From positions 36,031 to 100,030 of the forward strand of contig JAAZLO010000021.1 in NCBI GenBank assembly GCA_012689375.1: DNA of 64,000 nucleotides. The letters run 5' to 3'. This DNA comes from Bacillota bacterium (GTDB lineage: Bacteria > Bacillota > SHA-98 > UBA4971). Position 1 is the stretch's first letter. Each line of letters opens with the position of its first letter. Of this stretch, positions 1 to 64,000 are shown in pieces. The translations under genes were made by a program, and so were the position numbers. The notes beneath the pieces are model-generated. The model was not told where the DNA came from, made no database searches, and saw only the letters and a list, made by a program, of their open reading frames with translations.

Positions 1-2
1 AA

Positions 3-65
3 ATTGTTGCCTCTCATGTAATAAACGGTCAAGTGGTCGGGGAGTGGGTAATCCCCGCAAGTTAA
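3..65 (+). CDS. C-terminal end of an unidentified upstream gene (partial)
   Basis: One frame is open from the window edge to a TAA at 63-65 and encodes about 20 residues ending VVGEWVIPAS. It stops 35 bases before the start of the NuoE-like gene, so it is probably the last part of the preceding gene in the same operon. The fragment is too short to identify. The hydrophobic, valine-rich tail is protein-like, but another frame is also open over this distance. Confidence 0.4.
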   Translation: MVASHVINGQVVGEWVIPAS

Positions 66-100
66 ATAAACTGGAGCCTCTATGAGAAGGAGGATACGAG

Positions 101-580
101 ATGAATGTTGTTCCTGCAGACTTAAACAACGTGGAATCAATTGTTAATGAAATTGTCACGAGGCATGAAGGAAACAAACACGAACTCGTCGCGGTCCTTA
201 ATGATGTTCAGAAGACACTGGGATATCTTCCTGAGAGTGCGCTTATTCAAGTTGCGGACGGTCTGGATATTCCGCTCTCAAAGGTTTATGGTGTTGCTAC
301 TTTTTATACCCTTCTTTCCATAAAACCTATGGGGAAACATGTAATTAGGGTATGTGAAAGTGCACCTTGCCATTTGCTTGGTGCAAACTCGTTAATTGAT
401 GTTCTTCGGAAGGAACTTAGAATCTCTATCGGTGAAACTACAAAATGCGGCACATTTACATTAGAACATACCAGCTGTCTGGGATTATGTGGTGTAGCTC
501 CTGCAATAATGATAGATGATGAGGTATTTGGCAATCTCATGCCCGATGATATACCGGCTATTCTTGAAAAATATAAGTGA
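101..580 (+). CDS. NuoE/HydC-like 2Fe-2S NADH dehydrogenase subunit
   Basis: This is a 159-residue subunit of the 24-kDa NuoE family, the small electron-transfer partner of the flavin subunit in complex I, NAD-dependent hydrogenases and formate dehydrogenases. The N-terminal helical part (about 1-75) is followed by a thioredoxin-like fold. Four cysteines at about 85, 90, 126 and 130 (VCESAPC and CLGLCG) bind one 2Fe-2S cluster. An AAGGAGG ribosome-binding site sits at 86-92. The next gene encodes the NuoF-like partner. No catalytic hydrogenase or formate dehydrogenase subunit is in the window, so the physiological complex is not fixed; a trimeric NADH-linked FeFe hydrogenase is the likeliest. 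Confidence 0.9.
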   Translation: MNVVPADLNNVESIVNEIVTRHEGNKHELVAVLNDVQKTLGYLPESALIQVADGLDIPLSKVYGVATFYTLLSIKPMGKHVIRVCESAPCHLLGANSLIDVLRKELRISIGETTKCGTFTLEHTSCLGLCGVAPAIMIDDEVFGNLMPDDIPAILEKYK

Positions 581-603
581 TATCTTTGAGGGAGGTGGCA
601 ATC

Positions 604-2214
604 TTGCAATTTTACCGTTCACATGTGTTAATTTGCGCGGGGACTCCATGTATTCTCAAAGGATGCGGAGCGGTGCGTGACGCATTCATTACAGAATTAA
701 AAAATCAAGGGTTGGAAGAAGAAGTAAGAGTAGTTGAAACAGGCTGTCTCGGGCCATGTGATCTTGGTCCTGTGATTGTAATTTACCCTGAAGGAACACT
801 GTATGAGAAAGTAAAAATTTCGGATGTACCCAAAATTGTTGACGAACACCTTCTAAAAGGAAGAATAGTCCGTGATCTTATAAGTGAAGGCTCCATCCCC
901 GGAATTATTCCTTATAAGGAACCTGTTTATTTTGGAATTCAGGAAAGGATTGTCCTCAGGAACTGCGGAATTATTGATCCTTCTTCCATTGAGGAATATA
1001 TTGCCCGTGACGGATATCAGGCCTTGGCAAAGTGCCTGACTGAAATGAAGCCTTCCGAAGTTATAGAAATTGTAAAACAATCAGGACTTGTAGGAAGGGG
1101 TGGGGCTGCATTTCCCACAGGCCTGAAATGGAGTTTTACGGCGAATACGAAAGATGATCAGAAATACATGATATGTAATGCTGATGAAGGGGAGCCCGGG
1201 ACTTTTAAGGATCGTTTAATCTTAGAAGGGGATCCCCATAGTATAATTGAAGCAATGACTATTGCCGGGTATGCAGTTGGTGCTACCCGTGGCTTTGTGT
1301 ACATAAGGGGTGAATATGGGCTTTCCATCGATCGAATAAACCAGGGGATTCAACAAGCTGAATCCATGGGATTATTAGGAGATAATATCTTTGGATCCGG
1401 TTTTTCTTTTAAACTGGAAGTAAAAAAGGGGGCAGGAGCCTACGTATGCGGTGAGGAGACTGCGCTTATTGAATCTATGGAAGGCAACAGAGGAGAACCC
1501 AGGGTTAAACCTCCATACCCGGGTACCCATGGTTTTTTGGGGAAGCCCACTGTTGTAAATAATGTGGAAACACTTGCAAACGTTCCTCAGATAATACTTA
1601 ACGGCGCTGATTGGTACAGGGGGTATGGTACTCCGAAATGCCCAGGCACAAAAGTGTTTACCATGACAGGGGATATTAACAATAAGGGCCTCATTGAGGT
1701 GCCTATGGGTATTACCCTCCGTGAGATTATTTATGAGATCGGAGGGGGGATCCCGGAGGGCAGGGAATTTAAGATGGCCCAGACCGGGGGGACTTCAGGG
1801 GGGTGTTTGTCCGGCGAAATGTTGGATGTACCTATGGATTACTTTACTCTCCCTGAAAAAGGATCCGCCCTTGGATCCGGTGCATTATTAATAATGGATG
1901 ACAGTCATTGTATAGTTGATATCGCAGAATCCTTTATGAGATTTTTTGTCAGGGAGTCATGTGGGAAATGTGCTCCCTGCAGGGTAGGTACAGTAAGGTT
2001 ACATGAGATCGTGAAAAAAGTCGCCTGTGGCGACGGGACCTATGAGGATCTGGAAATCTTAGAAGATTTGGGACGCACCATGCGGGAGACTTCTCTTTGT
2101 GGGTTGGGCCAATCTGCGCCTGTACCTATTATGACTATGCTTAGATATTTTAAAGATGAGTTCATGGCCCATATTGAAGAGAAGCGGTGTCCTTCTGAAA
2201 CATGCAAATTATGA
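604..2214 (+). CDS. NuoF/HydB-like NADH-binding flavoprotein subunit without C-terminal ferredoxin domain
   Basis: The product oxidises or reduces NAD(H) through FMN and passes electrons to FeS clusters. From the TTG at 604 (GGAGG at 591-595) it has 536 residues. An N-terminal thioredoxin-like 2Fe-2S domain (cysteines near 11, 16, 21 and in CLGPC) is followed by the FMN/NADH domain with GRGGAAFPTGLKW near residue 165, then the 4Fe-4S motif ESCGKCAPC near 450. Many HydB proteins continue into two 4Fe-4S ferredoxin clusters after a KRCP..CK sequence. Here the protein ends right there (KRCPSETCKL). An upstream GTG at 577 overlaps nuoE and has no ribosome-binding site. Confidence 0.9.
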   Translation: MQFYRSHVLICAGTPCILKGCGAVRDAFITELKNQGLEEEVRVVETGCLGPCDLGPVIVIYPEGTLYEKVKISDVPKIVDEHLLKGRIVRDLISEGSIPGIIPYKEPVYFGIQERIVLRNCGIIDPSSIEEYIARDGYQALAKCLTEMKPSEVIEIVKQSGLVGRGGAAFPTGLKWSFTANTKDDQKYMICNADEGEPGTFKDRLILEGDPHSIIEAMTIAGYAVGATRGFVYIRGEYGLSIDRINQGIQQAESMGLLGDNIFGSGFSFKLEVKKGAGAYVCGEETALIESMEGNRGEPRVKPPYPGTHGFLGKPTVVNNVETLANVPQIILNGADWYRGYGTPKCPGTKVFTMTGDINNKGLIEVPMGITLREIIYEIGGGIPEGREFKMAQTGGTSGGCLSGEMLDVPMDYFTLPEKGSALGSGALLIMDDSHCIVDIAESFMRFFVRESCGKCAPCRVGTVRLHEIVKKVACGDGTYEDLEILEDLGRTMRETSLCGLGQSAPVPIMTMLRYFKDEFMAHIEEKRCPSETCKL

Positions 2215-2245
2215 TCGTATTGTTGGTACGTTGAGGGGGATGATG

Positions 2246-2881
2246 ATGGGAAAGCAAAATATTCCGGATGTTATTATCAGACGCTTGCCCATATACCTCC
2301 GAGTTCTTGAAGGCCTTTATGAAGATTCCCCCGGGGATGTGGTTTCCTCCTTCGAATTGGGTGAAAAATCGGGAGTAACCCCTGCCCAGGTTAGGAAAGA
2401 TTTAAGTGCTATTGGTGCAGTCGGCAAGCCCGGGCTCGGTTATAATATCGAGGCATTGCGTGATAAATTAAAAAACATTCTTAATCTGGACAAGGAAATA
2501 AGGGTCGGAATTATCGGTGTAGGTAACCTTGGCCATGCGGTTGCCAGGTATATAATTCAAAGATATCGTACTGAAAGGGATTATCATCTTAAACTCGTTG
2601 CCTTATTTGATTCTAATCCCGAAATAGTAGGACAATGTATTAACGGGATAGCCATAGATGATATGAAGGGATTTTCCGGAAAGGCTTCCGAACTTGGCTT
2701 TAGAATGGTTATCCTGGCAGTTCCTGCAGAAGAAGCTCAAACTGTGATAAATCAGTGTAGCACTGCAGGGATCGAGGCTGTACTAAACTTTGCGCCTATA
2801 CACCTAAGAGCACCGCGCGGAATCAGAATCCATGATACGGATCTTAGTGTAGATTTAATGCATCTGGCTTATTATCTTTAG
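2246..2881 (+). CDS. rex: Redox-sensing transcriptional repressor Rex
   Basis: Rex is a dimeric DNA-binding protein that releases its operators when NADH rises relative to NAD+. The 211-residue product has the N-terminal winged helix (PDVIIRRLPIYLRVL, then SGVTPAQVRKDLS as recognition region, residues about 4-60). A Rossmann domain follows with GIIGVGNLG near residue 88. The C-terminal helix DLSVDLMHLAYYL matches the domain-swapped tail of the family. Three in-frame ATGs at 2240, 2243 and 2246 share the GAGGGG at 2233-2238; the last has the best spacing. Its place between the NADH-linked subunits and nfnAB suggests it controls this redox cluster. Confidence 0.93.
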   Translation: MGKQNIPDVIIRRLPIYLRVLEGLYEDSPGDVVSSFELGEKSGVTPAQVRKDLSAIGAVGKPGLGYNIEALRDKLKNILNLDKEIRVGIIGVGNLGHAVARYIIQRYRTERDYHLKLVALFDSNPEIVGQCINGIAIDDMKGFSGKASELGFRMVILAVPAEEAQTVINQCSTAGIEAVLNFAPIHLRAPRGIRIHDTDLSVDLMHLAYYL

Positions 2882-2986
2882 AAGTATTAAAAGGATTAAT
2901 TGAAGTCTTATCGAATATACTACGTAGTTATTTTAGGCGTACTAACAATTATGTTATATACAAGGCCATGGGCGAGGAGGAATAAA

Positions 2987-3832
2987 ATGTATAGGATTCT
3001 GGAAAAGGAAGTCCTGGCGCCTAAGATTAAGTTAATTAAGGTGGATGCCCCTGAGATATGCGCCGGTGCACGTCCCGGGCAATTTGTTGTGTTTAGAATA
3101 CACGAAAAAGGGGAACGTATACCTCTTACAATAGCAGATAGTGACCCTAAGAGCGGGCTTTTAACCTTGGTATTTCAGGAGGTTGGGAAAAGCACGACAG
3201 AATTAGGTATGTTAAATAAAGGTGATACCATTCAGGATATGGTAGGCCCCCTTGGGACTCCGCGGGATATAGAGAAATTAGATTATGTTATTTGCGTAGG
3301 GGGGGGTGTAGGTGTTGCCCCTATTTACCCTGAAGCAAAGGCTTATTATAGGTTAGGGACAAGGGTAGTATCTTTAATTGGAGCACAGACAAAGGAAATG
3401 TTAATATTTAAGAATAGAATGGAACAAGTAAGTGATGAAATCTACTTTAGCACAGATGATGGGAGTTTCGGGCATAAAGGCTTTATTACTGAAGTCCTTG
3501 ACGATCTGTTGGAAAAGGGACCCCACCCAGATGAAGTAATAGCAATCGGGCCCCTTTTGATGATGCGGGAGGCATCCAAGGTTACCGCAAAATATGGTGT
3601 GAAAACAGTTGTAAGCCTAAATACGATTATGGTGGACGGCACAGGGATGTGCGGTTCATGCCGGGTGACTGTTGACAGCGAGGTTAAATTTTCTTGTGTT
3701 GAAGGTCCTGCATTTGACGGTCACAAGGTAGATTTTGATGAACTGATAGCCAGACAGAATCGTTTTCTTGCTGAGGAAAGGCTTGCCATGGATCGTTATT
3801 TAGCCGGTGCGGGGGGATGTAAATGTCAGTAA
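2987..3832 (+). CDS. nfnA: NfnA, ferredoxin-NADP+ oxidoreductase small subunit
   Basis: NfnA and NfnB form the electron-bifurcating transhydrogenase that couples NADH and reduced ferredoxin to NADP+ reduction. The 281-residue product has a ferredoxin-reductase-type FAD domain (RPGQFVVFRI, RIPLTIAD), a nucleotide-binding segment VGGGVGVAPIYPEAKAY near residue 107, and a C-terminal 2Fe-2S site with GMCGSCRVTV. The ATG at 2987 follows GAGGAGG. A longer frame back to 2900 would add a hydrophobic stretch that the soluble family lacks. The stop overlaps the nfnB start by 10 bases, which suggests translational coupling. Confidence 0.9.
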   Translation: MYRILEKEVLAPKIKLIKVDAPEICAGARPGQFVVFRIHEKGERIPLTIADSDPKSGLLTLVFQEVGKSTTELGMLNKGDTIQDMVGPLGTPRDIEKLDYVICVGGGVGVAPIYPEAKAYYRLGTRVVSLIGAQTKEMLIFKNRMEQVSDEIYFSTDDGSFGHKGFITEVLDDLLEKGPHPDEVIAIGPLLMMREASKVTAKYGVKTVVSLNTIMVDGTGMCGSCRVTVDSEVKFSCVEGPAFDGHKVDFDELIARQNRFLAEERLAMDRYLAGAGGCKCQ

Positions 3833-5238
3833 AGATAAGCAAAGAAAAACACGAAATGCCGAAACAGCCGGCGGATACACGTATAAAAAACTTTGAAGAA
3901 GTCGCATTAGGCTATACACCGGAACTTGCTATGGCAGAGGCTGCGCGTTGTATTCAGTGCCCGAAAAAGCCTTGTGTTGCTGGTTGTCCCGTAGGTATAG
4001 ATATTCCGGAATTTATTAAGCTTGTAGCAAAGGGTGATTTCCTCGGAGCGGCGAAAAAAATAAAGGAAAAGAATAGTCTGCCTGCAATGTGTGGCCGTGT
4101 ATGTCCCCAGGAAAGCCAATGTGAAGCAGTTTGTACCCTCGGTAAAAGGGGGGAGCCTGTTGCTATAGGCGCACTTGAACGTTTTTGCGCCGATTATGAA
4201 AGAATACACGGTGAGCCATTGGCCGAAATGAAAACCTCCGATTCATCCTCAGGGATGGTTGCAGTTGTCGGTTCAGGCCCTGCCGGCTTATCATGTGCTT
4301 CAGAACTTGCAAAACTTGGGTATAGGGTTGTTCTCTTTGAATCACTGCATGCAACAGGTGGTGTGCTCCGATATGGTATTCCGGAATTTCGTCTTCCTAA
4401 ATCCATTGTTGATAAGGAGGTGGAATACATTAAGAGCCAAGGCGTAGAAATACGCCTTAATGTACTAGTAGGTACAACGGTAACAGTAGATGAGCTTTTT
4501 GAACAAGGGTTTGATGCTGTATTTCTGGGTACAGGTGCAGGTTTGCCTTATTTTTTAGGGATACCGGGCGAGAATTTAAACGGTGTATATTCTGCCAATG
4601 AATTTCTGACCAGGGCAAATTTAATGAAAGCCTATTTATTTCCGGAATATGACACCCCGATTTGGGTCGGTAAGCGCGTCGCAGTTATAGGCGGAGGAAA
4701 TGTAGCAATGGATTCTGCCAGAACCGCACTTCGATTAGGTGCAGATGAAGTTACTGTTGTCTATAGGAGATCAAGGACTGAAATGCCTGCACGTCTTGAG
4801 GAAATCGAAAATGCTGAGGAAGAGGGTATTAAACTTATGCTCCTTCGGAACCCAGTACGTATCCTTGAGGATGGTGAGGGCTGGGTCAAAGGAATGGAAT
4901 GTATTAAGATGGAACTAGGCAAGCCGGATGACAGCGGAAGACGAAGGCCGATACCAATCCCAGATTCAGAGTTCATACTGGATGTCGATACTGTAATATC
5001 TGCTGTCGGCACAAATCCTAACCCTCTTTTGATTAGGACCATATCAGGGCTTGCTTTGGGTAGGCGGGGAAATGTAATTGCCGATGAACAAACCGGTAAA
5101 ACCAATATCCCGGGAATATTTGCAGGTGGTGATATTGTTACCGGATCTGCCACTGTAATTGCAGCGATGGGTGCAGGCAAACTGGCTGCCCACGGAATCG
5201 ATGAGTATATTCGTAGAAAAAACGGAAGGGGTATGTAA
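3823..5238 (+). CDS. nfnB: NfnB, NADPH-dependent glutamate-synthase-like subunit of the Nfn transhydrogenase
   Basis: The 471-residue product belongs to the glutamate synthase small-chain/NfnB family and carries the bifurcating FAD and two 4Fe-4S clusters. Cysteine clusters CIQCPKKPCVAGCP and CGRVCPQESQCEAVC lie in the N-terminal third. Then come two dinucleotide-binding motifs, VVGSGPAGLSCASELAKLGY near 145 and VIGGGNVAMDSARTALRLGA near 290. The C-terminal segment IFAGGDIVTGSATVI matches the family's flavin site. Alone it could be mistaken for GltD, but overlap with nfnA and the absence of a glutamate synthase large subunit favour NfnB. Confidence 0.92.
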   Translation: MSVKISKEKHEMPKQPADTRIKNFEEVALGYTPELAMAEAARCIQCPKKPCVAGCPVGIDIPEFIKLVAKGDFLGAAKKIKEKNSLPAMCGRVCPQESQCEAVCTLGKRGEPVAIGALERFCADYERIHGEPLAEMKTSDSSSGMVAVVGSGPAGLSCASELAKLGYRVVLFESLHATGGVLRYGIPEFRLPKSIVDKEVEYIKSQGVEIRLNVLVGTTVTVDELFEQGFDAVFLGTGAGLPYFLGIPGENLNGVYSANEFLTRANLMKAYLFPEYDTPIWVGKRVAVIGGGNVAMDSARTALRLGADEVTVVYRRSRTEMPARLEEIENAEEEGIKLMLLRNPVRILEDGEGWVKGMECIKMELGKPDDSGRRRPIPIPDSEFILDVDTVISAVGTNPNPLLIRTISGLALGRRGNVIADEQTGKTNIPGIFAGGDIVTGSATVIAAMGAGKLAAHGIDEYIRRKNGRGM

Positions 5239-5240
5239 AT

Positions 5241-6938
5241 ATGTCAAAAGAAGCTTACGGTAGAATTCCTCCTGATATTGAAATTGCACAGAATGCAAAG
5301 TTAAAACCTATCTTGGAAGTTGCGGAAAATATTGGACTTACTGAAGATGATCTTGAATTCTACGGTAAGTATATGGCGAAAGTTAGCCTGGAGACTATAG
5401 AAAGGCTTAAGTCACGTCCTTACGGAAAACTGATTTATACAACTGCAATAACTGCTACGCCTGCTGGTGAAGGAAAAACCTGTACAGCAGTGGGGCTCGC
5501 CCAGGCTTTAGGGAAAATGGATAAGAGCGTTATGGTTGCTATGAGAGAGCCATCGCTTGGTCCTACTTTTGGAATTAAGGGGGGAGCTGCGGGCGGTGGA
5601 TATTCTCAGGTGCTTCCGATGGAAGATATTAACCTTCATTTCACCGGGGATATTCATGCTGTAGGTGCAGCCCACAACCTCCTTTCAGCTATGGTGGAAA
5701 ATCATATCCATCAAGGCAATGATTTAGGGATTGATCCCAGAAGACTTGCATGGCGGCGTGTTATGGATATCAGTGACAGACAACTCCGCAATATAGTAGT
5801 CGGCCTCGGCGGTAGAGCCAATGGTACTCCTATAGAAAGCGGATTTGATATTACTGTTGCTTCAGAAATTATGGCGTGTTTTGGATTGTCACCTTCAATA
5901 AGTGTTTTGAAAGAGCGTTTCGCTAAACTTATTGTTGGATATACCTATGACAGGAAACCCGTCACGGCTTCTGATTTAAATGCAGTAGGGGCTATGGCAG
6001 TCATCATGAAAGAGGCAATAAAACCTAACCTTGTTCAGACTCTCGAGGGACAGCCTGCCTTTGTACACTGTGGACCCTTTGCAAATATTGCATATGGCAA
6101 TAATAGTATTGTGGCAACAGAAACTGCCCTCAGATTAGCTGATTATGCTATCACAGAAGGTGGGTTTGCAGCCGATCTCGGTGCTGAGAAGTTCTTTGAT
6201 ATAGTATGTCGTATGACAGATGTCAGGCCTGACGTAGTAGTGCTTGTAGCATCTGCCCGTGCCCTTAATCACCATGGCGGAGCTGCAAGGGATAAACTTG
6301 CCGAAACAAACCTTGCTTTCCTTGAAAAAGGTTGCGAAAACTTGGATAAACATGTTGAAAATATAAGAGATAAATTTGGGCTCCCGGTCGTCGTTGCTAT
6401 CAATAGGTTCCCTACTGATGATATGGAAGAACTGGAATTCCTGAAGAAACACTGTGATAAACTTGGAGTCCGTTCCGCTATTTCAGAAGTGGTAGGAAGA
6501 GGCGGTGTGGGTGGTATTGAATTGGCAGAGGAGATCTTAGATTCTCTTGAACATGAGAAACCTAATTTCAGATTCCTATATGAGCTTGATATCCCGGTAA
6601 AAGATAAAATTGAAAAACTGGCTAAAGAGATTTATGGTGCTAAGGGAGTAATCTATTCAGGAACCTCAGAACGTGACATTAGAACCATAGAGAGCCAGGG
6701 ACTTGGAAACCTGCCTATTTGCACTGCGAAAACACAGCTTTCGCTTACTGATGACCCGGCATTAAGAGGGGCGCCCAGTGATTGGGAACTCAATGTGCGG
6801 GAAGTGCGGGTGTCTGCAGGAGCCGGATTCATTGTACCTCTTTGTGGTCAAATGATGACTATGCCCGGTCTTCCTAAGCGGCCTTCTGCAGAGAATGTTG
6901 ACATCGATGACGAAGGGAATATTGTCGGTCTGTTTTAA
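5241..6938 (+). CDS. fhs: Formate-tetrahydrofolate ligase
   Basis: This enzyme activates formate with ATP and tetrahydrofolate to give 10-formyl-THF, the entry step of the methyl branch of the Wood-Ljungdahl pathway; in other bacteria it serves purine synthesis. The 565-residue product is full length, with the P-loop-like TPAGEGKTCTAVGLAQALG near residue 73 and the conserved EPSLGPTFGIKGGAAGGGY, FTGDIHAVGAAHNLL and AGAGFIVPLCG segments. It starts only two bases after nfnB stops, so it is almost certainly in the same operon. That links one-carbon metabolism directly to NADPH supply. No other pathway genes are present here. Confidence 0.96.
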   Translation: MSKEAYGRIPPDIEIAQNAKLKPILEVAENIGLTEDDLEFYGKYMAKVSLETIERLKSRPYGKLIYTTAITATPAGEGKTCTAVGLAQALGKMDKSVMVAMREPSLGPTFGIKGGAAGGGYSQVLPMEDINLHFTGDIHAVGAAHNLLSAMVENHIHQGNDLGIDPRRLAWRRVMDISDRQLRNIVVGLGGRANGTPIESGFDITVASEIMACFGLSPSISVLKERFAKLIVGYTYDRKPVTASDLNAVGAMAVIMKEAIKPNLVQTLEGQPAFVHCGPFANIAYGNNSIVATETALRLADYAITEGGFAADLGAEKFFDIVCRMTDVRPDVVVLVASARALNHHGGAARDKLAETNLAFLEKGCENLDKHVENIRDKFGLPVVVAINRFPTDDMEELEFLKKHCDKLGVRSAISEVVGRGGVGGIELAEEILDSLEHEKPNFRFLYELDIPVKDKIEKLAKEIYGAKGVIYSGTSERDIRTIESQGLGNLPICTAKTQLSLTDDPALRGAPSDWELNVREVRVSAGAGFIVPLCGQMMTMPGLPKRPSAENVDIDDEGNIVGLF

Positions 6939-6979
6939 AGAAAGGTTGTCAGAATAATTAAGCGGGTATTCCATAATTT

Positions 6980-7013
6980 GTTCAGGGGCGTAGGATGTTT
7001 GCGCCCCTTGAAC
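6980..7013 (+). terminator. Probable terminator after the fhs operon
   Basis: GTTCAGGGGCG (6980-6990) pairs with CGCCCCTTGAAC (7002-7013), an 11-bp GC-rich stem with one bulged base. A short T-run (ATTTTT) follows about ten bases later, so the U-tract is not ideal. It separates fhs from the rnf leader. Confidence 0.6.
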
Positions 7014-7060
7014 GTTTCACTAATTTTTGCAGGTTAATATATAAGGCTTCTGTCTGCATA

Positions 7061-7163
7061 TTACAATTAATTGTGATAATATCTTATAGGAACAAAACTA
7101 GTTGTTTAAACTGGACTGCGTTGTTTTTACGTACCCAGGTTTTAGGTTGTCAATTAATTGTGG
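7061..7163 (+). promoter_or_regulatory. rnf leader: putative promoter with two CAATTAATTG palindromes
   Basis: A possible sigma-A promoter is TTACAA (7061-7066) with TTATAG (7084-7089), spacing 17. ACAATTAATTGT (7063-7074) is a perfect palindrome overlapping the -35 box. The same core CAATTAATTG recurs at 7151-7160, 37 bases before rnfC, with the same TG after it. Two copies in one leader suggest a regulator site. The half-site TTGTCAA at 7147 resembles a Rex half-site, but the other half does not match. Confidence 0.4.
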
Positions 7164-7200
7164 GGAATTTCAGGATCATTTAAGGGGGGTGTTTTAAAAT

Positions 7201-8523
7201 ATGGCACTTGGAACCTTCAAGGGGGGGGGTCATCCATGTTATAACAAAGATGCAACATTGGGGAAACCCATTGAATCCATATCTCTGCCGGAGAAAGTTG
7301 TGATCCCCCTCCATCAGCATACCGGCGCTCCCTGTAAGCCAGTGGTAAACGTGGGGGATGAAGTTAAAATCGGACAAAAAATAGGTGATAGTGATGCGAC
7401 CTTGACTGCCCCTATCCATGCCAGTATTTCGGGGAAAGTAAAAGCTATCACTGAGCACCCACAATCAACCGGTATGGATGGCATGTCTGTTATCATTGAA
7501 TCTGATTCCTTTGGTACCTTAGACGAAAGTATAAGGCCGAGGGATAACGTTGATAGGCTGAATCCAGAAGAACTTATCGGGATTATTAAGGAAGCCGGTA
7601 TAGTAGGGCTCGGTGGGGCGGCATTTCCCACATATTTTAAACTTTCACCGCCTAAGGGTAAATCCTTTGATTGTCTGTTGCTTAACGGGGCTGAATGTGA
7701 ACCTTACCTTTCCGCTGATCACAGGCTTATGGTAGAGCGCCCGAATGACGTTGTTGACGGGGCAAAGCTGCTTATGAAAGCTACAGGTGTAAAACGGGTG
7801 ATTATAGGTATTGAAAACAACAAGCCCGATGCAATTTCCGCATTAAATAAAGTTGCAAAGGACGAAGAGGGAATTGAAATTGCGGGCCTTGATGTTAAAT
7901 ATCCCCAAGGTGCTGAAAAGCAGTTGATTTGGGCGATTTTACGGAGGGAGGTGCCTTCAGGCGGTCTTCCGGTGGACGTTGGTGTGGTAGTAAACAATGT
8001 AGGTACTGCAGTTGCAGTTAAAGAAGCAGTTATCCACGGTTCACCCCTTGTTAGGCGAGTAATTACTGTAACCGGAAGTTGTATCAGGGAACCAAAGAAT
8101 CTAATGGTTCCCATAGGTACCCTCGTCAGTGATATTATTGAAATATGCGGTGGAACCCAGGCACCTTTGAAGAAGCTGGTAGTAGGTGGGCCGATGATGG
8201 GCATAGCACAACATACCACGGAAATCCCGGTTACAAAGGGAACATCGGGGATATTACTTCTTTCAGGGGAGGAAGTAGTCCTAAAAGATGTTCTTCCATG
8301 CATAAGATGTGGTAAATGCATTGAAGCATGCCCAATGAATCTCATGCCTTTATGGCTTGCGGATTATGAGGAAGCCTCACGGTTTGATGATTGCGAAAGA
8401 TTAGGTGCACTTGATTGTATAGAATGCGGGTGCTGTAGTTTTATTTGTCCATCACATAGACGATTGGTGGAAGGAATACGGTTGGCTAAGGCAGAAATTG
8501 TAGCAAGGCGCAATGCAGGGTAA
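7201..8523 (+). CDS. rnfC: RnfC, peripheral NADH-interacting subunit of the Rnf complex
   Basis: RnfC is the membrane-associated electron-input/output subunit of the Rnf complex, which couples electron flow between reduced ferredoxin and NAD+ to ion translocation. The 440-residue product has an N-terminal biotinyl-like hammerhead (PLHQHTGAPCKPVVNVGDEVK), an NADH/flavin-fold segment (VGLGGAAFPTYFKL near 137), and two 4Fe-4S motifs, CIRCGKCIEACP and CIECGCCSFICP, near 367-425. It is the first gene of a six-gene operon in the clostridial order rnfCDGEAB. A purine-rich AAGGGGGGTG stretch precedes the ATG. Confidence 0.95.
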   Translation: MALGTFKGGGHPCYNKDATLGKPIESISLPEKVVIPLHQHTGAPCKPVVNVGDEVKIGQKIGDSDATLTAPIHASISGKVKAITEHPQSTGMDGMSVIIESDSFGTLDESIRPRDNVDRLNPEELIGIIKEAGIVGLGGAAFPTYFKLSPPKGKSFDCLLLNGAECEPYLSADHRLMVERPNDVVDGAKLLMKATGVKRVIIGIENNKPDAISALNKVAKDEEGIEIAGLDVKYPQGAEKQLIWAILRREVPSGGLPVDVGVVVNNVGTAVAVKEAVIHGSPLVRRVITVTGSCIREPKNLMVPIGTLVSDIIEICGGTQAPLKKLVVGGPMMGIAQHTTEIPVTKGTSGILLLSGEEVVLKDVLPCIRCGKCIEACPMNLMPLWLADYEEASRFDDCERLGALDCIECGCCSFICPSHRRLVEGIRLAKAEIVARRNAG

Positions 8524-8579
8524 ATAAGGCTCCTAATTATAATTTGGGAAGTTTGTACCAGTGGGAGTTCGGGGGGATT

Positions 8580-9539
8580 ATGGAAATGGAAAGCGGTAAA
8601 CTCATTGTGTCTTCATCTCCGCATCAATTTACGGCTATCTCAACCCCAATAATAATGAGTGATGTTCTTTTTGCCCTTATGCCCGCATGTTTTGCAGGCG
8701 TATGGTTTTTTGGGTTGAGGGCACTCGGTATGATAGCAGCATGTGTAGGGTCGGCTGTTGTGACAGAGGCATTGCTCCAAAAACTTTGTGGGAAGCCAAT
8801 AACAGTAAGTGATTACAGCGCAGCAGTTACCGGATTATTACTTGCCCTTGTCGTTCCCCCGGATTTACCGATATGGGTAGGGGTATTCGGATCCGTGTTT
8901 TCCATATCAATAGCCAAATTTACTTTTGGGGGTTTAGGCCATAATATCTTTAATCCTGCACTTATAGGCAGGGCTTTTCTTTTGGCTTCCTGGCCTGTAT
9001 TTATGACAAAATGGCGGTGGCCTATACAAGAGGCACCTTGGATGCCCGGGTTTGATGCGGTAACTACTGCAACCCCCTTAGTTCTAATGAAGCATTTTAA
9101 TGTTAAGGTACCTTATAATATGCTATTCTTCGGTAAGGTTGCAGGTACCATAGGGGAAACTTCTGCTATTGCAATTTTGCTGGGTGCGGCGTATCTTATG
9201 TATCGGGGTCATATAGGTATTAGGATCCCTTTTAGTTTCATAGGAACCGTGGTAGTTATAACGGCACTTTTCGGTCAGGATCCGTTATTCCATGTTTTAA
9301 CAGGCGGGCTTCTCCTGGGTGCATTTTTTATGGCCACTGACTATGTTACGAGCCCCGTAACACCAAAAGGCAAGGTAGCCTATGGTATCGGGTGCGGTGT
9401 ACTTGTGGCTTTAATAAGGCTTTACGGCGGATATCCGGAAGGTGTTTGTTATGCAATTTTGATAATGAATGCTGCCACCGCTCTTATAGAAAGGTATACT
9501 TTACCACGGAAGTTCGGAGAGGTGAAGAAGCTTGCGTGA
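8580..9539 (+). CDS. rnfD: RnfD, membrane flavoprotein subunit of the Rnf complex
   Basis: RnfD is an integral membrane subunit carrying covalently bound FMN. The 319-residue product has many hydrophobic helices and the segment DAVTTATPL (about residue 160), which corresponds to the threonine-linked FMN attachment motif of the NqrB/RnfD family. ApbE, encoded at 12751, is the enzyme that makes this kind of bond. The ATG at 8580 follows GGGGGGATT; a TTG at 8544 would add 12 residues not expected in the family. The gene overlaps rnfG by 8 bases. Confidence 0.94.
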   Translation: MEMESGKLIVSSSPHQFTAISTPIIMSDVLFALMPACFAGVWFFGLRALGMIAACVGSAVVTEALLQKLCGKPITVSDYSAAVTGLLLALVVPPDLPIWVGVFGSVFSISIAKFTFGGLGHNIFNPALIGRAFLLASWPVFMTKWRWPIQEAPWMPGFDAVTTATPLVLMKHFNVKVPYNMLFFGKVAGTIGETSAIAILLGAAYLMYRGHIGIRIPFSFIGTVVVITALFGQDPLFHVLTGGLLLGAFFMATDYVTSPVTPKGKVAYGIGCGVLVALIRLYGGYPEGVCYAILIMNAATALIERYTLPRKFGEVKKLA

Positions 9540-10140
9540 AGTATTGCGGTTAGGTTTTGTCCTTCTTGTGGTATGTGCGATCGGTGGTGCTGTTTTAGCC
9601 TTTGTAGATGGAATTACCAGTGACCGTATTGCAGCACAGGCAGCTATTCGTCTGCAAAAAGCACTTGAAGATGTGCTTCCGGGTGCTGCCGAATTCCAAG
9701 ATGCGGAAGAATTGTTACAGGAAGTTAAGGCTGAGGCTTCCAAGGAAGGGAGGCCTGGGCTTACCGTTATTGATAAGATGTACCTAGGTTATTTTCAGGA
9801 TGAATGTACTGGCCTTGTATTTACGTGTTCTCCACCTGGGTACGGCGGGCCTATTGAGACTGTTGTAGGAGTATCCCTCAAAGGCGAAATATCAGGTGTT
9901 TCCGTTATCCGACATGCAGAAACCCCCGGTCTGGGTTCTAACATTACAAACCCAGAATTCCAAATGAGGTTTATCGGTATTTCCAAGGGGACGGAAGTAA
10001 AGGTCAGAGAGGACGGGGGACAGATTGATGCTATCACAGGTGCTACAATTTCTTCGAGGGCAATAGCAGATGCGGTAAACGGGGCTCTCTTGATGTTTGA
10101 GATAGTATATGATAAGGAGGCTCCGGGAAATGAGCTTTAA
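9532..10140 (+). CDS. rnfG: RnfG, FMN-binding subunit of the Rnf complex
   Basis: The 202-residue protein has a single N-terminal membrane anchor (about residues 5-25) and an extracytoplasmic FMN-binding domain. The motif DAITGATISSRA near residue 163 contains the threonine that carries covalent FMN in RnfG/NqrC proteins, added by ApbE. It starts at a TTG at 9532 after GGAGAGGTGAAG and overlaps both neighbours (rnfD by 8 bases, rnfE by 11). Confidence 0.93.
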   Translation: MREVLRLGFVLLVVCAIGGAVLAFVDGITSDRIAAQAAIRLQKALEDVLPGAAEFQDAEELLQEVKAEASKEGRPGLTVIDKMYLGYFQDECTGLVFTCSPPGYGGPIETVVGVSLKGEISGVSVIRHAETPGLGSNITNPEFQMRFIGISKGTEVKVREDGGQIDAITGATISSRAIADAVNGALLMFEIVYDKEAPGNEL

Positions 10141-10762
10141 ATCTGAATTTAATAAAGGGATTATAAATGAAAACCCTGCCTTCCGGATGCTTCTGGGAAT
10201 GTGCCCTACTTTGGCAATAAGCTTAGCCATATCCAACGGAATAGGTATGGGGCTTGCAGCCACATTTGTACTTGTTGGATCGAACGTTATAATTTCCGCA
10301 CTTAGAAAAGTTACACCCGGGAGAATTAGGATACCCATTTTTATTGTAGTCATCGCAACGTTTGTTACAACTGTGGATTTAATTATGGCAGCTTTTCTGC
10401 CTGATCTCCACGAGGTGCTCGGAATATTTATCCCTTTGATAGTGGTAAATTGTATTATATTTGCAAGAGCGGAGGCTTTTGCTTCTCAGCGTGGAATAAT
10501 TGATTCCTTGGCTGATGGTCTTGGCATGGGCATTGGTTGGACATTAGCCTTATGCGGGCTTAGTGCTATAAGGGAGCTTCTTGGTACAGGTACTCTTTTA
10601 GCAATCCCGGATTTTGGGTTTGCCGGAATTCGCATTTTCAGTCAGGGCTTGGCTGCAGTTATGGCAATCCTTCCGCCGGGCGGATTCATTACCTTGGGAC
10701 TTCTAATTGGGTTATTGAATTTAATAACAAACAGAAGAAAGACAAAACGGCAACAAGTATAG
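10130..10762 (+). CDS. rnfE: RnfE, integral membrane subunit of the Rnf complex
   Basis: This 210-residue protein is almost entirely hydrophobic helices, as expected of RnfE/NqrD. The conserved family segments NPAFRMLLGMCPTLA (N-terminal), LIVVNCIIFARAEAFAS (middle) and ALCGLSAIRELLGTG are all visible. RnfE pairs with the homologous RnfA in opposite membrane orientation to form the transmembrane electron path. The ATG at 10130 follows AAGGAGG at 10114-10120; an ATG at 10109 lies before that site. Confidence 0.94.
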   Translation: MSFKSEFNKGIINENPAFRMLLGMCPTLAISLAISNGIGMGLAATFVLVGSNVIISALRKVTPGRIRIPIFIVVIATFVTTVDLIMAAFLPDLHEVLGIFIPLIVVNCIIFARAEAFASQRGIIDSLADGLGMGIGWTLALCGLSAIRELLGTGTLLAIPDFGFAGIRIFSQGLAAVMAILPPGGFITLGLLIGLLNLITNRRKTKRQQV

Positions 10763-10808
10763 GACCTGTGGATCTGCCAAGTTCAGTTGAGACCAAGGGG
10801 GAAAGTAG

Positions 10809-11408
10809 ATGACAAAACTTCTTGTCATATTTTTCGGAGGTGTACTGTTAAATAATTTTGTTCTATCCAGATTTCTCGGGATTTGTCCGTTTTTAGGGAT
10901 ATCCCAGCGTGTGGATACAGCTGCAGGCATGAGTATAGCCGTGATTTTTGTAATGGGGCTTGCGTCTGTGGTTACATGGTTTTTCCATAATATGATTTTA
11001 GTCCCGATGGGCTTGGAGTACCTGCAGACGATAGGATTTATTCTTATTATTGCAGCTTTGGTGCAACTTGTTGAAATGGTTATACAGAAATCAAGTCCAA
11101 CATTGTATCAGGCCTTAGGGATTTATCTCCCGCTTATTACAACGAATTGTGCAGTTCTCGGTGTAACAATTTTGAATATATCAGAAAGTTACAATTTATT
11201 GGAGGCTGCAGTTAACGGTATAGCGGGTTCATCCGGGTTTGCCCTTGCAATAATATTATTTGCTGCAATCAGGGAGCGAATGGAATTCAGTGATATTCCC
11301 GAATCCCTAAAAGGTTTTCCTATAGCCCTGATAACCGCAGGTCTTATGTCTATGGCGTTTTTAGGATTTTCAGGTTTTAAATTAGGTGCTCTCTTTGGGA
11401 TGATGTAG
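10809..11408 (+). CDS. rnfA: RnfA, integral membrane subunit of the Rnf complex
   Basis: The 199-residue product is a six-helix membrane protein of the RnfA/NqrE family. It contains LLNNFVLSRFLGICPFLG near the N-terminus and YLPLITTNCAVLG in the middle; the second cysteine segment mirrors the equivalent one in RnfE, reflecting the pseudo-symmetric pair. The 46-base gap from rnfE contains a GGGGGAAAG ribosome-binding site. rnfB follows 23 bases later. Confidence 0.95.
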   Translation: MTKLLVIFFGGVLLNNFVLSRFLGICPFLGISQRVDTAAGMSIAVIFVMGLASVVTWFFHNMILVPMGLEYLQTIGFILIIAALVQLVEMVIQKSSPTLYQALGIYLPLITTNCAVLGVTILNISESYNLLEAAVNGIAGSSGFALAIILFAAIRERMEFSDIPESLKGFPIALITAGLMSMAFLGFSGFKLGALFGMM

Positions 11409-11431
11409 GTGACATTGAGAGGTGATATAGA

Positions 11432-12262
11432 ATGACAGTTATTCCGGCAGTATTAACCCTCGGGTTAACTGGGGCAGTTTTTGGAATTGTCCTTGCCGCT
11501 GCGGCTAAGAAATTCCATGTGGAGCAGGATCCACGGCAGGATAAAATATGTTTATGTTTACCCGGGGCTAATTGTGGAGCATGCGGATTCCCTGGGTGTG
11601 CCGGATTAGCTCAGGCAATAGCGGCAGGTGATGCAGCCTGCAATGCATGTCCTGCCTGCGGTGGTGAAATGGTATCCAAAATTGCGTCTATCATGGGTAT
11701 TGAACTTCCGATTCAAACTGAAAAAAAGGTTGCAAGGGTTCTTTGCCAAGGAAGTGATGATAAAAGTGGGCTCAGATATATTTATGACGGGATCCACAGA
11801 TGTAAAGCTATGAATGAGATTGCAGGCGGGGCTAAATCGTGTGTTTATGGATGTCTTGGGCTCGGATCCTGTGTTGATGCCTGCGCGTTTGATGCTATTC
11901 ATATGGGACCCCTCGGCTTGCCGGTTGTCGATGATTTGAATTGTACATCGTGCGGTTTATGCGTTGAGGCATGTCCCAGAGATATAATTCAACTTATGCC
12001 TATATCGCAACAGGTAGTGGTAGCCTGCAATTCAAAAGAGAAAGGTGCCAAGGTCAGGAGAGTTTGTAAGATTGGGTGTATAGGATGCGGAATATGTGTA
12101 AAAGTATGTCCGAACGGGGCTATCACACTCCGGGATAATCTGGCAATTATTGATCCTGAAAAATGTGATGCTTGTGGTATCTGTGTAGAAAAATGCCCGA
12201 CTAAATGTATTGTGATGACTAAGGAACCGAATGCAATAAATGGGGTTGCAAATGCTGGTTAA
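11432..12262 (+). CDS. rnfB: RnfB, ferredoxin-interacting FeS subunit of the Rnf complex
   Basis: RnfB accepts electrons from reduced ferredoxin. The 276-residue product has an N-terminal hydrophobic anchor, then the four-cysteine 4Fe-4S domain (ANCGACGFPGCAGL with CNACPAC). Several ferredoxin-type clusters follow: CVYGCLGLGSCVDAC, CTSCGLCVEACP, CIGCGICVKVCP and CDACGICVEKCP. This multi-cluster form is typical of clostridial RnfB, longer than the enterobacterial type. It is the last gene of the operon and is followed by a strong hairpin. Confidence 0.95.
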   Translation: MTVIPAVLTLGLTGAVFGIVLAAAAKKFHVEQDPRQDKICLCLPGANCGACGFPGCAGLAQAIAAGDAACNACPACGGEMVSKIASIMGIELPIQTEKKVARVLCQGSDDKSGLRYIYDGIHRCKAMNEIAGGAKSCVYGCLGLGSCVDACAFDAIHMGPLGLPVVDDLNCTSCGLCVEACPRDIIQLMPISQQVVVACNSKEKGAKVRRVCKIGCIGCGICVKVCPNGAITLRDNLAIIDPEKCDACGICVEKCPTKCIVMTKEPNAINGVANAG

Positions 12263-12305
12263 AAAGCAGTGCTGCATTAAAAATCTAGACTGTAAAAGCG
12301 GAAAT

Positions 12306-12336
12306 TACCGGCCCCAAGGCATGCCTGGGGCCGGTA
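12306..12336. terminator. Bidirectional hairpin between rnfB and the convergent spore-protein gene
   Basis: TACCGGCCCCA and TGGGGCCGGTA flank a short AGGCATGCC centre, giving an eleven-pair GC-rich stem. It lies between two convergent genes and can serve both strands. Neither side has a long T-run. Confidence 0.6.
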
Positions 12337-12359
12337 AATCCTTATTACCCGGGAATCCC

Positions 12360-12578
12360 TTAAGGTTTCTTTGATTTTTTCTCTGAAACAGCTTGTTTCC
12401 CCAGCTTTACATACCTTCTTACCATTTCTCCGCCGATTTTCCCTGCCTCCCTTGCTGTGAGCCCATCTGAATCTTCTAATTCGTCATCAAGGCCGAGTTG
12501 TTCTGCAGTTTCAAATTTAAATTTATCGGGTTCCTTTACTTTTTTTCGACGTTCCTTGCTTTTCTTTTTCTTTGCCAT
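12360..12578 (-). CDS. Alpha/beta-type small acid-soluble spore protein homologue
   Basis: The 72-residue protein carries the alpha/beta SASP-type segment LTAREAGKIGGEMVRRYVKL in its C-terminal half. Such proteins coat and protect spore DNA and are degraded by Gpr (encoded at 43868) during germination. The N-terminus is unusual, a lysine/arginine-rich stretch (AKKKKSKERRKKV) followed by an acidic patch (LDDELEDSD). The ATG at 12578 is preceded on this strand by GGAGGGAGGT. The gene stands alone, convergent with rnf and divergent from apbE. Confidence 0.8.
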   Translation of the reverse strand: MAKKKKSKERRKKVKEPDKFKFETAEQLGLDDELEDSDGLTAREAGKIGGEMVRRYVKLGKQAVSEKKSKKP

Positions 12579-12689
12579 AAAATCTACCTCCCTCCGGGAG
12601 TGTTTACAATTAGCATTACCAACATCTATTAACCTAAACATTATCATTCTTTGGTATTTCGTAATCCGGAACTAGCCTAAAATAGCTGC

Positions 12690-12718
12690 TTGTCACTGTA
12701 TAGGAGAAGTGATACACT
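12690..12718 (+). promoter_or_regulatory. Candidate sigma-A promoter for apbE
   Basis: TTGTCA (12690-12695) and TACACT (12713-12718) are separated by 17 bases and lie 33 bases before the apbE start. Confidence 0.5.
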
Positions 12719-12750
12719 GAATTTGAACGGTGCAAAGGGGAGATCCTCGC

Positions 12751-13860
12751 TTGAAATGGGAGTATGGTGGAAAATATGGGCGGAGTAAATCGCGTAGGCG
12801 TTGGTTTCTAGGTGGCATATTGGTGGCAATAATCCTTATTGTTGGGTGTATATTTTTCTGTTTTGGCTTTTTCGATTTTATGCCTGTTTTAAAGAGACCG
12901 TCCTTGAAGTCACTCCATGTTTTGGTGGGGGGAGGCATTAAGGAAAGCTCCGGAAGTAAATTCCTAATGAACACATTTGTTTCTATCAGAGCGGCGGGGA
13001 CAAGCCCGGATGAGCCAATTCAAGCAGCATTTGATGAAATGCAAAGAATTGAATCCCTTATGAGCAGGCACATCCCGGGCAGCGATGTCTTTCGTATAAA
13101 CCAAGGAGCCGGCGGCAGACCTGTTAAGATAAGTGATGAGACGTTCCACGTTATTTGGGAATCAATTAAATATGCAGATATTACAGGAGGGGCCTTCGAT
13201 ATCAGCATAGGTCCACTTATGGATGTGTGGAATTTTGGAGCTACGGATCCCTCCGTTCCTGAGCCTGAGCAGATAAACCAAGCCCGCTCCCTTGTGGGGT
13301 GGGAGTTAATAGAACTTAATTCTGAGGATGTTACAGTGAGGTTACCTCTGCATGGGATGTCCATTGATCTTGGAGGGGTCGCCAAAGGATATGCAGCGCA
13401 GGAAGGGGCGAGGGTACTCAGAGAGCACGGAATCTCCCACGCATTGATTGATGTGGGGGGAAACATTGTTACGATTGGTTCCCGTCCTGACGGGGAAGCC
13501 TGGCAGATAGGGATCAGGGATCCCAGGGGTAAAAGTATAGAAAATACAATTGGGCCGACATTATATGTAAGCGATTGTGCAATTGCCACTTCCGGGGATT
13601 ACGAAAGATTCTTTATATATGCCGGTAAAAGGTATCATCACATTTTACATCCGGAAACAGGGATGCCGGCGGATACGGTACAAAGCGTTACTGTGATTGC
13701 AAAAGATTCATTATACGCTGATATATTATCTACTGCTGTCTTTGTTATGGGGCCTGATAAAGGAATGGACCTTATCGAAGCCCTTGATGGAGTCTCCGCT
13801 ATGATTGTGACAGGCAGCGGGGATACTTTGTTTTCTGCAGAATTTGGCGAGGCAAGTTAG
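12751..13860 (+). CDS. apbE: ApbE, FAD:protein FMN transferase
   Basis: ApbE uses FAD to attach FMN covalently to threonine in target proteins such as RnfG and RnfD. The 369-residue product has one N-terminal membrane helix (about 17-43) after a basic stretch, so the catalytic domain faces outside. Conserved motifs are visible: IDLGGVAKGYAAQ, LIDVGGNIV and HHILHPETGMPA. The TTG at 12751 is placed by AAGGGGA at 12735-12741; an ATG-like alternative at 12730 lies before it. Position just after the rnf operon fits its role in maturing that complex. Confidence 0.9.
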   Translation: MKWEYGGKYGRSKSRRRWFLGGILVAIILIVGCIFFCFGFFDFMPVLKRPSLKSLHVLVGGGIKESSGSKFLMNTFVSIRAAGTSPDEPIQAAFDEMQRIESLMSRHIPGSDVFRINQGAGGRPVKISDETFHVIWESIKYADITGGAFDISIGPLMDVWNFGATDPSVPEPEQINQARSLVGWELIELNSEDVTVRLPLHGMSIDLGGVAKGYAAQEGARVLREHGISHALIDVGGNIVTIGSRPDGEAWQIGIRDPRGKSIENTIGPTLYVSDCAIATSGDYERFFIYAGKRYHHILHPETGMPADTVQSVTVIAKDSLYADILSTAVFVMGPDKGMDLIEALDGVSAMIVTGSGDTLFSAEFGEAS

Positions 13861-13872
13861 AAGGATAGGTGT

Positions 13873-14535
13873 ATGTCCAATATTTTAAAGGATAATTTGC
13901 AGGAGGCACACAGGGTAGGTTTTCATAGTGCGGATCAGGGGAATCTTGGGTTTGTGTTAGCTTCAGCATCACCTGCACGTGCTGCCTTATTGAAACAGAT
14001 CGGTTTAAAATTTGAAATTGTCCCCAGCAGAATTCGGGAGGATGATATCACCGGAGATTGCCCTGTTGATAAGGTAATGTATCTCTCTAAAGCAAAAGCC
14101 GGGTATGTATCAGAGCTCTTAACAAATAAAGTAGTAATAGCAGCCGATACAGTTGTTGTTTTGAATAATAAGATTCTTGGCAAGCCTGAAGATAAAAATA
14201 TGGCTGAGGATATGTTGAGCCTTTTATCAGGTTGCCGGCATCAAGTCATAACAGGCCTGACTGTAGTTAATACCCGAACAGGTGAAAGCAGTACGTCTCA
14301 TGAAATTACTGAAGTGCAAATGGAAGAGCTTTCCCCGGAATCAATAAGTGCTTATGTCGGGAGCGGTGAGCCTTTAGGGAAGGCCGGTGCCTATGCTATA
14401 CAGGGGAAGGGCGGAATATTTATAAAAAGTATAAAAGGTTGCTATTTTAATGTTGTCGGCCTCCCGTTGGCAAAACTGGCAGATACCCTCAAAAATATTG
14501 GAATTAACGTATATGATGAGATATTTAGGAGGTGA
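13873..14535 (+). CDS. maf: Maf family nucleotide pyrophosphatase
   Basis: Maf proteins hydrolyse non-canonical or modified nucleoside triphosphates such as dTTP/UTP or m5UTP. The 220-residue product has SASPARAALLKQIGL, the DTVVVLNNKILGKP segment and GCRHQVITGLTV, all family hallmarks. The first 25 or so residues before FVLASASPAR are longer than usual, so the true start could be internal; the ATG at 13873 has a modest AAGGATAGG site. It leads the shape-gene cluster, as in many Bacillota (maf-radC-mreBCD). Confidence 0.9.
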   Translation: MSNILKDNLQEAHRVGFHSADQGNLGFVLASASPARAALLKQIGLKFEIVPSRIREDDITGDCPVDKVMYLSKAKAGYVSELLTNKVVIAADTVVVLNNKILGKPEDKNMAEDMLSLLSGCRHQVITGLTVVNTRTGESSTSHEITEVQMEELSPESISAYVGSGEPLGKAGAYAIQGKGGIFIKSIKGCYFNVVGLPLAKLADTLKNIGINVYDEIFRR

Positions 14536-14541
14536 CGGCGC

Positions 14542-15288
14542 TTGCCGGTAAAATCTATGAGGGAAGTATCACCTACTATCAAAGATATGCCTGCAAGGGA
14601 AAGACCGAGGGAGCGCCTTCTTCGGATCGGGCCCTCCGCCCTTTCTTCAGCGGAGCTTATATCAATTATTTTGCGTACCGGAATACAGGGGCAATCTGCT
14701 TTGGCCCTTGCAGCCTCCGTGTTACAGGCCTTTGGGGGTGTTCGGGGTATAGCAGGTACTTCGACACAGGATTTGTCTACGCATAAGGGGATTGGACCTG
14801 CAAAAGCAGTCCAAATGAAAGCTGCTTTAGAATTAGGCAGAAGAGCCTTTATGCTTGGGCCTGAGGATCTCACTGAAATAAATAATCCTAAGGATGTAGC
14901 GGAGATGGTAATCGGTGATATGCGCTATTTAGACAGGGAACACTTTAAAATAGTAATACTAAATGCTAAGAACAGAGTAGAGGACTTGGTTACAATTTCT
15001 GTAGGATGTCTTGATAGCTCCCTTGCCCACCCTAGGGAGGTATTTAAGGAATGTGTAAGAAGAAATTGTGCCAGGATTATTCTTGTTCATAATCATCCCA
15101 GTGGAGATCCTACTCCCAGTGATGCTGATATTGCTATCACGCATCGGTTGGCAAATTGCGGGGTAATCCTGGGAATTGAAGTTGTGGATCATATAATCGT
15201 CGGGGACAACAAATACCAAAGTCTTAGGGAACTTGGCCTTATGGAAAAGGGGCAAACTGAACATAGATCAATAGCCTCAATCAATTAA
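14542..15288 (+). CDS. radC: RadC-like JAB-domain protein
   Basis: The 248-residue product has an N-terminal helix-hairpin-helix region (about 25-90, including LSSAELISIILRTG and THKGIGPAKAVQMKAALELG). The MPN/JAB metalloprotease-like domain carries VHNHPSGDPTPSDADI, which holds the HxH...D zinc ligands. The cellular role is unproven; an early link to DNA repair was later questioned. A TTG start at 14542 follows AGGAGGTG at 14527-14534. It lies between maf and mreB. Confidence 0.92.
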   Translation: MPVKSMREVSPTIKDMPARERPRERLLRIGPSALSSAELISIILRTGIQGQSALALAASVLQAFGGVRGIAGTSTQDLSTHKGIGPAKAVQMKAALELGRRAFMLGPEDLTEINNPKDVAEMVIGDMRYLDREHFKIVILNAKNRVEDLVTISVGCLDSSLAHPREVFKECVRRNCARIILVHNHPSGDPTPSDADIAITHRLANCGVILGIEVVDHIIVGDNKYQSLRELGLMEKGQTEHRSIASIN

Positions 15289-15346
15289 AAGCTACCCGGG
15301 CTTTGTAATCCCCGGTTTAATGCATGAGGAAAGGGGAATAAGCGGC

Positions 15347-16387
15347 ATGATTTTTGATCGGATATTTGCACTGTTTTCTAAAGATCTTGCTATTGATCTG
15401 GGAACCGCGAATTCCTTAGTTTACATAAAGGGTGCAGGTGTAGTGCTCAGAGAGCCCTCAGTTGTGGCTATTCGTAAAGATTCAAGGAGTTTGTTAAAAG
15501 CGGGGGCGGAGGCCCACCTGATGGTAGGGAAAACTCCAGGCAATATCAATGTGGTTCGTCCCCTCAAGGACGGTGTAATAGCTGACTTTGATATGACCGA
15601 GATTATGCTGCGCCATTTTATTGTTAAAGCCCATAATGGAAGGGGATTTGTCAGGCCCAGGGTAATTATAGGGGTACCGTCAGGTGTAACCGAAGTTGAA
15701 AAGAGAGCAGTGGTTGATGCCGCATTGCAGGCAGGGGCGAGGGAAGCGTATGTAATTGAAGAATCTCTTGCTGCGGCCATAGGTGCAGGTCTGTCCGTAT
15801 TTATGCCATCAGGCAATATGATTGTTGATATCGGGGGAGGAACAACGGAAATTGCTGTGATTTCTTTAGGCGGGATAGTAATATCTAGGTCTATTCGCAT
15901 TGCAGGAGATGAAATGGATGATGCCATAATGCAATATGCAAAAAGAGTACATAACGTCATAATTGGACTTGCAACTGCCGAAAACGTGAAAAAGACTATA
16001 GGTTCCGCATTATGCAGTGATCCGGAAATGTCCATGAAAATCAAGGGGAGGGATATGGTTACAGGCTTGCCCAAAGCTGTACAAGTATCATCCGGTGAAA
16101 TCGAGCAAGCCCTTCAGGGGCCCCTTGCTGAAATCATTGAGGGTGTAAAACAGACGTTAGAAAAGACTCCCCCTGAACTTGCAGCTGATATTATAGATAA
16201 AGGTATAATATTGTCAGGGGGCGGATCGCTTATCGAGGGCACTGATTTAATATTACAGGAGATAACCGGAATATCTGTAACCCGCGCCGAAGACCCTCTC
16301 ACCTGTGTTGTGCGTGGTGCAGGCGTAGCCCTGGAGGATTTTAGGAAATATAAACGATTGCTTACCAGTTCTTCAAGGGTTGGATAA
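15347..16387 (+). CDS. mreB: MreB, actin-like rod-shape protein
   Basis: MreB polymerises under the membrane and directs lateral wall synthesis. The 346-residue product shows the actin-fold phosphate and nucleotide motifs: DLAIDLGTANSLVY near residue 10, MIVDIGGGTTEIAVIS in the middle and GIILSGGGSLIEG near the C-terminus. The ATG at 15347 has AGGAAAGGGG at 15327-15336; an in-frame ATG at 15320 would precede that site. It starts the mreBCD-mrdA unit. Confidence 0.95.
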   Translation: MIFDRIFALFSKDLAIDLGTANSLVYIKGAGVVLREPSVVAIRKDSRSLLKAGAEAHLMVGKTPGNINVVRPLKDGVIADFDMTEIMLRHFIVKAHNGRGFVRPRVIIGVPSGVTEVEKRAVVDAALQAGAREAYVIEESLAAAIGAGLSVFMPSGNMIVDIGGGTTEIAVISLGGIVISRSIRIAGDEMDDAIMQYAKRVHNVIIGLATAENVKKTIGSALCSDPEMSMKIKGRDMVTGLPKAVQVSSGEIEQALQGPLAEIIEGVKQTLEKTPPELAADIIDKGIILSGGGSLIEGTDLILQEITGISVTRAEDPLTCVVRGAGVALEDFRKYKRLLTSSSRVG

Positions 16388-16416
16388 GAAAAGAGTACAG
16401 CAGGGGTGACTTGTTT

Positions 16417-17280
16417 GTGCAACATGAATCCGGACGTAGAATCAGTGCAATAATCCTGGCTTTGGCAGTGCTGGCTTTAATAGCTGTTATTTACATAACT
16501 GTAGGTGAGCGGGATCAGTTGACACCGGTTGAATATGTTGTACGTGAAGCTCTAAGGCCTTTGCAAGTAGGTTTATCTTCTATTACAGGTTGGATCGGCA
16601 ATATCGGAAGGACCCTTGGAAATCTAAGTACTCTTATACATGAAAACCATGCTTTAATGCGGGAAATTGCGGAGCTCCGTGCTGAGAATGTGTATCTCGG
16701 GGAACAAAGGCTTGAAAACTTAAGGCTTAGGAAACTCCTGGCTTTCCAGGATAAAATAGGTTACAGGACGCTGGCAGCGGAAGTTATTGCAAGGGGTTCG
16801 GGGGGTTGGTTAAATACACTGACAGTAAATAAAGGGGCCTGTGACGGTATTGAAAAGGATATGGCTGTTGTATCCTGTGAAGGGCTCCTTGGGCGGGTGG
16901 TATCAGTGACTGCAAATACCGCCAATGTGCTTTTAATTATAGATCCAAGAAGTGCTGTGGGTGGAGTTGTGCAGCGCAATCGGTGTTTGGCTCTTGTTGA
17001 GGGTGATCCGGGGTCTCCAGGCATGTGTTTGGTAAAATGCCTGACAATGGAACCTGATTTGGAAGTTGGGGACAGGGTTTTATCTTCAGGGCTGGGGGGG
17101 ATTTATCCAAAAGGCCTCATAATAGGTGAAATTACTGAGGTTATTCCCGGGGAATATGGGATGGGATCCCGTGCGCGCCTTGAACCCGGCGCAGATTTTG
17201 CACGATTGGAAGAAATACTTATTATATTGGATTCGTCTTCATTGCCTGATGTACCTGAGTTCCGGCGGGAGGCCCACTGA
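16417..17280 (+). CDS. mreC: MreC, rod-shape-determining protein
   Basis: MreC links MreB filaments to the wall synthases on the outside of the membrane. The roughly 287-residue product has one N-terminal membrane helix (about 8-28), a coiled coil (about 70-110, rich in L/E/R), then beta domains with AVVSCEGLLGRV and VGDRVLSSGLGGIYPKGL. The GTG at 16417 is well spaced from AGGGG at 16402-16406; a TTG at 16411 would be too close. mreD follows after two bases. Confidence 0.92.
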   Translation: MQHESGRRISAIILALAVLALIAVIYITVGERDQLTPVEYVVREALRPLQVGLSSITGWIGNIGRTLGNLSTLIHENHALMREIAELRAENVYLGEQRLENLRLRKLLAFQDKIGYRTLAAEVIARGSGGWLNTLTVNKGACDGIEKDMAVVSCEGLLGRVVSVTANTANVLLIIDPRSAVGGVVQRNRCLALVEGDPGSPGMCLVKCLTMEPDLEVGDRVLSSGLGGIYPKGLIIGEITEVIPGEYGMGSRARLEPGADFARLEEILIILDSSSLPDVPEFRREAH

Positions 17281-17282
17281 TA

Positions 17283-17792
17283 ATGAAATATTGGATCTTA
17301 GGTGCTATGTCTGTATTAATAGTAGCGGTTGGGACAACTGTTATTCCCCACATCTCCATTAATAGTATAAGACCTGACATCGTTGGGAGCTTCGTTGTGC
17401 TCATGAGTATGCTAAGCGGTAGGCAGGATGGGGTTTTCGTGGCGGTTATAACTGGCTTTTTGGAGGATATGGTATCAGGGCAGTACTTAGGCTTATATAC
17501 TGTTACCCGGTTGATAATAGCGTATATATCAGGAGTTACATACCAAAAAGTATTCCAGGATTGGGTCCTCGTCCCGATAATCCTTGTATTTGTTATGGGG
17601 CTTGCCGGTGGATGTATTCAAGTGTTCTTGTTAGCTTCATTCGGTATGCCTTTCGGATCATTTTGGACAGTTTTAAGTACAGTGATTTTTCAGGCAATGT
17701 ATTCTGCCTTATTGTCACCTTTTGTGATGCATGCAATTCACCGTTCAACTATATGGATCCGGCGAACTTCAGAATCACGTAAATCATTATGA
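17283..17792 (+). CDS. mreD: MreD, rod-shape-determining membrane protein
   Basis: The 169-residue protein is mostly hydrophobic helices, as expected for MreD, which sits in the elongasome with MreC and RodA. The conserved charged/polar stretch GFLEDMVSGQYLGLYTVT is present in the middle. Its position between mreC and mrdA, with a 4-base overlap at ATGA with mrdA, supports the call more than the weakly conserved sequence. Confidence 0.88.
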   Translation: MKYWILGAMSVLIVAVGTTVIPHISINSIRPDIVGSFVVLMSMLSGRQDGVFVAVITGFLEDMVSGQYLGLYTVTRLIIAYISGVTYQKVFQDWVLVPIILVFVMGLAGGCIQVFLLASFGMPFGSFWTVLSTVIFQAMYSALLSPFVMHAIHRSTIWIRRTSESRKSL

Positions 17793-19624
17793 TGCCAAAG
17801 GAGAGCATTGTGTCTTTATCTTTTGCGCAAACAAGAATAAGGCGCTTGGGATACCTGGTCTTGGCAGTGCTTATAATCTTAGCGGCCCGCCTTTGGTATT
17901 TGCAGATAATACACGGCAGTGTATATGAAGCATTATCCGAAGGTAACAGAGTCAGGGTTATACCTGTTGCAGCCCCGCGTGGTAAAGTCCTTGATCGGAA
18001 CGGTGTCCCCCTTTCTTCGAACAGGCTCGCTTTATGCGTATCTGTAGTTCCCCAGGACATATCCGATAAGAATAAAACTGTGACATGGCTCAGTGAAGTA
18101 TTAGGCATGGCACCTGAATCTATAGAAGAAAAGCTTGCTTCCCCCGGACGTCCGTTTGAACCTATAAGGATTAAGGCAGATACGGATCCATCAACAGTTA
18201 TGGTTATAGGTGAGAGGCGAACGGAATTTCCAGGTGTTGTTATTGAGGAGATTCCTGTGAGACATTATGCCTTCGGTGATTTTGCAAGCCATATATTGGG
18301 ATACACAAGGGAAATTAATGCGGAGGAATTAAAGGCACGCAAAGGCGAAGGATACAAGCTCGGGGATCTTATAGGTAAAGTAGGAATCGAGAGAACCTTT
18401 GAAGCGTATTTAAGGGGAACAGATGGTGGGGAGCAGGTGGAAGTCAACAGTCTATCGCAGCCTATCAGAATCCTTGGTAGGGTGGCACCTGTGCCCGGCT
18501 GTGATGTTGTACTGACTATTGACGGTAATATCCAGGCTGCAGCAGAAAAGGCCCTTGAATCCCGGCTCAGGATTCTTTCTGGATCTGAAAAAACCAGGAA
18601 GGCTCAGGCAGGTGTTGTTATCGTAATTGATCCGCGCTCCGGGGAGATTCTGGCAATGACGAGTAAGCCCTCGTATGATCCTAATATGTTCGTAGGTGAG
18701 CTCTCCCTGAAAGATATGGAATCTCTTACATCCTCACCTAGCCCACAACCTAACAGGGCGATTAGCCATACATATGCTCCTGGATCCACTTTTAAGTTTG
18801 TTCCTGCTTTGGCTGCTCTTGAACAGGGCGAAGTAAATCTTGATACCAGATTTTTTTGTTCGGGCAGGGATTCTGACTCGGGGAAGTTATGCTGGGTTAT
18901 GGAACAGGGTAGAGGTCATGGCAGGCTTGATATCATAGGGGGGATTAGTGAGTCGTGTAATATAGTCTTTTATGAACTTGGGAGGCGTGTAGGAATCGAT
19001 AATCTGGCTTCAACTGCGAGAATGTTCGGTTTCGGACAACCTACAGGGATTACTGTGTCTCCTAAGGATCAGGCGGGATTAGTGCCAGACAAGGAATGGA
19101 AAAAACGAAATTTTAAAGGGTATGATCAAAAATGGTACCCTACAGAGACTCTCGATGTTGCAATCGGGCAAGGGGCCTTGCTTGTTACACCGTTGCAACT
19201 TGCCATTGCATATTCAGCCATTGCCGGGAAGGGTTCCCTGTATCAGCCTATGATAGTCAAGGCTGTAATTGATTCTGACGGAAACATCGTTGAGGAATAT
19301 AAACCTGTCATTGTGAACCATTTACCCATATCAAAAACATCATGGGATATTCTGGGCCAGGGATTGGAAAGAGTTATCTCTCATGGTACCGCGAAGGAGG
19401 CCTTTAAAGGGTTTCCCTTAAAGGCGGCGGGAAAAACAGGGACAGCGGAAAATCCCCATGGCCCAAGCCACGCATGGTTTGCATGCTATGCACCTGCAGA
19501 AAATCCCGAAATAGTGGTTTTGGTAATGATAGAACACGGGATCAGCGGTGCTACGCATGCTGCCCCTATAGCCAGGCAAGTGCTGGAAGAATACTTCAGA
19601 ATTTCTTACGAAGGCTCAGAATAG
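17789..19624 (+). CDS. mrdA: Penicillin-binding protein 2 (MrdA), elongation transpeptidase
   Basis: This class B PBP cross-links peptidoglycan during cell elongation with RodA. The 611-residue product has one N-terminal membrane helix (about 22-40), the dimerisation domain, and a transpeptidase domain with the active-site serine in APGSTFKFVPALAAL, the SxN-type motif ESCN, and KTGT in GKTGTAENPHG. Two ATGs (17789 and 17792) are possible; both overlap mreD. This is the usual mreBCD-mrdA order. Confidence 0.93.
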   Translation: MMPKESIVSLSFAQTRIRRLGYLVLAVLIILAARLWYLQIIHGSVYEALSEGNRVRVIPVAAPRGKVLDRNGVPLSSNRLALCVSVVPQDISDKNKTVTWLSEVLGMAPESIEEKLASPGRPFEPIRIKADTDPSTVMVIGERRTEFPGVVIEEIPVRHYAFGDFASHILGYTREINAEELKARKGEGYKLGDLIGKVGIERTFEAYLRGTDGGEQVEVNSLSQPIRILGRVAPVPGCDVVLTIDGNIQAAAEKALESRLRILSGSEKTRKAQAGVVIVIDPRSGEILAMTSKPSYDPNMFVGELSLKDMESLTSSPSPQPNRAISHTYAPGSTFKFVPALAALEQGEVNLDTRFFCSGRDSDSGKLCWVMEQGRGHGRLDIIGGISESCNIVFYELGRRVGIDNLASTARMFGFGQPTGITVSPKDQAGLVPDKEWKKRNFKGYDQKWYPTETLDVAIGQGALLVTPLQLAIAYSAIAGKGSLYQPMIVKAVIDSDGNIVEEYKPVIVNHLPISKTSWDILGQGLERVISHGTAKEAFKGFPLKAAGKTGTAENPHGPSHAWFACYAPAENPEIVVLVMIEHGISGATHAAPIARQVLEEYFRISYEGSE

Positions 19625-19709
19625 GCAGGACTTTCTGTATTCCCCGGTGAATTTATGACTGGGCAAAGGATATGAATTCTGTTGCCCTTGGAGGCGTGTT
19701 TATCCTGTT

Positions 19710-20444
19710 ATGAAAACAGAGGATGTTATTTTTAAGGGAACAGGACATGGAATTTGGATAATTCTCCCCTATGATGAAGATTTCGTGAGGCTTAAGAACA
19801 AGCTTGTCGCGAAACTGGAGGGTACCAACGGGTTCTTTGCCGGGGCTACCCGTGGGATTCTTGATATAGGCGAACTTAACCTTGAAGAAGATGATATCAG
19901 GGAGTTAGTTGGTATAATTGAATCCTTCGGGATTTCCGTTTCCAGAGTTGCAGGGGGCATAGAAGATAGCTTTCCTGCTATCGCAGGAGAGCGGGGAAGA
20001 AAAGGAATCTTCAGGGAAGTCGGCGGAAAACTTAGCGGCCGTAGGGGCCCGATCAGAAAGAAACGGCAACCTTCCATTCCCAAAGGCGAGGCTATGCTGG
20101 TAGGAAGAACCCTACGTTCAGGTCAACGTATTACCGGTCCTGAAAATGTGGTATTGCTGGGAGATATCAATCCCGGTGCTGAGGTGGTGGCCGGGGGTAA
20201 TATTATCGTTGTAGGATCCTTGCGTGGGGTTGCCCATGCAGGGGTGCCTAATAATTTAAATGCAGTGGTGGTGGCTTTAAAATTTATGCCTACCCAGCTG
20301 AGAATTGCGGATCTCATAGCCCGTCCGCCTGATGATGAACATAAAGTACCGGGAAGTCCTGAAGTGGCCAGGGTTAAAAACGGGCGTATTGTGATTGAAG
20401 CCTATTCCGGGTGGAAACCTGAACTGGAGGAGGAACCTACATGA
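19710..20444 (+). CDS. minC: MinC, septum-site inhibitor
   Basis: MinC blocks FtsZ ring formation away from midcell when recruited by MinD. The 244-residue product has an N-terminal domain (about 1-100) that acts on FtsZ. The C-terminal right-handed beta-helix domain (about 125-235) shows GQRITGPENVVLLGDINPGAEVVAGGNIIV-type turns (VLLGDINPGAEVVAGGNI). The GGAGG upstream at 19690-19694 is 15 bases from the ATG, longer than usual. It overlaps minD by four bases. Confidence 0.92.
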   Translation: MKTEDVIFKGTGHGIWIILPYDEDFVRLKNKLVAKLEGTNGFFAGATRGILDIGELNLEEDDIRELVGIIESFGISVSRVAGGIEDSFPAIAGERGRKGIFREVGGKLSGRRGPIRKKRQPSIPKGEAMLVGRTLRSGQRITGPENVVLLGDINPGAEVVAGGNIIVVGSLRGVAHAGVPNNLNAVVVALKFMPTQLRIADLIARPPDDEHKVPGSPEVARVKNGRIVIEAYSGWKPELEEEPT

Positions 20445-21238
20445 GTGGAAAGGTGATGGTAGTCACCTCAGGTAAGGGTGGTGTCGGTAAGACGACAGCA
20501 GCAGCGAATATCGGTTGTGCCCTTGCTGTCCGTGGCAAAAAAGTAGCTTTGGTTGATGCAGACATTGGACTACGAAACCTCGATATAGTGCTTGGCCTGG
20601 AAAACAGGATAGTATTTGATATTATCCATGCAATGGAAGGCAGATGCAGACTTAGGCAGGCACTTATAAGGGATAAAAGGGTACAGACGCTGTTTCTTCT
20701 TCCTGCGGCTCAATCTAAGGACAAGGACGCTATTCAGCCTGAACAGATGAAGGGGCTTACAAGCGAACTTGCGGATGACTTTGATTATGTGATATTAGAT
20801 TGCCCTGCAGGCATAGAGAGGGGATTCAAAAATGCTATAGCAGGTGCAGGCACTGCATTGATAATAACAACACCTGAAGTATCGGCAGTGAGGGATGCAG
20901 ATCGAATTGTCGGGCTTTTAGAGGCTGAAGGTATTGAAAAGCCGAAGCTTGTAATTAACAGGCTGCGTCCGGATATGGTGAAACGCGGTGATATGTTGGA
21001 CATTGAAGATGTCATAGATATTCTAGCCATAGATCTCGTAGGTGTCGTGCCTGATGATGAGGCTGTTATTACATCTACAAACAGGGGTGAACCTGTTGTT
21101 TTAAACGGGGCATCTCGGGCGGGCGAAGCATTTCGGAGAATCGCGGCTCGTATTGAGGGTGAAGATGTGCCATTCTTATCAATGGAAATTCCGAGTTTCT
21201 GGGTAAGAATTAAACGGTTCCTAGGTGCAGGTAAATGA
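20441..21238 (+). CDS. minD: MinD, membrane-associated division ATPase
   Basis: MinD is the ATPase that places MinC on the membrane. The 265-residue product has the deviant Walker A SGKGGVGKTTAAANIG near residue 10, the VDADIGLRNLDIVLG switch, and VILDCPAGIERG. A C-terminal amphipathic membrane-targeting helix is visible (WVRIKRFLGAGK). It sits between minC and minE with tight spacing, so the three are co-expressed. Confidence 0.96.
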   Translation: MSGKVMVVTSGKGGVGKTTAAANIGCALAVRGKKVALVDADIGLRNLDIVLGLENRIVFDIIHAMEGRCRLRQALIRDKRVQTLFLLPAAQSKDKDAIQPEQMKGLTSELADDFDYVILDCPAGIERGFKNAIAGAGTALIITTPEVSAVRDADRIVGLLEAEGIEKPKLVINRLRPDMVKRGDMLDIEDVIDILAIDLVGVVPDDEAVITSTNRGEPVVLNGASRAGEAFRRIAARIEGEDVPFLSMEIPSFWVRIKRFLGAGK

Positions 21239-21256
21239 TTTTAGGAGGCTCATTCG

Positions 21257-21556
21257 GTGTTTGAATTTATGTCTTGGATCCTGGGCGGGAGAGGCAGGAA
21301 GAAGAGTAAAGACCTGGCTAAGGAGCGTTTGAAGCTCGTATTGGCACATGACAGAGTTGAAATTTCACCCCAGGCATTTGAGAAGCTGAGACGGGATCTA
21401 GCAAGTGCATGTGCCAAATATGTGGACATAGATGAAACAGGTATGGATATCCGGTTCGATTCAAGGGACCGGGCACTTGCTCTTGTTGCCAGCGTGCCGG
21501 TAATCGGGATGAAAAGAGGCCCTTATGCCTCAAAACGTAGAGGCAATATGAATTGA
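21257..21556 (+). CDS. minE: MinE, topological specificity factor
   Basis: MinE stimulates MinD ATPase and drives Min oscillation. The 99-residue product has an N-terminal amphipathic segment, the MinD-binding segment AKERLKLVLAHDRVEISP (about 20-40), and a C-terminal dimerisation domain. The GTG at 21257 follows GGAGG. Having minE, rather than relying on DivIVA alone, is known in several Clostridia. It overlaps rodA by four bases. Confidence 0.93.
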   Translation: MFEFMSWILGGRGRKKSKDLAKERLKLVLAHDRVEISPQAFEKLRRDLASACAKYVDIDETGMDIRFDSRDRALALVASVPVIGMKRGPYASKRRGNMN

Positions 21557-22668
21557 GTCTTGATCGGCGCCTTCTTAAAAAATTAGATTTCACGCTTATC
21601 ACTGCTGTGCTGGTCATGTGTGGGATCGGGCTTGTTTTTGTGTACAGCGCAACACATAGGGGGGTCGGTTATGGACAACCGGAAGACCCCTTTGCTTATT
21701 CTAAACGGCAGCTTACAATAGTTTTTGCCGGGCTTGCTTGCATTGCAGTAATTCTTACGCTTGATTATAATCTAATTAGACGGGTCCATTTTTTCCTTTA
21801 CTGGGGAAATATCGCAATCCTTATTTTAGTGCTTATTGTCGGACGGCGTATCTCAGGTGCTGAAAGATGGTTGAAGATAGGAGCTGTCGCTGTCCAGCCT
21901 TCTGAGTTTTCAAAGGTTATTATTATCCTGACTTTATCGAATTTTATTGCAGATGCAAATATCAATTCCGGACGTGATTTAATAATCGCTTTTCTTCATG
22001 TAATCTTACCTATGGGACTTGTTCTTCTGCAAAACGATCTTGGGACTGCTATGGTTTTTGCAGGTATCACAATATCTATGTTATTTGTAGCCGGCATAAG
22101 GGCTAAGAATTTACTAACCATTGCCGCTGTCGGTGCTTTGGCTTCCCCGGCGGTGTTTTTTTTGGGTCTTAAAGGCTATCAACGTGCCCGCATATTGACT
22201 TTTCTCAACCCCTATACGGATCCTACCGGTACAGGCTATAATGTAATTCAATCTACGATTGCCATTGGTTCCGGGGGGTTTTTCGGTAAAGGGCTCTTCC
22301 GAAGTACCCAGGTAAGGCTGAATTTTCTTCCGGCTCATCATACAGATTTCATTTTCTCAGTTATCGGTGAAGAATTGGGGTTTTTAGGGGGTGTTGCGAT
22401 CCTGGTCTTATATGCAATAATACTCTGGAGATGTTTTCAGGCGGCTTCAACTGCCAAAGATTCCTTTGGTCAATTGGTAGCGGCGGGAATTACTTCAATG
22501 ATTTTTATTCATATTCTCATTAATATCGGTATGACAATGGGTTTGATGCCTGTGACAGGTATTCCCCTTCCCTTTTTAAGCTACGGCGGCAGCTCTCTTA
22601 TGGCAAACCTTATTGCCATAGGTTTTGTTCTTAATATCAACATGCGATGCCGGAAGATCCTTTTTTAG
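21553..22668 (+). CDS. rodA: RodA, peptidoglycan glycosyltransferase of elongation (SEDS family)
   Basis: SEDS proteins polymerise glycan strands, RodA working with PBP2 in elongation. The 371-residue product has about ten membrane helices and the family segments KIGAVAVQPSEFSKV, VLLQNDLGTAMVFAG and LPFLSYGGSSLMANL. FtsW is the close paralogue; context with mre and mrdA favours RodA. The TTG start at 21553 overlaps minE, implying coupling. Confidence 0.92.
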   Translation: MSLDRRLLKKLDFTLITAVLVMCGIGLVFVYSATHRGVGYGQPEDPFAYSKRQLTIVFAGLACIAVILTLDYNLIRRVHFFLYWGNIAILILVLIVGRRISGAERWLKIGAVAVQPSEFSKVIIILTLSNFIADANINSGRDLIIAFLHVILPMGLVLLQNDLGTAMVFAGITISMLFVAGIRAKNLLTIAAVGALASPAVFFLGLKGYQRARILTFLNPYTDPTGTGYNVIQSTIAIGSGGFFGKGLFRSTQVRLNFLPAHHTDFIFSVIGEELGFLGGVAILVLYAIILWRCFQAASTAKDSFGQLVAAGITSMIFIHILINIGMTMGLMPVTGIPLPFLSYGGSSLMANLIAIGFVLNINMRCRKILF

Positions 22669-22821
22669 ATCTCAGTGGTTTGGGCGTTTTCTACAGATGC
22701 CTCCTTCCAATTTATTTATTGACCCTCTTATTGGACAGATAAGGTGCATAGCAAATCCGGGGAATCAATATATTTATGATAATAGATTAAACATGCTTAT
22801 CTTTTAAGAGGGGGAACTATT

Positions 22822-23055
22822 GTGTGGTCAAGGTTTCTTCAGAGAGCAATCATAGCGCTGGTAATTTATTGTTGTATTGTCGGGGTATTGTATTGGAGCC
22901 CCGGTATTACACAAAGGATTGAACCTTATTTGTGTGAAGTGCTCACGAAGGATACGGATTTCCAAAGGGTTAAGGCTGTTATTTCAGATTTTCTTCTACA
23001 TCCTGCCCCCCTATCCCAATCCGGTTATACAGAATACTTTAAATTCAAAGACTAG
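22822..23055 (+). CDS. Small membrane protein in the position of spoIVFA
   Basis: This 77-residue protein has one N-terminal hydrophobic helix (about 8-28, RAIIALVIYCCIVGVLYW) and a short soluble tail with FQRVKAVISDFL. I do not recognise its family. It ends 3 bases before spoIVFB, where many Clostridia encode an M23-type SpoIVFA. The anchor plus short stalk looks like the N-terminal part of such a protein without the M23 domain, but this is inference. GAGGGGGAA precedes the GTG start. Confidence 0.6.
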   Translation: MWSRFLQRAIIALVIYCCIVGVLYWSPGITQRIEPYLCEVLTKDTDFQRVKAVISDFLLHPAPLSQSGYTEYFKFKD

Positions 23056-23058
23056 ATC

Positions 23059-23931
23059 GTGAGAATTCTCCGTATATGCGGGGTAGATATCCATATTAAT
23101 CCCTTCTTTATTCTCGTGTTGCTTATGTATGCTTCAGTAGGCCTCCTCCTGGAAACACTTTTTGCCTTTTGGGTGGTAGCCCTTCATGAACTTGCTCATA
23201 TTATTGTTGCGGCGGGTATGGGGTTCAAGGTAGTGAAGCTTGAATTATTGCCTTTCGGTGGTGTTGTTCAATTTGACGAGCCCTTTTTTAGGACCCGCCG
23301 TGCAGAAATAATCATAGCCTTGGCAGGTCCGGTTCATAATTTCATTTTCGCAGGTTTGTCCTTCTATCTTTTACATAAAGGTATTATCCCTGTAAGTTTC
23401 GGTAAATTCATATTTGAAATTAATCTTGCGATGGGTTTATTTAATCTTCTTCCTGCAATTCCCCTTGATGGCGGCCGTGTATTTAGGGCTATTCTCAGTG
23501 AAAGTATCGGCATTGTGCGGGCCACTGAAATTGCGGTGAATTTAGGACGGATATTAGGGTTGGTGATTCTCGTAAGTGGTGTTTTTTTTGTTATTACAGG
23601 TAAGGGTAACATCCTTCTTCCATCTTTAGGGGGATTTCTCATATTTGCAGCAACGCGTGAGCCTGAAAAGGCACTATATTTGCACATGAGGGATAGTCTT
23701 CGGAAAAAGGAAAGATTGATAGACAGGGGATTATCACATGCAAATATTATTATTTCATATAAGGAGACTGCCATGGTAAAAATCGCAAGAAAATTTAGGC
23801 CCGGGAAGATCAGCATCGTAGCAGTTGTTGATGATAAATTAGATATAATCGGATTTATTACAGAAACTAGTGTGTTGGAAGGGATGAGCAGGTACGGACC
23901 GGGCAGCCCTGTTTACCGTGTAGTTATGTGA
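23059..23931 (+). CDS. spoIVFB: SpoIVFB-like M50 intramembrane metalloprotease
   Basis: SpoIVFB cleaves pro-sigma-K in the mother cell late in sporulation. The 290-residue product has HELAH near residue 42 (zinc ligands and catalytic Glu), a second ligand motif LLPAIPLDGGRVFRA near 130, several membrane helices, and a C-terminal segment (about 210-285, VAVVDDKLDIIGFITETSVL) resembling a CBS domain. The GTG start lies just after the 77-residue membrane protein. Other M50 proteases exist, but the length, CBS-like tail and neighbours fit SpoIVFB. Confidence 0.85.
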   Translation: MRILRICGVDIHINPFFILVLLMYASVGLLLETLFAFWVVALHELAHIIVAAGMGFKVVKLELLPFGGVVQFDEPFFRTRRAEIIIALAGPVHNFIFAGLSFYLLHKGIIPVSFGKFIFEINLAMGLFNLLPAIPLDGGRVFRAILSESIGIVRATEIAVNLGRILGLVILVSGVFFVITGKGNILLPSLGGFLIFAATREPEKALYLHMRDSLRKKERLIDRGLSHANIIISYKETAMVKIARKFRPGKISIVAVVDDKLDIIGFITETSVLEGMSRYGPGSPVYRVVM

Positions 23932-24053
23932 AATATTGCAGTATCATGGCGTAGGCGTGGGAAGTTTGATAGAATAATGAATGAACCCTATAATGGCTGG
24001 GAATACCGGGGCGGGAAGGGATATAAGGGGTTTAAAAGAAGGTATCGTTAAAA

Positions 24054-25919
24054 ATGGAAATAGATTTGAAGCTGCTTGAAAGGCTTTTGGTTAATGTTGA
24101 GAAGCCAATACGTTACGTCGGCGGTGAATGGAATGCCATAAAAAAAGATCATGATTGTGTTGATGTCAGTGTACTGCTGGCTTTTCCCGACACATATGAA
24201 ATCGGTATGTCCCACCTTGGGCTGAGAATCCTATATTCAATTCTTAATAAACGAAATGATGTTGCGTGTGAAAGAACATTTATGCCGTGGATTGATATGT
24301 ATAAAGCTATGACAGATGCAGGTATTCCTTTGTATTCTCTGGAATCTCGTATTCCCGCCGGGGAATTTGATATTATTGGTTTTAGCCTCCAATATGAGCT
24401 TTCATATACCAATGTTTTAGCCATGCTAGATCTCGCAGATATTCCCTTGTTTTCCACAAACAGGTCTGAAAGTGATCCACTGGTAATTGCAGGGGGCCCG
24501 TGCGTGTATAATCCGGAACCAATTGCAGATTTTATGGACGCTATTCTTATCGGTGAAGGGGAGGAGGCAATAGAGGAGATTATCGATGTCTGTAAGGAAG
24601 TTAAAGGAAAGCGTCTTTCACGCAAAGAGATGCTAAAAGAGTATGCTGTCATACCCGGTATTTATGTGCCTTCATTCTATAAAGTACATTATTATCCCGG
24701 CGGAAACATAAAGAGTATTGAGCCTGAGAATTCTGTTGCGCAGTATCCTGTGAAGAAAAGGGCAATAAAAGATTTAAGTCAAATCCATTACCCTGATGAT
24801 ATAATTGTGCCTAATACGGAGATTATTCATGATCGTGCCGTCCTTGAGATATTTCGCGGGTGTACAAGGGGATGTCGTTTTTGTCAGGCGGGAATGATAT
24901 ACAGGCCTGTCAGGGAACGTCAGCCTAATAGTATTATTGGCCTTGCGGAACGGCTTTTGGATAACACTGGTTATGATGAAGTTTCGCTGATGTCACTTTC
25001 AAGTGCGGATTATCCGTATATTTATGAGGTTTGTAAGGATCTGCTTGATAAATACAAAAATCAAGGAATCTCCATAAGTCTCCCGTCTCTCCGTGTTGAT
25101 TCGTTTTCCGTTGAACTTGCAAAAGAAGTCCAAAGGGGAAAAAGAACAGGTTTAACTTTTGCGCCTGAGGCCGGCACAGAAAGACTCAGGAACGTAATCA
25201 ATAAAGGAGTAACTTATGATGATTTAATTACTGCAGCTACCCATGTATTTTCTGAGGGGTGGCATAGTCTCAAGCTTTATTTTATGATCGGTTTGCCTAC
25301 TGAAACTCAGGATGATGTTTCGGGAATCGTTGATATGGCTATGGAGACATTAGCACGTGGCAGAAGTGAACTCAAAAAAGCGGGGATTAAGAAGAGGCCG
25401 GAGATAACCGTAAGTGTCGGATCTTTTGTACCAAAGGCTCATACGCCTTTTCAATGGCAACCACAAATGCCTAGGGAGGAACTTATCGAAAAGCAAGTAT
25501 ATCTTAAGAAACACCTTCGTGCCAGGGGGCTTAGGCTTACTTGGCATGATGTCAATGCCAGTTTTTTAGAAGCAGTTTTATCCAGGGGATCAAGAAGGCT
25601 AAGCCGGGTTATTGAGTATGCTTACCATCAAGGATGCAAATTTGATTCGTGGGATTCTGAGCTACGTTTTGATAAATGGATGGATGGATTCCAAGCAGCC
25701 GATATCTCTCCGGAATTCTATGGGAATACTAAGTGGGAATACGATCGTATACTACCATGGGATCATATTAATTCAGGGGTATCAAAAGAATTTTTAATGC
25801 GCGAGGCGGAACAAGCACTGCATGGTATGTTTACACCTGACTGCCGATTAGGGCAGTGCCCTGATTGCGGGGTCTGTAAACACTTGGGGATTTTGCCAAA
25901 AACTACGTCCAAAACTTGA
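24054..25919 (+). CDS. TIGR03960-family B12-binding radical SAM protein
   Basis: The 621-residue product has an N-terminal cobalamin-binding-like region (LAFPDTYEIGMSHLGLRIL). The radical SAM domain carries the cluster motif CTRGCRFCQAGMIYRP near residue 273, then FAPEAGTERLRNVINKG and the C-terminal cysteine cluster CRLGQCPDCGVC. The family is conserved in Clostridia beside rng and rplU; its substrate is unknown to me. It is followed after 14 bases by its usual partner, which is fused to it in some species. Confidence 0.9.
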   Translation: MEIDLKLLERLLVNVEKPIRYVGGEWNAIKKDHDCVDVSVLLAFPDTYEIGMSHLGLRILYSILNKRNDVACERTFMPWIDMYKAMTDAGIPLYSLESRIPAGEFDIIGFSLQYELSYTNVLAMLDLADIPLFSTNRSESDPLVIAGGPCVYNPEPIADFMDAILIGEGEEAIEEIIDVCKEVKGKRLSRKEMLKEYAVIPGIYVPSFYKVHYYPGGNIKSIEPENSVAQYPVKKRAIKDLSQIHYPDDIIVPNTEIIHDRAVLEIFRGCTRGCRFCQAGMIYRPVRERQPNSIIGLAERLLDNTGYDEVSLMSLSSADYPYIYEVCKDLLDKYKNQGISISLPSLRVDSFSVELAKEVQRGKRTGLTFAPEAGTERLRNVINKGVTYDDLITAATHVFSEGWHSLKLYFMIGLPTETQDDVSGIVDMAMETLARGRSELKKAGIKKRPEITVSVGSFVPKAHTPFQWQPQMPREELIEKQVYLKKHLRARGLRLTWHDVNASFLEAVLSRGSRRLSRVIEYAYHQGCKFDSWDSELRFDKWMDGFQAADISPEFYGNTKWEYDRILPWDHINSGVSKEFLMREAEQALHGMFTPDCRLGQCPDCGVCKHLGILPKTTSKT

Positions 25920-25933
25920 ACGGGGGTAATAAT

Positions 25934-26665
25934 TTGGGCCCTTCCCGAAGAATTCGGTATGAATATGAAGCCCCGGTTTGTATTTGGAGAATCCGTATAA
26001 CAAAAACCGGCATTACAAAGTATATGTCCCATTTAGATTTCATAAGGACTGTGGAAAGATCAGCGAGGCGGGCAGGGTTACCTCTTACGTTATCAGGTGG
26101 GTTTAATCCCCGTCCCCGAATGTCTTTTTCTCCGGCTTTGCCTGTGGGTGTATCAAGTCATTCTGAATTTGTCGATCTTTTTCTCAAGGAATCCGTAGAT
26201 ATCGATGTGGCATCCTGGAAGTTAAATAAATCCTTCCCTTCCGGGATAAGGGTTATCGCCTCACGGATTCTTTCCCCGAATGTATCTGCTCTTTCAGCTG
26301 TTATTGAGGCTGCATCGTACAGATTGGCCTTGCATGCCGAGGTAAAAATAGATCCCGGTAGTATTGCAAAGGCTGTTACTGAAATTTTATCGGAAGATTC
26401 CATCGAGATTGTGCGTACAACGCCTAAGGGTACCCGAAGGATTAACTTGCGTCCGTTAATCTATGATATACGGACAGAGCCAGAAAACTTGCCTCTGTCT
26501 GTTTATTCCGTTGTTGCTTCAGGCTCATCAGGGAATGTAAGAATATTAGATTTGGCTGATATTATCCTTAAATTTGCCGGAATCCGGAATAACGGTGTTT
26601 TCATGGATATTACCCGAGAGGGCCTTTATAAATTTTGCAATGAATCATTATGTTTGCCCTGGTGA
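25934..26665 (+). CDS. TIGR03936-family radical-SAM-associated protein
   Basis: The 243-residue product has the family start WRIRITKTGITKYMSHLDF and LSGGFNPRPRMSFSPALPVG. It always accompanies the TIGR03960 radical SAM protein, either as a separate gene or fused to its C-terminus. Its function is not known; an RNA-modification role is only a guess. The TTG at 25934 is placed by CGGGGGT at 25921; an earlier TTG at 25916 overlaps the preceding stop. Confidence 0.88.
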   Translation: MGPSRRIRYEYEAPVCIWRIRITKTGITKYMSHLDFIRTVERSARRAGLPLTLSGGFNPRPRMSFSPALPVGVSSHSEFVDLFLKESVDIDVASWKLNKSFPSGIRVIASRILSPNVSALSAVIEAASYRLALHAEVKIDPGSIAKAVTEILSEDSIEIVRTTPKGTRRINLRPLIYDIRTEPENLPLSVYSVVASGSSGNVRILDLADIILKFAGIRNNGVFMDITREGLYKFCNESLCLPW

Positions 26666-26729
26666 ATATTGCTATGTTTTGAATGTTGGTATTTTCCCCA
26701 TTGGGGACTTATTTGAGGAGTGAGGACGA

Positions 26730-28505
26730 GTGTCCAAAGAGATTGTTGTTAGCATTGGGCCGGGCGAAACCCGTGCCGCCGTTGTAGAAAACGGCAGGCT
26801 GGAGGAAGTATATATTGAAAGATCAGCCCACCAGAGACATGTTGGTAATATATATAAGGGTAAGGTTAAAAATGTGCTCCCCGGTATGCAGGCGGCTTTT
26901 GTAGATATAGGCCTTGAACGAAATGCTTTTCTTTATGTTGATGATGCATTGAAAGCCAGGGAAACACAATATGATGATGTTGATATAGAAGATTTAAAAG
27001 CACTTTCGATCAGGGATATTCTCAAAGAAAATCAGGATGTTATTGTTCAGGTTACGAAAGAGCCTATAGGTACAAAAGGGGCCAGAGTAGTCACTCAGGT
27101 TACTTTGCCCGGTAGGAATGTGGTGCTTATGCCTACTGTGGATTACGTAGGGGTAAGCAGACGAATCACAGATGATAATGAAAGAACCAGATTAAAAGCA
27201 GGTGCAAGCAAAGCCAAACCCAGGGGATGTGGTGTTATTGTTCGTACTGCGGCAGAAGGTAAGAAGGAAAATGAAATCAGTTCCGAAATTAAATTTTTAG
27301 TTAAGCTATGGCGACGAATAAAACAAAAAGCGCGTCGGGTAGCCGCCCCCAGCCTTTTGCATCGGGATTATAACTTAATATACAGGATCATGAGGGATCT
27401 TTTATCCGAAGACGTCGACGCCTTTATCATTGATAATAAAAGGGAGTTTTTGAAGGCCGAAGATATTATAGAAATGATGTCCCCAAAATTAAGAAGGAAA
27501 TTAAAACTTTATCGGAATGAGACTCCTATTTTAGAAGCCTACGGTATTGAAAGTGAAATTGAAAAGGCTTTGCACCGTAAAGTGTGGTTATCATGCGGGG
27601 GGTACATTATTTTCGATGAAACTGAGGCCTTGACAAGTATTGATGTGAACACCGGCCGTTATACCGGTACAATAAATCTCCAAGATACTGTTTTAAAAAC
27701 TAACCTCGAGGCAGCCAGTGCAATAGCCCACCAATTAAGGTTGAGAAATATTGGTGGAATCATTATTATTGATTTTATAGATATGGATTCCGCGGAAGCC
27801 CGGGAAGAAGTTGCAAAACGGCTTGAGGAAGAATTAAAAAAAGATAAGACTAAGGCAACAGTCCTCGGTTTTACTCACCTTGGTCTTCTGGAGATGACAC
27901 GTAAAAAAACCCGGCCGGGACTCCGGGAGGCCCTCACGAGATCTTGTCCGTACTGTGATGGGAAAGGAATAGTACTGTCTGAAGAGACTCTTGCATTCAA
28001 GGCGGAGAGGGCATTAAAACGGGTTGCGGTTAAGACTGATCAAGAGGCTATGATGGTTCTTTTGCACCCTAACGTCGCATCCCTACTTATTGGACAGGGA
28101 GGGGGGAATCTCTCCAGGCTGGAACAGGAGACAGGTAAGTCCATATACGTTAAGGGGAATTTAAGTTTTCATATGGAAGATACAGGCGAGATCATAACCG
28201 GGAGCCAGGAGGCAATTAAGAAGATGGCTGTTCCCGTCGGTATAGGGGATGTTTTAGAAGTTGAAATAAAAGAACAGCATGCCTCTAATCCAATGAACGG
28301 CATTACAAGGATAGATGGATATATCCTGGATATTGATGGTGCAGGTAGCTTAATAGGTGAAAGAATGTTAGTTGAGATTCAAAAAGTTTTCAGGACATAT
28401 GCCAAGGCAAAACCTATGGATGCAAAGGATGCAAAAAATGCTGTGGCTGATATGATTGTAAACACCTCAACGAACATGATGATAGCCGGTAATGGACGTG
28501 TTTGA
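26730..28505 (+). CDS. rng: Ribonuclease E/G
   Basis: This endoribonuclease takes part in rRNA and mRNA processing. The 591-residue product has an N-terminal S1 domain (GNIYKGKVKNVLPGMQAAFVD), the catalytic domain with aspartates in SIDVNTGRYTG and IIIDFIDMD, and the zinc-link motif CPYCDGKG near residue 410. About 180 residues follow, longer than E. coli RNase G. GTG at 26730 follows TGAGGAGTGAGG. Its place before rplU-rpmA is common in Bacillota. Confidence 0.93.
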   Translation: MSKEIVVSIGPGETRAAVVENGRLEEVYIERSAHQRHVGNIYKGKVKNVLPGMQAAFVDIGLERNAFLYVDDALKARETQYDDVDIEDLKALSIRDILKENQDVIVQVTKEPIGTKGARVVTQVTLPGRNVVLMPTVDYVGVSRRITDDNERTRLKAGASKAKPRGCGVIVRTAAEGKKENEISSEIKFLVKLWRRIKQKARRVAAPSLLHRDYNLIYRIMRDLLSEDVDAFIIDNKREFLKAEDIIEMMSPKLRRKLKLYRNETPILEAYGIESEIEKALHRKVWLSCGGYIIFDETEALTSIDVNTGRYTGTINLQDTVLKTNLEAASAIAHQLRLRNIGGIIIIDFIDMDSAEAREEVAKRLEEELKKDKTKATVLGFTHLGLLEMTRKKTRPGLREALTRSCPYCDGKGIVLSEETLAFKAERALKRVAVKTDQEAMMVLLHPNVASLLIGQGGGNLSRLEQETGKSIYVKGNLSFHMEDTGEIITGSQEAIKKMAVPVGIGDVLEVEIKEQHASNPMNGITRIDGYILDIDGAGSLIGERMLVEIQKVFRTYAKAKPMDAKDAKNAVADMIVNTSTNMMIAGNGRV

Positions 28506-28536
28506 CATAATAGGTTCGGGTGTGGTAGACTTCTTC

Positions 28537-28600
28537 GTGCGGGCATTTATTGCTCCGCCGCACAAAATGGGTTAACTGGAAACATGCATGAGATGCATGT
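28537..28600 (+). promoter_or_regulatory. Structured leader ahead of rplU
   Basis: Two hairpins precede rplU. GTGCGG (28537-28542) pairs with CCGCAC (28558-28563), and ACATGCAT (28582-28589) pairs perfectly with ATGCATGT (28593-28600) around a 3-base loop. Ribosomal protein L21 operons in Bacillota often have autoregulatory leaders; I cannot confirm the known family by eye. Confidence 0.45.
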
Positions 28601-28643
28601 ACCCTTATTTTGGCGAGACAGAGCAAGAGGGGAACTGAAATTC

Positions 28644-28955
28644 ATGTACGCGATAATTGAAACCGGCGGTAAACAGTACAGGGTAAAAGAAGGGGATGTC
28701 CTTAGAGTTGAACGGCTTCCCCACGAACCCGGAGAAGTTTTAGAATTTGAAAACGTCTTATTTGTACGCAATGGTGATGAAATTAAAATCGGGAATCCCA
28801 GGTTGCCTAATACCTGTGTTTCGGCAAAAGTGATTGCTCAGGGTAAAGGCAGGAAAATCTTGGTATTCAAGTATAAGGCTAAGAAAAATTATCGAAAGCG
28901 TTATGGTCATAGGCAGCCGTATACGGAAGTCCGGATACAAGAGATAAAGGTTTGA
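28644..28955 (+). CDS. rplU: 50S ribosomal protein L21
   Basis: The 103-residue product begins [18 protein letters not shown] and ends [15 protein letters not shown], a complete L21 that binds 23S rRNA in the large subunit. The ATG at 28644 has GAGGGGAA before it; an in-frame ATG at 28584 lies inside a perfect hairpin and would add 20 residues not seen in L21. rpmA follows after 39 bases. Confidence 0.96.
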
Positions 28956-28994
28956 TTTAAAATTAGTGCTTTGTAATTCAGGGGGTGAATGATA

Positions 28995-29255
28995 ATGGCC
29001 AGGAAAAAGGGTGGAGGCAGTTCGAGAAACGGAAGGGATTCTCAAGCCCAACGCCTAGGAGTTAAGGAATATGCAGGTCATCGTGTTAATGCCGGAAGCA
29101 TACTGGTCAGGCAAAGGGGGACCAGGATTCATCCTGGCTTAAATGTTGGGGTAGGTACAGACCATACACTTTATGCGAAAGTAAACGGGCTTGTTTCATA
29201 TGAACGGCGCGGGCGGAAGAAGACTCAAGTAAGTGTTTACCCTGAAGCCATATAA
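28995..29255 (+). CDS. rpmA: 50S ribosomal protein L27
   Basis: The 86-residue product begins [16 protein letters not shown], so the GGGSS tail that reaches the peptidyl-transferase centre is at the N-terminus directly. Many Bacillota L27 proteins start with a short extension cleaved by the protease Prp, encoded between rplU and rpmA. Here neither the extension nor prp is present. ATG at 28995 has AGGGGGTGA; an ATG at 28989 would add two residues. Confidence 0.96.
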
Positions 29256-29415
29256 AGCACTTAAGGGGTGTCTTTCAGTATCAAGTTTATATGTGTAAGG
29301 AATGAATTTATCCGAAGAGTTTGATGTGAAACCCTCGTGGGCTCAGCAGATATGCTTGCCTGCGGGGGTTGCTTGTCATATTTGAAGGGGAAATGCCACT
29401 TCGGGGTGGTCTGAA

Positions 29416-30414
29416 ATGTTTGTTGATAAGGCTACAATTTTTGTAAAAGGCGGGGACGGAGGATCAGGCTGTGTCAGTTTTAGGAGAGAAAAATACGTCC
29501 CGGCAGGCGGCCCTGACGGCGGGGACGGCGGGGATGGGGGGAGTGTGATCCTTTCCGTATCCCCAAGATTACATACGCTAATGGATTTACGTCGTAAAAA
29601 ACATTATAAAGCTGCCCATGGGCGTCCGGGGAGTGGAAAGAACAGGCATGGCGGAAAAGGGGATGACATAATCATAGAAGTCCCTCCAGGCACGATAGTA
29701 TATAATTCTTCTTCACGGGAAGTAATAAAAGATCTCGTTTCTCCGGGCCAGACTGTTACAGTGGCGACAGGCGGTAAAGGCGGGAAGGGTAATGCCAGGT
29801 TTGCAACTGCAACGAAACAAGCGCCGCGCTATGCTCAACCCGGGCAAAAAGGGGAAGAACTCAAAATTGACCTAGAATTGAGGCTTCTGGCTGATGTAGG
29901 CTTTGTAGGGTTACCTAATGCAGGGAAGTCAACCCTCCTCTCGCGGATTTCAGCTGCCCGGCCGAAAATTGCAGATTATCCGTTTACCACAACCCGGCCC
30001 CACCTCGGTGTTGTTGATTTAGGGAATGGAAGGAGTTTTGTTGTTGCAGATATACCCGGTCTTATTGAAGGAGCGCACATGGGATCTGGCCTGGGGCATG
30101 AATTCTTAAGACATATAGAGCGTACTGAAGTCTTGGTTCATGTTTTAGATATGGCAAGTGTGATGGAGGGACGTGACCCAGTTGAGGATTACCATACCGT
30201 ATGTGGCGAAATGAGGCTTTATAATCCTGAACTTGCCAGTCGCCGGACAATATTGGCCCTTAATAAAATGGACTTACCCGAAGCCAGAAAATATTATGAG
30301 GAATCTTTAAATGATTTATCCGGATTGGATCGGGAAATATACCCAATTTCTGCGGTGACCGGCGAGGGAATAGACAGACTCCTCGAAGCGATGGCAGGGG
30401 CACTTAATCTTTAA
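29416..30414 (+). CDS. obg: Obg GTPase without the C-terminal OCT domain
   Basis: Obg is a ribosome-associated GTPase in large-subunit assembly and stress or sporulation signalling. The 332-residue product has the glycine-rich Obg fold (about 1-157, with GGDGGDGGS-type repeats). The G domain shows GLPNAGKSTLLS, DIPGLIEGAHMGSG and NKMD. It ends at GEGIDRLLEAMAGALNL, without the roughly 80-residue OCT domain found in Bacillus Obg. A 160-base gap before it contains an imperfect hairpin (AACCCTCGTGG with CCTGCGGGGGTT). Confidence 0.95.
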   Translation: MFVDKATIFVKGGDGGSGCVSFRREKYVPAGGPDGGDGGDGGSVILSVSPRLHTLMDLRRKKHYKAAHGRPGSGKNRHGGKGDDIIIEVPPGTIVYNSSSREVIKDLVSPGQTVTVATGGKGGKGNARFATATKQAPRYAQPGQKGEELKIDLELRLLADVGFVGLPNAGKSTLLSRISAARPKIADYPFTTTRPHLGVVDLGNGRSFVVADIPGLIEGAHMGSGLGHEFLRHIERTEVLVHVLDMASVMEGRDPVEDYHTVCGEMRLYNPELASRRTILALNKMDLPEARKYYEESLNDLSGLDREIYPISAVTGEGIDRLLEAMAGALNL

Positions 30415-30457
30415 ATTACAATCCATTGTATGAATTGTGGTTAGGGGGTTGAATTTA

Positions 30458-31123
30458 TTGCAGTTATCAGATTCTATCGTGCCTTGTAAAAAGTCCGGGA
30501 TCAGGAGAGTCGGGTTAATGGGTGGGACTTTCGATCCGGTTCACTATGGCCATTTAGTGACTGCGGAAGTTGCAAGGGCTAAGTTTTTATTGGATTTAGT
30601 AGTTTTTGTTCCTGCGGGAATCCCCCCTCACAAAAAGGGAATTAAAATATCCCAAGGAACTGACAGATACATGATGACGGTTTTAGCAACCGTTTCAAAT
30701 CCTTTCTTTAAAGTGTCCAGGGCGGAACTTGATAGGCCCGGTCCTTCTTATGCTATTGATACCGTTGAATATTTTTGTACAACTTTTGACAAGGGGACTG
30801 AAATTTTCTTTATTACTGGTGCTGATGCTGCTGTAGAAATCCTGACATGGAAAGACGCGAAGGATCTTCTTAAGAAATGCGGTTTTATTGTCGCAACTCG
30901 CCCAGGCTATTCTACAGGCGAACTAAAGGGGCATCTCAAAGAAGCAAAATTATATTCAACGCATTGTATTTATACAGTCGAGGTCCCGGCCCTTGCTATC
31001 TCCTCAACAGATATCAGACGTAGGGTAAAGCAAGGTGAGCCTATTCGGTATTTACTGCCGAGAAATGTAGAAAACTATATTTATAAGACAGGGCTTTATT
31101 GCCCAAATAAAATAACGGAGTAA
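30458..31123 (+). CDS. nadD: Nicotinate-nucleotide adenylyltransferase
   Basis: NadD adenylates nicotinate mononucleotide in NAD synthesis. The 221-residue product has the nucleotidyltransferase signature GGTFDPVHYGHLVTAE near residue 25 and the ISSTDIRRR motif near 195. About 20 residues precede the conserved start of the family. TTG at 30458 is placed by AGGGGGTT at 30443-30450. The usual next gene, yqeK (HD-domain phosphatase), is absent; a probable RNA gene follows. Confidence 0.92.
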   Translation: MQLSDSIVPCKKSGIRRVGLMGGTFDPVHYGHLVTAEVARAKFLLDLVVFVPAGIPPHKKGIKISQGTDRYMMTVLATVSNPFFKVSRAELDRPGPSYAIDTVEYFCTTFDKGTEIFFITGADAAVEILTWKDAKDLLKKCGFIVATRPGYSTGELKGHLKEAKLYSTHCIYTVEVPALAISSTDIRRRVKQGEPIRYLLPRNVENYIYKTGLYCPNKITE

Positions 31124-31163
31124 TAAAAAGTTCGAATTATGTGTAATATCTGAATGAGGAGAG

Positions 31164-31192
31164 TTTACAATAAGAAGGTTCAATGGTATAAT
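31164..31192 (+). promoter_or_regulatory. Strong sigma-A promoter for the RNA upstream of the RRM gene
   Basis: TTTACA (31164-31169) and TATAAT (31187-31192) are 17 bases apart, and TGG directly before TATAAT gives an extended -10. Transcription would start near 31199. Confidence 0.7.
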
Positions 31193-31198
31193 ACTACA

Positions 31199-31456
31199 AA
31201 CGGCAGAAATTGGAGGTAGGCCTGAGTGCCATAGTGATACGGAAGTAACTATTGGGCTAACTGAAAAGGCCTCCTGGCTCAGATTCTACCTTGCTGGCTT
31301 CCACAGTTACCGGATGCTTACGGAACAGGAACTGATCGGGGATTCGGCGAGTGCGATTGAATTAATGCGGCTGGATTGGAATAAAGACGGCCGCACTACT
31401 GTCTGAAGTTTATATGTGCGGACAAGGAGCCAAGGCAAAATACTGACCTTGGTTTT
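31199..31456 (+). ncRNA. Probable structured RNA of unknown family, or leader of the RRM gene
   Basis: Between an excellent promoter and an intrinsic terminator lie about 258 bases that fold into successive hairpins. AGGTAG/CTACCT (31214-31219 with 31286-31291) continues into CTGAG/CTCAG (31222-31226 with 31278-31282). Within it, GCCATAGT (31228-31235) pairs with ACTATTGGGC (31248-31257) with one bulge. Then come CAGTT/AACTG (31304, 31330), AGTGCG/CGCACT (31350, 31392) and TGTCTG/CGGACA (31400, 31419). GGAGG (31212-31216) can instead pair with CCTCC (31270-31274), so a switch is possible. I do not recognise 6S, RNase P, tmRNA, SRP or a known riboswitch. It may be a free RNA or an attenuating leader. 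Confidence 0.5.
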
Positions 31457-31461
31457 CCTTT
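31430..31461 (+). terminator. Intrinsic terminator between the structured RNA and the RRM gene
   Basis: CCAAGG (31430-31435) pairs with CCTTGG (31447-31452), followed by TTTTCCTTT. It lies 21 bases before the RRM ribosome-binding site, so it could end a free RNA or act as an attenuator. Confidence 0.65.
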
Positions 31462-31486
31462 CATAATCACGCGGAGGTGACTCATA

Positions 31487-31744
31487 GTGACAAAGACCCT
31501 TTATGTAGGGAATCTCCCCTGGTCAGTGACTGATGAAGAACTCAGTCAAGTGTTTGGGGCTGTTGCGGAGGTTAGGGGATCCAGAGTAATTGTTGACAGA
31601 GTGACTCAAAAATCACGAGGTTTTGGTTTTGTAGAAGTTGCGGAAAGCGATGCTGAGCGTGTCATAGATGCAATGAACGGTACTGAACTCCAGGGAAGGC
31701 CTCTTGTTGTTAATGAAGCAAGGGCCAGACAAAATCGATTCTAG
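31487..31744 (+). CDS. RRM-domain RNA-binding protein
   Basis: The 85-residue protein is a single RNA recognition motif. RNP2 is LYVGNLPW (residues 4-11), RNP1 is RGFGFVEV (about 44-51), and a short basic tail (NEARARQNRF) follows. Such small bacterial RRM proteins resemble cyanobacterial Rbp proteins, some of them cold-inducible; the role here is unknown. The GTG start has a near-ideal GGAGGTGA at 31473-31480. It sits directly after a terminator-bearing structured RNA and before rsfS, both of which suggest an RNA-linked role. Confidence 0.93.
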   Translation: MTKTLYVGNLPWSVTDEELSQVFGAVAEVRGSRVIVDRVTQKSRGFGFVEVAESDAERVIDAMNGTELQGRPLVVNEARARQNRF

Positions 31745-31776
31745 GCTTATTCTTATGATGCGGGAGGCGGAATAAT

Positions 31777-32169
31777 ATAGACGGTATATCCATAGTTGAA
31801 GCTGCTTGTGAGGCGGCTTTGTCCCGGAAGGCAGTTGATATAATCGTATTTGATGTTAGGGGTATAACAATTATTGCTGATTATATGGTTTTAGTCAGCG
31901 GTACATCGGACAGGCACGTAAGGGCTATAGCTGACGGGGTACAGTACGATATTAAAGAAAAGGGTACATTACCCCTCAGCAAAGACGGAGCCTGTGAGGC
32001 AGGATGGATTGTACTGGATTACGCAGATACTATTATTCATGTATTCCATGTTAAGGAACGGGAATATTATGATTTGGAACATTTATATAAAGAGGCTAAG
32101 GTAATCCTGACAAACCAATCGATGGCGGAAAGAGAACTGAACAAGCCGGTGAAACAGGGACGGGCATAG
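31777..32169 (+). CDS. rsfS: RsfS ribosomal silencing factor, apparently starting at ATA
   Basis: RsfS binds L14 and blocks subunit joining in starved cells. The conserved body KAVDIIVFDVRG...GTSDRHVRAIADG...HVFHVKEREYYDLEHLY is complete. Homologues have a first helix of about 15 residues before this body. The same frame supplies it (SIVEAACEAALSR), but the only candidate initiators are ATA at 31777 or 31786, since the frame is closed by TGA at 31756. GGGAGG at 31762-31767 is 9 bases from ATA 31777. The alternative, TTG at 31819 with a weak GAGG, would cut off that helix. The product from ATA is 130 residues. Confidence 0.85.
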   Translation: MDGISIVEAACEAALSRKAVDIIVFDVRGITIIADYMVLVSGTSDRHVRAIADGVQYDIKEKGTLPLSKDGACEAGWIVLDYADTIIHVFHVKEREYYDLEHLYKEAKVILTNQSMAERELNKPVKQGRA

Positions 32170-32190
32170 ATCTTTATAATCCTGATCGGC

Positions 32191-32218
32191 TTGACTTTTA
32201 ACGAACGTTTGTTATAAT
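32191..32218 (+). promoter_or_regulatory. Promoter of the leuS leader with an internal dyad
   Basis: TTGACT (32191-32196) and TATAAT (32213-32218) are 16 bases apart. The spacer contains AACGAACGTTTGTT (32200-32213), a dyad symmetric at 12 of 14 positions, so a repressor could sit on this promoter. Confidence 0.7.
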
Positions 32219-32244
32219 CGCACTATACTATATTACCTAATACG

Positions 32245-32616
32245 AATATAGCGGACTGCGATGAAAAGGAACAGTAGGAAAGAATTGCTGCTTCCAGAGA
32301 GCCTGCAGCGGTGAAAGCAGGTGCAACGAATTAATCCGAACTCGCCTTTGAGCTTCGTAGATGAAGGCCATAATGGGTTTTATTCAAAAAAGATAACAGG
32401 AGATAGTCTACGACGGGTAAGCGTACGTTATGCGCAAAAGACGGGCAAGCAGAAGAATGTTGTGGGGACGTAGCTCAGCTGGGAGAGCGCGTGAATGGCA
32501 TTCATGAGGTCGTGGGTTCAAATCCCATCGTCTCCACCATTTTTTCCCTTCTTGCTAATAAGGGTGGTACCGCGGGAATTATCCTCTCGTCCCTAGTGGC
32601 GAGGGGTTTTCTTTTT
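32245..32616 (+). promoter_or_regulatory. T-box riboswitch of leuS (Leu CUC specifier), interrupted by a tRNA gene
   Basis: The leader senses uncharged tRNA-Leu and controls leuS by antitermination. Stem I features are GATGA (32260), AGTA loop-E (32273-32276), AGAGAG (32296-32301), the apical hairpin CCTGC/GCAGG enclosing GGTGAAA, and GAA-CTC (specifier 32341-32343) followed ten bases later by GAGC. TCGTAGA/TCTACGA (32355, 32407) forms a further stem. The T-box AGGGTGGTACCGCG is at 32561-32574. The antiterminator pairs AGGG with TCCCT (32590), and the terminator is CCTCTCG/CGAGGGG (32583-32606) with TTTTCTTTTT. A full tRNA gene lies between the two halves, which is not the normal layout. Confidence 0.92.
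32464..32539 (+). tRNA. tRNA-Ala (anticodon GGC)
   Basis: The 76-base gene folds as a canonical tRNA. Acceptor GGGGACG/CGTCTCC includes G3:T70, the alanine identity pair. The D-arm is GCTC/GAGC, the anticodon stem CGTGA/TCATG with loop ATGGCAT (anticodon GGC), the variable loop AGGTC, and the T-arm GTGGG-TTCAAAT-CCCAT. Discriminator A and encoded CCA are at 32536-32539, with T6 right after. It is embedded in the leuS T-box leader, so it is transcribed from the leader promoter before the leuS antitermination decision. A tRNA-Ala is not the cognate ligand of this Leu T-box. Confidence 0.96.
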
Positions 32617-32687
32617 GATGACAAATAAGTCAATGAATTATTTATATCTCATTTGGTAAGTGTTACTTCCTGAGAGGGTGGTTGAGC

Positions 32688-35168
32688 ATGGAGGATAAAT
32701 ACGATTTTTCGGGACTTGAATCTAAGTGGCAAAGGGTTTGGGAAGAAACAGGGATATATCATTCAGATCCACATCCCGTTAAACCGAAATATTATGCACT
32801 GGAAATGTTCCCCTATCCGTCAGGGAGGCTCCATATGGGCCATACGAGGAATTATGCTATCGGTGATGTAATAGCAAGATTCAGGAGGATGAGCGGATTT
32901 TGTGTCCTTCACCCTATTGGGTGGGATGCATTTGGGCTTCCCGCTGAAAATGCAGCTATCGAAAGGGGTATCCCACCGTCCGATTGGACGAAGACTAATA
33001 TTGAGCATATGCGTGAGCAATTTCGGCGATTGGGTCTGAGCTATGATTGGAGGAGAGAGGTGGCTTCCCATCACCCCGGATATTACAAATGGACCCAATG
33101 GCTTTTTCTCCGGCTATTTAAACATGGGCTTGCATATAGGAAAAAAGCACAGGTTAACTGGTGTCCTGATTGTCAAACGGTTCTAGCTAATGAACAGGTT
33201 GTTCAGGGGCTTTGTGAAAGATGCAGCACAGAGGTTAAAAAGAGAGAACTTAAGCAGTGGTTTTTAAGGATTACTGATTATGCTGATAGGCTCCTTGAAA
33301 ACCTCGACAATCTGGAGGGTTGGCCTGAAAAAGTTAAGATAATGCAAAGAAATTGGATTGGAAAAAGTGAAGGAATTGAGGCTATTTTTAAATTAAAAGG
33401 CACAAATGATGAGGTTAAAGTATTTACTACAAGGCATGATACTATTTTTGGTGTCACGTATCTTGTGCTTGCCCCAGAACACCGACTTGTTGGTAAAATA
33501 ATTTCCGGTTCCCCCGAAGAACAGGAGATAAGGGAGTTTATCAGAGAGGTGACTGGCAAAAGTGAGATAGACAGGACCAGTGATCTTACTGAAAAGACTG
33601 GGGTGCCGACAGGTGCCTATGCAATAAACCCTATGTCAGGTGAAACCATCCCTATTTGGATTGGCAATTATGTCTTACCTCACTATGGGACAGGGGCAGT
33701 TATGGGTGTGCCGGCCCACGATCAACGGGACTTTGAATTTGCAAAGAAATACGGATTACCTATAAAACCTGTAATTTCCCCCAAAACTCAAACAAAAGTG
33801 GGGGAGGACAAAGTTTATGAAGACCCCGGCATAATGATAAATTCACCTGGGTTTAACGGGACGGAAAGCGAGGTTGCGAAAGATGCGATTGCCGATTTTA
33901 TGGAAAAGCGAGGTTTAGGTAATCGCGCTACAAACTACAGGCTTCGTGACTGGTTAATTTCAAGGCAAAGATATTGGGGTGCCCCAATACCAATTGTGTA
34001 TTGCAATTCATGCGGAATTGTGGCGATCCCTGAAAATGAATTACCTGTCCGGCTTCCGCTGGACGTGGAATTTACACCCGGCGGACAATCACCTTTGAAT
34101 TATATACCTGAATTTGTTAATACGAGGTGCCCAAAATGTAATGGTCCGGCGAAACGTGAGACTGACACTATGGATACTTTTATGTGTTCGTCATGGTACT
34201 ATATCAGATTTACCTGCCCGAGGATGGAAGATAAAGCCTGGGATCGGGAAACAGCAGATTATTGGCTCCCCGTGGATCAGTATACAGGCGGAGTAGAGCA
34301 TGCAATACTGCATTTAATGTATTCAAGATTCTTTACCATGTTTCTCCATGATATCGGACTCCTAAAAACTGAAGAGCCGTTTGCCCGCCTGCTTACTCAG
34401 GGCATGGTCTTAAAAGACGGAATTAAGATGTCTAAATCCAAAGGGAATATTGTCGATCTTAAAGAAATGTTGGATACCTACGGGGCAGATACAGTCAGGC
34501 TTTTTACATTGTTTGCATCCCCCCCTGACAGAGATTTTGAATGGAATGAGCAAGGGGTGGAGGGTGCATCACGATTCTTAGGTAGGGTCCGGAGGCTTAT
34601 CTATGAATTCCAGCATGAATTTAATCATTCCGACACTGATTATAAAGATATACCGGAATTAATGCCTGAAGATAAGGAAATGCGTAGGAAAGTCCATACA
34701 ACGCTAGAGAAAGTTACAAAGGATTTAGATAGGTACAGTCTTAATACGGTTATTGCGGCAGTGATGGAGCTTGTTAATTCACTGTACCAATTCCGGGAGG
34801 CGGCTAAGGCCAGGGTTTCCGCTGGGAAGGTTATGAAAGAAGCCATTGAAATTGTCTTGTTAATGCTGGCGCCTTTTGTACCTCATATAACTGAGGAACT
34901 ATGGCATGAACTTGGGTTCACTGACAGTATCCATAAGGAAGACTGGCCGGATATAGATAAAAGCGCTCTGTTTGAGGCAGAAGTCGAAATTGTAATTCAG
35001 GTTAACGGACGGGTCAGGGACAGAATGTATGCACCTAAAGGCAAAGATCATAAATATCTGGAGAGTGCAGCCTTAAAGCAGGATAGGATTAAGGAGTTTG
35101 TCGGTAATAAAGAAATTCGTAATGTTTTTGTAGTTCCTGACAAACTTGTAAATATAGTAATTAGTTAA
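32688..35168 (+). CDS. leuS: Leucyl-tRNA synthetase
   Basis: LeuRS charges tRNA-Leu. The 826-residue product has the HIGH-type motif GRLHMGH near residue 45, the zinc-like cysteine segment WCPDCQTVLANEQV, the CP1 editing domain (TRHDTIFGVTYLV), and KMSKSKGN near 585. The C-terminal anticodon-binding region is complete (FVPDKLVNIVIS-type end). The ATG at 32688 is well spaced from AGAGGG; TTG at 32682 is too close. Expression is gated by the upstream T-box. Confidence 0.97.
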   Translation: MEDKYDFSGLESKWQRVWEETGIYHSDPHPVKPKYYALEMFPYPSGRLHMGHTRNYAIGDVIARFRRMSGFCVLHPIGWDAFGLPAENAAIERGIPPSDWTKTNIEHMREQFRRLGLSYDWRREVASHHPGYYKWTQWLFLRLFKHGLAYRKKAQVNWCPDCQTVLANEQVVQGLCERCSTEVKKRELKQWFLRITDYADRLLENLDNLEGWPEKVKIMQRNWIGKSEGIEAIFKLKGTNDEVKVFTTRHDTIFGVTYLVLAPEHRLVGKIISGSPEEQEIREFIREVTGKSEIDRTSDLTEKTGVPTGAYAINPMSGETIPIWIGNYVLPHYGTGAVMGVPAHDQRDFEFAKKYGLPIKPVISPKTQTKVGEDKVYEDPGIMINSPGFNGTESEVAKDAIADFMEKRGLGNRATNYRLRDWLISRQRYWGAPIPIVYCNSCGIVAIPENELPVRLPLDVEFTPGGQSPLNYIPEFVNTRCPKCNGPAKRETDTMDTFMCSSWYYIRFTCPRMEDKAWDRETADYWLPVDQYTGGVEHAILHLMYSRFFTMFLHDIGLLKTEEPFARLLTQGMVLKDGIKMSKSKGNIVDLKEMLDTYGADTVRLFTLFASPPDRDFEWNEQGVEGASRFLGRVRRLIYEFQHEFNHSDTDYKDIPELMPEDKEMRRKVHTTLEKVTKDLDRYSLNTVIAAVMELVNSLYQFREAAKARVSAGKVMKEAIEIVLLMLAPFVPHITEELWHELGFTDSIHKEDWPDIDKSALFEAEVEIVIQVNGRVRDRMYAPKGKDHKYLESAALKQDRIKEFVGNKEIRNVFVVPDKLVNIVIS

Positions 35169-35205
35169 TACTGCGGTTATTTCGGTATGGTTAATATAGT
35201 CTGTA

Positions 35206-35237
35206 AAATCCCCGCCTTCGTAAGGCGGGGATTTTTA
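35206..35237 (+). terminator. Intrinsic terminator after leuS
   Basis: AAATCCCCGCCTT and AAGGCGGGGATTT form a perfect 13-bp stem around a 3-base CGT loop, ending in a T-rich tail. It is the clearest terminator of the window. Confidence 0.92.
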
Positions 35238-35382
35238 TTGAAGCGGTTTAGTTTAAAAATCTATTCTTTACATCACCCAAAAACTGCCTGAAAGGGTAGC
35301 ACTGGTTATGGAGGGGACGTACCGGATATATCGAAGATTTAATTGTAATGATAGCTTTCCCCTCAGAAATAAGGTGAGTGCT

Positions 35383-36057
35383 ATGTTAGATCTCCCAAAA
35401 CGACAAAAACAAGCTGCTTTAGTGCTGGTTTTGGCACTTGCCGTAGGCGGGATTGTTTTATTTGTAAGAGGTTCTGCAGATCCTCCTATAGTTGTATACC
35501 CGGGCCCTCTTGTCAAAGACGGAAGCGGGGAAGGAGAGGTGATTCAATCAAAGGCGGATTACGGAAATCTGGAAATAGAAGGACAATTAGCTTCGGGTTC
35601 AGCCGAAAAGCCGAAGCCTGAAGATCTTGTCGTACATGTATGTGGTGCCGTCAAAAATCCCGGTGTTTACACCCTTTCCGGGGGCATGCGTATTAAAGAT
35701 GCAGTGGAGGCTGCTGGGGGGCTTGAGGATTCAGCTATACAGGAAGCAATAAATATGGCCACAAAGCTCACCGATTCTATGCAGATTTATATCCCGGAGA
35801 GATCTGGGACCTTTGAATCTGATACAGGTGAAGCAGATATTGTTCTGAATGCCTTCGCTAATGACAAAGTTAACATTAATACCGCAACCTCAAGTCGACT
35901 TCAGGACTTAATTGGAATTGGGCCTGCATTGGCTAAAAGGATACTTGATTTCAGGGCGGCTGGCGGCAGATTTGATTGTCCTGAAGATATCATGAAAATT
36001 CCCGGAATAGGAACGAAAAAATACGCCGATTTAAAGGATTTAATAACAGTTCACTAA
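35383..36057 (+). CDS. comEA: ComEA-like DNA-binding competence protein
   Basis: ComEA binds incoming DNA at the outer membrane face. The 224-residue product has one N-terminal membrane helix (about 10-30), an SLBB domain (VHVCGAVKNPGVYTL near residue 85), and a C-terminal helix-hairpin-helix pair (VNINTATSSRLQDLIGIGPA and IMKIPGIGTKKYADLK). The ATG at 35383 follows AAGGTGAG; an ATG at 35308 would put 25 residues before the anchor. comEC lies 19 bases downstream. Confidence 0.92.
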   Translation: MLDLPKRQKQAALVLVLALAVGGIVLFVRGSADPPIVVYPGPLVKDGSGEGEVIQSKADYGNLEIEGQLASGSAEKPKPEDLVVHVCGAVKNPGVYTLSGGMRIKDAVEAAGGLEDSAIQEAINMATKLTDSMQIYIPERSGTFESDTGEADIVLNAFANDKVNINTATSSRLQDLIGIGPALAKRILDFRAAGGRFDCPEDIMKIPGIGTKKYADLKDLITVH

Positions 36058-36076
36058 TTATCGGAGCTGAATAGAA

Positions 36077-38497
36077 ATGTCCGGTGAGGACCGTCTTTTT
36101 TTATTCGGTTGTTTTTTTATACTGGGAATAGTTCTACAGGGAATATACAGTGATCAATCGGTGCTTATCCCTGTTTGCGTTGCTGTTGAATGTTTTCTTG
36201 TAATAGGTATTTTTCTTTTTAGGATAAAGGGGCAGCGGAGAGTTTATGTCAATTGGGCAATATTGTTATGTGCTGCCATGGTTATAGGTGCTTTAATCAT
36301 GGGTGTATGCACAGCACGGAGACGGGGTACTGAGGAACTGATCTCATATATTGCAGGTAAAGACTGTGAGATTCAAGGGTCCATAATCGGTATACCGGAA
36401 ATTGAAAACGGTGGAAAGTGGAGGGCAACTCTAAAATCAGAATCAATTATGGGTAATAAAGATCTCTGCGGTGTGAGCATACTCCTTACGGGAACTGTTG
36501 ATCCAGGAACTGATTTTCAGCTCCGGACAGGTAATACAATATCTGCTACAGGGCGCTTTTATTTACCGGGGGCGCCTTTGAACCCGGGCGAACCCGATAT
36601 GCGAAGAATTATGGCCTGTAGGGGGCTGAACGGAACTCTTTATGTGGGAGACACCTGTAATATTCATGTTTTGGATAGGGGGAAATTGAACTTTATCTGC
36701 TATTGTGCAATGTTATTAAGGGAGGGGATAATTTCTACTTGTGAATCTACACTCCGGCCGCGGCAAGCAAAGGTACTTTCAGGAATGCTTCTAGGTAAGG
36801 CCCCTGTTTATATGAAAACTGCTTTGGAATCCACGGGTACATCCCACCTTTTTGCTGCCTCAGGCCTACATCTGGGCTATGTAGTCTTGACATGTATTAC
36901 TATCCTTGCACCAGTTAGATTACCGGTATTAATTAAGTCTGTGATTGTATTTACGTTTATTTGGGTTTATGCAATTGCCTGCGGTTTAAGTGCATCAATA
37001 TTTCGGGCGGCCCTTATGTTTTCATTTGGGATTCTTCCCAAACCCGGGGAAATCAAAATATCTTCTAAATCTACCTTGGTTTTAGCGTCTCTTGTTATGT
37101 TTACTGTAAATCCGTACGCTGTTTTTGATGTAGGGGTACAACTTTCCTGCTTTGCAGTTCTTTCAATTATTCATCTTTATCCCCGGATTTACAATTTATC
37201 AAAGCCCCTTGGAAATCACTTGTCTGATATTTTTTCGTTATCTGTTTCTGCCCAATTGGGAGTTATGCCTCTTATCGTTTGGTATTTCGGAATATTTGCG
37301 CCTATTGGTATCGTTGCCAACATTCCATGCGTAATTCTTACCGGTATGGCGGTACTGATAGGCTTGTCAGCTACCTTAATAAATTTCATCTTCCCCCCTT
37401 TAGCACTGATGCTTAATACGGCTAACGGTTTTATTATATTAATCTTGGAAAAAATTATAGAATTTTTTTCTAGAGTTCCCTTAGGCATTTTTACCTTGGG
37501 AAGACCCGGGGTTTGGCTGATAGTCCTTTATTATCTGGGGATAATCGCCTTTGGGATTCCGAGGCGTTTTAGAAGATACCTCTGCATTAAAGTAAACCTT
37601 ATTTTCTTTATTGTACTTACGATTGCATTAGGTTCCGTTATGTACTCTATAGTGGAACGCCAAAAAATTGAGGTGGTGTTTTTCGCAGTCGGTCAAGGGG
37701 ACGCAATATTTATTAAAAGTACAAGGGGTAAATTATTCCTTATTGACGGTGGTGGATTAGCGGGTCAATCAAAGGATCCGGGCAGGGATATGATCTTACC
37801 CTTTTTCAGGCGCAGGGGGATAAACCATATAGATGTTATTATATGTACACACCCTCATTATGATCATATAAAAGGCCTTTTTGCAGTGCTTGACTCATGT
37901 AGTGTTGATTTAATTTTAAAGCCGGAAATACCCGGGCACATGATACCCGATATTGACTATGCTTTAGCCAAGCTTGCAAAAGAAAAAAATACACCTGTAG
38001 TCGAGCTTGTTGAGGGCGGCCGGCTTGATATAGGGGACGGGATCAAAATATGTGTCCTTAATCCGGCTATTGATTATTTAGAAAAAGCATATGCAGGACA
38101 TGTCCTGACAGATCTAAATGCGCTTTCACTGGTAATGAAGTTGGAATACAGGGAGTTTTCCCTGCTCCTTACAGCAGATGCAGGAAAGGCTCAATTAGGT
38201 GCAATTATAGATTCAGAGGAAAACCCTAAAACAACGGTGCTTAAAGTCCCACACCATGGTTCAAGGGACGGTCTGAGCCCCAGGATTATAAATTCTATAA
38301 AACCGTCTGTTTCAGTAATATCCGTTGGCCCGAATCCCTTTTCACATCCGGCGTATGAAGTAGTTGAAAATTTAACCGGAGCAGGCTCTGTTGTTTTCCG
38401 GACTGATATAGACGGTGCCGTGATTTTAAGAACCTGTGGAAAACGAGTTCATATCAGGTCAATAAAGAGCAGCCGTTTTTTTAAGGGGACCCTTTAG
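36077..38497 (+). CDS. comEC: ComEC/Rec2-type DNA internalisation channel
   Basis: ComEC forms the membrane channel for single-stranded DNA uptake. The 806-residue product has N-terminal helices, the competence domain (GKAPVYMKTALESTGTSHLF...SGLHLGYVV near residue 260), and a C-terminal metallo-beta-lactamase-like domain. That domain carries CTHPHYDHIKGL near residue 593 and VPHHGSRDG near 725, thought to be a nuclease. It appears intact, so natural transformation is possible, although no pilus genes are visible. Confidence 0.93.
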   Translation: MSGEDRLFLFGCFFILGIVLQGIYSDQSVLIPVCVAVECFLVIGIFLFRIKGQRRVYVNWAILLCAAMVIGALIMGVCTARRRGTEELISYIAGKDCEIQGSIIGIPEIENGGKWRATLKSESIMGNKDLCGVSILLTGTVDPGTDFQLRTGNTISATGRFYLPGAPLNPGEPDMRRIMACRGLNGTLYVGDTCNIHVLDRGKLNFICYCAMLLREGIISTCESTLRPRQAKVLSGMLLGKAPVYMKTALESTGTSHLFAASGLHLGYVVLTCITILAPVRLPVLIKSVIVFTFIWVYAIACGLSASIFRAALMFSFGILPKPGEIKISSKSTLVLASLVMFTVNPYAVFDVGVQLSCFAVLSIIHLYPRIYNLSKPLGNHLSDIFSLSVSAQLGVMPLIVWYFGIFAPIGIVANIPCVILTGMAVLIGLSATLINFIFPPLALMLNTANGFIILILEKIIEFFSRVPLGIFTLGRPGVWLIVLYYLGIIAFGIPRRFRRYLCIKVNLIFFIVLTIALGSVMYSIVERQKIEVVFFAVGQGDAIFIKSTRGKLFLIDGGGLAGQSKDPGRDMILPFFRRRGINHIDVIICTHPHYDHIKGLFAVLDSCSVDLILKPEIPGHMIPDIDYALAKLAKEKNTPVVELVEGGRLDIGDGIKICVLNPAIDYLEKAYAGHVLTDLNALSLVMKLEYREFSLLLTADAGKAQLGAIIDSEENPKTTVLKVPHHGSRDGLSPRIINSIKPSVSVISVGPNPFSHPAYEVVENLTGAGSVVFRTDIDGAVILRTCGKRVHIRSIKSSRFFKGTL

Positions 38498-38547
38498 AGA
38501 ATCCTTTTATCGATCGGAATTATCCATGAAGACATCGCTGGCTTACA

Positions 38548-38577
38548 TTGACTTTTAGTTTGTAAGGACCTTATACT
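38548..38577 (+). promoter_or_regulatory. Sigma-A promoter for the solute-binding-domain gene
   Basis: TTGACT (38548-38553) and TATACT (38572-38577) are 18 bases apart and lie 57 bases before the ATG. Confidence 0.6.
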
Positions 38578-38634
38578 AAGTTCAGATGACCCGGATCTCT
38601 GACTTGTCAAATATAAATAAGGAGGCAGCCGGTT

Positions 38635-39261
38635 ATGAAGGAAGTTATCAGGGTCGGGGCAGATCCCTTTCCTCCTTACCAGTATGTGAATGCAGACGGC
38701 ACTTTAGATGGTTTGGATTACCGTGTGGTGAAGGCTGTATTGGAAAGGGCCGGTTATACACCGAAAATTACAATTGATACCTGGAGTAAAGTTTGGTCAT
38801 GCTTTTTAAAAGGAGAGTTAGATGCATTGTTTCAAGTCCAGGATACACCGGAACGATTAGCTAAATACTTCTTTTCAAAACGACTACGTGATGCAGTCAC
38901 TGGAGCGGTCACCCTAAAAAAGGAATTAGAGAGCCTTACATCTTATAAAGAAATCCCTGAACAAAATTTATCCATAGCTGTTATTGAGGGGTTTTCCTAC
39001 GGTTATCAAATTGATAGCCTTGCGGATACTTCTAAAAAAACATATCCGGATACTTTGGGTCTATTGAAAGCAGTTGAAACTGGCGAAGCGGATCTGGGTA
39101 TAGTGGATCAGGGTGTATATACTCATTTAAAGAAACAGGGTAAAACAGGCAGTTTTTTAACAATCCCGGGTTTGGAGTATTTAAGGCCCCTTTATGTTAT
39201 GTTCCGGGAATCTTTTGACAGGGATGCTTTTAATTCCGCACTTGAAAATAAACGGGGATAA
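38635..39261 (+). CDS. Family-3 solute-binding domain protein without signal peptide
   Basis: The 208-residue product matches periplasmic amino-acid-binding proteins of family 3: GADPFPPYQYVNADGTLDGLDYRVV at the N-terminus (first 20: IRVGADPFPPYQYVNADGTL), then WSKVWSCFLKGELDALF and GEADLGIVDQGVYTHL. There is no signal peptide or lipobox before the domain, and the end (FNSALENKRG) falls short of the usual last helices. It has its own promoter and terminator, with no permease or ATPase nearby. A cytosolic ligand sensor or a decaying transporter subunit are both possible. Confidence 0.8.
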   Translation: MKEVIRVGADPFPPYQYVNADGTLDGLDYRVVKAVLERAGYTPKITIDTWSKVWSCFLKGELDALFQVQDTPERLAKYFFSKRLRDAVTGAVTLKKELESLTSYKEIPEQNLSIAVIEGFSYGYQIDSLADTSKKTYPDTLGLLKAVETGEADLGIVDQGVYTHLKKQGKTGSFLTIPGLEYLRPLYVMFRESFDRDAFNSALENKRG

Positions 39262-39273
39262 CAGGCAATCAGT

Positions 39274-39300
39274 AACAGTATGTCTATGCTGTTTGTTTTT
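39274..39300 (+). terminator. Intrinsic terminator after the solute-binding-domain gene
   Basis: AACAGTAT pairs with ATGCTGTT (one G-T pair) around a tetraloop, followed by TGTTTTT. Confidence 0.7.
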
Positions 39301-39369
39301 AGAATGTGATATTTACGGAAATGATGAAATAATTAAGGGGAAAGTCATAAAGATAAGGGAGCGGCTGAA

Positions 39370-40377
39370 TTGGATGTTATAACCGGTGATATCAGAAGAG
39401 GAAAATATAAGCCTGTTTATCTTCTGTATGGGGAAGAGGATTTTCTTCGTGATATAAGAGCCCGGGAACTGATTGATGCAGTAGTTGATAGGGATCTCAT
39501 GGATTTCAATTGTACAGTGTTCCACGGGCCCGAAAGCGATATATCAAATATAGGTTCTGCAATTATGGCATTGCCTGTGCTTTCAGATAAGCGTATCGTT
39601 ATAATCTGGGATCTTGATAGCTTCCCGGAGGATCACCGAAAAATAATTGCTTTGGCCCTGGATAAAATGCCTGATACAACCGTTGTGGTCCTTGTTGCTT
39701 CTGAAATAGACAGAAGGACCTCTTTATTTAAAATTGCTTCCAAAAAAGGCAGGGTTGTATTATTTCGACGTTTTTATCCTAATCAGGCTTTAGGGTGGCT
39801 TGCTGGATATGCACGTTCCAAGGGGGCCTTCCTGGACAGGGCTGCCCGGGAATATCTCGTTACAGTCCTGGGGACTGAGGCTTCACAATTAATAGGCGGT
39901 GTGGAAAAGGCGTATGACTATGCGGGCATAGCTTTAGGTGGGGAAAATAAGATCACGTTAGATCACGTAAAGGCCGTTGTTCAAGGAGTTCCGGAATGTG
40001 GTATTTTTGATTTTATCGATGCAATAGGTGATCGGGATATTGAAAAAGCTATCGCTTCATTAAATAACATTCTTGTTTTTAAGGAATCACCTCTTAGAGT
40101 ACTGTACCTTACTGCCAGACAAATAAGGCTTATTATTAAAGCCAAAACCCTAAAGGAACAAAAAATGTCGAATATGCAGATAGCAAAGGCTCTGGGTGTG
40201 CATGATTTCGTTGCACGTAAATGTATAGCTCAAGCTGATAACTTTAATTTCAGGGAACTCGAAAATGCCTTTAATATATTGGTTCAAACGGATATAAGGC
40301 TAAAAACTTCCGGAAGCCCTGATCACATTATTCTGGAGAGACTTGCACTTCAAATATGTGAAGGACTTTACCCCTAG
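39370..40377 (+). CDS. holA: DNA polymerase III delta subunit
   Basis: HolA is the clamp-loader wrench that opens the beta clamp. The 335-residue product has the family start KYKPVYLLYGEEDFLRDI (about 12-30), RVVLFRRFYPNQALGWL, and the C-terminal FKESPLRVLYLTARQIRLI region. Sequence conservation in this family is low, but gene order (comEC-holA-rpsT) agrees. The TTG at 39370 is the start; the end overlaps the convergent rpsT by four bases. Confidence 0.92.
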   Translation: MDVITGDIRRGKYKPVYLLYGEEDFLRDIRARELIDAVVDRDLMDFNCTVFHGPESDISNIGSAIMALPVLSDKRIVIIWDLDSFPEDHRKIIALALDKMPDTTVVVLVASEIDRRTSLFKIASKKGRVVLFRRFYPNQALGWLAGYARSKGAFLDRAAREYLVTVLGTEASQLIGGVEKAYDYAGIALGGENKITLDHVKAVVQGVPECGIFDFIDAIGDRDIEKAIASLNNILVFKESPLRVLYLTARQIRLIIKAKTLKEQKMSNMQIAKALGVHDFVARKCIAQADNFNFRELENAFNILVQTDIRLKTSGSPDHIILERLALQICEGLYP

Positions 40378-40667
40378 GCAAGTCCTTCTTTGGATTCAGC
40401 CTCTTTAACCATTAATGTAAGTTTACGGGTAAGGCGGGATTTACGTCTGCCCGCTTGGTTTTTATGGATTACACCCTTCTGCACAGCTTTATCAAGGGCT
40501 TTTCCGGCTTCCTTGAGTAATTCCGAAGAACGTGTAAAATCCCCGTCCTCAAGGCTTGTTTCATATTTCTTTACGGCAGTCTTTACCAAGGATTTTACTG
40601 ATGCGTTTCGTATTTGTCGTTCTTTTGATGTTCTTACCCGCTTTATTGCGGATCTGTTAATCGCCAA
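40374..40667 (-). CDS. rpsT: 30S ribosomal protein S20
   Basis: The 97-residue, lysine-rich helical protein (AINRSAIKRVRTSKERQIRN...) is a complete S20, which binds the 5' domain of 16S rRNA. On this strand the start is TTG after GGGGAGGTAG. It is transcribed toward holA and overlaps its last four bases, a convergent arrangement common for rpsT in Bacillota. Confidence 0.95.
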   Translation of the reverse strand: MAINRSAIKRVRTSKERQIRNASVKSLVKTAVKKYETSLEDGDFTRSSELLKEAGKALDKAVQKGVIHKNQAGRRKSRLTRKLTLMVKEAESKEGLA

Positions 40668-40707
40668 AATATTCTACCTCCCCGTTTCGTGAAGAATTAC
40701 GAACGTA

Positions 40708-40736
40708 ATTTTATCATGATACATGGGAAAACGCAA
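40708..40736 (-). promoter_or_regulatory. Candidate rpsT promoter
   Basis: On the reverse strand TTGCGT (40736-40731) and TAAAAT (40713-40708) are 17 bases apart. The dyad AATTACG-AA-CGTAATT (40695-40710) overlaps the -10 box and could be an operator or a 5' hairpin. Confidence 0.5.
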
Positions 40737-40856
40737 CATTGGGTTGCCTGCTTCAATGTCCCCTTTATTTTATCAGGATCACCCTATCAGTTTCTGTTGG
40801 ATTTACTCAGCTCCTGATACCGGTATTGGCAGGGGACGGTTTAGTTGACCCCTGTT

Positions 40857-43592
40857 TTACAATAACTCTCCGTACTTTCTTACATATGCATTCTTGAACC
40901 ATTGTGCCAATCCCATGTAAAGTACAACCGTCAGGGCTAACCAGGCAAAATAGGAATTCGGAAGTGGAGCCAGGCCAATCTTGGCTCCAAAGGATGTGAA
41001 AGGGATAAGAGTTAAAACAATAATCCCTGTAAAGGTAAGAAGGACTACCGGAGTAGATGCACGGCTTTGAATAAAGGGTACTTTCGGTGTCCGGATCATG
41101 TGTATTACCAAAGTTTGCGACCACATGGATTCAACAAACCAGCCTGCCTGGAAGACTGCAATAAAGTGGGATTTCAGTGCTGCATCAGTTATCTGACTAT
41201 AAAATTGTCCGCCAATCATTGCAGGAGCAATGATATAGTACATTAATGCAAAGGTGGTAATATCAAAAATAGAGCTGGTAGGTCCTATCCATAGCATAAA
41301 GTTGGCAATGGATGAGGCGTCCCACTTTCTGGGTACACGCAGAAACTCTTCATCTACATTGTCCCATGGAAGTGCTATACATGAGATATCATAAATTAAA
41401 TTCAAAAGTACCAAATGAATTGCAGCCATGGGTAAGAATGGCAGGAAGGCGCTGGCAATTAATACGGAAAAAACATTCCCAAAGTTAGAGCTGGCAGTCA
41501 TTTTGATGTACTTAATCATGTTGCCATAGGTCTTTCGCCCTTCAATAATACCTTCCTCGAGTACAGTGAGATCCTTTTCCAGGAGTATTACATCTGCCGA
41601 TTCCCTGGCTATATCCACTGCATTATTTACGGAAATGCCTACATCAGAAGCCACCATGGCAGCTGCATCATTAATCCCGTCGCCTAAGAACCCTACTGAG
41701 TGCCCGTTATCCCTGAGGCTAGTTACCACTCTGGCCTTTTGTCCTGGGGAAAGTTTAGCAAAAACAGTGGTGGTCTCCACGACTTCAGGGAGTTCCAAAT
41801 CTGACATCTTTTCTATATCTTCACCAAGCAGCAGATTTTCGACAGGTAGTCCTACCTGTTGACATATGGTTCTGGTAACCCGTTCATTATCTCCAGTTAA
41901 GACCTTTACTTCTACGCCGTAATCGTGCAATCCCCTGATAGCGTCAGCAGTTGTTTCCTTAGGCGGATCCAGAAAAGCCAAGTAGCCGATGAGTACCATA
42001 TCACTTTCGTCTTGGACTGAAAATTCGCCGATCGGTGAAGGGTTTGTTTTTTGGGCTACGGCAATTACCCGCATACCCATATCATTAAGACGCCCAACAG
42101 TCTCTGCTATGGTTTCCTTAATTGCTTCGGAAAGGATATCAACTATACCACCGAATTCTACATGGGAACATATGGACATGATTTCCTCCACTGCACCCTT
42201 AGTTACCATTTGTGTTTTACCGTTCTTATCTTCAACTACTACGCTCATACGCCTGCGTTCAAAATCGAAAGGGACCTCATCTACTTTATGGTAGAATGTT
42301 GTCAAACCTTGGAGTGTAGGTTCACTCATGCTACGTTGTTTCGTCCTTTCCAAAATGGCTACATCAATCAGATTTTTCAGGCCGGTTTGAAAGTAACTGT
42401 TTAAGAATCCGTGCCGTAACACACGTAGACTTGATTCCCCGTGAACATCCAGATAATATTCAAGGACTACCCGATTCTCAGTTAAAGTACCGGTCTTATC
42501 GGTACAAAGAACATCGACAGAACCAATATTTTGGATGGCATTGAGGCTTTTAACAATGGTTTTCTTTTTAGACATGGTTACCGCACCCTTGGCTAGGCTG
42601 GCGGTGACTATCATCGGCAGCATTTCAGGGGTTAAGCCTACCGCAACGGATATGGCAAAAAGGGTTGCCTCCATCCAATTACCTTTGGTAAAACCGTTAA
42701 GGAACAAAACAACTGGTACCATTGCTAATATAAACCTGATTAACACCCAGGAGACAGCGTTAACTCCTTGTTCGAAACTGGTTTGCACACTGACATCCAC
42801 GATATCCTGGGACATCCTGCCGAAAACAGTATTATTGCCGGTGGCTGCAACTACTCCTACTGCAGCACCGCTTACTACGTTAGTACCCATAAAAGCTAGG
42901 TTTGGAATATCCGTTAAAGCCAAATTCCGTGAATTATGCACAATAATGCCTAGTTTTTCTACAGGCTCACTTTCACCTGTTAAAGCAGATTGGCTTACAA
43001 AAAGGTCTTTGGCTCTGAGGATTCGCAGATCCGCGGGTACCATATCACCTGCAGCCAAATGAATTAAATCCCCCACTACCACTTGATCTAAATCAATTTC
43101 TCTTTTCTCTTGTCCGTAGCGCTCCACCGCGGTGGTAATCTTAATCATTTCCTGCAGACGGGAGGCTGCATTACCGGATCTGGTTTCCTGAATGAATTGT
43201 AATAATCCACTGACAGTTACTAAAACCAGAATAATAATTACGGTCATAGGATCCTTTTCACCTAAGGGTGCAAAATAAACATCTGTCATATATGATACTG
43301 CTGCCAAAGCAATTAGTATAACGGTAAACGGATTCACAAAGGAGGCAATTAATCTTTTGAAAGATGAATCCTGTTTTCCAAACGTTACTATATTGTCACC
43401 GTAGCGCTCCCGGTTTACGAGTACTGCTTTTTCTGTTAACCCTTGTGAAGAGGTGTTTAAGGCTGCTAAGGCCGATATCTCGTCTAATTCGGTAATGGCA
43501 TATAAGTCGTCGGAGATGTTATCCTTCGCGACGGAACGATTAGAAACACCGGCGTTTTTAAGATGATTATTGGGTTTTTCGTTTTCAATCAT
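40857..43592 (-). CDS. mgtA: MgtA-type magnesium-translocating P-type ATPase
   Basis: The 911-residue product is a P3B-type ATPase that imports Mg2+. Visible motifs are TGESEPVE (actuator domain), the phosphorylation site [11 protein letters not shown] near residue 375, KGAVEEI, and [10 protein letters not shown] near 630. The long C-terminal membrane region includes [21 protein letters not shown], typical of MgtA/MgtB. The N-terminus carries a short polar extension. It is isolated and opposite in strand to most of the window, with a hairpin-bearing leader upstream, so Mg2+-dependent attenuation is possible. Confidence 0.93.
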
Positions 43593-43634
43593 TATTAGAC
43601 CATCCTATGTTGATATTTATCTATAAAAAAATGT

Positions 43635-43682
43635 AAAAAAGCAGTGCCGAACCGAAAATAATGGTGCAGGCTTGTGTTCGGC
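43635..43682 (-). terminator. Terminator-like hairpin in the mgtA leader
   Basis: On the reverse strand GCCGAAC (43682-43676) pairs perfectly with GTTCGGC (43652-43646), followed after 5 bases by TTTTTT (43640-43635). It lies about 45 bases before the mgtA ATG. An extended -10 (TGGTATGAT) upstream, near 43748-43756, could start a leader of about 150 bases. I do not see the M-box consensus. Confidence 0.5.
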
Positions 43683-43867
43683 GTACATATCTTTTTAATC
43701 CTTGCCAAATTGTCTAGGGAACTATATGTTACCTAACGATGATAATATCATACCATAACAATCCATGGGAAGTTTGCCCTATAACATACCCTTTAAACGG
43801 CAATAATCAACTTGGATAGGCCTAATATGACTGGGGAAGCTACTATTATAGGTAAGAGGTGGTGTAA

Positions 43868-44935
43868 ATGTTTCACAGAAGAAGACGTGTTTTAAGGGTA
43901 CCACGAAAAGGGGATATTATCGGATCAAGTACCAACAGAAGTTACGGGCATGAGCCTGTTGATGACGTAATATGGAAAAATTACAGTGTAAGAACGGATT
44001 TGGCTCTCGAAGCACAGGATCTTGTTGCACAAAGGGTAGGAACGGAAGTCCCGGGGGTTATGTCTGAGACGGAAAAAACGAATTATGCCACTATAACCCG
44101 GGTCCGGGTTATGACTCCTGAGGCAGAACATATCCTTGGGAAAGCCAGGGGTAACTATACGACTATTGAATCGGAACATTTTTATGCTAGGAGCAGGGAA
44201 ATTGACGAAGAACTAGCTCAAGTATTTGCAAGGGAGTTTCTAAGGATTGCACCGTTAGCTGAAAACGCCACTGTACTTGTAGCCGGCCTTGGAAATTGGC
44301 AGGCTACACCGGATGCACTTGGTCCCCGTACTGTTGAATACCTCACAGTTACAAGACATCTCCATGATTATATTCCCCAAGAATTGAAAGGCGGTATGCG
44401 GGCTGTATGTGCCATATCTCCTGGAGTTTTAGGTATCACAGGGATTGAAACAGGAGAAATTATAAGAGGGGTTGTAGCCAATATCAGGCCTGATCTTGTA
44501 GTTGTAGTTGATGCCCTTGCATCTTTATCTACAAAACGGCTTGGCACTACAATTCAAATGGGTGATACCGGTATCAGTCCCGGTTCAGGTGTAGGTAATA
44601 TACGAATGGGAATTAACCGGGAAAGTCTAGGTGTGCCGGTAATAGCTATAGGGGCACCCACGGTCGTAGCAGCAGAAACCATAGCTATGGATGCTATGGA
44701 TTTCATGCAAGGGCAACCGGGAACAATCGGACTTCAATCCCAGGGGATCCAGGAGACGACGGCAAGAAGGACTTATCTTAAGCAAATGCTGTCACCTTAC
44801 TTCGGGACGTTGGTGGTTACCCCTAAGGACATTGATGATCTGGTTGAAGATTTGGCGGAAATTTTGGCAGCCGGTCTTAATGCAGCGTTACACCCTTCAA
44901 TAGACTGGGATGAGATATTGACATACTTGCCGTAG
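43868..44935 (+). CDS. gpr: GPR endopeptidase (spore germination protease)
   Basis: GPR degrades small acid-soluble spore proteins at germination. The 355-residue product shows the family sequence: VRTDLALEAQDLV near residue 42 (region of autoprocessing), VAGLGNWQATPDALGPRTVE near 138, and GDTGISPGSGVGNIR near 237. It is a complete zymogen-length protein. It precedes spoIIP, the usual clostridial pair. The 275-base gap before it contains the mgtA leader on the other strand; its own sporulation promoter could not be assigned. Confidence 0.95.
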   Translation: MFHRRRRVLRVPRKGDIIGSSTNRSYGHEPVDDVIWKNYSVRTDLALEAQDLVAQRVGTEVPGVMSETEKTNYATITRVRVMTPEAEHILGKARGNYTTIESEHFYARSREIDEELAQVFAREFLRIAPLAENATVLVAGLGNWQATPDALGPRTVEYLTVTRHLHDYIPQELKGGMRAVCAISPGVLGITGIETGEIIRGVVANIRPDLVVVVDALASLSTKRLGTTIQMGDTGISPGSGVGNIRMGINRESLGVPVIAIGAPTVVAAETIAMDAMDFMQGQPGTIGLQSQGIQETTARRTYLKQMLSPYFGTLVVTPKDIDDLVEDLAEILAAGLNAALHPSIDWDEILTYLP

Positions 44936-44941
44936 AATAAG

Positions 44942-45007
44942 TCCTCCACCTAATTCATATAGATAGGTTATGCCAGATTATGCAATTATCCGTGTAAGGG
45001 TGGAGGA
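44942..45007 (+). promoter_or_regulatory. Hairpin that would mask the spoIIP ribosome-binding site
   Basis: TCCTCCACC (44942-44950) is a perfect complement of GGTGGAGGA (44999-45007), which contains the spoIIP ribosome-binding site, 7 bases before the ATG. The loop is 48 bases. Pairing in the mRNA would block initiation of spoIIP, particularly in transcripts reading through from gpr. Confidence 0.5.
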
Positions 45008-45013
45008 TACCAT

Positions 45014-46231
45014 ATGCTTAGATTGAAGCGGCGGCGCCCCCAAAAAACAGGGTGGCCTCCTTTATTGTATATAATTTGTCTGTTCGGAAGTTTTGGTATA
45101 GGTATGTTGTTATCAGTGCATTGGAATGATCCGGTTCCTTCAGGCAGTGTATTACCGGTTTTGTCCGGGGCATTGATTGAAGGCGAAGCCAAGATGCAAA
45201 AACGAACAGAAAACATAATCAGCAGTCTCCGAAATCAGGAGTTTTTTGAAAGGGCAATCCCTATTTTCGGGCAGAAAGGCGGTGCTCGCAATGTAACTTC
45301 CTTTCTATTTGCTTTATCTGACACGGACTTCGCCAATCCTAAGACTTTTTTTACCATAGGAATTCCTTGTTTTTCCCTTTCCCTGACAAAGAAAACTAAG
45401 GCTTCTGAAACTTCTCGAGATCAGGCCAATATTGAATCTGAAAGGGGGACAGACCCCGGCTTGTCCCCTGAACCTGACGGTATTCCAAGCAGACAAATCA
45501 GGGATCCGGAGTTACATGCAAGTGTACTAAGGGATAAAGGACAAGGCCCGGAAGATGGATCCTTGCCTGAATCAGACTTGCGGATAAGTACTGAGAAAGG
45601 GCTTAGACAGGAACCTCTTGTTGCAATCTATCATTCCCATAGCTCTGAAGCATACCGTCTGACTTCAGGTGTTGATCATTTGTGGGGGAGTGAGGAAGGG
45701 ATCATATATATAGGATCGAAATTAGCCTTGGCACTACAGGACAACCATGGTATACCAGTTCTTCATTCGAAAAGAATCCATGACTACCCTGTTTGGCGTG
45801 AGGCATATACCAGATCAGAAAAAACAATACTCGGAATTCTGGAAGCCAATAAGTCTATCCAAATAGTATTAGATGTTCATAGGGATGCAGGTTTACCGGT
45901 TTCTGTTTGCCCTCCTACCGTAGAGATTAAGGGTGTTAAGACAGCCCGTATACTTATTGTTGTTACTACCGATAATTATGGTTTGCCACATCCCGGGTGG
46001 CGAAATAATCTTTCCTTTGCTTATCAGCTTAACAAAGAACTTGATAAGATATGCCCCGGTCTTTCCCGCGGAGTAAGTGTGCGTAATGATGCCAGATGGA
46101 ATCAACATGTACATCCGAGAGCCGTAATAGTTGAAATAGGTTCTGATAAAACTAAAAGGGAAGAAGCTGAGGCAAGTACAGTTTATATCGCTGAAGCTAT
46201 TTCCCGCATCTTGCAAGGCTTAGAAAGTTAA
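45014..46231 (+). CDS. spoIIP: Stage II sporulation protein P
   Basis: SpoIIP is the endopeptidase/amidase of the engulfment machinery with SpoIID and SpoIIM. The 405-residue product has an N-terminal membrane helix (about 17-37). A low-complexity, polar middle follows (about 130-200), then the catalytic domain with IYHSHSSEAYRLTSGVDHLW near 210, VLDVHRDAG near 285 and VEIGSDK near 370, holding the histidine and glutamate zinc ligands. Confidence 0.92.
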   Translation: MLRLKRRRPQKTGWPPLLYIICLFGSFGIGMLLSVHWNDPVPSGSVLPVLSGALIEGEAKMQKRTENIISSLRNQEFFERAIPIFGQKGGARNVTSFLFALSDTDFANPKTFFTIGIPCFSLSLTKKTKASETSRDQANIESERGTDPGLSPEPDGIPSRQIRDPELHASVLRDKGQGPEDGSLPESDLRISTEKGLRQEPLVAIYHSHSSEAYRLTSGVDHLWGSEEGIIYIGSKLALALQDNHGIPVLHSKRIHDYPVWREAYTRSEKTILGILEANKSIQIVLDVHRDAGLPVSVCPPTVEIKGVKTARILIVVTTDNYGLPHPGWRNNLSFAYQLNKELDKICPGLSRGVSVRNDARWNQHVHPRAVIVEIGSDKTKREEAEASTVYIAEAISRILQGLES

Positions 46232-46307
46232 GGGGAAAGGAATATTGAACATTATAGAAGCGGACAATAAGGCATTCTTACGAATATCCTTATAAGCAGT
46301 AATATGC

Positions 46308-46336
46308 TTGACAAAAAGTAAAACAGGGTGATATCT
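46308..46336 (+). promoter_or_regulatory. hrcA promoter
   Basis: TTGACA (46308-46313) and ATATCT (46331-46336) are 17 bases apart, upstream of the CIRCE element. Confidence 0.6.
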
Positions 46337-46351
46337 TTTACTTAAGGGAAC

Positions 46352-46378
46352 TTAGCACTCAATGTATTTGAGTGCTAA
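46352..46378 (+). promoter_or_regulatory. CIRCE operator
   Basis: TTAGCACTC (46352-46360), nine bases, GAGTGCTAA (46370-46378) is a perfect match to the CIRCE inverted repeat bound by HrcA. It lies 16 bases before the hrcA start, just downstream of the promoter, so the operon is autoregulated by heat shock. Confidence 0.98.
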
Positions 46379-46394
46379 CGGAAGGTGATTGGTA

Positions 46395-47444
46395 GTGCCT
46401 TTTTATTTCTGCATGGATGATCGTAAGAAAAGAATATTACAAGCTGTCACTGATGACTATATTGATACTGCTGAGCCTGTGGGGTCCCGTACAATAGCTA
46501 AAAGATATAATTTAGGGGTCAGCCCCGCAACCATCAGAAGTGAAATGGCGGATCTCGAGGAATCCGGGTATCTTGAACAACCCCATGTTTCGGCAGGGAG
46601 GATTCCTTCCCATAAAGGATACAGATTTTATGTAGATTTCATCATGCAAACAAAGAATATATCCGAAAGGGATAGGTTGCGTATTCGGCGTAGGCTTGAA
46701 GAGAAAAAGAGAGAGCTGGATCTGATAACCGAGGAGACCGCAAAAATACTTGCGCAACTATCGAACTATGCAGCTTTTGTTTTGTCCCCGGTTTCCAAGG
46801 CTGCCATAATTAAAAGATTAGAGCTTGTACAGCTTGATTCCGGATTGATTCTAGTCATACTTGTGGTAAATCCGGGCTTTGTTAGGACACATCTGGTAAT
46901 GACGGAGCGCCGGCTTGAACCGGAACAATTAGCTTATATAAACGTTTATTTAAACAGTAGGCTTCAGGACGTTCCCCTCTCAAAAATCGGAATGTCGCTT
47001 CTTAGAGAGATTGCCACTGAATTCAAAGAATATAATAATCTTATTGAAACAACCCTGGAGACGATTACCCGGTTGTTTGAAGACAGGAAAGAGCAAACCA
47101 TATTTACTGATGGCCAAATCAACATTTTGAAGCATCCCGAATTTAAAGAGGCGGAAAGCGCTAAGCGTGTTTTCGATTTAATTGCGGAAAGCGATGCTGT
47201 TTCAAATTTACTTATTGATACTATGAGTACAGGGGCTTTAAGAGTAGTAATTGGCAAGGAAAGCTCCCACCCTGACATGGATGTTTGCAGTGTTGTAGGT
47301 GCTCCCTATGAAGTCGGGGGGGTGCCTGTGGGTGCCATTGGGGTACTTGGACCCACCCGCATGCATTATGCGGAGGTTGTGGCAATAGTGGAATTAGTGG
47401 CAGGACATCTCGGTGAAATTCTGACTAAAATGCTTATTATGTAA
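46395..47444 (+). CDS. hrcA: HrcA, heat-inducible transcription repressor
   Basis: HrcA binds CIRCE and represses class I heat-shock genes. The roughly 349-residue product has the winged-helix region (KKRILQAVTDDYIDTAEPVG, then SPATIRSEMADLEESGYL) and the conserved PHVSAGRIPSHKGYRFYVD. GTG at 46395 follows GAAGGTGA; ATG at 46413 (MDDRKKR) is closer to typical HrcA starts but lacks a ribosome-binding site. The genes usually following, grpE and dnaK, are not here; dnaJ comes next. Confidence 0.95.
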   Translation: MPFYFCMDDRKKRILQAVTDDYIDTAEPVGSRTIAKRYNLGVSPATIRSEMADLEESGYLEQPHVSAGRIPSHKGYRFYVDFIMQTKNISERDRLRIRRRLEEKKRELDLITEETAKILAQLSNYAAFVLSPVSKAAIIKRLELVQLDSGLILVILVVNPGFVRTHLVMTERRLEPEQLAYINVYLNSRLQDVPLSKIGMSLLREIATEFKEYNNLIETTLETITRLFEDRKEQTIFTDGQINILKHPEFKEAESAKRVFDLIAESDAVSNLLIDTMSTGALRVVIGKESSHPDMDVCSVVGAPYEVGGVPVGAIGVLGPTRMHYAEVVAIVELVAGHLGEILTKMLIM

Positions 47445-47502
47445 GGGAGCCAAGCTCGAATTCTCCGAAGGTGTAAATCAAGGAGATATTTAGGATTCAG
47501 GT

Positions 47503-47545
47503 GGGGTTAAGGTTTCTTAGCCCCATATAAATATGGTTAAGAAAC
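47503..47545 (+). promoter_or_regulatory. Two mutually exclusive hairpins between hrcA and dnaJ
   Basis: GGGGTTAAG (47503-47511) pairs with CTTAGCCCC (47516-47524) around a GTTT loop. Alternatively GTTTCTTA (47512-47519) pairs with TAAGAAAC (47538-47545), continuing into CCATAT/ATATGG (47523-47536). The two share bases and cannot form together. There is no T-run. They lie about 80 bases before the dnaJ start. Confidence 0.5.
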
Positions 47546-47622
47546 TAACGGGTCAGCTTATGTTGTCCGTTCCGATAAGAAAAGCCCGCAAAACACGAGC
47601 CTCAGATTTTAGGGGTGTGAAG

Positions 47623-48777
47623 ATGCCGAAGAAAGATTACTATGAAATTTTAAATGTTGATCGTAATGCAAGCCAGGACGAAATTAAAAAGGCTTTCCGC
47701 AGACTTGCACGGAAATATCATCCTGATGCGAACAGAGACGATCCATCTGCGGAAGAAAAATTTAAAGATATTAATGAAGCATATGAAGTGCTCTCTGATC
47801 CTGATCGGCGCAGCCGGTATGATAGGTTCGGTCATTCTGCCCAGGGTATGGGACAGGGGCCTGGTGGGCCGGAAGCATGGGATTTTGGTGGATTTGGTCA
47901 GTTTGACAGTATTTTTGACATGTTTTTCGGTGGTGAAGGATTCGGGGGCACCCGCTCTGCCAGGACAGGGCCAGAAAGAGGGCGTGATATCCGTTATGAT
48001 ATGGATATCACCTTGGAAGAAGCTGCCTCAGGTCTTGAACGGGAGATAACGGTTAGACGATTGGAGACTTGTGATACATGTAACGGAACCGGGGCAAAAC
48101 CCGGTACGGAACCTGTGACATGCCCGGTATGTGGAGGTACAGGTCGGGTTTCCCAGACTCGCTCGACTATTTTTGGCACAACGAGTGTAACCAGCATATG
48201 TTCAAGATGCCATGGTAGAGGGACTGTAATAACTGATCCTTGTGGAAGCTGTCAAGGCAGTGGCAGGATTCCCAAGACGAGAAAGATTAAAGTCGAAATC
48301 CCTAAAGGAGTAGATTCGGGTATCCGCATGAGAGTTGAGGGACAAGGGGAATCAGGAGTCCGCGGTGGCCCCCCGGGGGATGTCTATGTCTATATCACAG
48401 TTAAACCCCACCCTATATTCAAACGGCGTGGAAACGATCTTATATGTGAGAAACTGATTTCTATATATCAGGCTACCCTCGGCGATGAAATAGAGGTTCC
48501 TTCTATAGACGGCAAGTCTTCCCTCCGTATTCCGGAAGGGACCCAAACAGGGACATCGTTTCGTCTTAAAGGGAAGGGTATGCCTGATGTGCGAGGTTGG
48601 GGACGTGGGGATCAATACGTAAAAGTAAAAGTGGTTACCCCAACAAAACTAAACGAAGAAGAAAAAGAACTCTTTAAAAAGCTTGGGAAAATGCAGGGGG
48701 AATCTATGTCCGATGAAAAGCTGGAATCTAAAGGCTTCTTCGGAAAAATAAAGGATGCATGGGAAAAGAGAGCGTGA
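47623..48777 (+). CDS. dnaJ: DnaJ co-chaperone
   Basis: DnaJ stimulates DnaK ATPase and delivers substrates. The 384-residue product is a type I J-protein: J-domain with YHPDANRD near residue 33, a Gly/Phe-rich linker (about 75-130), four zinc motifs ([32 protein letters not shown]) and the C-terminal substrate domains. ATG at 47623 is preceded by AGGGGTGTGAAG. Its partner genes grpE and dnaK are absent between hrcA and dnaJ. Confidence 0.96.
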
Positions 48778-48784
48778 TTTCGTA

Positions 48785-49558
48785 ATGCCCAAGTTTTTTG
48801 TATCGGATCGGCTAAAGCAAGGTGGAACTGCCACAATTACAGGTGACGATGGGAGGCATATCGCCCGCATTTTAAGAATGGGTCCAGGGGATATCCTGGA
48901 AGTAGTTGATAGCACAGGGAAACAATATTCTGCGAGAATCAGGGATTGTTCGTCTCAAGGAGTTATTTTGGATATAATTAATGGATGTACAAATGTGTGT
49001 CTTGAACCTCTTATATCTATAACTGTTTTACAAGGCCTTCCAAAAGGCAATAAAATGGATAAAATAGTGAGGATGAATACGGAAATAGGGGTCAGCCGTT
49101 TTGTCCCTGTTATTACAGAAAGGAGTATCCCCCGGCTTGAAGAGGTCACCCGTAATGCAAGGGTGAACAGATGGAGGCGTATTGCAAGGGAGGCTTCAAA
49201 ACAATCAGGCCGTCAGCATGTGCCTGAGGTATACGACATAATAAAGTTTAATGATGCAATGAAACTCGTGTTGGAAGAAAAAACACATGCAAAGAGCCGG
49301 GGGCGGGAAAGTCTCATTCTTCTCCCATGGGAGCTTGAGACATCAAAAGGCATCAAATGTATTCTGAAAGAGAAGCCTGGATTCTCTGAAGTTTTATGCT
49401 TTATCGGTCCGGAAGGGGGATTTTCCCATAGTGAAGTTGAAAAGGCTGTAAGGCACGGTGCGAATCTGTGTACACTTGGTCCCAGAATACTCCGAACCGA
49501 AACATGTGCAATTGTATTAAGTTCAATTATTCTATACGAAGCTGGGGAGATGCGTTGA
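48785..49558 (+). CDS. rsmE: RsmE, 16S rRNA m3U1498 methyltransferase
   Basis: RsmE is a SPOUT-fold SAM-dependent methyltransferase acting on 16S rRNA. The 257-residue product starts MPKFFVSD, has the PUA-like N-terminus (GDDGRHIARILRMGPGD), and the knot motifs IGPEGGFSHSEVE near 200 and LGPRILRTETCAI near 228. It follows dnaJ by 7 bases; the usual prmA between them is missing. mtaB starts just after it ends. Confidence 0.93.
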   Translation: MPKFFVSDRLKQGGTATITGDDGRHIARILRMGPGDILEVVDSTGKQYSARIRDCSSQGVILDIINGCTNVCLEPLISITVLQGLPKGNKMDKIVRMNTEIGVSRFVPVITERSIPRLEEVTRNARVNRWRRIAREASKQSGRQHVPEVYDIIKFNDAMKLVLEEKTHAKSRGRESLILLPWELETSKGIKCILKEKPGFSEVLCFIGPEGGFSHSEVEKAVRHGANLCTLGPRILRTETCAIVLSSIILYEAGEMR

Positions 49559-49559
49559 T

Positions 49560-50927
49560 TTGGTAGAGGCAAGAAAGCGATGTGCCTTTTTTACCCTTGG
49601 ATGTAAGGTTAATCAATACGATACAGAGGGCTTAGCAGAGGCCTTTCAAAAACAAGGATATGAAATAGTGGATTTTAATTCTGAGGCGGATGTATATTGC
49701 ATAAATACATGCACTGTTACTCATGTGGCAGATAAAAAATCAAGGCAGGCAATAAGGCGTGCGAAGCGGCGGAATCCTAAATCTATAGTAGTTGCAATAG
49801 GATGCTATGCTCAGGTGGCACCTAAAGTGATTTCGTCTATTCCCGAGGTTGATGTAATAGTCGGAACCCAGGGCAGAGCCGGCATTGTTGACTTGGTAGA
49901 ACAAGCCTTGACAGGAGAGCAGGAACTGCCGCTGATTAGCGTAAGCCCAAATACACCCCGGGCCTTATTTGAAGAAATGCCTATATCATGTCCTATAAAA
50001 CGGGTAAGGGGCTTTGTTAAGATTCAGGATGGATGTAATGAATTTTGTGCTTATTGTAAAGTCCCCTACGCCCGTGGTCCATCAAGAAGCCGTAAGCCCG
50101 GGAATATTATTGAAGAGGTTAAACGCCTGGTAGATTCCGGTGTTCAGGAGATAGTACTAACCGGGGTTCATATCGGGGCTTACGGAAAGGATCTCAGCCT
50201 ACAGGATGATAAAATAATTCCGGATCTTTCTTGGCTTTTAGGGAAGATACATGCCATCCCAGGTATTGGTCGTATCAGACTAAGCTCTATTGAGCCTTTG
50301 GATATTGATGAATGTCTGATAAACAAAATTAAAGAGCTCCCCAAAATGGCACTGCACTTTCATATCCCTCTCCAAAGCGGAGATGATAAAATTCTGGAGG
50401 GGATGGGCAGGCAATATCGAACCGGGGATTACAGGAGAATTATTCAAAAAATCCGGACGGTAATCCCGGAGATTGCTGTTACCACTGATGTAATGGTGGG
50501 TTTCCCCGGGGAATCTGAAGAAAACTTTATTAACTCGTATGAGTTTGTCAAAAGTCTTGAATTTTCTGGGATGCACGTATTTAAGTTTTCACGCAGGCCG
50601 GGAACTCGTGCCTTCCATATGAAACATCAGGTAAATTCTAAGATCTTAAATTCCAGAAGTAAAAGAATGAGGCAGCTTGCAATTTCATTGGAGTCGGAAT
50701 TTTGCAGAGCTTTGGTCGGAAAAAATGAAGAGGTACTGGCGGAAGAATTTGAGCCTGAAAAAAGAATGGTAACTGGGATAGGAAGTAGGTACATCCGTAT
50801 AAGAACACCGGGGGAAGAGAGCCTTGTCGGCAGTCTTATCCCTGTAAAAATAACAGAACATTACCAAGCTGCTGTTTTTGCGAAAAGAGTCCTGCCACAT
50901 GAGGAAGGATTTAGAATTCGAAACTAG
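49560..50927 (+). CDS. mtaB: MtaB, tRNA t6A37 methylthiotransferase
   Basis: MtaB is a radical SAM enzyme that converts t6A37 to ms2t6A in tRNAs. The 455-residue product has the N-terminal UPF0004 cluster cysteines (GCKVNQYDTE, INTCTVTHVADKKSRQ, IGCYAQ), the radical SAM motif CNEFCAYCKVPYARG near residue 160, and a C-terminal TRAM-like domain. Start TTG at 49560 overlaps the ribosome-binding region in rsmE. The MtaB family is favoured over MiaB by the GCKVNQYD start. Confidence 0.92.
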   Translation: MVEARKRCAFFTLGCKVNQYDTEGLAEAFQKQGYEIVDFNSEADVYCINTCTVTHVADKKSRQAIRRAKRRNPKSIVVAIGCYAQVAPKVISSIPEVDVIVGTQGRAGIVDLVEQALTGEQELPLISVSPNTPRALFEEMPISCPIKRVRGFVKIQDGCNEFCAYCKVPYARGPSRSRKPGNIIEEVKRLVDSGVQEIVLTGVHIGAYGKDLSLQDDKIIPDLSWLLGKIHAIPGIGRIRLSSIEPLDIDECLINKIKELPKMALHFHIPLQSGDDKILEGMGRQYRTGDYRRIIQKIRTVIPEIAVTTDVMVGFPGESEENFINSYEFVKSLEFSGMHVFKFSRRPGTRAFHMKHQVNSKILNSRSKRMRQLAISLESEFCRALVGKNEEVLAEEFEPEKRMVTGIGSRYIRIRTPGEESLVGSLIPVKITEHYQAAVFAKRVLPHEEGFRIRN

Positions 50928-50952
50928 AAGTAAGATAGTTGAGGTGGAAAAC

Positions 50953-51294
50953 TTGGGCGGTTGTTTATTCTGCAGAATTTCAAAAAAGGAATTACCGTCG
51001 GAGATCATATACGAGGATAATGATGTCCTTGCATTTAACGATATTAATCCTCAAGCCCCAATTCACGTGCTTATTATCCCAAAGCGCCATATATCCTTCC
51101 TCTCTGATTTGACTCCGGGAGATAAAGAGATTATGGGTCATGCTATGTTAGTTGCCTCAAAACTTGCCTGCGATTTAGGCATAAATGAAGGGTATAGGGT
51201 TGTAGTGAATTGCGGCGAAGGTGCCGGACAGACTGTTTCCCATATTCATCTGCATCTTCTTGGCGGTAGATTTTTCAAATGGCCTCCAGGTTGA
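50953..51294 (+). CDS. HIT family protein (histidine triad hydrolase)
   Basis: The 113-residue protein has CLFCRISKKELPSEIIYED at its start and the histidine triad HIHLHLLGGRFFKWPPG at its end, typical of Hint-type nucleotide phosphoramidate hydrolases found beside rpsU in Bacillota. The TTG at 50953 follows GAGGTGG; a longer frame to 50878 would overlap mtaB. Confidence 0.93.
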   Translation: MGGCLFCRISKKELPSEIIYEDNDVLAFNDINPQAPIHVLIIPKRHISFLSDLTPGDKEIMGHAMLVASKLACDLGINEGYRVVVNCGEGAGQTVSHIHLHLLGGRFFKWPPG

Positions 51295-51296
51295 CA

Positions 51297-51325
51297 TTGA
51301 CATCGGCTGTTAGCTACTGTATCAT
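51297..51325 (+). promoter_or_regulatory. rpsU promoter
   Basis: TTGACA (51297-51302) and TATCAT (51320-51325) are 17 bases apart. A second TTGACA at 51291 directly abuts it. The leader of about 115 bases to rpsU includes the hairpin GTGGG/CCCAC near 51353. Confidence 0.65.
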
Positions 51326-51444
51326 GACCACAGGTCTTAAAATGCAGGCGTTGTGGGATTCCCCCACCACTTGTAGTAATTAGTCATAGTTGCGATCAAG
51401 TACCGTCGGTGTAAGATTAGTGGTAGCGGGGGGAGGGAGATCAG

Positions 51445-51624
51445 ATGTCTGAAATAAAGGTTGGAAAAAATGAATCTTTGGATAGTGCACTTCGCAGATT
51501 TAGGCGGGAATGTCAAAGGGCCGGTGTATTTGCTGAAGCCCGCAAACATGAACACTATGAAAAACCTAGTGTGCGCAGAAAGAAAAAATCTGAGGCTGCA
51601 CGTAAGAGGAAATTTCGGAGATAA
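51445..51624 (+). CDS. rpsU: 30S ribosomal protein S21
   Basis: The 59-residue basic protein begins [19 protein letters not shown] and ends RKRKFRR, a complete S21. It binds near the 3' end of 16S rRNA and affects initiation. Ribosome-binding site GGGGGGAGGGAG lies just upstream. It is flanked by its own promoter and a hairpin. Confidence 0.96.
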
Positions 51625-51638
51625 TTTATGATTTGATG

Positions 51639-51665
51639 TAATGCCCGACTTCATGTCGGGCATTA
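51639..51665 (+). terminator. Hairpin after rpsU
   Basis: TAATGCCCGAC and GTCGGGCATTA form a perfect 11-bp stem with a 5-base loop. The following sequence (CTTAACTA) lacks a U-tract. Confidence 0.65.
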
Positions 51666-51757
51666 CTTAACTATGGAGTGGATTCAGGATTTAATAAAAA
51701 AGTACCTGCTGATACATCGTAGAATTGCTGCTTGTGGTATTGGAGGTGCATAACGGG

Positions 51758-53134
51758 ATGTCACCGGAATATCTCAAAGCTTCAGGATTCAGGAGAGGCA
51801 AGGGATTGGTTTTTCTTATCACCCTTATGATTGGGCTACAGTTAATGCCGAATATAGTTGTAAACGCCCAAATGATGGGTAACTTGCCCCCTGAATATGT
51901 GGTATACGTTGGTGTTATAGAAGGCACAATTGAGCCTGGGCTTGCAGCTTATATTAAAAGACTGATGAGCGAAGCAGAGAGTGCTAATGCAGATGCAGTT
52001 TTGGTAGAAATTAATACATTCGGCGGGCGTGTAGATGCGGCTATAGAAATACGCGACCATATTTTGGGGTTTTCCGGTCAATCAATAGCCTATGTTACAG
52101 GGAGGGCCTGGTCGGCAGGGGCCCTCATTACATTGGCTGCTGAAAAAATTGCTATGCTGCAAACAGCCAGTATAGGGGCAGCTGAGACAATCCCTAAGGA
52201 GGAAAAAGAAATTTCCGCATTAAAAGGGGAGTTCGAGGCCACTGCTGAAAGTCGGGGCCGGGATCCCCAAATTGCCGCTGCCATGGTAGATGCGGATATC
52301 TCTATTGAAGGATTGATCCAGTCAGGGAAGCTTTTGACTTTAACTGCTCAAAAAAGTAAGGAACTTGGGTTTATTGATCTTATTGCATCTTCAAGGGAGG
52401 AAGTCCTGGCGGAATTCGGATTTGAAAATGTCAGAGTGGAGGAGCTGGGTAAAAATTGGGCTGAGAAGCTTGCCCGCTTTCTGACGGATCCTACAGTCAG
52501 CTCTCTTCTCCTCGCTCTGGGTTTCCTCGGACTTTTTGTTGAAGTTACCACCCCGGGATGGGGTGTCCCCGGAACTGCCGGCATTCTTGCCTTGTTTCTG
52601 TTCTTTGGGGGAAGGTTAGTGGTGGGCCTCGCAAGCTGGGGAATTATTGGGCTGTTCATTTTAGGTTTTGTTTTACTTCTTATCGAAGTATTTTTAATTC
52701 CGGGATTCGGCATAACCGGTATAAGCGGTATAATTTCAATTTTTGCCTCCCTTGCGCTTAGTTTTAGGAATGTCCGGGAGGCATCCTTTGCAATTTCTTT
52801 TGCTACAATAATCTCTGTTTTAGTTGTTATTGTTATAGCAAGGCGGTTGGGAAAATCGAAAGCATTTGGTAAATTAATTCTAAAAACCGCTGAACATACT
52901 AAAGATGGCTACACAGCGGCTCCTATAAGGCACGATTATGTAGGAAAAACTGGACGTACACTTACTTTTATGAGGCCAAGCGGTACAATTATTATAGACG
53001 GAGAACGGATTGACGCCGTGACGGAAGGGGACTTCCTAGAGAAGGGATGCGAAGTTAAAGTAATTAAAGTGGAGGGCCCAAGGCTGGTGGTAAGGGCCTT
53101 TTCACCGAATAATGAAGGGGGTAAGCAGACATGA
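51758..53134 (+). CDS. NfeD-like membrane-bound serine protease
   Basis: The 458-residue protein has an N-terminal signal or anchor (about 15-35) and a ClpP-like protease domain with [15 protein letters not shown] and the nucleophile serine in [14 protein letters not shown] near residue 120. Four membrane helices follow (about 250-370), then a C-terminal NfeD OB-fold domain ([18 protein letters not shown]). Its overlap by four bases with floA is the conserved NfeD-flotillin pairing. The ATG at 51758 follows GGAGGTG. Confidence 0.9.
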
Positions 53135-54141
53135 CAGGTGCAGGCGCATTTAGTGTTCTTTTTCTTCCTATCCTTATTATTGTTTTGTTGCTTGTGTTAT
53201 TGAATTTTGTACCTGTTGGATTATGGATTTCCGCGTTAGCATCAGGAGTACAAGTAGGTATCGTTACCTTGATAGGGATGCGCCTCCGGCGTGTTCCCCC
53301 TACAAAAATAATCCTTCCCCTGATTAAGGCAGTTAAAGCAGGATTAAGTGTTAGTGTGGATAAACTTGAGGCTCATTTCCTTGCAGGCGGTAATGTAGAT
53401 AGGGTAATTGATGCCCTTATTGCGGCCCAAAGGGCTGAAATCGGGCTCTCTTTCGAACGATCTGCAGCCATTGATTTGGCGGGCAGGAATGTTCTTGAAG
53501 CGGTCCAAATGAGTGTGAATCCAAAAGTAATTGAGACTCCGATAGTGGCTGCAGTTGCGAAAGACGGCATTGAACTTAAGGCTAAAGCCCGGGTGACAGT
53601 GCGTGCTAATATTAAGAGGCTGGTAGGCGGTGCGGGTGAGGCTACTATTATTGCGAGGGTAGGCGAAGGTATAGTAACCACTGTGGGTTCAGCTGAAAGT
53701 CATAAGGAGGTCCTGGAAAACCCTGATAAGATCTCTAGGACTGTACTTAATAAAGGGCTTGATGCAGGGACAGCCTTTGAGATCCTTTCTATTGATATTG
53801 CTGATGTGGATGTTGGGCGGAACATAGGGGCAAGACTTCAGATGGATCAGGCGGAAGCCGATAAAAATATTGCCCAGGCAAAGGCTGCCGAAAGAAGATT
53901 TGCAGCTCTTGCCCTTGAACAAGAAATGAAGGCCATGGTTCAGGAAATGCGGGCGAAGGTCGTGGAAGCTGAGGTTCAGGTGCCTCTTGCACTTTCTGAG
54001 GCCCTCCGTGGCGGTAAGCTTGGGGCTATAGACTATTATCAGCTTCAAAACCTACTTGCAGACACCCGTATGAGGGAGACTATTGCAGGTACGCCTGAAA
54101 TGCCCGGTATGCCTGAAGATGCAGGGGAGGGGAAGAAGTAA
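53131..54141 (+). CDS. floA: FloA, flotillin-like membrane-microdomain protein
   Basis: FloA (YqfA) oligomerises on membranes and marks microdomains. The 336-residue product has an N-terminal membrane hairpin (about 8-55), the PHB/SPFH-like domain with [15 protein letters not shown], and a long C-terminal helical region rich in A/E/R/K (about 240-310) ending in a short Gly/Pro-rich tail. The 4-base overlap with the NfeD protease gene indicates a shared operon. Confidence 0.95.
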
Positions 54142-54144
54142 GTT

Positions 54145-54669
54145 ATGGACGCTCTTTTTGCAGTAGTCCTTGTAATTTATATCCTTTCCGCAGTGATCCA
54201 GGCTTTGGCAGGAAAAAACGCACGAAAAAAACAAAAGGGGGCGGGTGAGCCGTGGCCCCAGATCGATTTTCCCGAGGAGGATTCGGTTCCCTTTCCTTTC
54301 GAAGATGTGCCAGGCGGGGAATACGAAGAGGAATACGGGGAAGAGCCGTTTATTTCTGATCCGGAATATGTGGACTCTGGTTTAGAGCCTGTTGATTATT
54401 ACATTGATGAAAAAGTGAGGCCGTGGGAGGATAAGGCTTGGGGAAGCCTTGGTACCGATATAAAGGAACAAAGTGCTGAGGGACTTGATAATGACGAATT
54501 TTATCGGCTTTCATGGGATGGCGGTTTATCAGAGGATACTGATAGTACAGGGTTAATGGATGAGGATATTAAGGTGCTTATTACCAGGCCTGCAATTATT
54601 CAAGGTATTATCATGAGTGAGATCCTAAAACGCCCGAAAAGGTTTTTACATTACCGGAGTAGCCGGTAA
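54145..54669 (+). CDS. Hypothetical acidic membrane-anchored protein in the floA operon
   Basis: The 174-residue product has one N-terminal membrane helix (about 3-20), a basic cluster (KNARKKQKG), then a long acidic, low-complexity region (EDVPGGEYEEEYGEEP and similar) and a C-terminal basic end (LKRPKRFLHYRSSR). I do not recognise the family. It starts 4 bases after floA and probably forms the third gene of that operon, where a YqfB-like gene is found in some Bacillota. Confidence 0.75.
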   Translation: MDALFAVVLVIYILSAVIQALAGKNARKKQKGAGEPWPQIDFPEEDSVPFPFEDVPGGEYEEEYGEEPFISDPEYVDSGLEPVDYYIDEKVRPWEDKAWGSLGTDIKEQSAEGLDNDEFYRLSWDGGLSEDTDSTGLMDEDIKVLITRPAIIQGIIMSEILKRPKRFLHYRSSR

Positions 54670-54698
54670 TAATTGAATCTTAAATATTGTTCTGGTGG

Positions 54699-54726
54699 GG
54701 CGACTGTTTAAATAGCGGTCGCCTTT
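54699..54726 (+). terminator. Terminator after the NfeD-FloA operon
   Basis: GGCGAC (54699-54704) pairs with GTCGCC (54718-54723), then TTTAT. The rest of the 287-base gap to yqfC holds one more hairpin (TTGTAC/GTACAA, 54731-54752) and no gene I can support. Confidence 0.55.
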
Positions 54727-54956
54727 ATAATTGTACGTCGGGGCGGGTACAATCCGGCAAATGAAAACCTCGAATCTACCCGGTAACGGGAAAGAAGTAA
54801 AATAATCACCTACTGATCCCTGATTATTATAGGAAGCAAGTTAAGGAGAGTTTAGGAATAGACTTAATATTGCTAATTATGGTTTTTTTAGTGTCGGCTA
54901 AGTATGTATCCAAAACGTAGAAGCTCTCTTATGTATCGGGAGGGGTTTGTAAGGCA

Positions 54957-55259
54957 GTGAACATTACAAACGGGAAATTCAGATCGGATCGTGCAAAACA
55001 GGAAATTGCCGATTTTTTCGGGCTCCCGAGGGATTCTATTCTTGATGTCCCTAAAATGGTTATTGTGGGGAATGTTGAACTATCTGTAGAGAATCATCTC
55101 GGCATAATTAAGTACACAGCGAATAGTGTTACGATAGCTATACCTCAGGGAAAAGTTACAGTGAGGGGCAAGGACCTTGTCATATCCGGTATAACAAGGA
55201 CTCTAATGGAAATCAGGGGGAGAATTGAATCCTTAGACTTATTACCTGAATCTGATTAA
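54957..55259 (+). CDS. yqfC: Sporulation protein YqfC
   Basis: The 100-residue product is of the YqfC family, a mother-cell, sigma-E-type sporulation protein of unknown biochemical role. Visible are GLPRDSILDVPKMVIVGNVE near residue 22 and a beta-rich C-terminus (VTVRGKDLVISGI). The GTG start follows GGGAGGGG. yqfD follows after 14 bases, the usual pair. Confidence 0.88.
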   Translation: MNITNGKFRSDRAKQEIADFFGLPRDSILDVPKMVIVGNVELSVENHLGIIKYTANSVTIAIPQGKVTVRGKDLVISGITRTLMEIRGRIESLDLLPESD

Positions 55260-55273
55260 GGAGTGGGTTAGGG

Positions 55274-56482
55274 TTGACCCTTCGGAGTTTGTGGTCTCAC
55301 TTCAAGGGGTATGTTATAATTAGAATAACAGGTAAAGCCGTAGAAGATTTCATAAATCAAGCCTATGCAAGTGAAATTGAGCTATGGAATCTTGCGAGAA
55401 TAGATGGAAAATCGGTTCTCACCTGTATTTATTTACAGGATCTCCCGAGAGCCGGGAAAATATTAAAAACTACGAATTGTAAGGGAAGGGTGGAAAGAAG
55501 GGTAGGTCTCCCTTTCCTCATAATGAAACTGGCTAAAAGGAAGGGTTTTATTTTTGGGGCGCTCCTATTCTCTGTTGGCCTTTATGTATTATCATCTTTT
55601 GTATGGTTTATAAGTATAAGCGGATGCGATAAAATCAGCTGTAACGATATAGCCAAGTTTGTTGAAGAACAGGGGATTAAGGTCGGGACACCGAGGGGAA
55701 GGGTGGATCCTGCCTCTTTAGGCAAGGGAATTTTGGCGGAATTTCCAAGCCTCGCTTGGGTGGGAGTAAATATTAAGGGTACAACTGTGAGTATCGAAGT
55801 TTCAGAAAAGACTTTGCCTGAAACAGAACCCGAACTTACACACCTTATAGCATCAGAAGATGCCCTTGTTGTAAATATAATTGTCTTTTCCGGTGAACCT
55901 GCCGTAAACGAGGGGGATACAGTGACGCGTGGTCAAACTTTAATAGAGGGTAGCGTCTGTCCACCTTTGGGATATGAGAAGGATGGCGAGGAAAAGAAGG
56001 AATTTATTAGTGCAAAGGGAGTGGTTATGGGTAGGGTCTGGCGTACATACCGGGATTCCCTCAATTTAATCCGAAGGCTCGAAACTGAAACAGGCGAAAT
56101 AAAAAGGACGGTATACTTTTTTTTAGGTCCATATGAATTTCGGATAGGCCCGAAGGAACCACCTTTTAAGACGTATGTTGAAAAAAGATCGGTGTACGGA
56201 ATCCCATCTCTCGAAGACAACAACGTAAAGTCGGCGGTGCGCTTAACTGTCATAGAATATAAGAAAACGGAAAGATCCATTGAGATTTTAGATAGAAAAG
56301 AAATCCTCGGAGATCTGAGGAAAAAAGCATATATATACATGAAAGCCAAAATGCCGCGTGGGGCTAAAATCCTTGATGAAAGGGAGGACCTTGAATATTC
56401 TGCTGGGGGAGAATGGGTGTACACCCTTACAATAGAAACAATTGAGGATATAGCCCAGGAAATGAGAGAACACCGAAGCTGA
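55274..56482 (+). CDS. yqfD: Sporulation protein YqfD
   Basis: The 402-residue product has an N-terminal cytosolic domain, one membrane helix near residue 95-115 (FIFGALLFSVGLYVLSSFVW), and a large outer domain with a FtsQ/POTRA-like start (SISGCDKISCNDIAKFVEEQ) and a conserved LPETEPE stretch. It is a sporulation protein of unknown biochemical role. It starts at TTG 55274. The phoH gene that usually follows is missing. Confidence 0.9.
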   Translation: MTLRSLWSHFKGYVIIRITGKAVEDFINQAYASEIELWNLARIDGKSVLTCIYLQDLPRAGKILKTTNCKGRVERRVGLPFLIMKLAKRKGFIFGALLFSVGLYVLSSFVWFISISGCDKISCNDIAKFVEEQGIKVGTPRGRVDPASLGKGILAEFPSLAWVGVNIKGTTVSIEVSEKTLPETEPELTHLIASEDALVVNIIVFSGEPAVNEGDTVTRGQTLIEGSVCPPLGYEKDGEEKKEFISAKGVVMGRVWRTYRDSLNLIRRLETETGEIKRTVYFFLGPYEFRIGPKEPPFKTYVEKRSVYGIPSLEDNNVKSAVRLTVIEYKKTERSIEILDRKEILGDLRKKAYIYMKAKMPRGAKILDEREDLEYSAGGEWVYTLTIETIEDIAQEMREHRS

Positions 56483-56499
56483 TTTGGGGGGGATCGTCT

Positions 56500-58674
56500 G
56501 TGTCCGGTCCTGTTCACAGAGGGGGAACAGGAAAACCTGCTTCTCCTGTTGATAAAAATAAAGGAAAGTTTTTGCGGAATCCTATAGTTCAAAGATGGCT
56601 TATCGTAGCCGGGACAGTTATTATATTGACTTTTATATTAGTAAGCGTGCTCATCCCCGGGAGAATCGATATGGAGATAGGCCAGCCGAGTAAGTACGAC
56701 ATTGAAGCCCAAAGAGATATTGTAGATAGGCCTTCAACTGAGCGATTAAAAGAAGAAGCGGGACGCGAGGCAATTAAGGAAGCCAATCTGTCCCAGGCCA
56801 ACTATGATATTAGCCCTGCTGCAAGTATTTCTGCGGAAGATCGTGTGGATCTGATTTTTGGCATTATCCGTAACCAACGTGTGATCATGGCTACTGCTGA
56901 CGGGGGGAGCGGGGATAATTCTGATGAACGGATAAAGTCTTTTGCTTCTAGAATAATGGACAAGATCGAGAACGATTTGGGATTAGAAATTTCAGCGGCG
57001 ACAATCAGAACACTGATGCGTCTTTCTGATAAAGAATTCGATGCTGCCGGGGTAAGTGCTAAGCAAAGCATAGGTTCTATTATGAGAAGGGAAAGGATCA
57101 CTGAGGAAACTTTAGATAACATAAAGAAAAGGGCTGAAGAGGTTATCGATGAGGGATCCGTCCCGGAGAATGTTAAGCCGGCAGTGCTTGAGATAGTCCA
57201 GGCGCAGGTAAGTCCTAATCTGGTACTCAATCCGGATAAAGTTGAAAAAGCACGTGAAATTGCAGAAAAGCAAGTTAAGCCTGTTATGATTCTAAAGGGC
57301 CAGACCATTATAAGGCGGGGTGAAATAGCGACTTCGGATCATATAAATATTCTACATGATTTAGGGCTTCTGGCACCGACTTTTGATGCATTAACCCTTG
57401 GATCCATTGTTTTAATTATAATAATCCTTCTGTCAGGTTTAGGTATTTACCTTTATCTCCACTTAAGGGATGTCTGTAACGATACAAAACTCCTTTTAAT
57501 TTTAGGAACAATAACTGTCCTTACGATATTTTTTACGGCAGTGATTTCATCTATACCATGGGACGGTGCGGGCTTTCTAGTGCCTGTCAGCCTGGGGACG
57601 ATGCTTATTGCCATATTGATTGATTCCCACTTATCGTTGTTGGCAGCCATTGTATTCGGAATCCTAACAGCCATAATCAGCGGGGGCTCTCTTGCTTCTG
57701 CCATTATCGTAATAACATCGGGTATTGCAGGTACATTTGCAGTAACAAAAATATCGGAACGATCTGATTTAATGAGGGCGGGTTTAATAGTCGGCATAAC
57801 AACTGCTTGTGTTATTGCAGCAGCCGGTCCTGTTACAAGAAGTCTTGAGGTTTCACGTATGTGGTATTTAGGTATTGCAAACGGTGTTTTGTCCACCGTA
57901 ATTACAATAGGCGTTTTACCGTTCTTTGAAAATATATTCAAAGTCACCACACCTATTAAGCTCCTTGAGCTTTCCAACCCTAACCAACCTCTCCTGAGAA
58001 AGCTCCTTATGGAAGCCCCGGGTACTTACCACCACAGTATTATTGTAGGGAATCTGGCGGAGGCAGCTGCCGAAGTTATCGGTGCTGATTCACTTCTGGT
58101 TCGGGTTGCTGCATATTACCATGATATCGGCAAAATTAAAAGGCCGTATTTTTTCGTTGAAAATCAACTGATGCAGGATAATCCCCATGATAAGCTGACA
58201 CCGACCCTAAGTACGCTGGTTATAACGTCACATATAAAAGACGGGGTTGATATGGCTGCCCGAGGCGGCCTCCCGGAATCAATCATTAATATTATAAGAG
58301 AGCACCATGGAACGACTCTAGTACCTTACTTTTATCATAAGGCCAGTGAAAATGCTAAAGAGGAACAGGTTAATGAAAAAGATTTTCGATATATCGGGCC
58401 GAAACCGCAAACAAAAGAATCTGCTATCGTTATGGTAGCGGACTCTGTCGAGGCTGCAGTCAGATCTTTGTCTAAACCTACCCCCGGCCGTGTCGAAGGG
58501 GTTATCAGAAAAATAATTAAAGAGAGGCTTGCAGACGGGCAATTTGATGAATGTGATCTGACACTTAGGGATCTAGATGAAATAGCAAATGCTTTTGTAC
58601 GGGTACTTACAGGGATATATCATCCCAGGGTTGAGTACCCTGATACTTTTCAGAAGGACATTGATGCCAAATAA
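56500..58674 (+). CDS. pgpH: PgpH-type HD-domain c-di-AMP phosphodiesterase
   Basis: The 724-residue product has an N-terminal membrane helix (about 30-50), a long extracytoplasmic 7TMR-HDED domain (about 55-280), seven membrane helices (about 290-475) and a cytosolic HD domain. The HD domain shows TYHHSIIVGNLAEAAA, YYHDIGKIKRP and IREHHGTTLVPYFYHKA. It hydrolyses c-di-AMP in Bacillota, controlling osmotic balance. GTG at 56500. It sits before ybeY as usual. Confidence 0.93.
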   Translation: MSGPVHRGGTGKPASPVDKNKGKFLRNPIVQRWLIVAGTVIILTFILVSVLIPGRIDMEIGQPSKYDIEAQRDIVDRPSTERLKEEAGREAIKEANLSQANYDISPAASISAEDRVDLIFGIIRNQRVIMATADGGSGDNSDERIKSFASRIMDKIENDLGLEISAATIRTLMRLSDKEFDAAGVSAKQSIGSIMRRERITEETLDNIKKRAEEVIDEGSVPENVKPAVLEIVQAQVSPNLVLNPDKVEKAREIAEKQVKPVMILKGQTIIRRGEIATSDHINILHDLGLLAPTFDALTLGSIVLIIIILLSGLGIYLYLHLRDVCNDTKLLLILGTITVLTIFFTAVISSIPWDGAGFLVPVSLGTMLIAILIDSHLSLLAAIVFGILTAIISGGSLASAIIVITSGIAGTFAVTKISERSDLMRAGLIVGITTACVIAAAGPVTRSLEVSRMWYLGIANGVLSTVITIGVLPFFENIFKVTTPIKLLELSNPNQPLLRKLLMEAPGTYHHSIIVGNLAEAAAEVIGADSLLVRVAAYYHDIGKIKRPYFFVENQLMQDNPHDKLTPTLSTLVITSHIKDGVDMAARGGLPESIINIIREHHGTTLVPYFYHKASENAKEEQVNEKDFRYIGPKPQTKESAIVMVADSVEAAVRSLSKPTPGRVEGVIRKIIKERLADGQFDECDLTLRDLDEIANAFVRVLTGIYHPRVEYPDTFQKDIDAK

Positions 58675-58720
58675 AAGGATATGACGGAGACAAAGATTGG
58701 GAATTTGGGGGGTAAAAAGA

Positions 58721-59167
58721 TTGCCCGTAGAAATATCAAACCTCCAGACGGTTCTTGAACTGACAACGGAGATGTATGATACATCGGTAAAGGCAGCATT
58801 GGAGTGTCTCAGGCATGAAAATGTAAATCCGGAAGAGGTAGAAATAAGTATTGCTTTTGTTGATGATTTATATATTGCAGAATTGAATAAAAAATACAGG
58901 GGAGTGAAAGGCCCCACTGATGTTCTTTCGTTTCCTATGGACAGCCCTGATATTCCCGGGAATGATCCTGTACCCCTCGGGGATATTGTAATTTCCCTGG
59001 AGACCCTAGACAGAAACACTACTCAATCAGGGGGAATGCTGAATCATCTGGCGCTCCTTGTTGTCCATGGCCTTTTGCATCTTTTAGGTTATGATCATAA
59101 GACTGACGGGGATGCCAAAGTTATGGAAAAACATGAGGAACAAATACTTGCAGACGTTTTCCGATAA
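58721..59167 (+). CDS. ybeY: YbeY, endoribonuclease for rRNA maturation
   Basis: YbeY is a zinc metalloenzyme in 16S rRNA 3' maturation and ribosome quality control. The 148-residue product has the zinc motif HGLLHLLGYDH near residue 113 and the family strand YRGVKGPTDVLSFPMD. The TTG at 58721 is placed by TTGGGGGG upstream; an ATG-like start at 58697 lies before it. It lies between pgpH and dgkA, the conserved order. Confidence 0.94.
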   Translation: MPVEISNLQTVLELTTEMYDTSVKAALECLRHENVNPEEVEISIAFVDDLYIAELNKKYRGVKGPTDVLSFPMDSPDIPGNDPVPLGDIVISLETLDRNTTQSGGMLNHLALLVVHGLLHLLGYDHKTDGDAKVMEKHEEQILADVFR

Positions 59168-59215
59168 ATGGTCTCCATAAAGTGGCATTTCATATGAGAA
59201 TTGGGGGATCCGACG

Positions 59216-59596
59216 GTGAAGACGCGCTCTTTGAGTGAGAGCTTCCGATGTGCTGTTCATGGGGTGGTTTTTGTCTTCCGAACCGAAAGGAATATGATGC
59301 TGCATTTTTTTGCTGCTGTACTAGTTCTTGTAGTTGCAGCTCTTATCGAAGTGACTCTTTTAGAGTTTCTATGTTTAATCTTGACAATATCCCTTGTTCT
59401 TATATGCGAGATGATTAATACTGCCCTTGAGATCCTGTGTGACGTAATATGTGCCGGTTTAGAGCCGAGAATAAAAAGGATAAAAGACATAGCTGCAGGT
59501 GCTGTATTGATTAGCGCAGTTTCAGCTGTTCTTGTAGGAGGGGCCGTGTTTGGGCCGCGGATTATTTTGCAAATAAAATGGATATTCAGGATATAA
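59216..59596 (+). CDS. dgkA: Diacylglycerol/undecaprenol kinase DgkA
   Basis: The 126-residue integral membrane kinase has three helices and the signature CEMINTALEILCD near residue 63. In Gram-positive bacteria the substrate is usually undecaprenol, feeding cell-wall lipid carrier pools. GTG at 59216 follows TTGGGGGAT. In most Clostridia cdd is next; here two DUF881 genes are inserted before it. Confidence 0.93.
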   Translation: MKTRSLSESFRCAVHGVVFVFRTERNMMLHFFAAVLVLVVAALIEVTLLEFLCLILTISLVLICEMINTALEILCDVICAGLEPRIKRIKDIAAGAVLISAVSAVLVGGAVFGPRIILQIKWIFRI

Positions 59597-59641
59597 GTGG
59601 GGTTACTCTTTGATTTAATTGTGAATAAGGAGGCTTAAAGT

Positions 59642-60688
59642 GTGAAAGAGTCTTCCCCTACCGGTATAAAGATACTTATGACCTTTCTTGTTATAGTAAT
59701 GGTAGGAAATGTGCTTATCCTTGCCAGATCTCTTGAACTTTTAAGGTTCCCCGGGGAAATCACAGATACTGAGGTGGTCCGGGGGGGTGCAAGGGTACTT
59801 GCGGCCTATTATGAAAAAACTATTGCTGATGCGGGGCTCTCCAGGAATTCTGCAGTTAGGGATGCTCTTGCAAAGTTTAAGTTCGAAGTAGAGCAGGCAG
59901 GCAGCGGCGAGGAGATTGCCCAGGTAATTTGGGCATATGGGAGAACCGTGCAGGATGTAATTGCCAGGGAGGAAGAAAATTTACGTAGGGAATTCGTACT
60001 TTGGGTAGTAAACCAAGATCCTGTCATCAAAGAAGCGGCTGACAGAACTATTATTAATGTATCTTTGGGTAAGGATGGTCTTGTATACGTTAATTCGGAA
60101 GGGGCTGCCCTTTCAGAAACGACGGTCACCAGGTTAACCCATGATCCCAGTGTAAGTAAGCTTTCCCAGCCTGTGGACATTGAAGTAATGGATGGGAAAG
60201 CCCAGCTATTGACACCGCGCACAATACAGGATGCCATGAGAGTTCTCCAAAGTGAGATAATAACCCTCCGTGCCAATCTTGAGAACCTGAGAAAAACAGC
60301 AGGTTACAGCGAATTAGAAGGGCAGGGTATAACAGTCCAAATATATGATGCCCGCAGTGGGGCGTATTTGCAGGACGAAGTAGTGCAAGAAAAAGATGTT
60401 AGGGATATGATTAATGAGTTATTCTCTGCAGGTGCTGTGGGGATCGAGGTAGGGGGCAGGCGCCTCATTGCCACATCCTCCATAAGAAGTGCAGGCCCTC
60501 TTCTCCTTGTAGATCAACAGCCAATTTCCGTTAATCCTGTTGTAATTAGGGCGGTAGGAGATCCTGTGTTGCTTGAGAGCAGCTTGGAGCTTATTAAAAA
60601 CAGCCTAAAACCATGGGGTATCCTTGTTGAGGTTGAAAAGGAGGATAACCTGACGCTTTCCGCATTTAGGGGGGAGGGTTTTTGGTAG
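59642..60688 (+). CDS. DUF881 protein, first of a tandem pair
   Basis: The 348-residue protein has an N-terminal membrane helix (about 10-30) and a C-terminal DUF881 domain. A coiled-coil segment (ITLRANLENLRKTAGYSELE) leads into GQGITVQIYDA, QEKDVRDMINELFSAGAVGI and a VDQQPISVNPVVIRAVGDP segment. In other Bacillota, DUF881 proteins (YlxW/YlxX type) lie in the division cluster and are predicted cell-surface. Its middle part (about 60-215), absent from the next gene, is unfamiliar. GTG start at 59642 after AAGGAGG. Confidence 0.88.
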   Translation: MKESSPTGIKILMTFLVIVMVGNVLILARSLELLRFPGEITDTEVVRGGARVLAAYYEKTIADAGLSRNSAVRDALAKFKFEVEQAGSGEEIAQVIWAYGRTVQDVIAREEENLRREFVLWVVNQDPVIKEAADRTIINVSLGKDGLVYVNSEGAALSETTVTRLTHDPSVSKLSQPVDIEVMDGKAQLLTPRTIQDAMRVLQSEIITLRANLENLRKTAGYSELEGQGITVQIYDARSGAYLQDEVVQEKDVRDMINELFSAGAVGIEVGGRRLIATSSIRSAGPLLLVDQQPISVNPVVIRAVGDPVLLESSLELIKNSLKPWGILVEVEKEDNLTLSAFRGEGFW

Positions 60689-61572
60689 TGAAGTCCGAGG
60701 GCAGTAATAAGGGACTGTATATAAGGGGCTGTTCCCTTAGTGCCATACTACGCTCCCTGTTTATTTGTGTAATGATCCTTTTATTGATTGATACAATTAT
60801 GGTAGCCCGGATACTTTCCTTGTTTCATTTTCCCGGTGAATTAGACGAATTTGGAATGGCACAAAGGGGCGGGTTTGGTGTAGCAATCCAGCTGGAGAAT
60901 TTTGCAAAGCAGGTCGGTGCATTACACCTTCCTGAAGTTAATGAAGTCCTATCAAAGTTAGACTCCGCGCTGGGCCTAGCTTCGAGCCCTGCTGATGTTG
61001 CCCGTGCGTTAGCAGTGGAAGCAAAGGAAGCTCAGGAAGTAATAGCCTTTGCACGGGGGGATGCATCAGGTATTCAAAAGGGCATAGGCGAAGGCAGACA
61101 AACAGAAAGACAGGTAGAAGAACTCCAAGAGGAAGTAAGGTTATTACGGGAGGAATTAGGCCTGTTGAGTAAAGCTGCGGGGCATGCTGAACTATCCGGT
61201 CCCGGAATTGTTGTTCGTGCTTTCGATGCTGAGGACGGGTTTCGGAGTTATGAAATAATCCATGATAAAGATGTACGGGATATTGTAAATCAACTCTTCT
61301 GGAGCGGAGCTGAAGGAGTGGAAATCGGTGGCAGAAGGATAACCGCCCAATCTTCTGTCAGGTGTGCAGGACCAATTCTTCTAGTAAATCAACAACCCGT
61401 GGCTGTAAACCCTGTGGTTATAAGGGCTATAGGGGATTGTAAGGCGCTTGCGGACGGCTTGGTTGAATTAGGAGAAGAACTGCATGCTGACGGAAAAGTC
61501 TTACAGGTCAGGGCTATGGAAATGATTACTCTTTCTGCATATAACAAGGGATATGACAGACAGACCAGATAG
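60688..61572 (+). CDS. DUF881 protein, second of a tandem pair
   Basis: The 294-residue paralogue has the same layout: one membrane helix (about 18-40), a coiled coil (QVEELQEEVRLLREELGLLS), and a DUF881 domain with GPGIVVRAFDAEDGF, DKDVRDIVNQLFWSGAEGV and VNQQPVAVNPVVIRAIGD. Corresponding motifs match the previous gene closely, so the pair arose by duplication. The GTG at 60688 overlaps the previous stop by one base, implying co-translation and perhaps a heteromer. Confidence 0.88.
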   Translation: MKSEGSNKGLYIRGCSLSAILRSLFICVMILLLIDTIMVARILSLFHFPGELDEFGMAQRGGFGVAIQLENFAKQVGALHLPEVNEVLSKLDSALGLASSPADVARALAVEAKEAQEVIAFARGDASGIQKGIGEGRQTERQVEELQEEVRLLREELGLLSKAAGHAELSGPGIVVRAFDAEDGFRSYEIIHDKDVRDIVNQLFWSGAEGVEIGGRRITAQSSVRCAGPILLVNQQPVAVNPVVIRAIGDCKALADGLVELGEELHADGKVLQVRAMEMITLSAYNKGYDRQTR

Positions 61573-61581
61573 GAAGGCTTG

Positions 61582-61989
61582 GTGGTTATTGTGGAAGCTG
61601 AAAATCTTATAACATATGCAAGGAATGCAAGGGAATATGCTTATGCACCATACTCCCGATTTAAAGTAGGTGCAGCCCTTCTTGGAAAATCCGGTAAAGT
61701 GTATACCGGATGTAATGTAGAAAACGCGTCATGCTCCGCAGGGATATGTGCGGAAAGATGTGCTTTAAGTAAGGCTGTCTCCGAGGGGGAAAGAGAATTT
61801 GTGGCCATTGCCGTTATTTGTGATCTGAAAGGACCTTGCACTCCTTGTGGTATTTGCCGACAAGTACTTGCAGAATTTAACCCTGATATGCAGGTAATAA
61901 TGGCGAACCTTGTAGGTAACACCAAAATTTCGAATATATCGGAATTGCTGCCGGATGCCTTCGGAAAAGCAAATCGCCTTCACGGATGA
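61582..61989 (+). CDS. cdd: Cytidine deaminase
   Basis: The roughly 135-residue product has YAPYSRFKVGAALLG near the start, the zinc/catalytic motif NASCSAGICAERCAL and PCTPCGICRQVLAEF, all diagnostic. It deaminates cytidine and deoxycytidine for pyrimidine salvage. Start codon is uncertain (GTG 61582 preferred; TTG 61579 and GTG 61591 also possible). Usually era and recO follow; here queA does. Confidence 0.95.
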   Translation: MVIVEAENLITYARNAREYAYAPYSRFKVGAALLGKSGKVYTGCNVENASCSAGICAERCALSKAVSEGEREFVAIAVICDLKGPCTPCGICRQVLAEFNPDMQVIMANLVGNTKISNISELLPDAFGKANRLHG

Positions 61990-62053
61990 AAGAAATGTCA
62001 AGAAAATGTAAAAGGGGTACGCGGAATCTCCGGAAAGGGAATGTTGAAATCAG

Positions 62054-63082
62054 GTGCTTGTTGAAGACTTTGATTACTACCTGCCTAAAGAGTTAATTGC
62101 TCAACAACCTTTAGAACAACGTGATAATTCACGTCTGATGGTCTTAACGAAACACGGTAGTATAAAACATAAAAAGTTCTCAGATTTAATTGAATTCCTT
62201 AACCCCGGGGATGTCCTTGTATTGAACAATACCCGGGTAATGAACGCCCGCCTTTATGGAGCACGTGAAGATACAGGGGGGCATATTGAGATCCTCCTTC
62301 TGTCCTGTGTTTCCCGATCGGATAATATATGGCATGCATTGGTAAAGCCCGGTAAAAGGGGGAAAATAGGCACAACGCTGGTTTTCAATTCTTGCCTCAG
62401 GGGAAAGGTTATTGATATTATTCGGTTGGGGATAAGAGTGATAAAATTTTCCCCGGCCGGGGATATGGCAGATATTGTGGAAAGGATTGGGAATGTGCCT
62501 CTTCCTCCGTACATTAAGGGGCCTATAAATGATCCCGGACAATACCAGACAATTTATTCCGAGGCTTTGGGTTCAGCTGCCGCCCCCACTGCAGGATTGC
62601 ATTTTACTCATAAACTCCTAGATGATATCTCCCAAAAAGGCGTAAACCTTTCTATGCTTACCCTTCATGTCGGGCTTGGGACGTTCAGGCCTGTGAAAGT
62701 CGAGACAGTGGAAGAGCATAAAATGCATGGGGAGTACTATGAGGCTACGAAAGATCAAGTTAATATAATAAATTCCACGGTAGCCTGCGGTGGAAAAGTT
62801 GTAGCGGTAGGGACAACAACTGTTCGTACCCTTGAATCTCTTCCTATGGATGAAACGGGGAAACTTCTTCCTTCCTCCGGTTTAACATGTAAGTTTATTT
62901 ATCCGGGCTATAAATTTAAAGTTGTGGATTCAATAGTGACCAACTTTCATCTGCCCAGATCCACCCTTCTTATGCTGGTATCGGCATTCGGAGGTCATGA
63001 GAAGGTTATGTCTGCATACAAAATTGCAGTCAAGGAACGATATCGTTTTTTCAGCTTCGGCGATGCAATGCTTTTGTTGTAA
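62054..63082 (+). CDS. queA: QueA, tRNA preQ1 ribosyltransferase-isomerase
   Basis: QueA converts 7-aminomethyl-7-deazaguanine in tRNA to epoxyqueuosine with SAM as ribosyl donor. The 342-residue product has FDYYLPKELIAQQPLEQRD, LNNTRVMNARLYGARE, AAPTAGLHFTHKLL and the C-terminal TNFHLPRSTLLMLVSAFGG. Start GTG at 62054. tgt follows, the common queA-tgt pair. Confidence 0.96.
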   Translation: MLVEDFDYYLPKELIAQQPLEQRDNSRLMVLTKHGSIKHKKFSDLIEFLNPGDVLVLNNTRVMNARLYGAREDTGGHIEILLLSCVSRSDNIWHALVKPGKRGKIGTTLVFNSCLRGKVIDIIRLGIRVIKFSPAGDMADIVERIGNVPLPPYIKGPINDPGQYQTIYSEALGSAAAPTAGLHFTHKLLDDISQKGVNLSMLTLHVGLGTFRPVKVETVEEHKMHGEYYEATKDQVNIINSTVACGGKVVAVGTTTVRTLESLPMDETGKLLPSSGLTCKFIYPGYKFKVVDSIVTNFHLPRSTLLMLVSAFGGHEKVMSAYKIAVKERYRFFSFGDAMLLL

Positions 63083-63112
63083 GGGTTTAGAAAGGGGTGT
63101 GCTGAATTTTAA

Positions 63113-64000
<888 letters not shown>

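Follow-up and report, generated by a model that had tools for sequence, protein, structure and literature searches.

A complete tRNA-Ala(GGC) gene in the Stem III loop of a leuS T-box leader, conserved in records of several phyla

The tRNA–tufB operon of Escherichia coli is a known case in which a tRNA and the protein gene behind it share a transcript, from which the tRNA has to be excised. In T-box riboswitches, Stem III is variable in both stem and loop, and the available part of PMC7583486 describes insertions of unknown function in Stem III or Helix A2 as well as tandem T-boxes. The leuS leader in our window (the whole stretch of 64,000 nucleotides of Bacillota DNA that was analyzed) holds a complete tRNA-Ala(GGC) gene: ARAGORN places it inside a match to the Rfam T-box family RF00230 at 32252–32597, which covers model positions 1–219, the full model, with 101.2 bits (gathering threshold 93, E = 5.6e-22). 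The alignment leaves 101 nt unmodeled, and the tRNA falls inside these. An earlier sequence-only reading had proposed exactly this nesting, between the two halves of a T-box, and had named two unrelated leaders as a possible source of error; both halves are indeed present, and the covariance search places Stem I and the antiterminator in one match. As no further RF00230 match occurs within 28000–38000, the leader does not comprise the two units of a tandem T-box. The genome of the window encodes nine T-box matches, the remaining eight of which are without a tRNA.

All elements lie on the forward strand in the order rsfS-like gene, promoter-like site, Stem I, Stem II and IIA/B, tRNA-Ala(GGC), T-box sequence, hairpin, and leuS (table 1). 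We take the upstream gene to be rsfS-like, and presume the two regions behind Stem I to be Stem II and Stem IIA/B. The specifier codon in the Stem I loop denotes the amino acid of the downstream gene, and the terminator-like hairpin is expected to compete with the antiterminator. A cloverleaf, the GGC anticodon, G3:U70, and A73 identify the embedded gene as a tRNA-Ala; G3:U70 and the encoded CCA of the earlier description are both present. ARAGORN found no second tRNA in the 64 kb window, and a promoter scan of the window found no site on the forward strand between Stem I and the tRNA. Elsewhere in the window, a subthreshold RF00559 match (L21 leader of ribosomal proteins; 23 of 36 bits) lies at 28559–28619, near a gene named by eye as rplU-like.

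Table 1. Features of the leuS leader and its neighboring genes in the window.
Feature	Position	Strand	Evidence and remarks
rsfS-like gene (presumed), just upstream of the leader	31819..32169	+	Open reading frame
Sigma-70-type promoter-like site, TTGACT-16-TATAAT with TG	32191..32218	+	11/12 consensus positions; consensus match only; upstream of Stem I
T-box Stem I	32252..32352	+	Rfam RF00230 alignment
Specifier CTC (Leu), in GAACTCGCC	32341..32343	+	Sequence and RF00230 alignment; invariant in genus alignment
Stem II region (presumed)	32356..32413	+	RF00230 alignment; approximate boundaries
Stem IIA/B region (presumed)	32414..32433	+	RF00230 alignment; approximate boundaries
Stem III 5' strand AGCAGAAG	32448..32455	+	Can pair with 32548–32556; register by eye from genus alignment
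Complete tRNA-Ala(GGC) gene, in the Stem III loop	32464..32539	+	ARAGORN; G3:U70, A73, encoded CCA
Stem III 3' strand CTTCTTGCT, one T bulged, then AA	32548..32556	+	Sequence and genus alignment
T-box sequence AGGGTGGTACCGCG, UGGN antiterminator bulge	32561..32574	+	RF00230 alignment; invariant in genus
Intrinsic terminator-like hairpin and T tract	32583..32616 (hairpin 32583–32606)	+	Sequence scan
leuS, leucyl-tRNA synthetase	32688..35168	+	ATG start, TTG at 32682 alternative; named from sequence, homologues found

The sequence-only reading had the tRNA standing in place of a short linker between sensor and antiterminator. Its position is instead the loop of Stem III: in the Rfam alignment, the two arms of the helix ahead of the T-box sequence flank the tRNA. 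For the register of this helix in the window, Rfam pairs GGCAAG with CUUGCU, versus the strands read by eye from the genus alignment (table 1). With respect to the element order 5'-RRRxG–Stem III–AA-3', the AGACG of the Rfam register fits, whereas the GGGCA of the genus register does not. The AA is found at the expected place before the T-box in the window and in 91 of the 103 distinct leaders with enough upstream sequence; in 97 of 103, RRRxG can be found somewhere within the 35 nt ahead of the tRNA, a count that has no control set and may often reflect chance. The duplex energy of the tRNA flanks averages −11.1 kcal/mol, compared with −8.5 for shuffles of their own composition and −8.1 for flanks mispaired between species (0 of 5000 permutations as low, in a test that does not remove the relatedness among leaders). 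An anchored six-pair Stem III score is 4.28, where the highest of 500 shuffles scores 3.27. A rigid anchor for Stem III understates variants with other spacing. Taken singly, the leaders are less uniform: their own flanks beat the shuffled mean in 86 of 103, with p ≤ 0.05 in only 28, and among all 103 candidate partners the true one ranks first for only 10 flanks. A minority of leaders thus show weak or doubtful Stem III pairing. The leader as a whole is not predicted to be more stable than its shuffles (z = −0.22), making this folding uninformative.

The odd look of the locus is all that speaks for a recent insertion disabling or rewiring control, one of the two options in the sequence-only reading, or for an assembly error. 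We regard either as almost certainly wrong, and conservation in the genus, across species and in a phylum sample rules out a recent or private event: the arrangement occurs in many independent genomes, cultured isolates included, and its parts are largely intact, the specifier and T-box being kept and the terminator and Stem III pairing present in most leaders. All six other genomes of the genus that were searched carry it, with leader identities of 74–80%. Mean pairwise identity over the seven genus genomes is highest for the tRNA (0.985), followed by the T-box with terminator (0.918), Stem I (0.79), and the Stem III 5' arm with linker (0.75); the rest of the leader ranges between 0.64 and 0.65. 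A further scan, which took a single genome from each of 84,980 species, accepted any tRNA T-arm with CCA lying 3–33 nt ahead of a T-box core, and is thus neutral toward tRNA identity. This yielded at least 119 loci, of which at least 101 (101 of the 119 among the matches listed) have tRNA-Ala(GGC) directly ahead of the T-box sequence; both are lower bounds, since an encoded CCA was required and the window's own genome was perhaps left out. With six of six other genus genomes and 101 of the 119 listed matches showing the arrangement, cultured isolates among them, it is neither chance nor an assembly join. ARAGORN identified 98 of the 101, and three (L056, L093, L154) were recognized by eye, having a T-box sequence and a tRNA-Ala that is cut at the end of the piece or rearranged. 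No T-box was seen by eye in the remaining 18 of the 119 listed matches: 13 of these are without an ARAGORN tRNA, and five (L057, L086, L095, L126, L127) carry another tRNA and were rejected as candidates for other tRNAs in T-boxes. L063, with only 41 nt upstream, can hardly be judged, and L144 and L149 have just 15–16 nt before the tRNA, too few to show a sensor. Assembly faults probably account for the inverted duplication that L202 has at a contig edge and for the rearranged 5' half of the tRNA in L093.

According to record titles, with the phylum taken from the tree for members in it, the carriers include Syntrophomonas, Thermosyntropha, Desulfotruncus, Desulfofundulus, Desulfallas, Pelotomaculum, and Symbiobacterium of the Bacillota, Ktedonobacter, Dictyobacter, and Tengunoibacter of the Chloroflexota, and Sphaerobacter of the Thermomicrobiota; Syntrophomonas palmitatica, S. 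wolfei subsp. methylbutyratica, Desulfofundulus thermosubterraneus, and Dictyobacter aurantiacus are among the cultured ones. Titles of metagenome-assembled genomes (MAGs) add Armatimonadota, Atribacterota, Caldisericota, Coprothermobacterota, and Actinomycetota; single MAGs are labeled differently, perhaps wrongly (L064 as Proteobacteria, L152 as Desulfovibrio). At the level of sequence, records of several phyla share the parts of the T-box, the tRNA, and the fixed order of these elements. Within the phylum of the window, a relaxed pattern with no CCA requirement matched 90 of 398 sampled genomes, and the reversed pattern three. On inspection by eye, five of the 90 (G038, G089, G116, G248, G377) look like chance, which leaves 85 genuine ones; DNA fetched for 30 of the 90 contained an ARAGORN tRNA-Ala(GGC) in 27 cases and a tblastn LeuS match in 28.

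The specifier is CTC in 94 of the 96 loci with enough upstream sequence, 91 by pattern and three by eye (L061, L128, L138), against 3 of 96 in shuffles; the exceptions are L143, which has another sequence, and L157, which is without Stem I. Despite its divergent specifier, L143, a MAG labeled Actinomycetes, has both the tRNA and the T-box, and LeuS is matched about 600 nt further downstream. Of 98 listed loci, 92 show a LeuS match within 3.5 kb, and the other six pieces end within 1685 nt. In some loci one gene intervenes before leuS: acyl-CoA ligase-like by eye in L045, L052, L074, L090, L125, and L140, and named IlvE-like by eye in L068 and L084. Of 18 tRNA-Ala loci submitted to Rfam, 16 gave a full-length RF00230 match, seven above the gathering threshold and nine below it at E values of 1e-18 to 6e-7; L040 and L103 fell short of gathering in the strict run, the only one to cover them. 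L086, a tRNA-Ser match submitted as the 19th locus, gave no T-box. Of 20 genomes, 14, that of the window among them, have a sequence resembling the cognate tRNA-Leu(GAG), and six gave no match. In the window's genome, the match to the D-arm-to-anticodon pattern lies at G000:C115:20818–20837; this D-arm and anticodon are absent from the 40 Rfam tRNA matches of that genome.

G3:U70 and A73 are both present in all 108 loci with an ARAGORN-called embedded tRNA-Ala (98 titled and ten further loci, which include that of the window and two duplicates of titled ones). Indirect hints that this tRNA may be transcribed, matured, and charged are a preference for U at −1 and its frequent status as the sole match of its kind. 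U(−1), described as optimal for RNase P cleavage in the available part of PMC9433436, is found in 84 of 103 embedded tRNAs against a flank background of 0.215, and somewhat less often, in 67 of 104, in other tRNAs of the fetched DNA. The leader copy is the sole tRNA-Ala(GGC) pattern match in 70 of 80 phylum carriers (80 of the 85 were searched), although the pattern may miss divergent copies; in most carriers tested, the only match thus lies in a regulatory leader that would have to be cut to release the tRNA. The other ten comprise seven genomes with two matches, one of which is not tRNA-like in G153, two with none (G293, G314), and one with a single match elsewhere (G342). In the window's assembly, the embedded gene is the only tRNA-Ala among 40 typed tRNA matches; at 96% completeness, tRNA-Ala(UGC) may be absent from the assembly. 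A sole tRNA-Ala(GGC) need not be essential, because tRNA-Ala(UGC) is often able to read GCC codons. In three Ktedonobacteria records, a further tRNA lies just upstream of the T-box leader (L060:4012–4084, L103:3114–3186, L079:4387–4459); in L060 and L103 this is a tRNA-Ala(CGC) with no encoded CCA, unlike the embedded tRNA-Ala(GGC), which has one. Six phylum genomes (G023, G069, G107, G193, G140, G287) have CAC or CAA instead of CCA after the discriminator, and maturation of their embedded tRNA-Ala would need CCA addition. This bears on the idea that the tRNA is a ligand in cis, its 3' ACCA docking in the UGGU bulge of its own T-box to report alanine charging. ACCA is complementary to UGGU and the distance is short, but the unprocessed ACCA end is missing from those six genomes and the specifier denotes leucine; we consider such docking very improbable.

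We think it fairly probable that the leader has two outputs, one transcript yielding tRNA-Ala and, if uncharged tRNA-Leu is sensed, the leuS message. Uncharged tRNA-Leu would decide on read-through into leuS. In 63 of 89 leaders, a loose pattern, applied without shuffles, finds a promoter-like site before Stem I begins, and none within 110 nt of the tRNA. A terminator-like site follows in 86 of 97 leaders (16 of 97 in shuffles), at a median of 66 nt after the tRNA (48–91), and was not found in the other 11. With a promoter upstream of Stem I and a terminator behind the tRNA, the tRNA is predicted to be made in each round of transcription, and the switch would act afterwards. The T-box core begins 11–33 nt after the tRNA, so that the acceptor stem would be complete with the polymerase at or near the antiterminator, and the decision would likely be taken before cleavage; together with the pairing of the Stem III flanks across the tRNA, this proximity suggests that the decision either precedes cleavage or survives it.

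Beyond these elements we infer the processing of the embedded tRNA, its timing, and any coupling to the switch, as follows. Transcription would start at the leuS promoter and always pass the tRNA, with the output of tRNA-Ala following the promoter and not the switch. Stem I, transcribed first, could hold tRNA-Leu(GAG) during synthesis of the tRNA-Ala, whose flanks would then close Stem III and place the sensor next to the antiterminator. RNA polymerase would come to the terminator about 66 nt past the tRNA, and cleavage by RNase P would likely follow later. Terminated RNAs would be pre-tRNAs with the T-box terminator as their 3' end, and read-through RNAs would continue into leuS. RNase P and 3' trimming would release the tRNA-Ala thereafter. 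In such an arrangement, the T-box would let a promoter of tRNA strength drive a synthetase gene without overexpression.

In terms of sequence, processing of the tRNA would sever sensor and switch, although the Stem III flanks tend to pair across it. Maturation might be part of control, the second option of the sequence-only reading. RNase P cleavage would then split sensor from switch, with leuS output depending on RNase P or on the speed of pre-tRNA folding, and Stem III possibly strapping the halves together. The identical place of an identical tRNA in records of several phyla agrees with this, as does the pairing across the tRNA. A further point is G(−2)U(−1), which pairs with RCCA and lowers the kcat/Km of RNase P in E. 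coli according to the available part of PMC9433436; it occurs in 46 of 91 distinct embedded flanks compared with 35 of 104 other tRNAs (p = 0.02). This excess is weak, shrinks further when other tRNA-Ala genes serve as the comparison (13 of 30), and GU at these positions as a brake on RNase P was dropped from our main reading. The short way from tRNA to T-box core also leaves RNase P little time before the decision, and the tRNA is kept in a leader where the T-box motif was not found (G014). We hold maturation as part of control to be unlikely. A broader proposal, that excision of the tRNA-Ala by RNase P and 3' nucleases is routine while Stem III straps the cut sensor to the switch, making maturation, tRNA-Ala supply, and leucine control of leuS one RNA device kept across several phyla, is tentative, and we would call it rather unlikely.

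Relatives with partial arrangements indicate that tRNA and switch can part. Among the leuS leaders of 30 other genomes of the phylum, five have the tRNA with an exact T-box core, six the exact core without a tRNA, one (G014) the tRNA without the T-box motif, and 18 neither; among these 18, G018 has a CTC specifier and is labeled as a T-box in the tree, and leuS of G011 is incomplete. The class of the window offers a series from the full leader (the genus) through a short Stem I (G016) to the tRNA before leuS without the T-box motif (G014), and in G013 the tRNA lies 2 kb upstream with another reading frame between. A short Stem I was also recognized by eye in L062 and L083, MAGs of Coprothermobacterota and Caldisericota, where it retains the CTC specifier. 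Compared with L096, the Atribacterota MAG L157 has Stem I deleted and the promoter, tRNA-Ala, and T-box kept; it may be a natural sensor-less version or an assembly deletion.

Such cases raise the question of a frozen neighborhood, in which tRNA-Ala and leuS are old neighbors, the T-box grew around the tRNA or took it in, and the whole is kept only because losing a useful tRNA is costly, with no functional link. G013 and G014, which keep the tRNA near leuS without the T-box motif, fit this, and so do 34 of 84 loci tested that have an rsfS-like homologue no more than 2.5 kb away on the strand of the leader; the six T-box-only leaders show that a leuS T-box does not need the tRNA. Yet the tRNA keeps its place between Stem I and T-box in Ktedonobacteria, where no rsfS match was found, and Stem III pairing is kept above chance; we judge the absence of any functional link to be improbable. 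In a LeuS tree the trait is clustered, albeit not in one clade: over 113 rows it needs 13 changes, at least nine of them forced by well supported branches, versus a shuffled mean of 22.7. Because the choice of rows depended on the trait, a single origin followed by losses, transfer together with leuS, and several gains fit alike.

The leader is a real and widespread variant of the T-box riboswitch, apparently a new one, for which the dual-output reading is best supported. The earlier reading knew of no described T-box of this architecture, and we likewise found no tRNA gene in a T-box leader in the available parts of TBDB (PMC7778990), Wels 2008 (PMC2494555), and PMC7583486 or in the open literature searched; earlier papers elsewhere are possible. 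T-box Stem III can evidently host a whole second structured RNA, and one specific tRNA holds this position in records of many phyla, which raises the question of how a cotranscriptional RNA switch functions when RNase P is due to cleave its middle. Separate annotation of T-boxes and tRNAs could overlook the nesting. With the leuS-type transcriptional T-box (RF00230), the leader shares Stem I with a Leu specifier, Stem II and IIA/B, Stem III followed by AA, the T-box sequence, the terminator, and an aminoacyl-tRNA synthetase gene downstream. Among the insertions in Stem III or Helix A2, the part of PMC7583486 available names no tRNA gene. The tRNA of the tRNA–tufB operon, in turn, does not lie inside a riboswitch. 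What sets the present leader apart from the usual leuS T-box is that the loop of Stem III is replaced by the full tRNA gene of another amino acid, and that RNase P would here cut the regulatory RNA itself.
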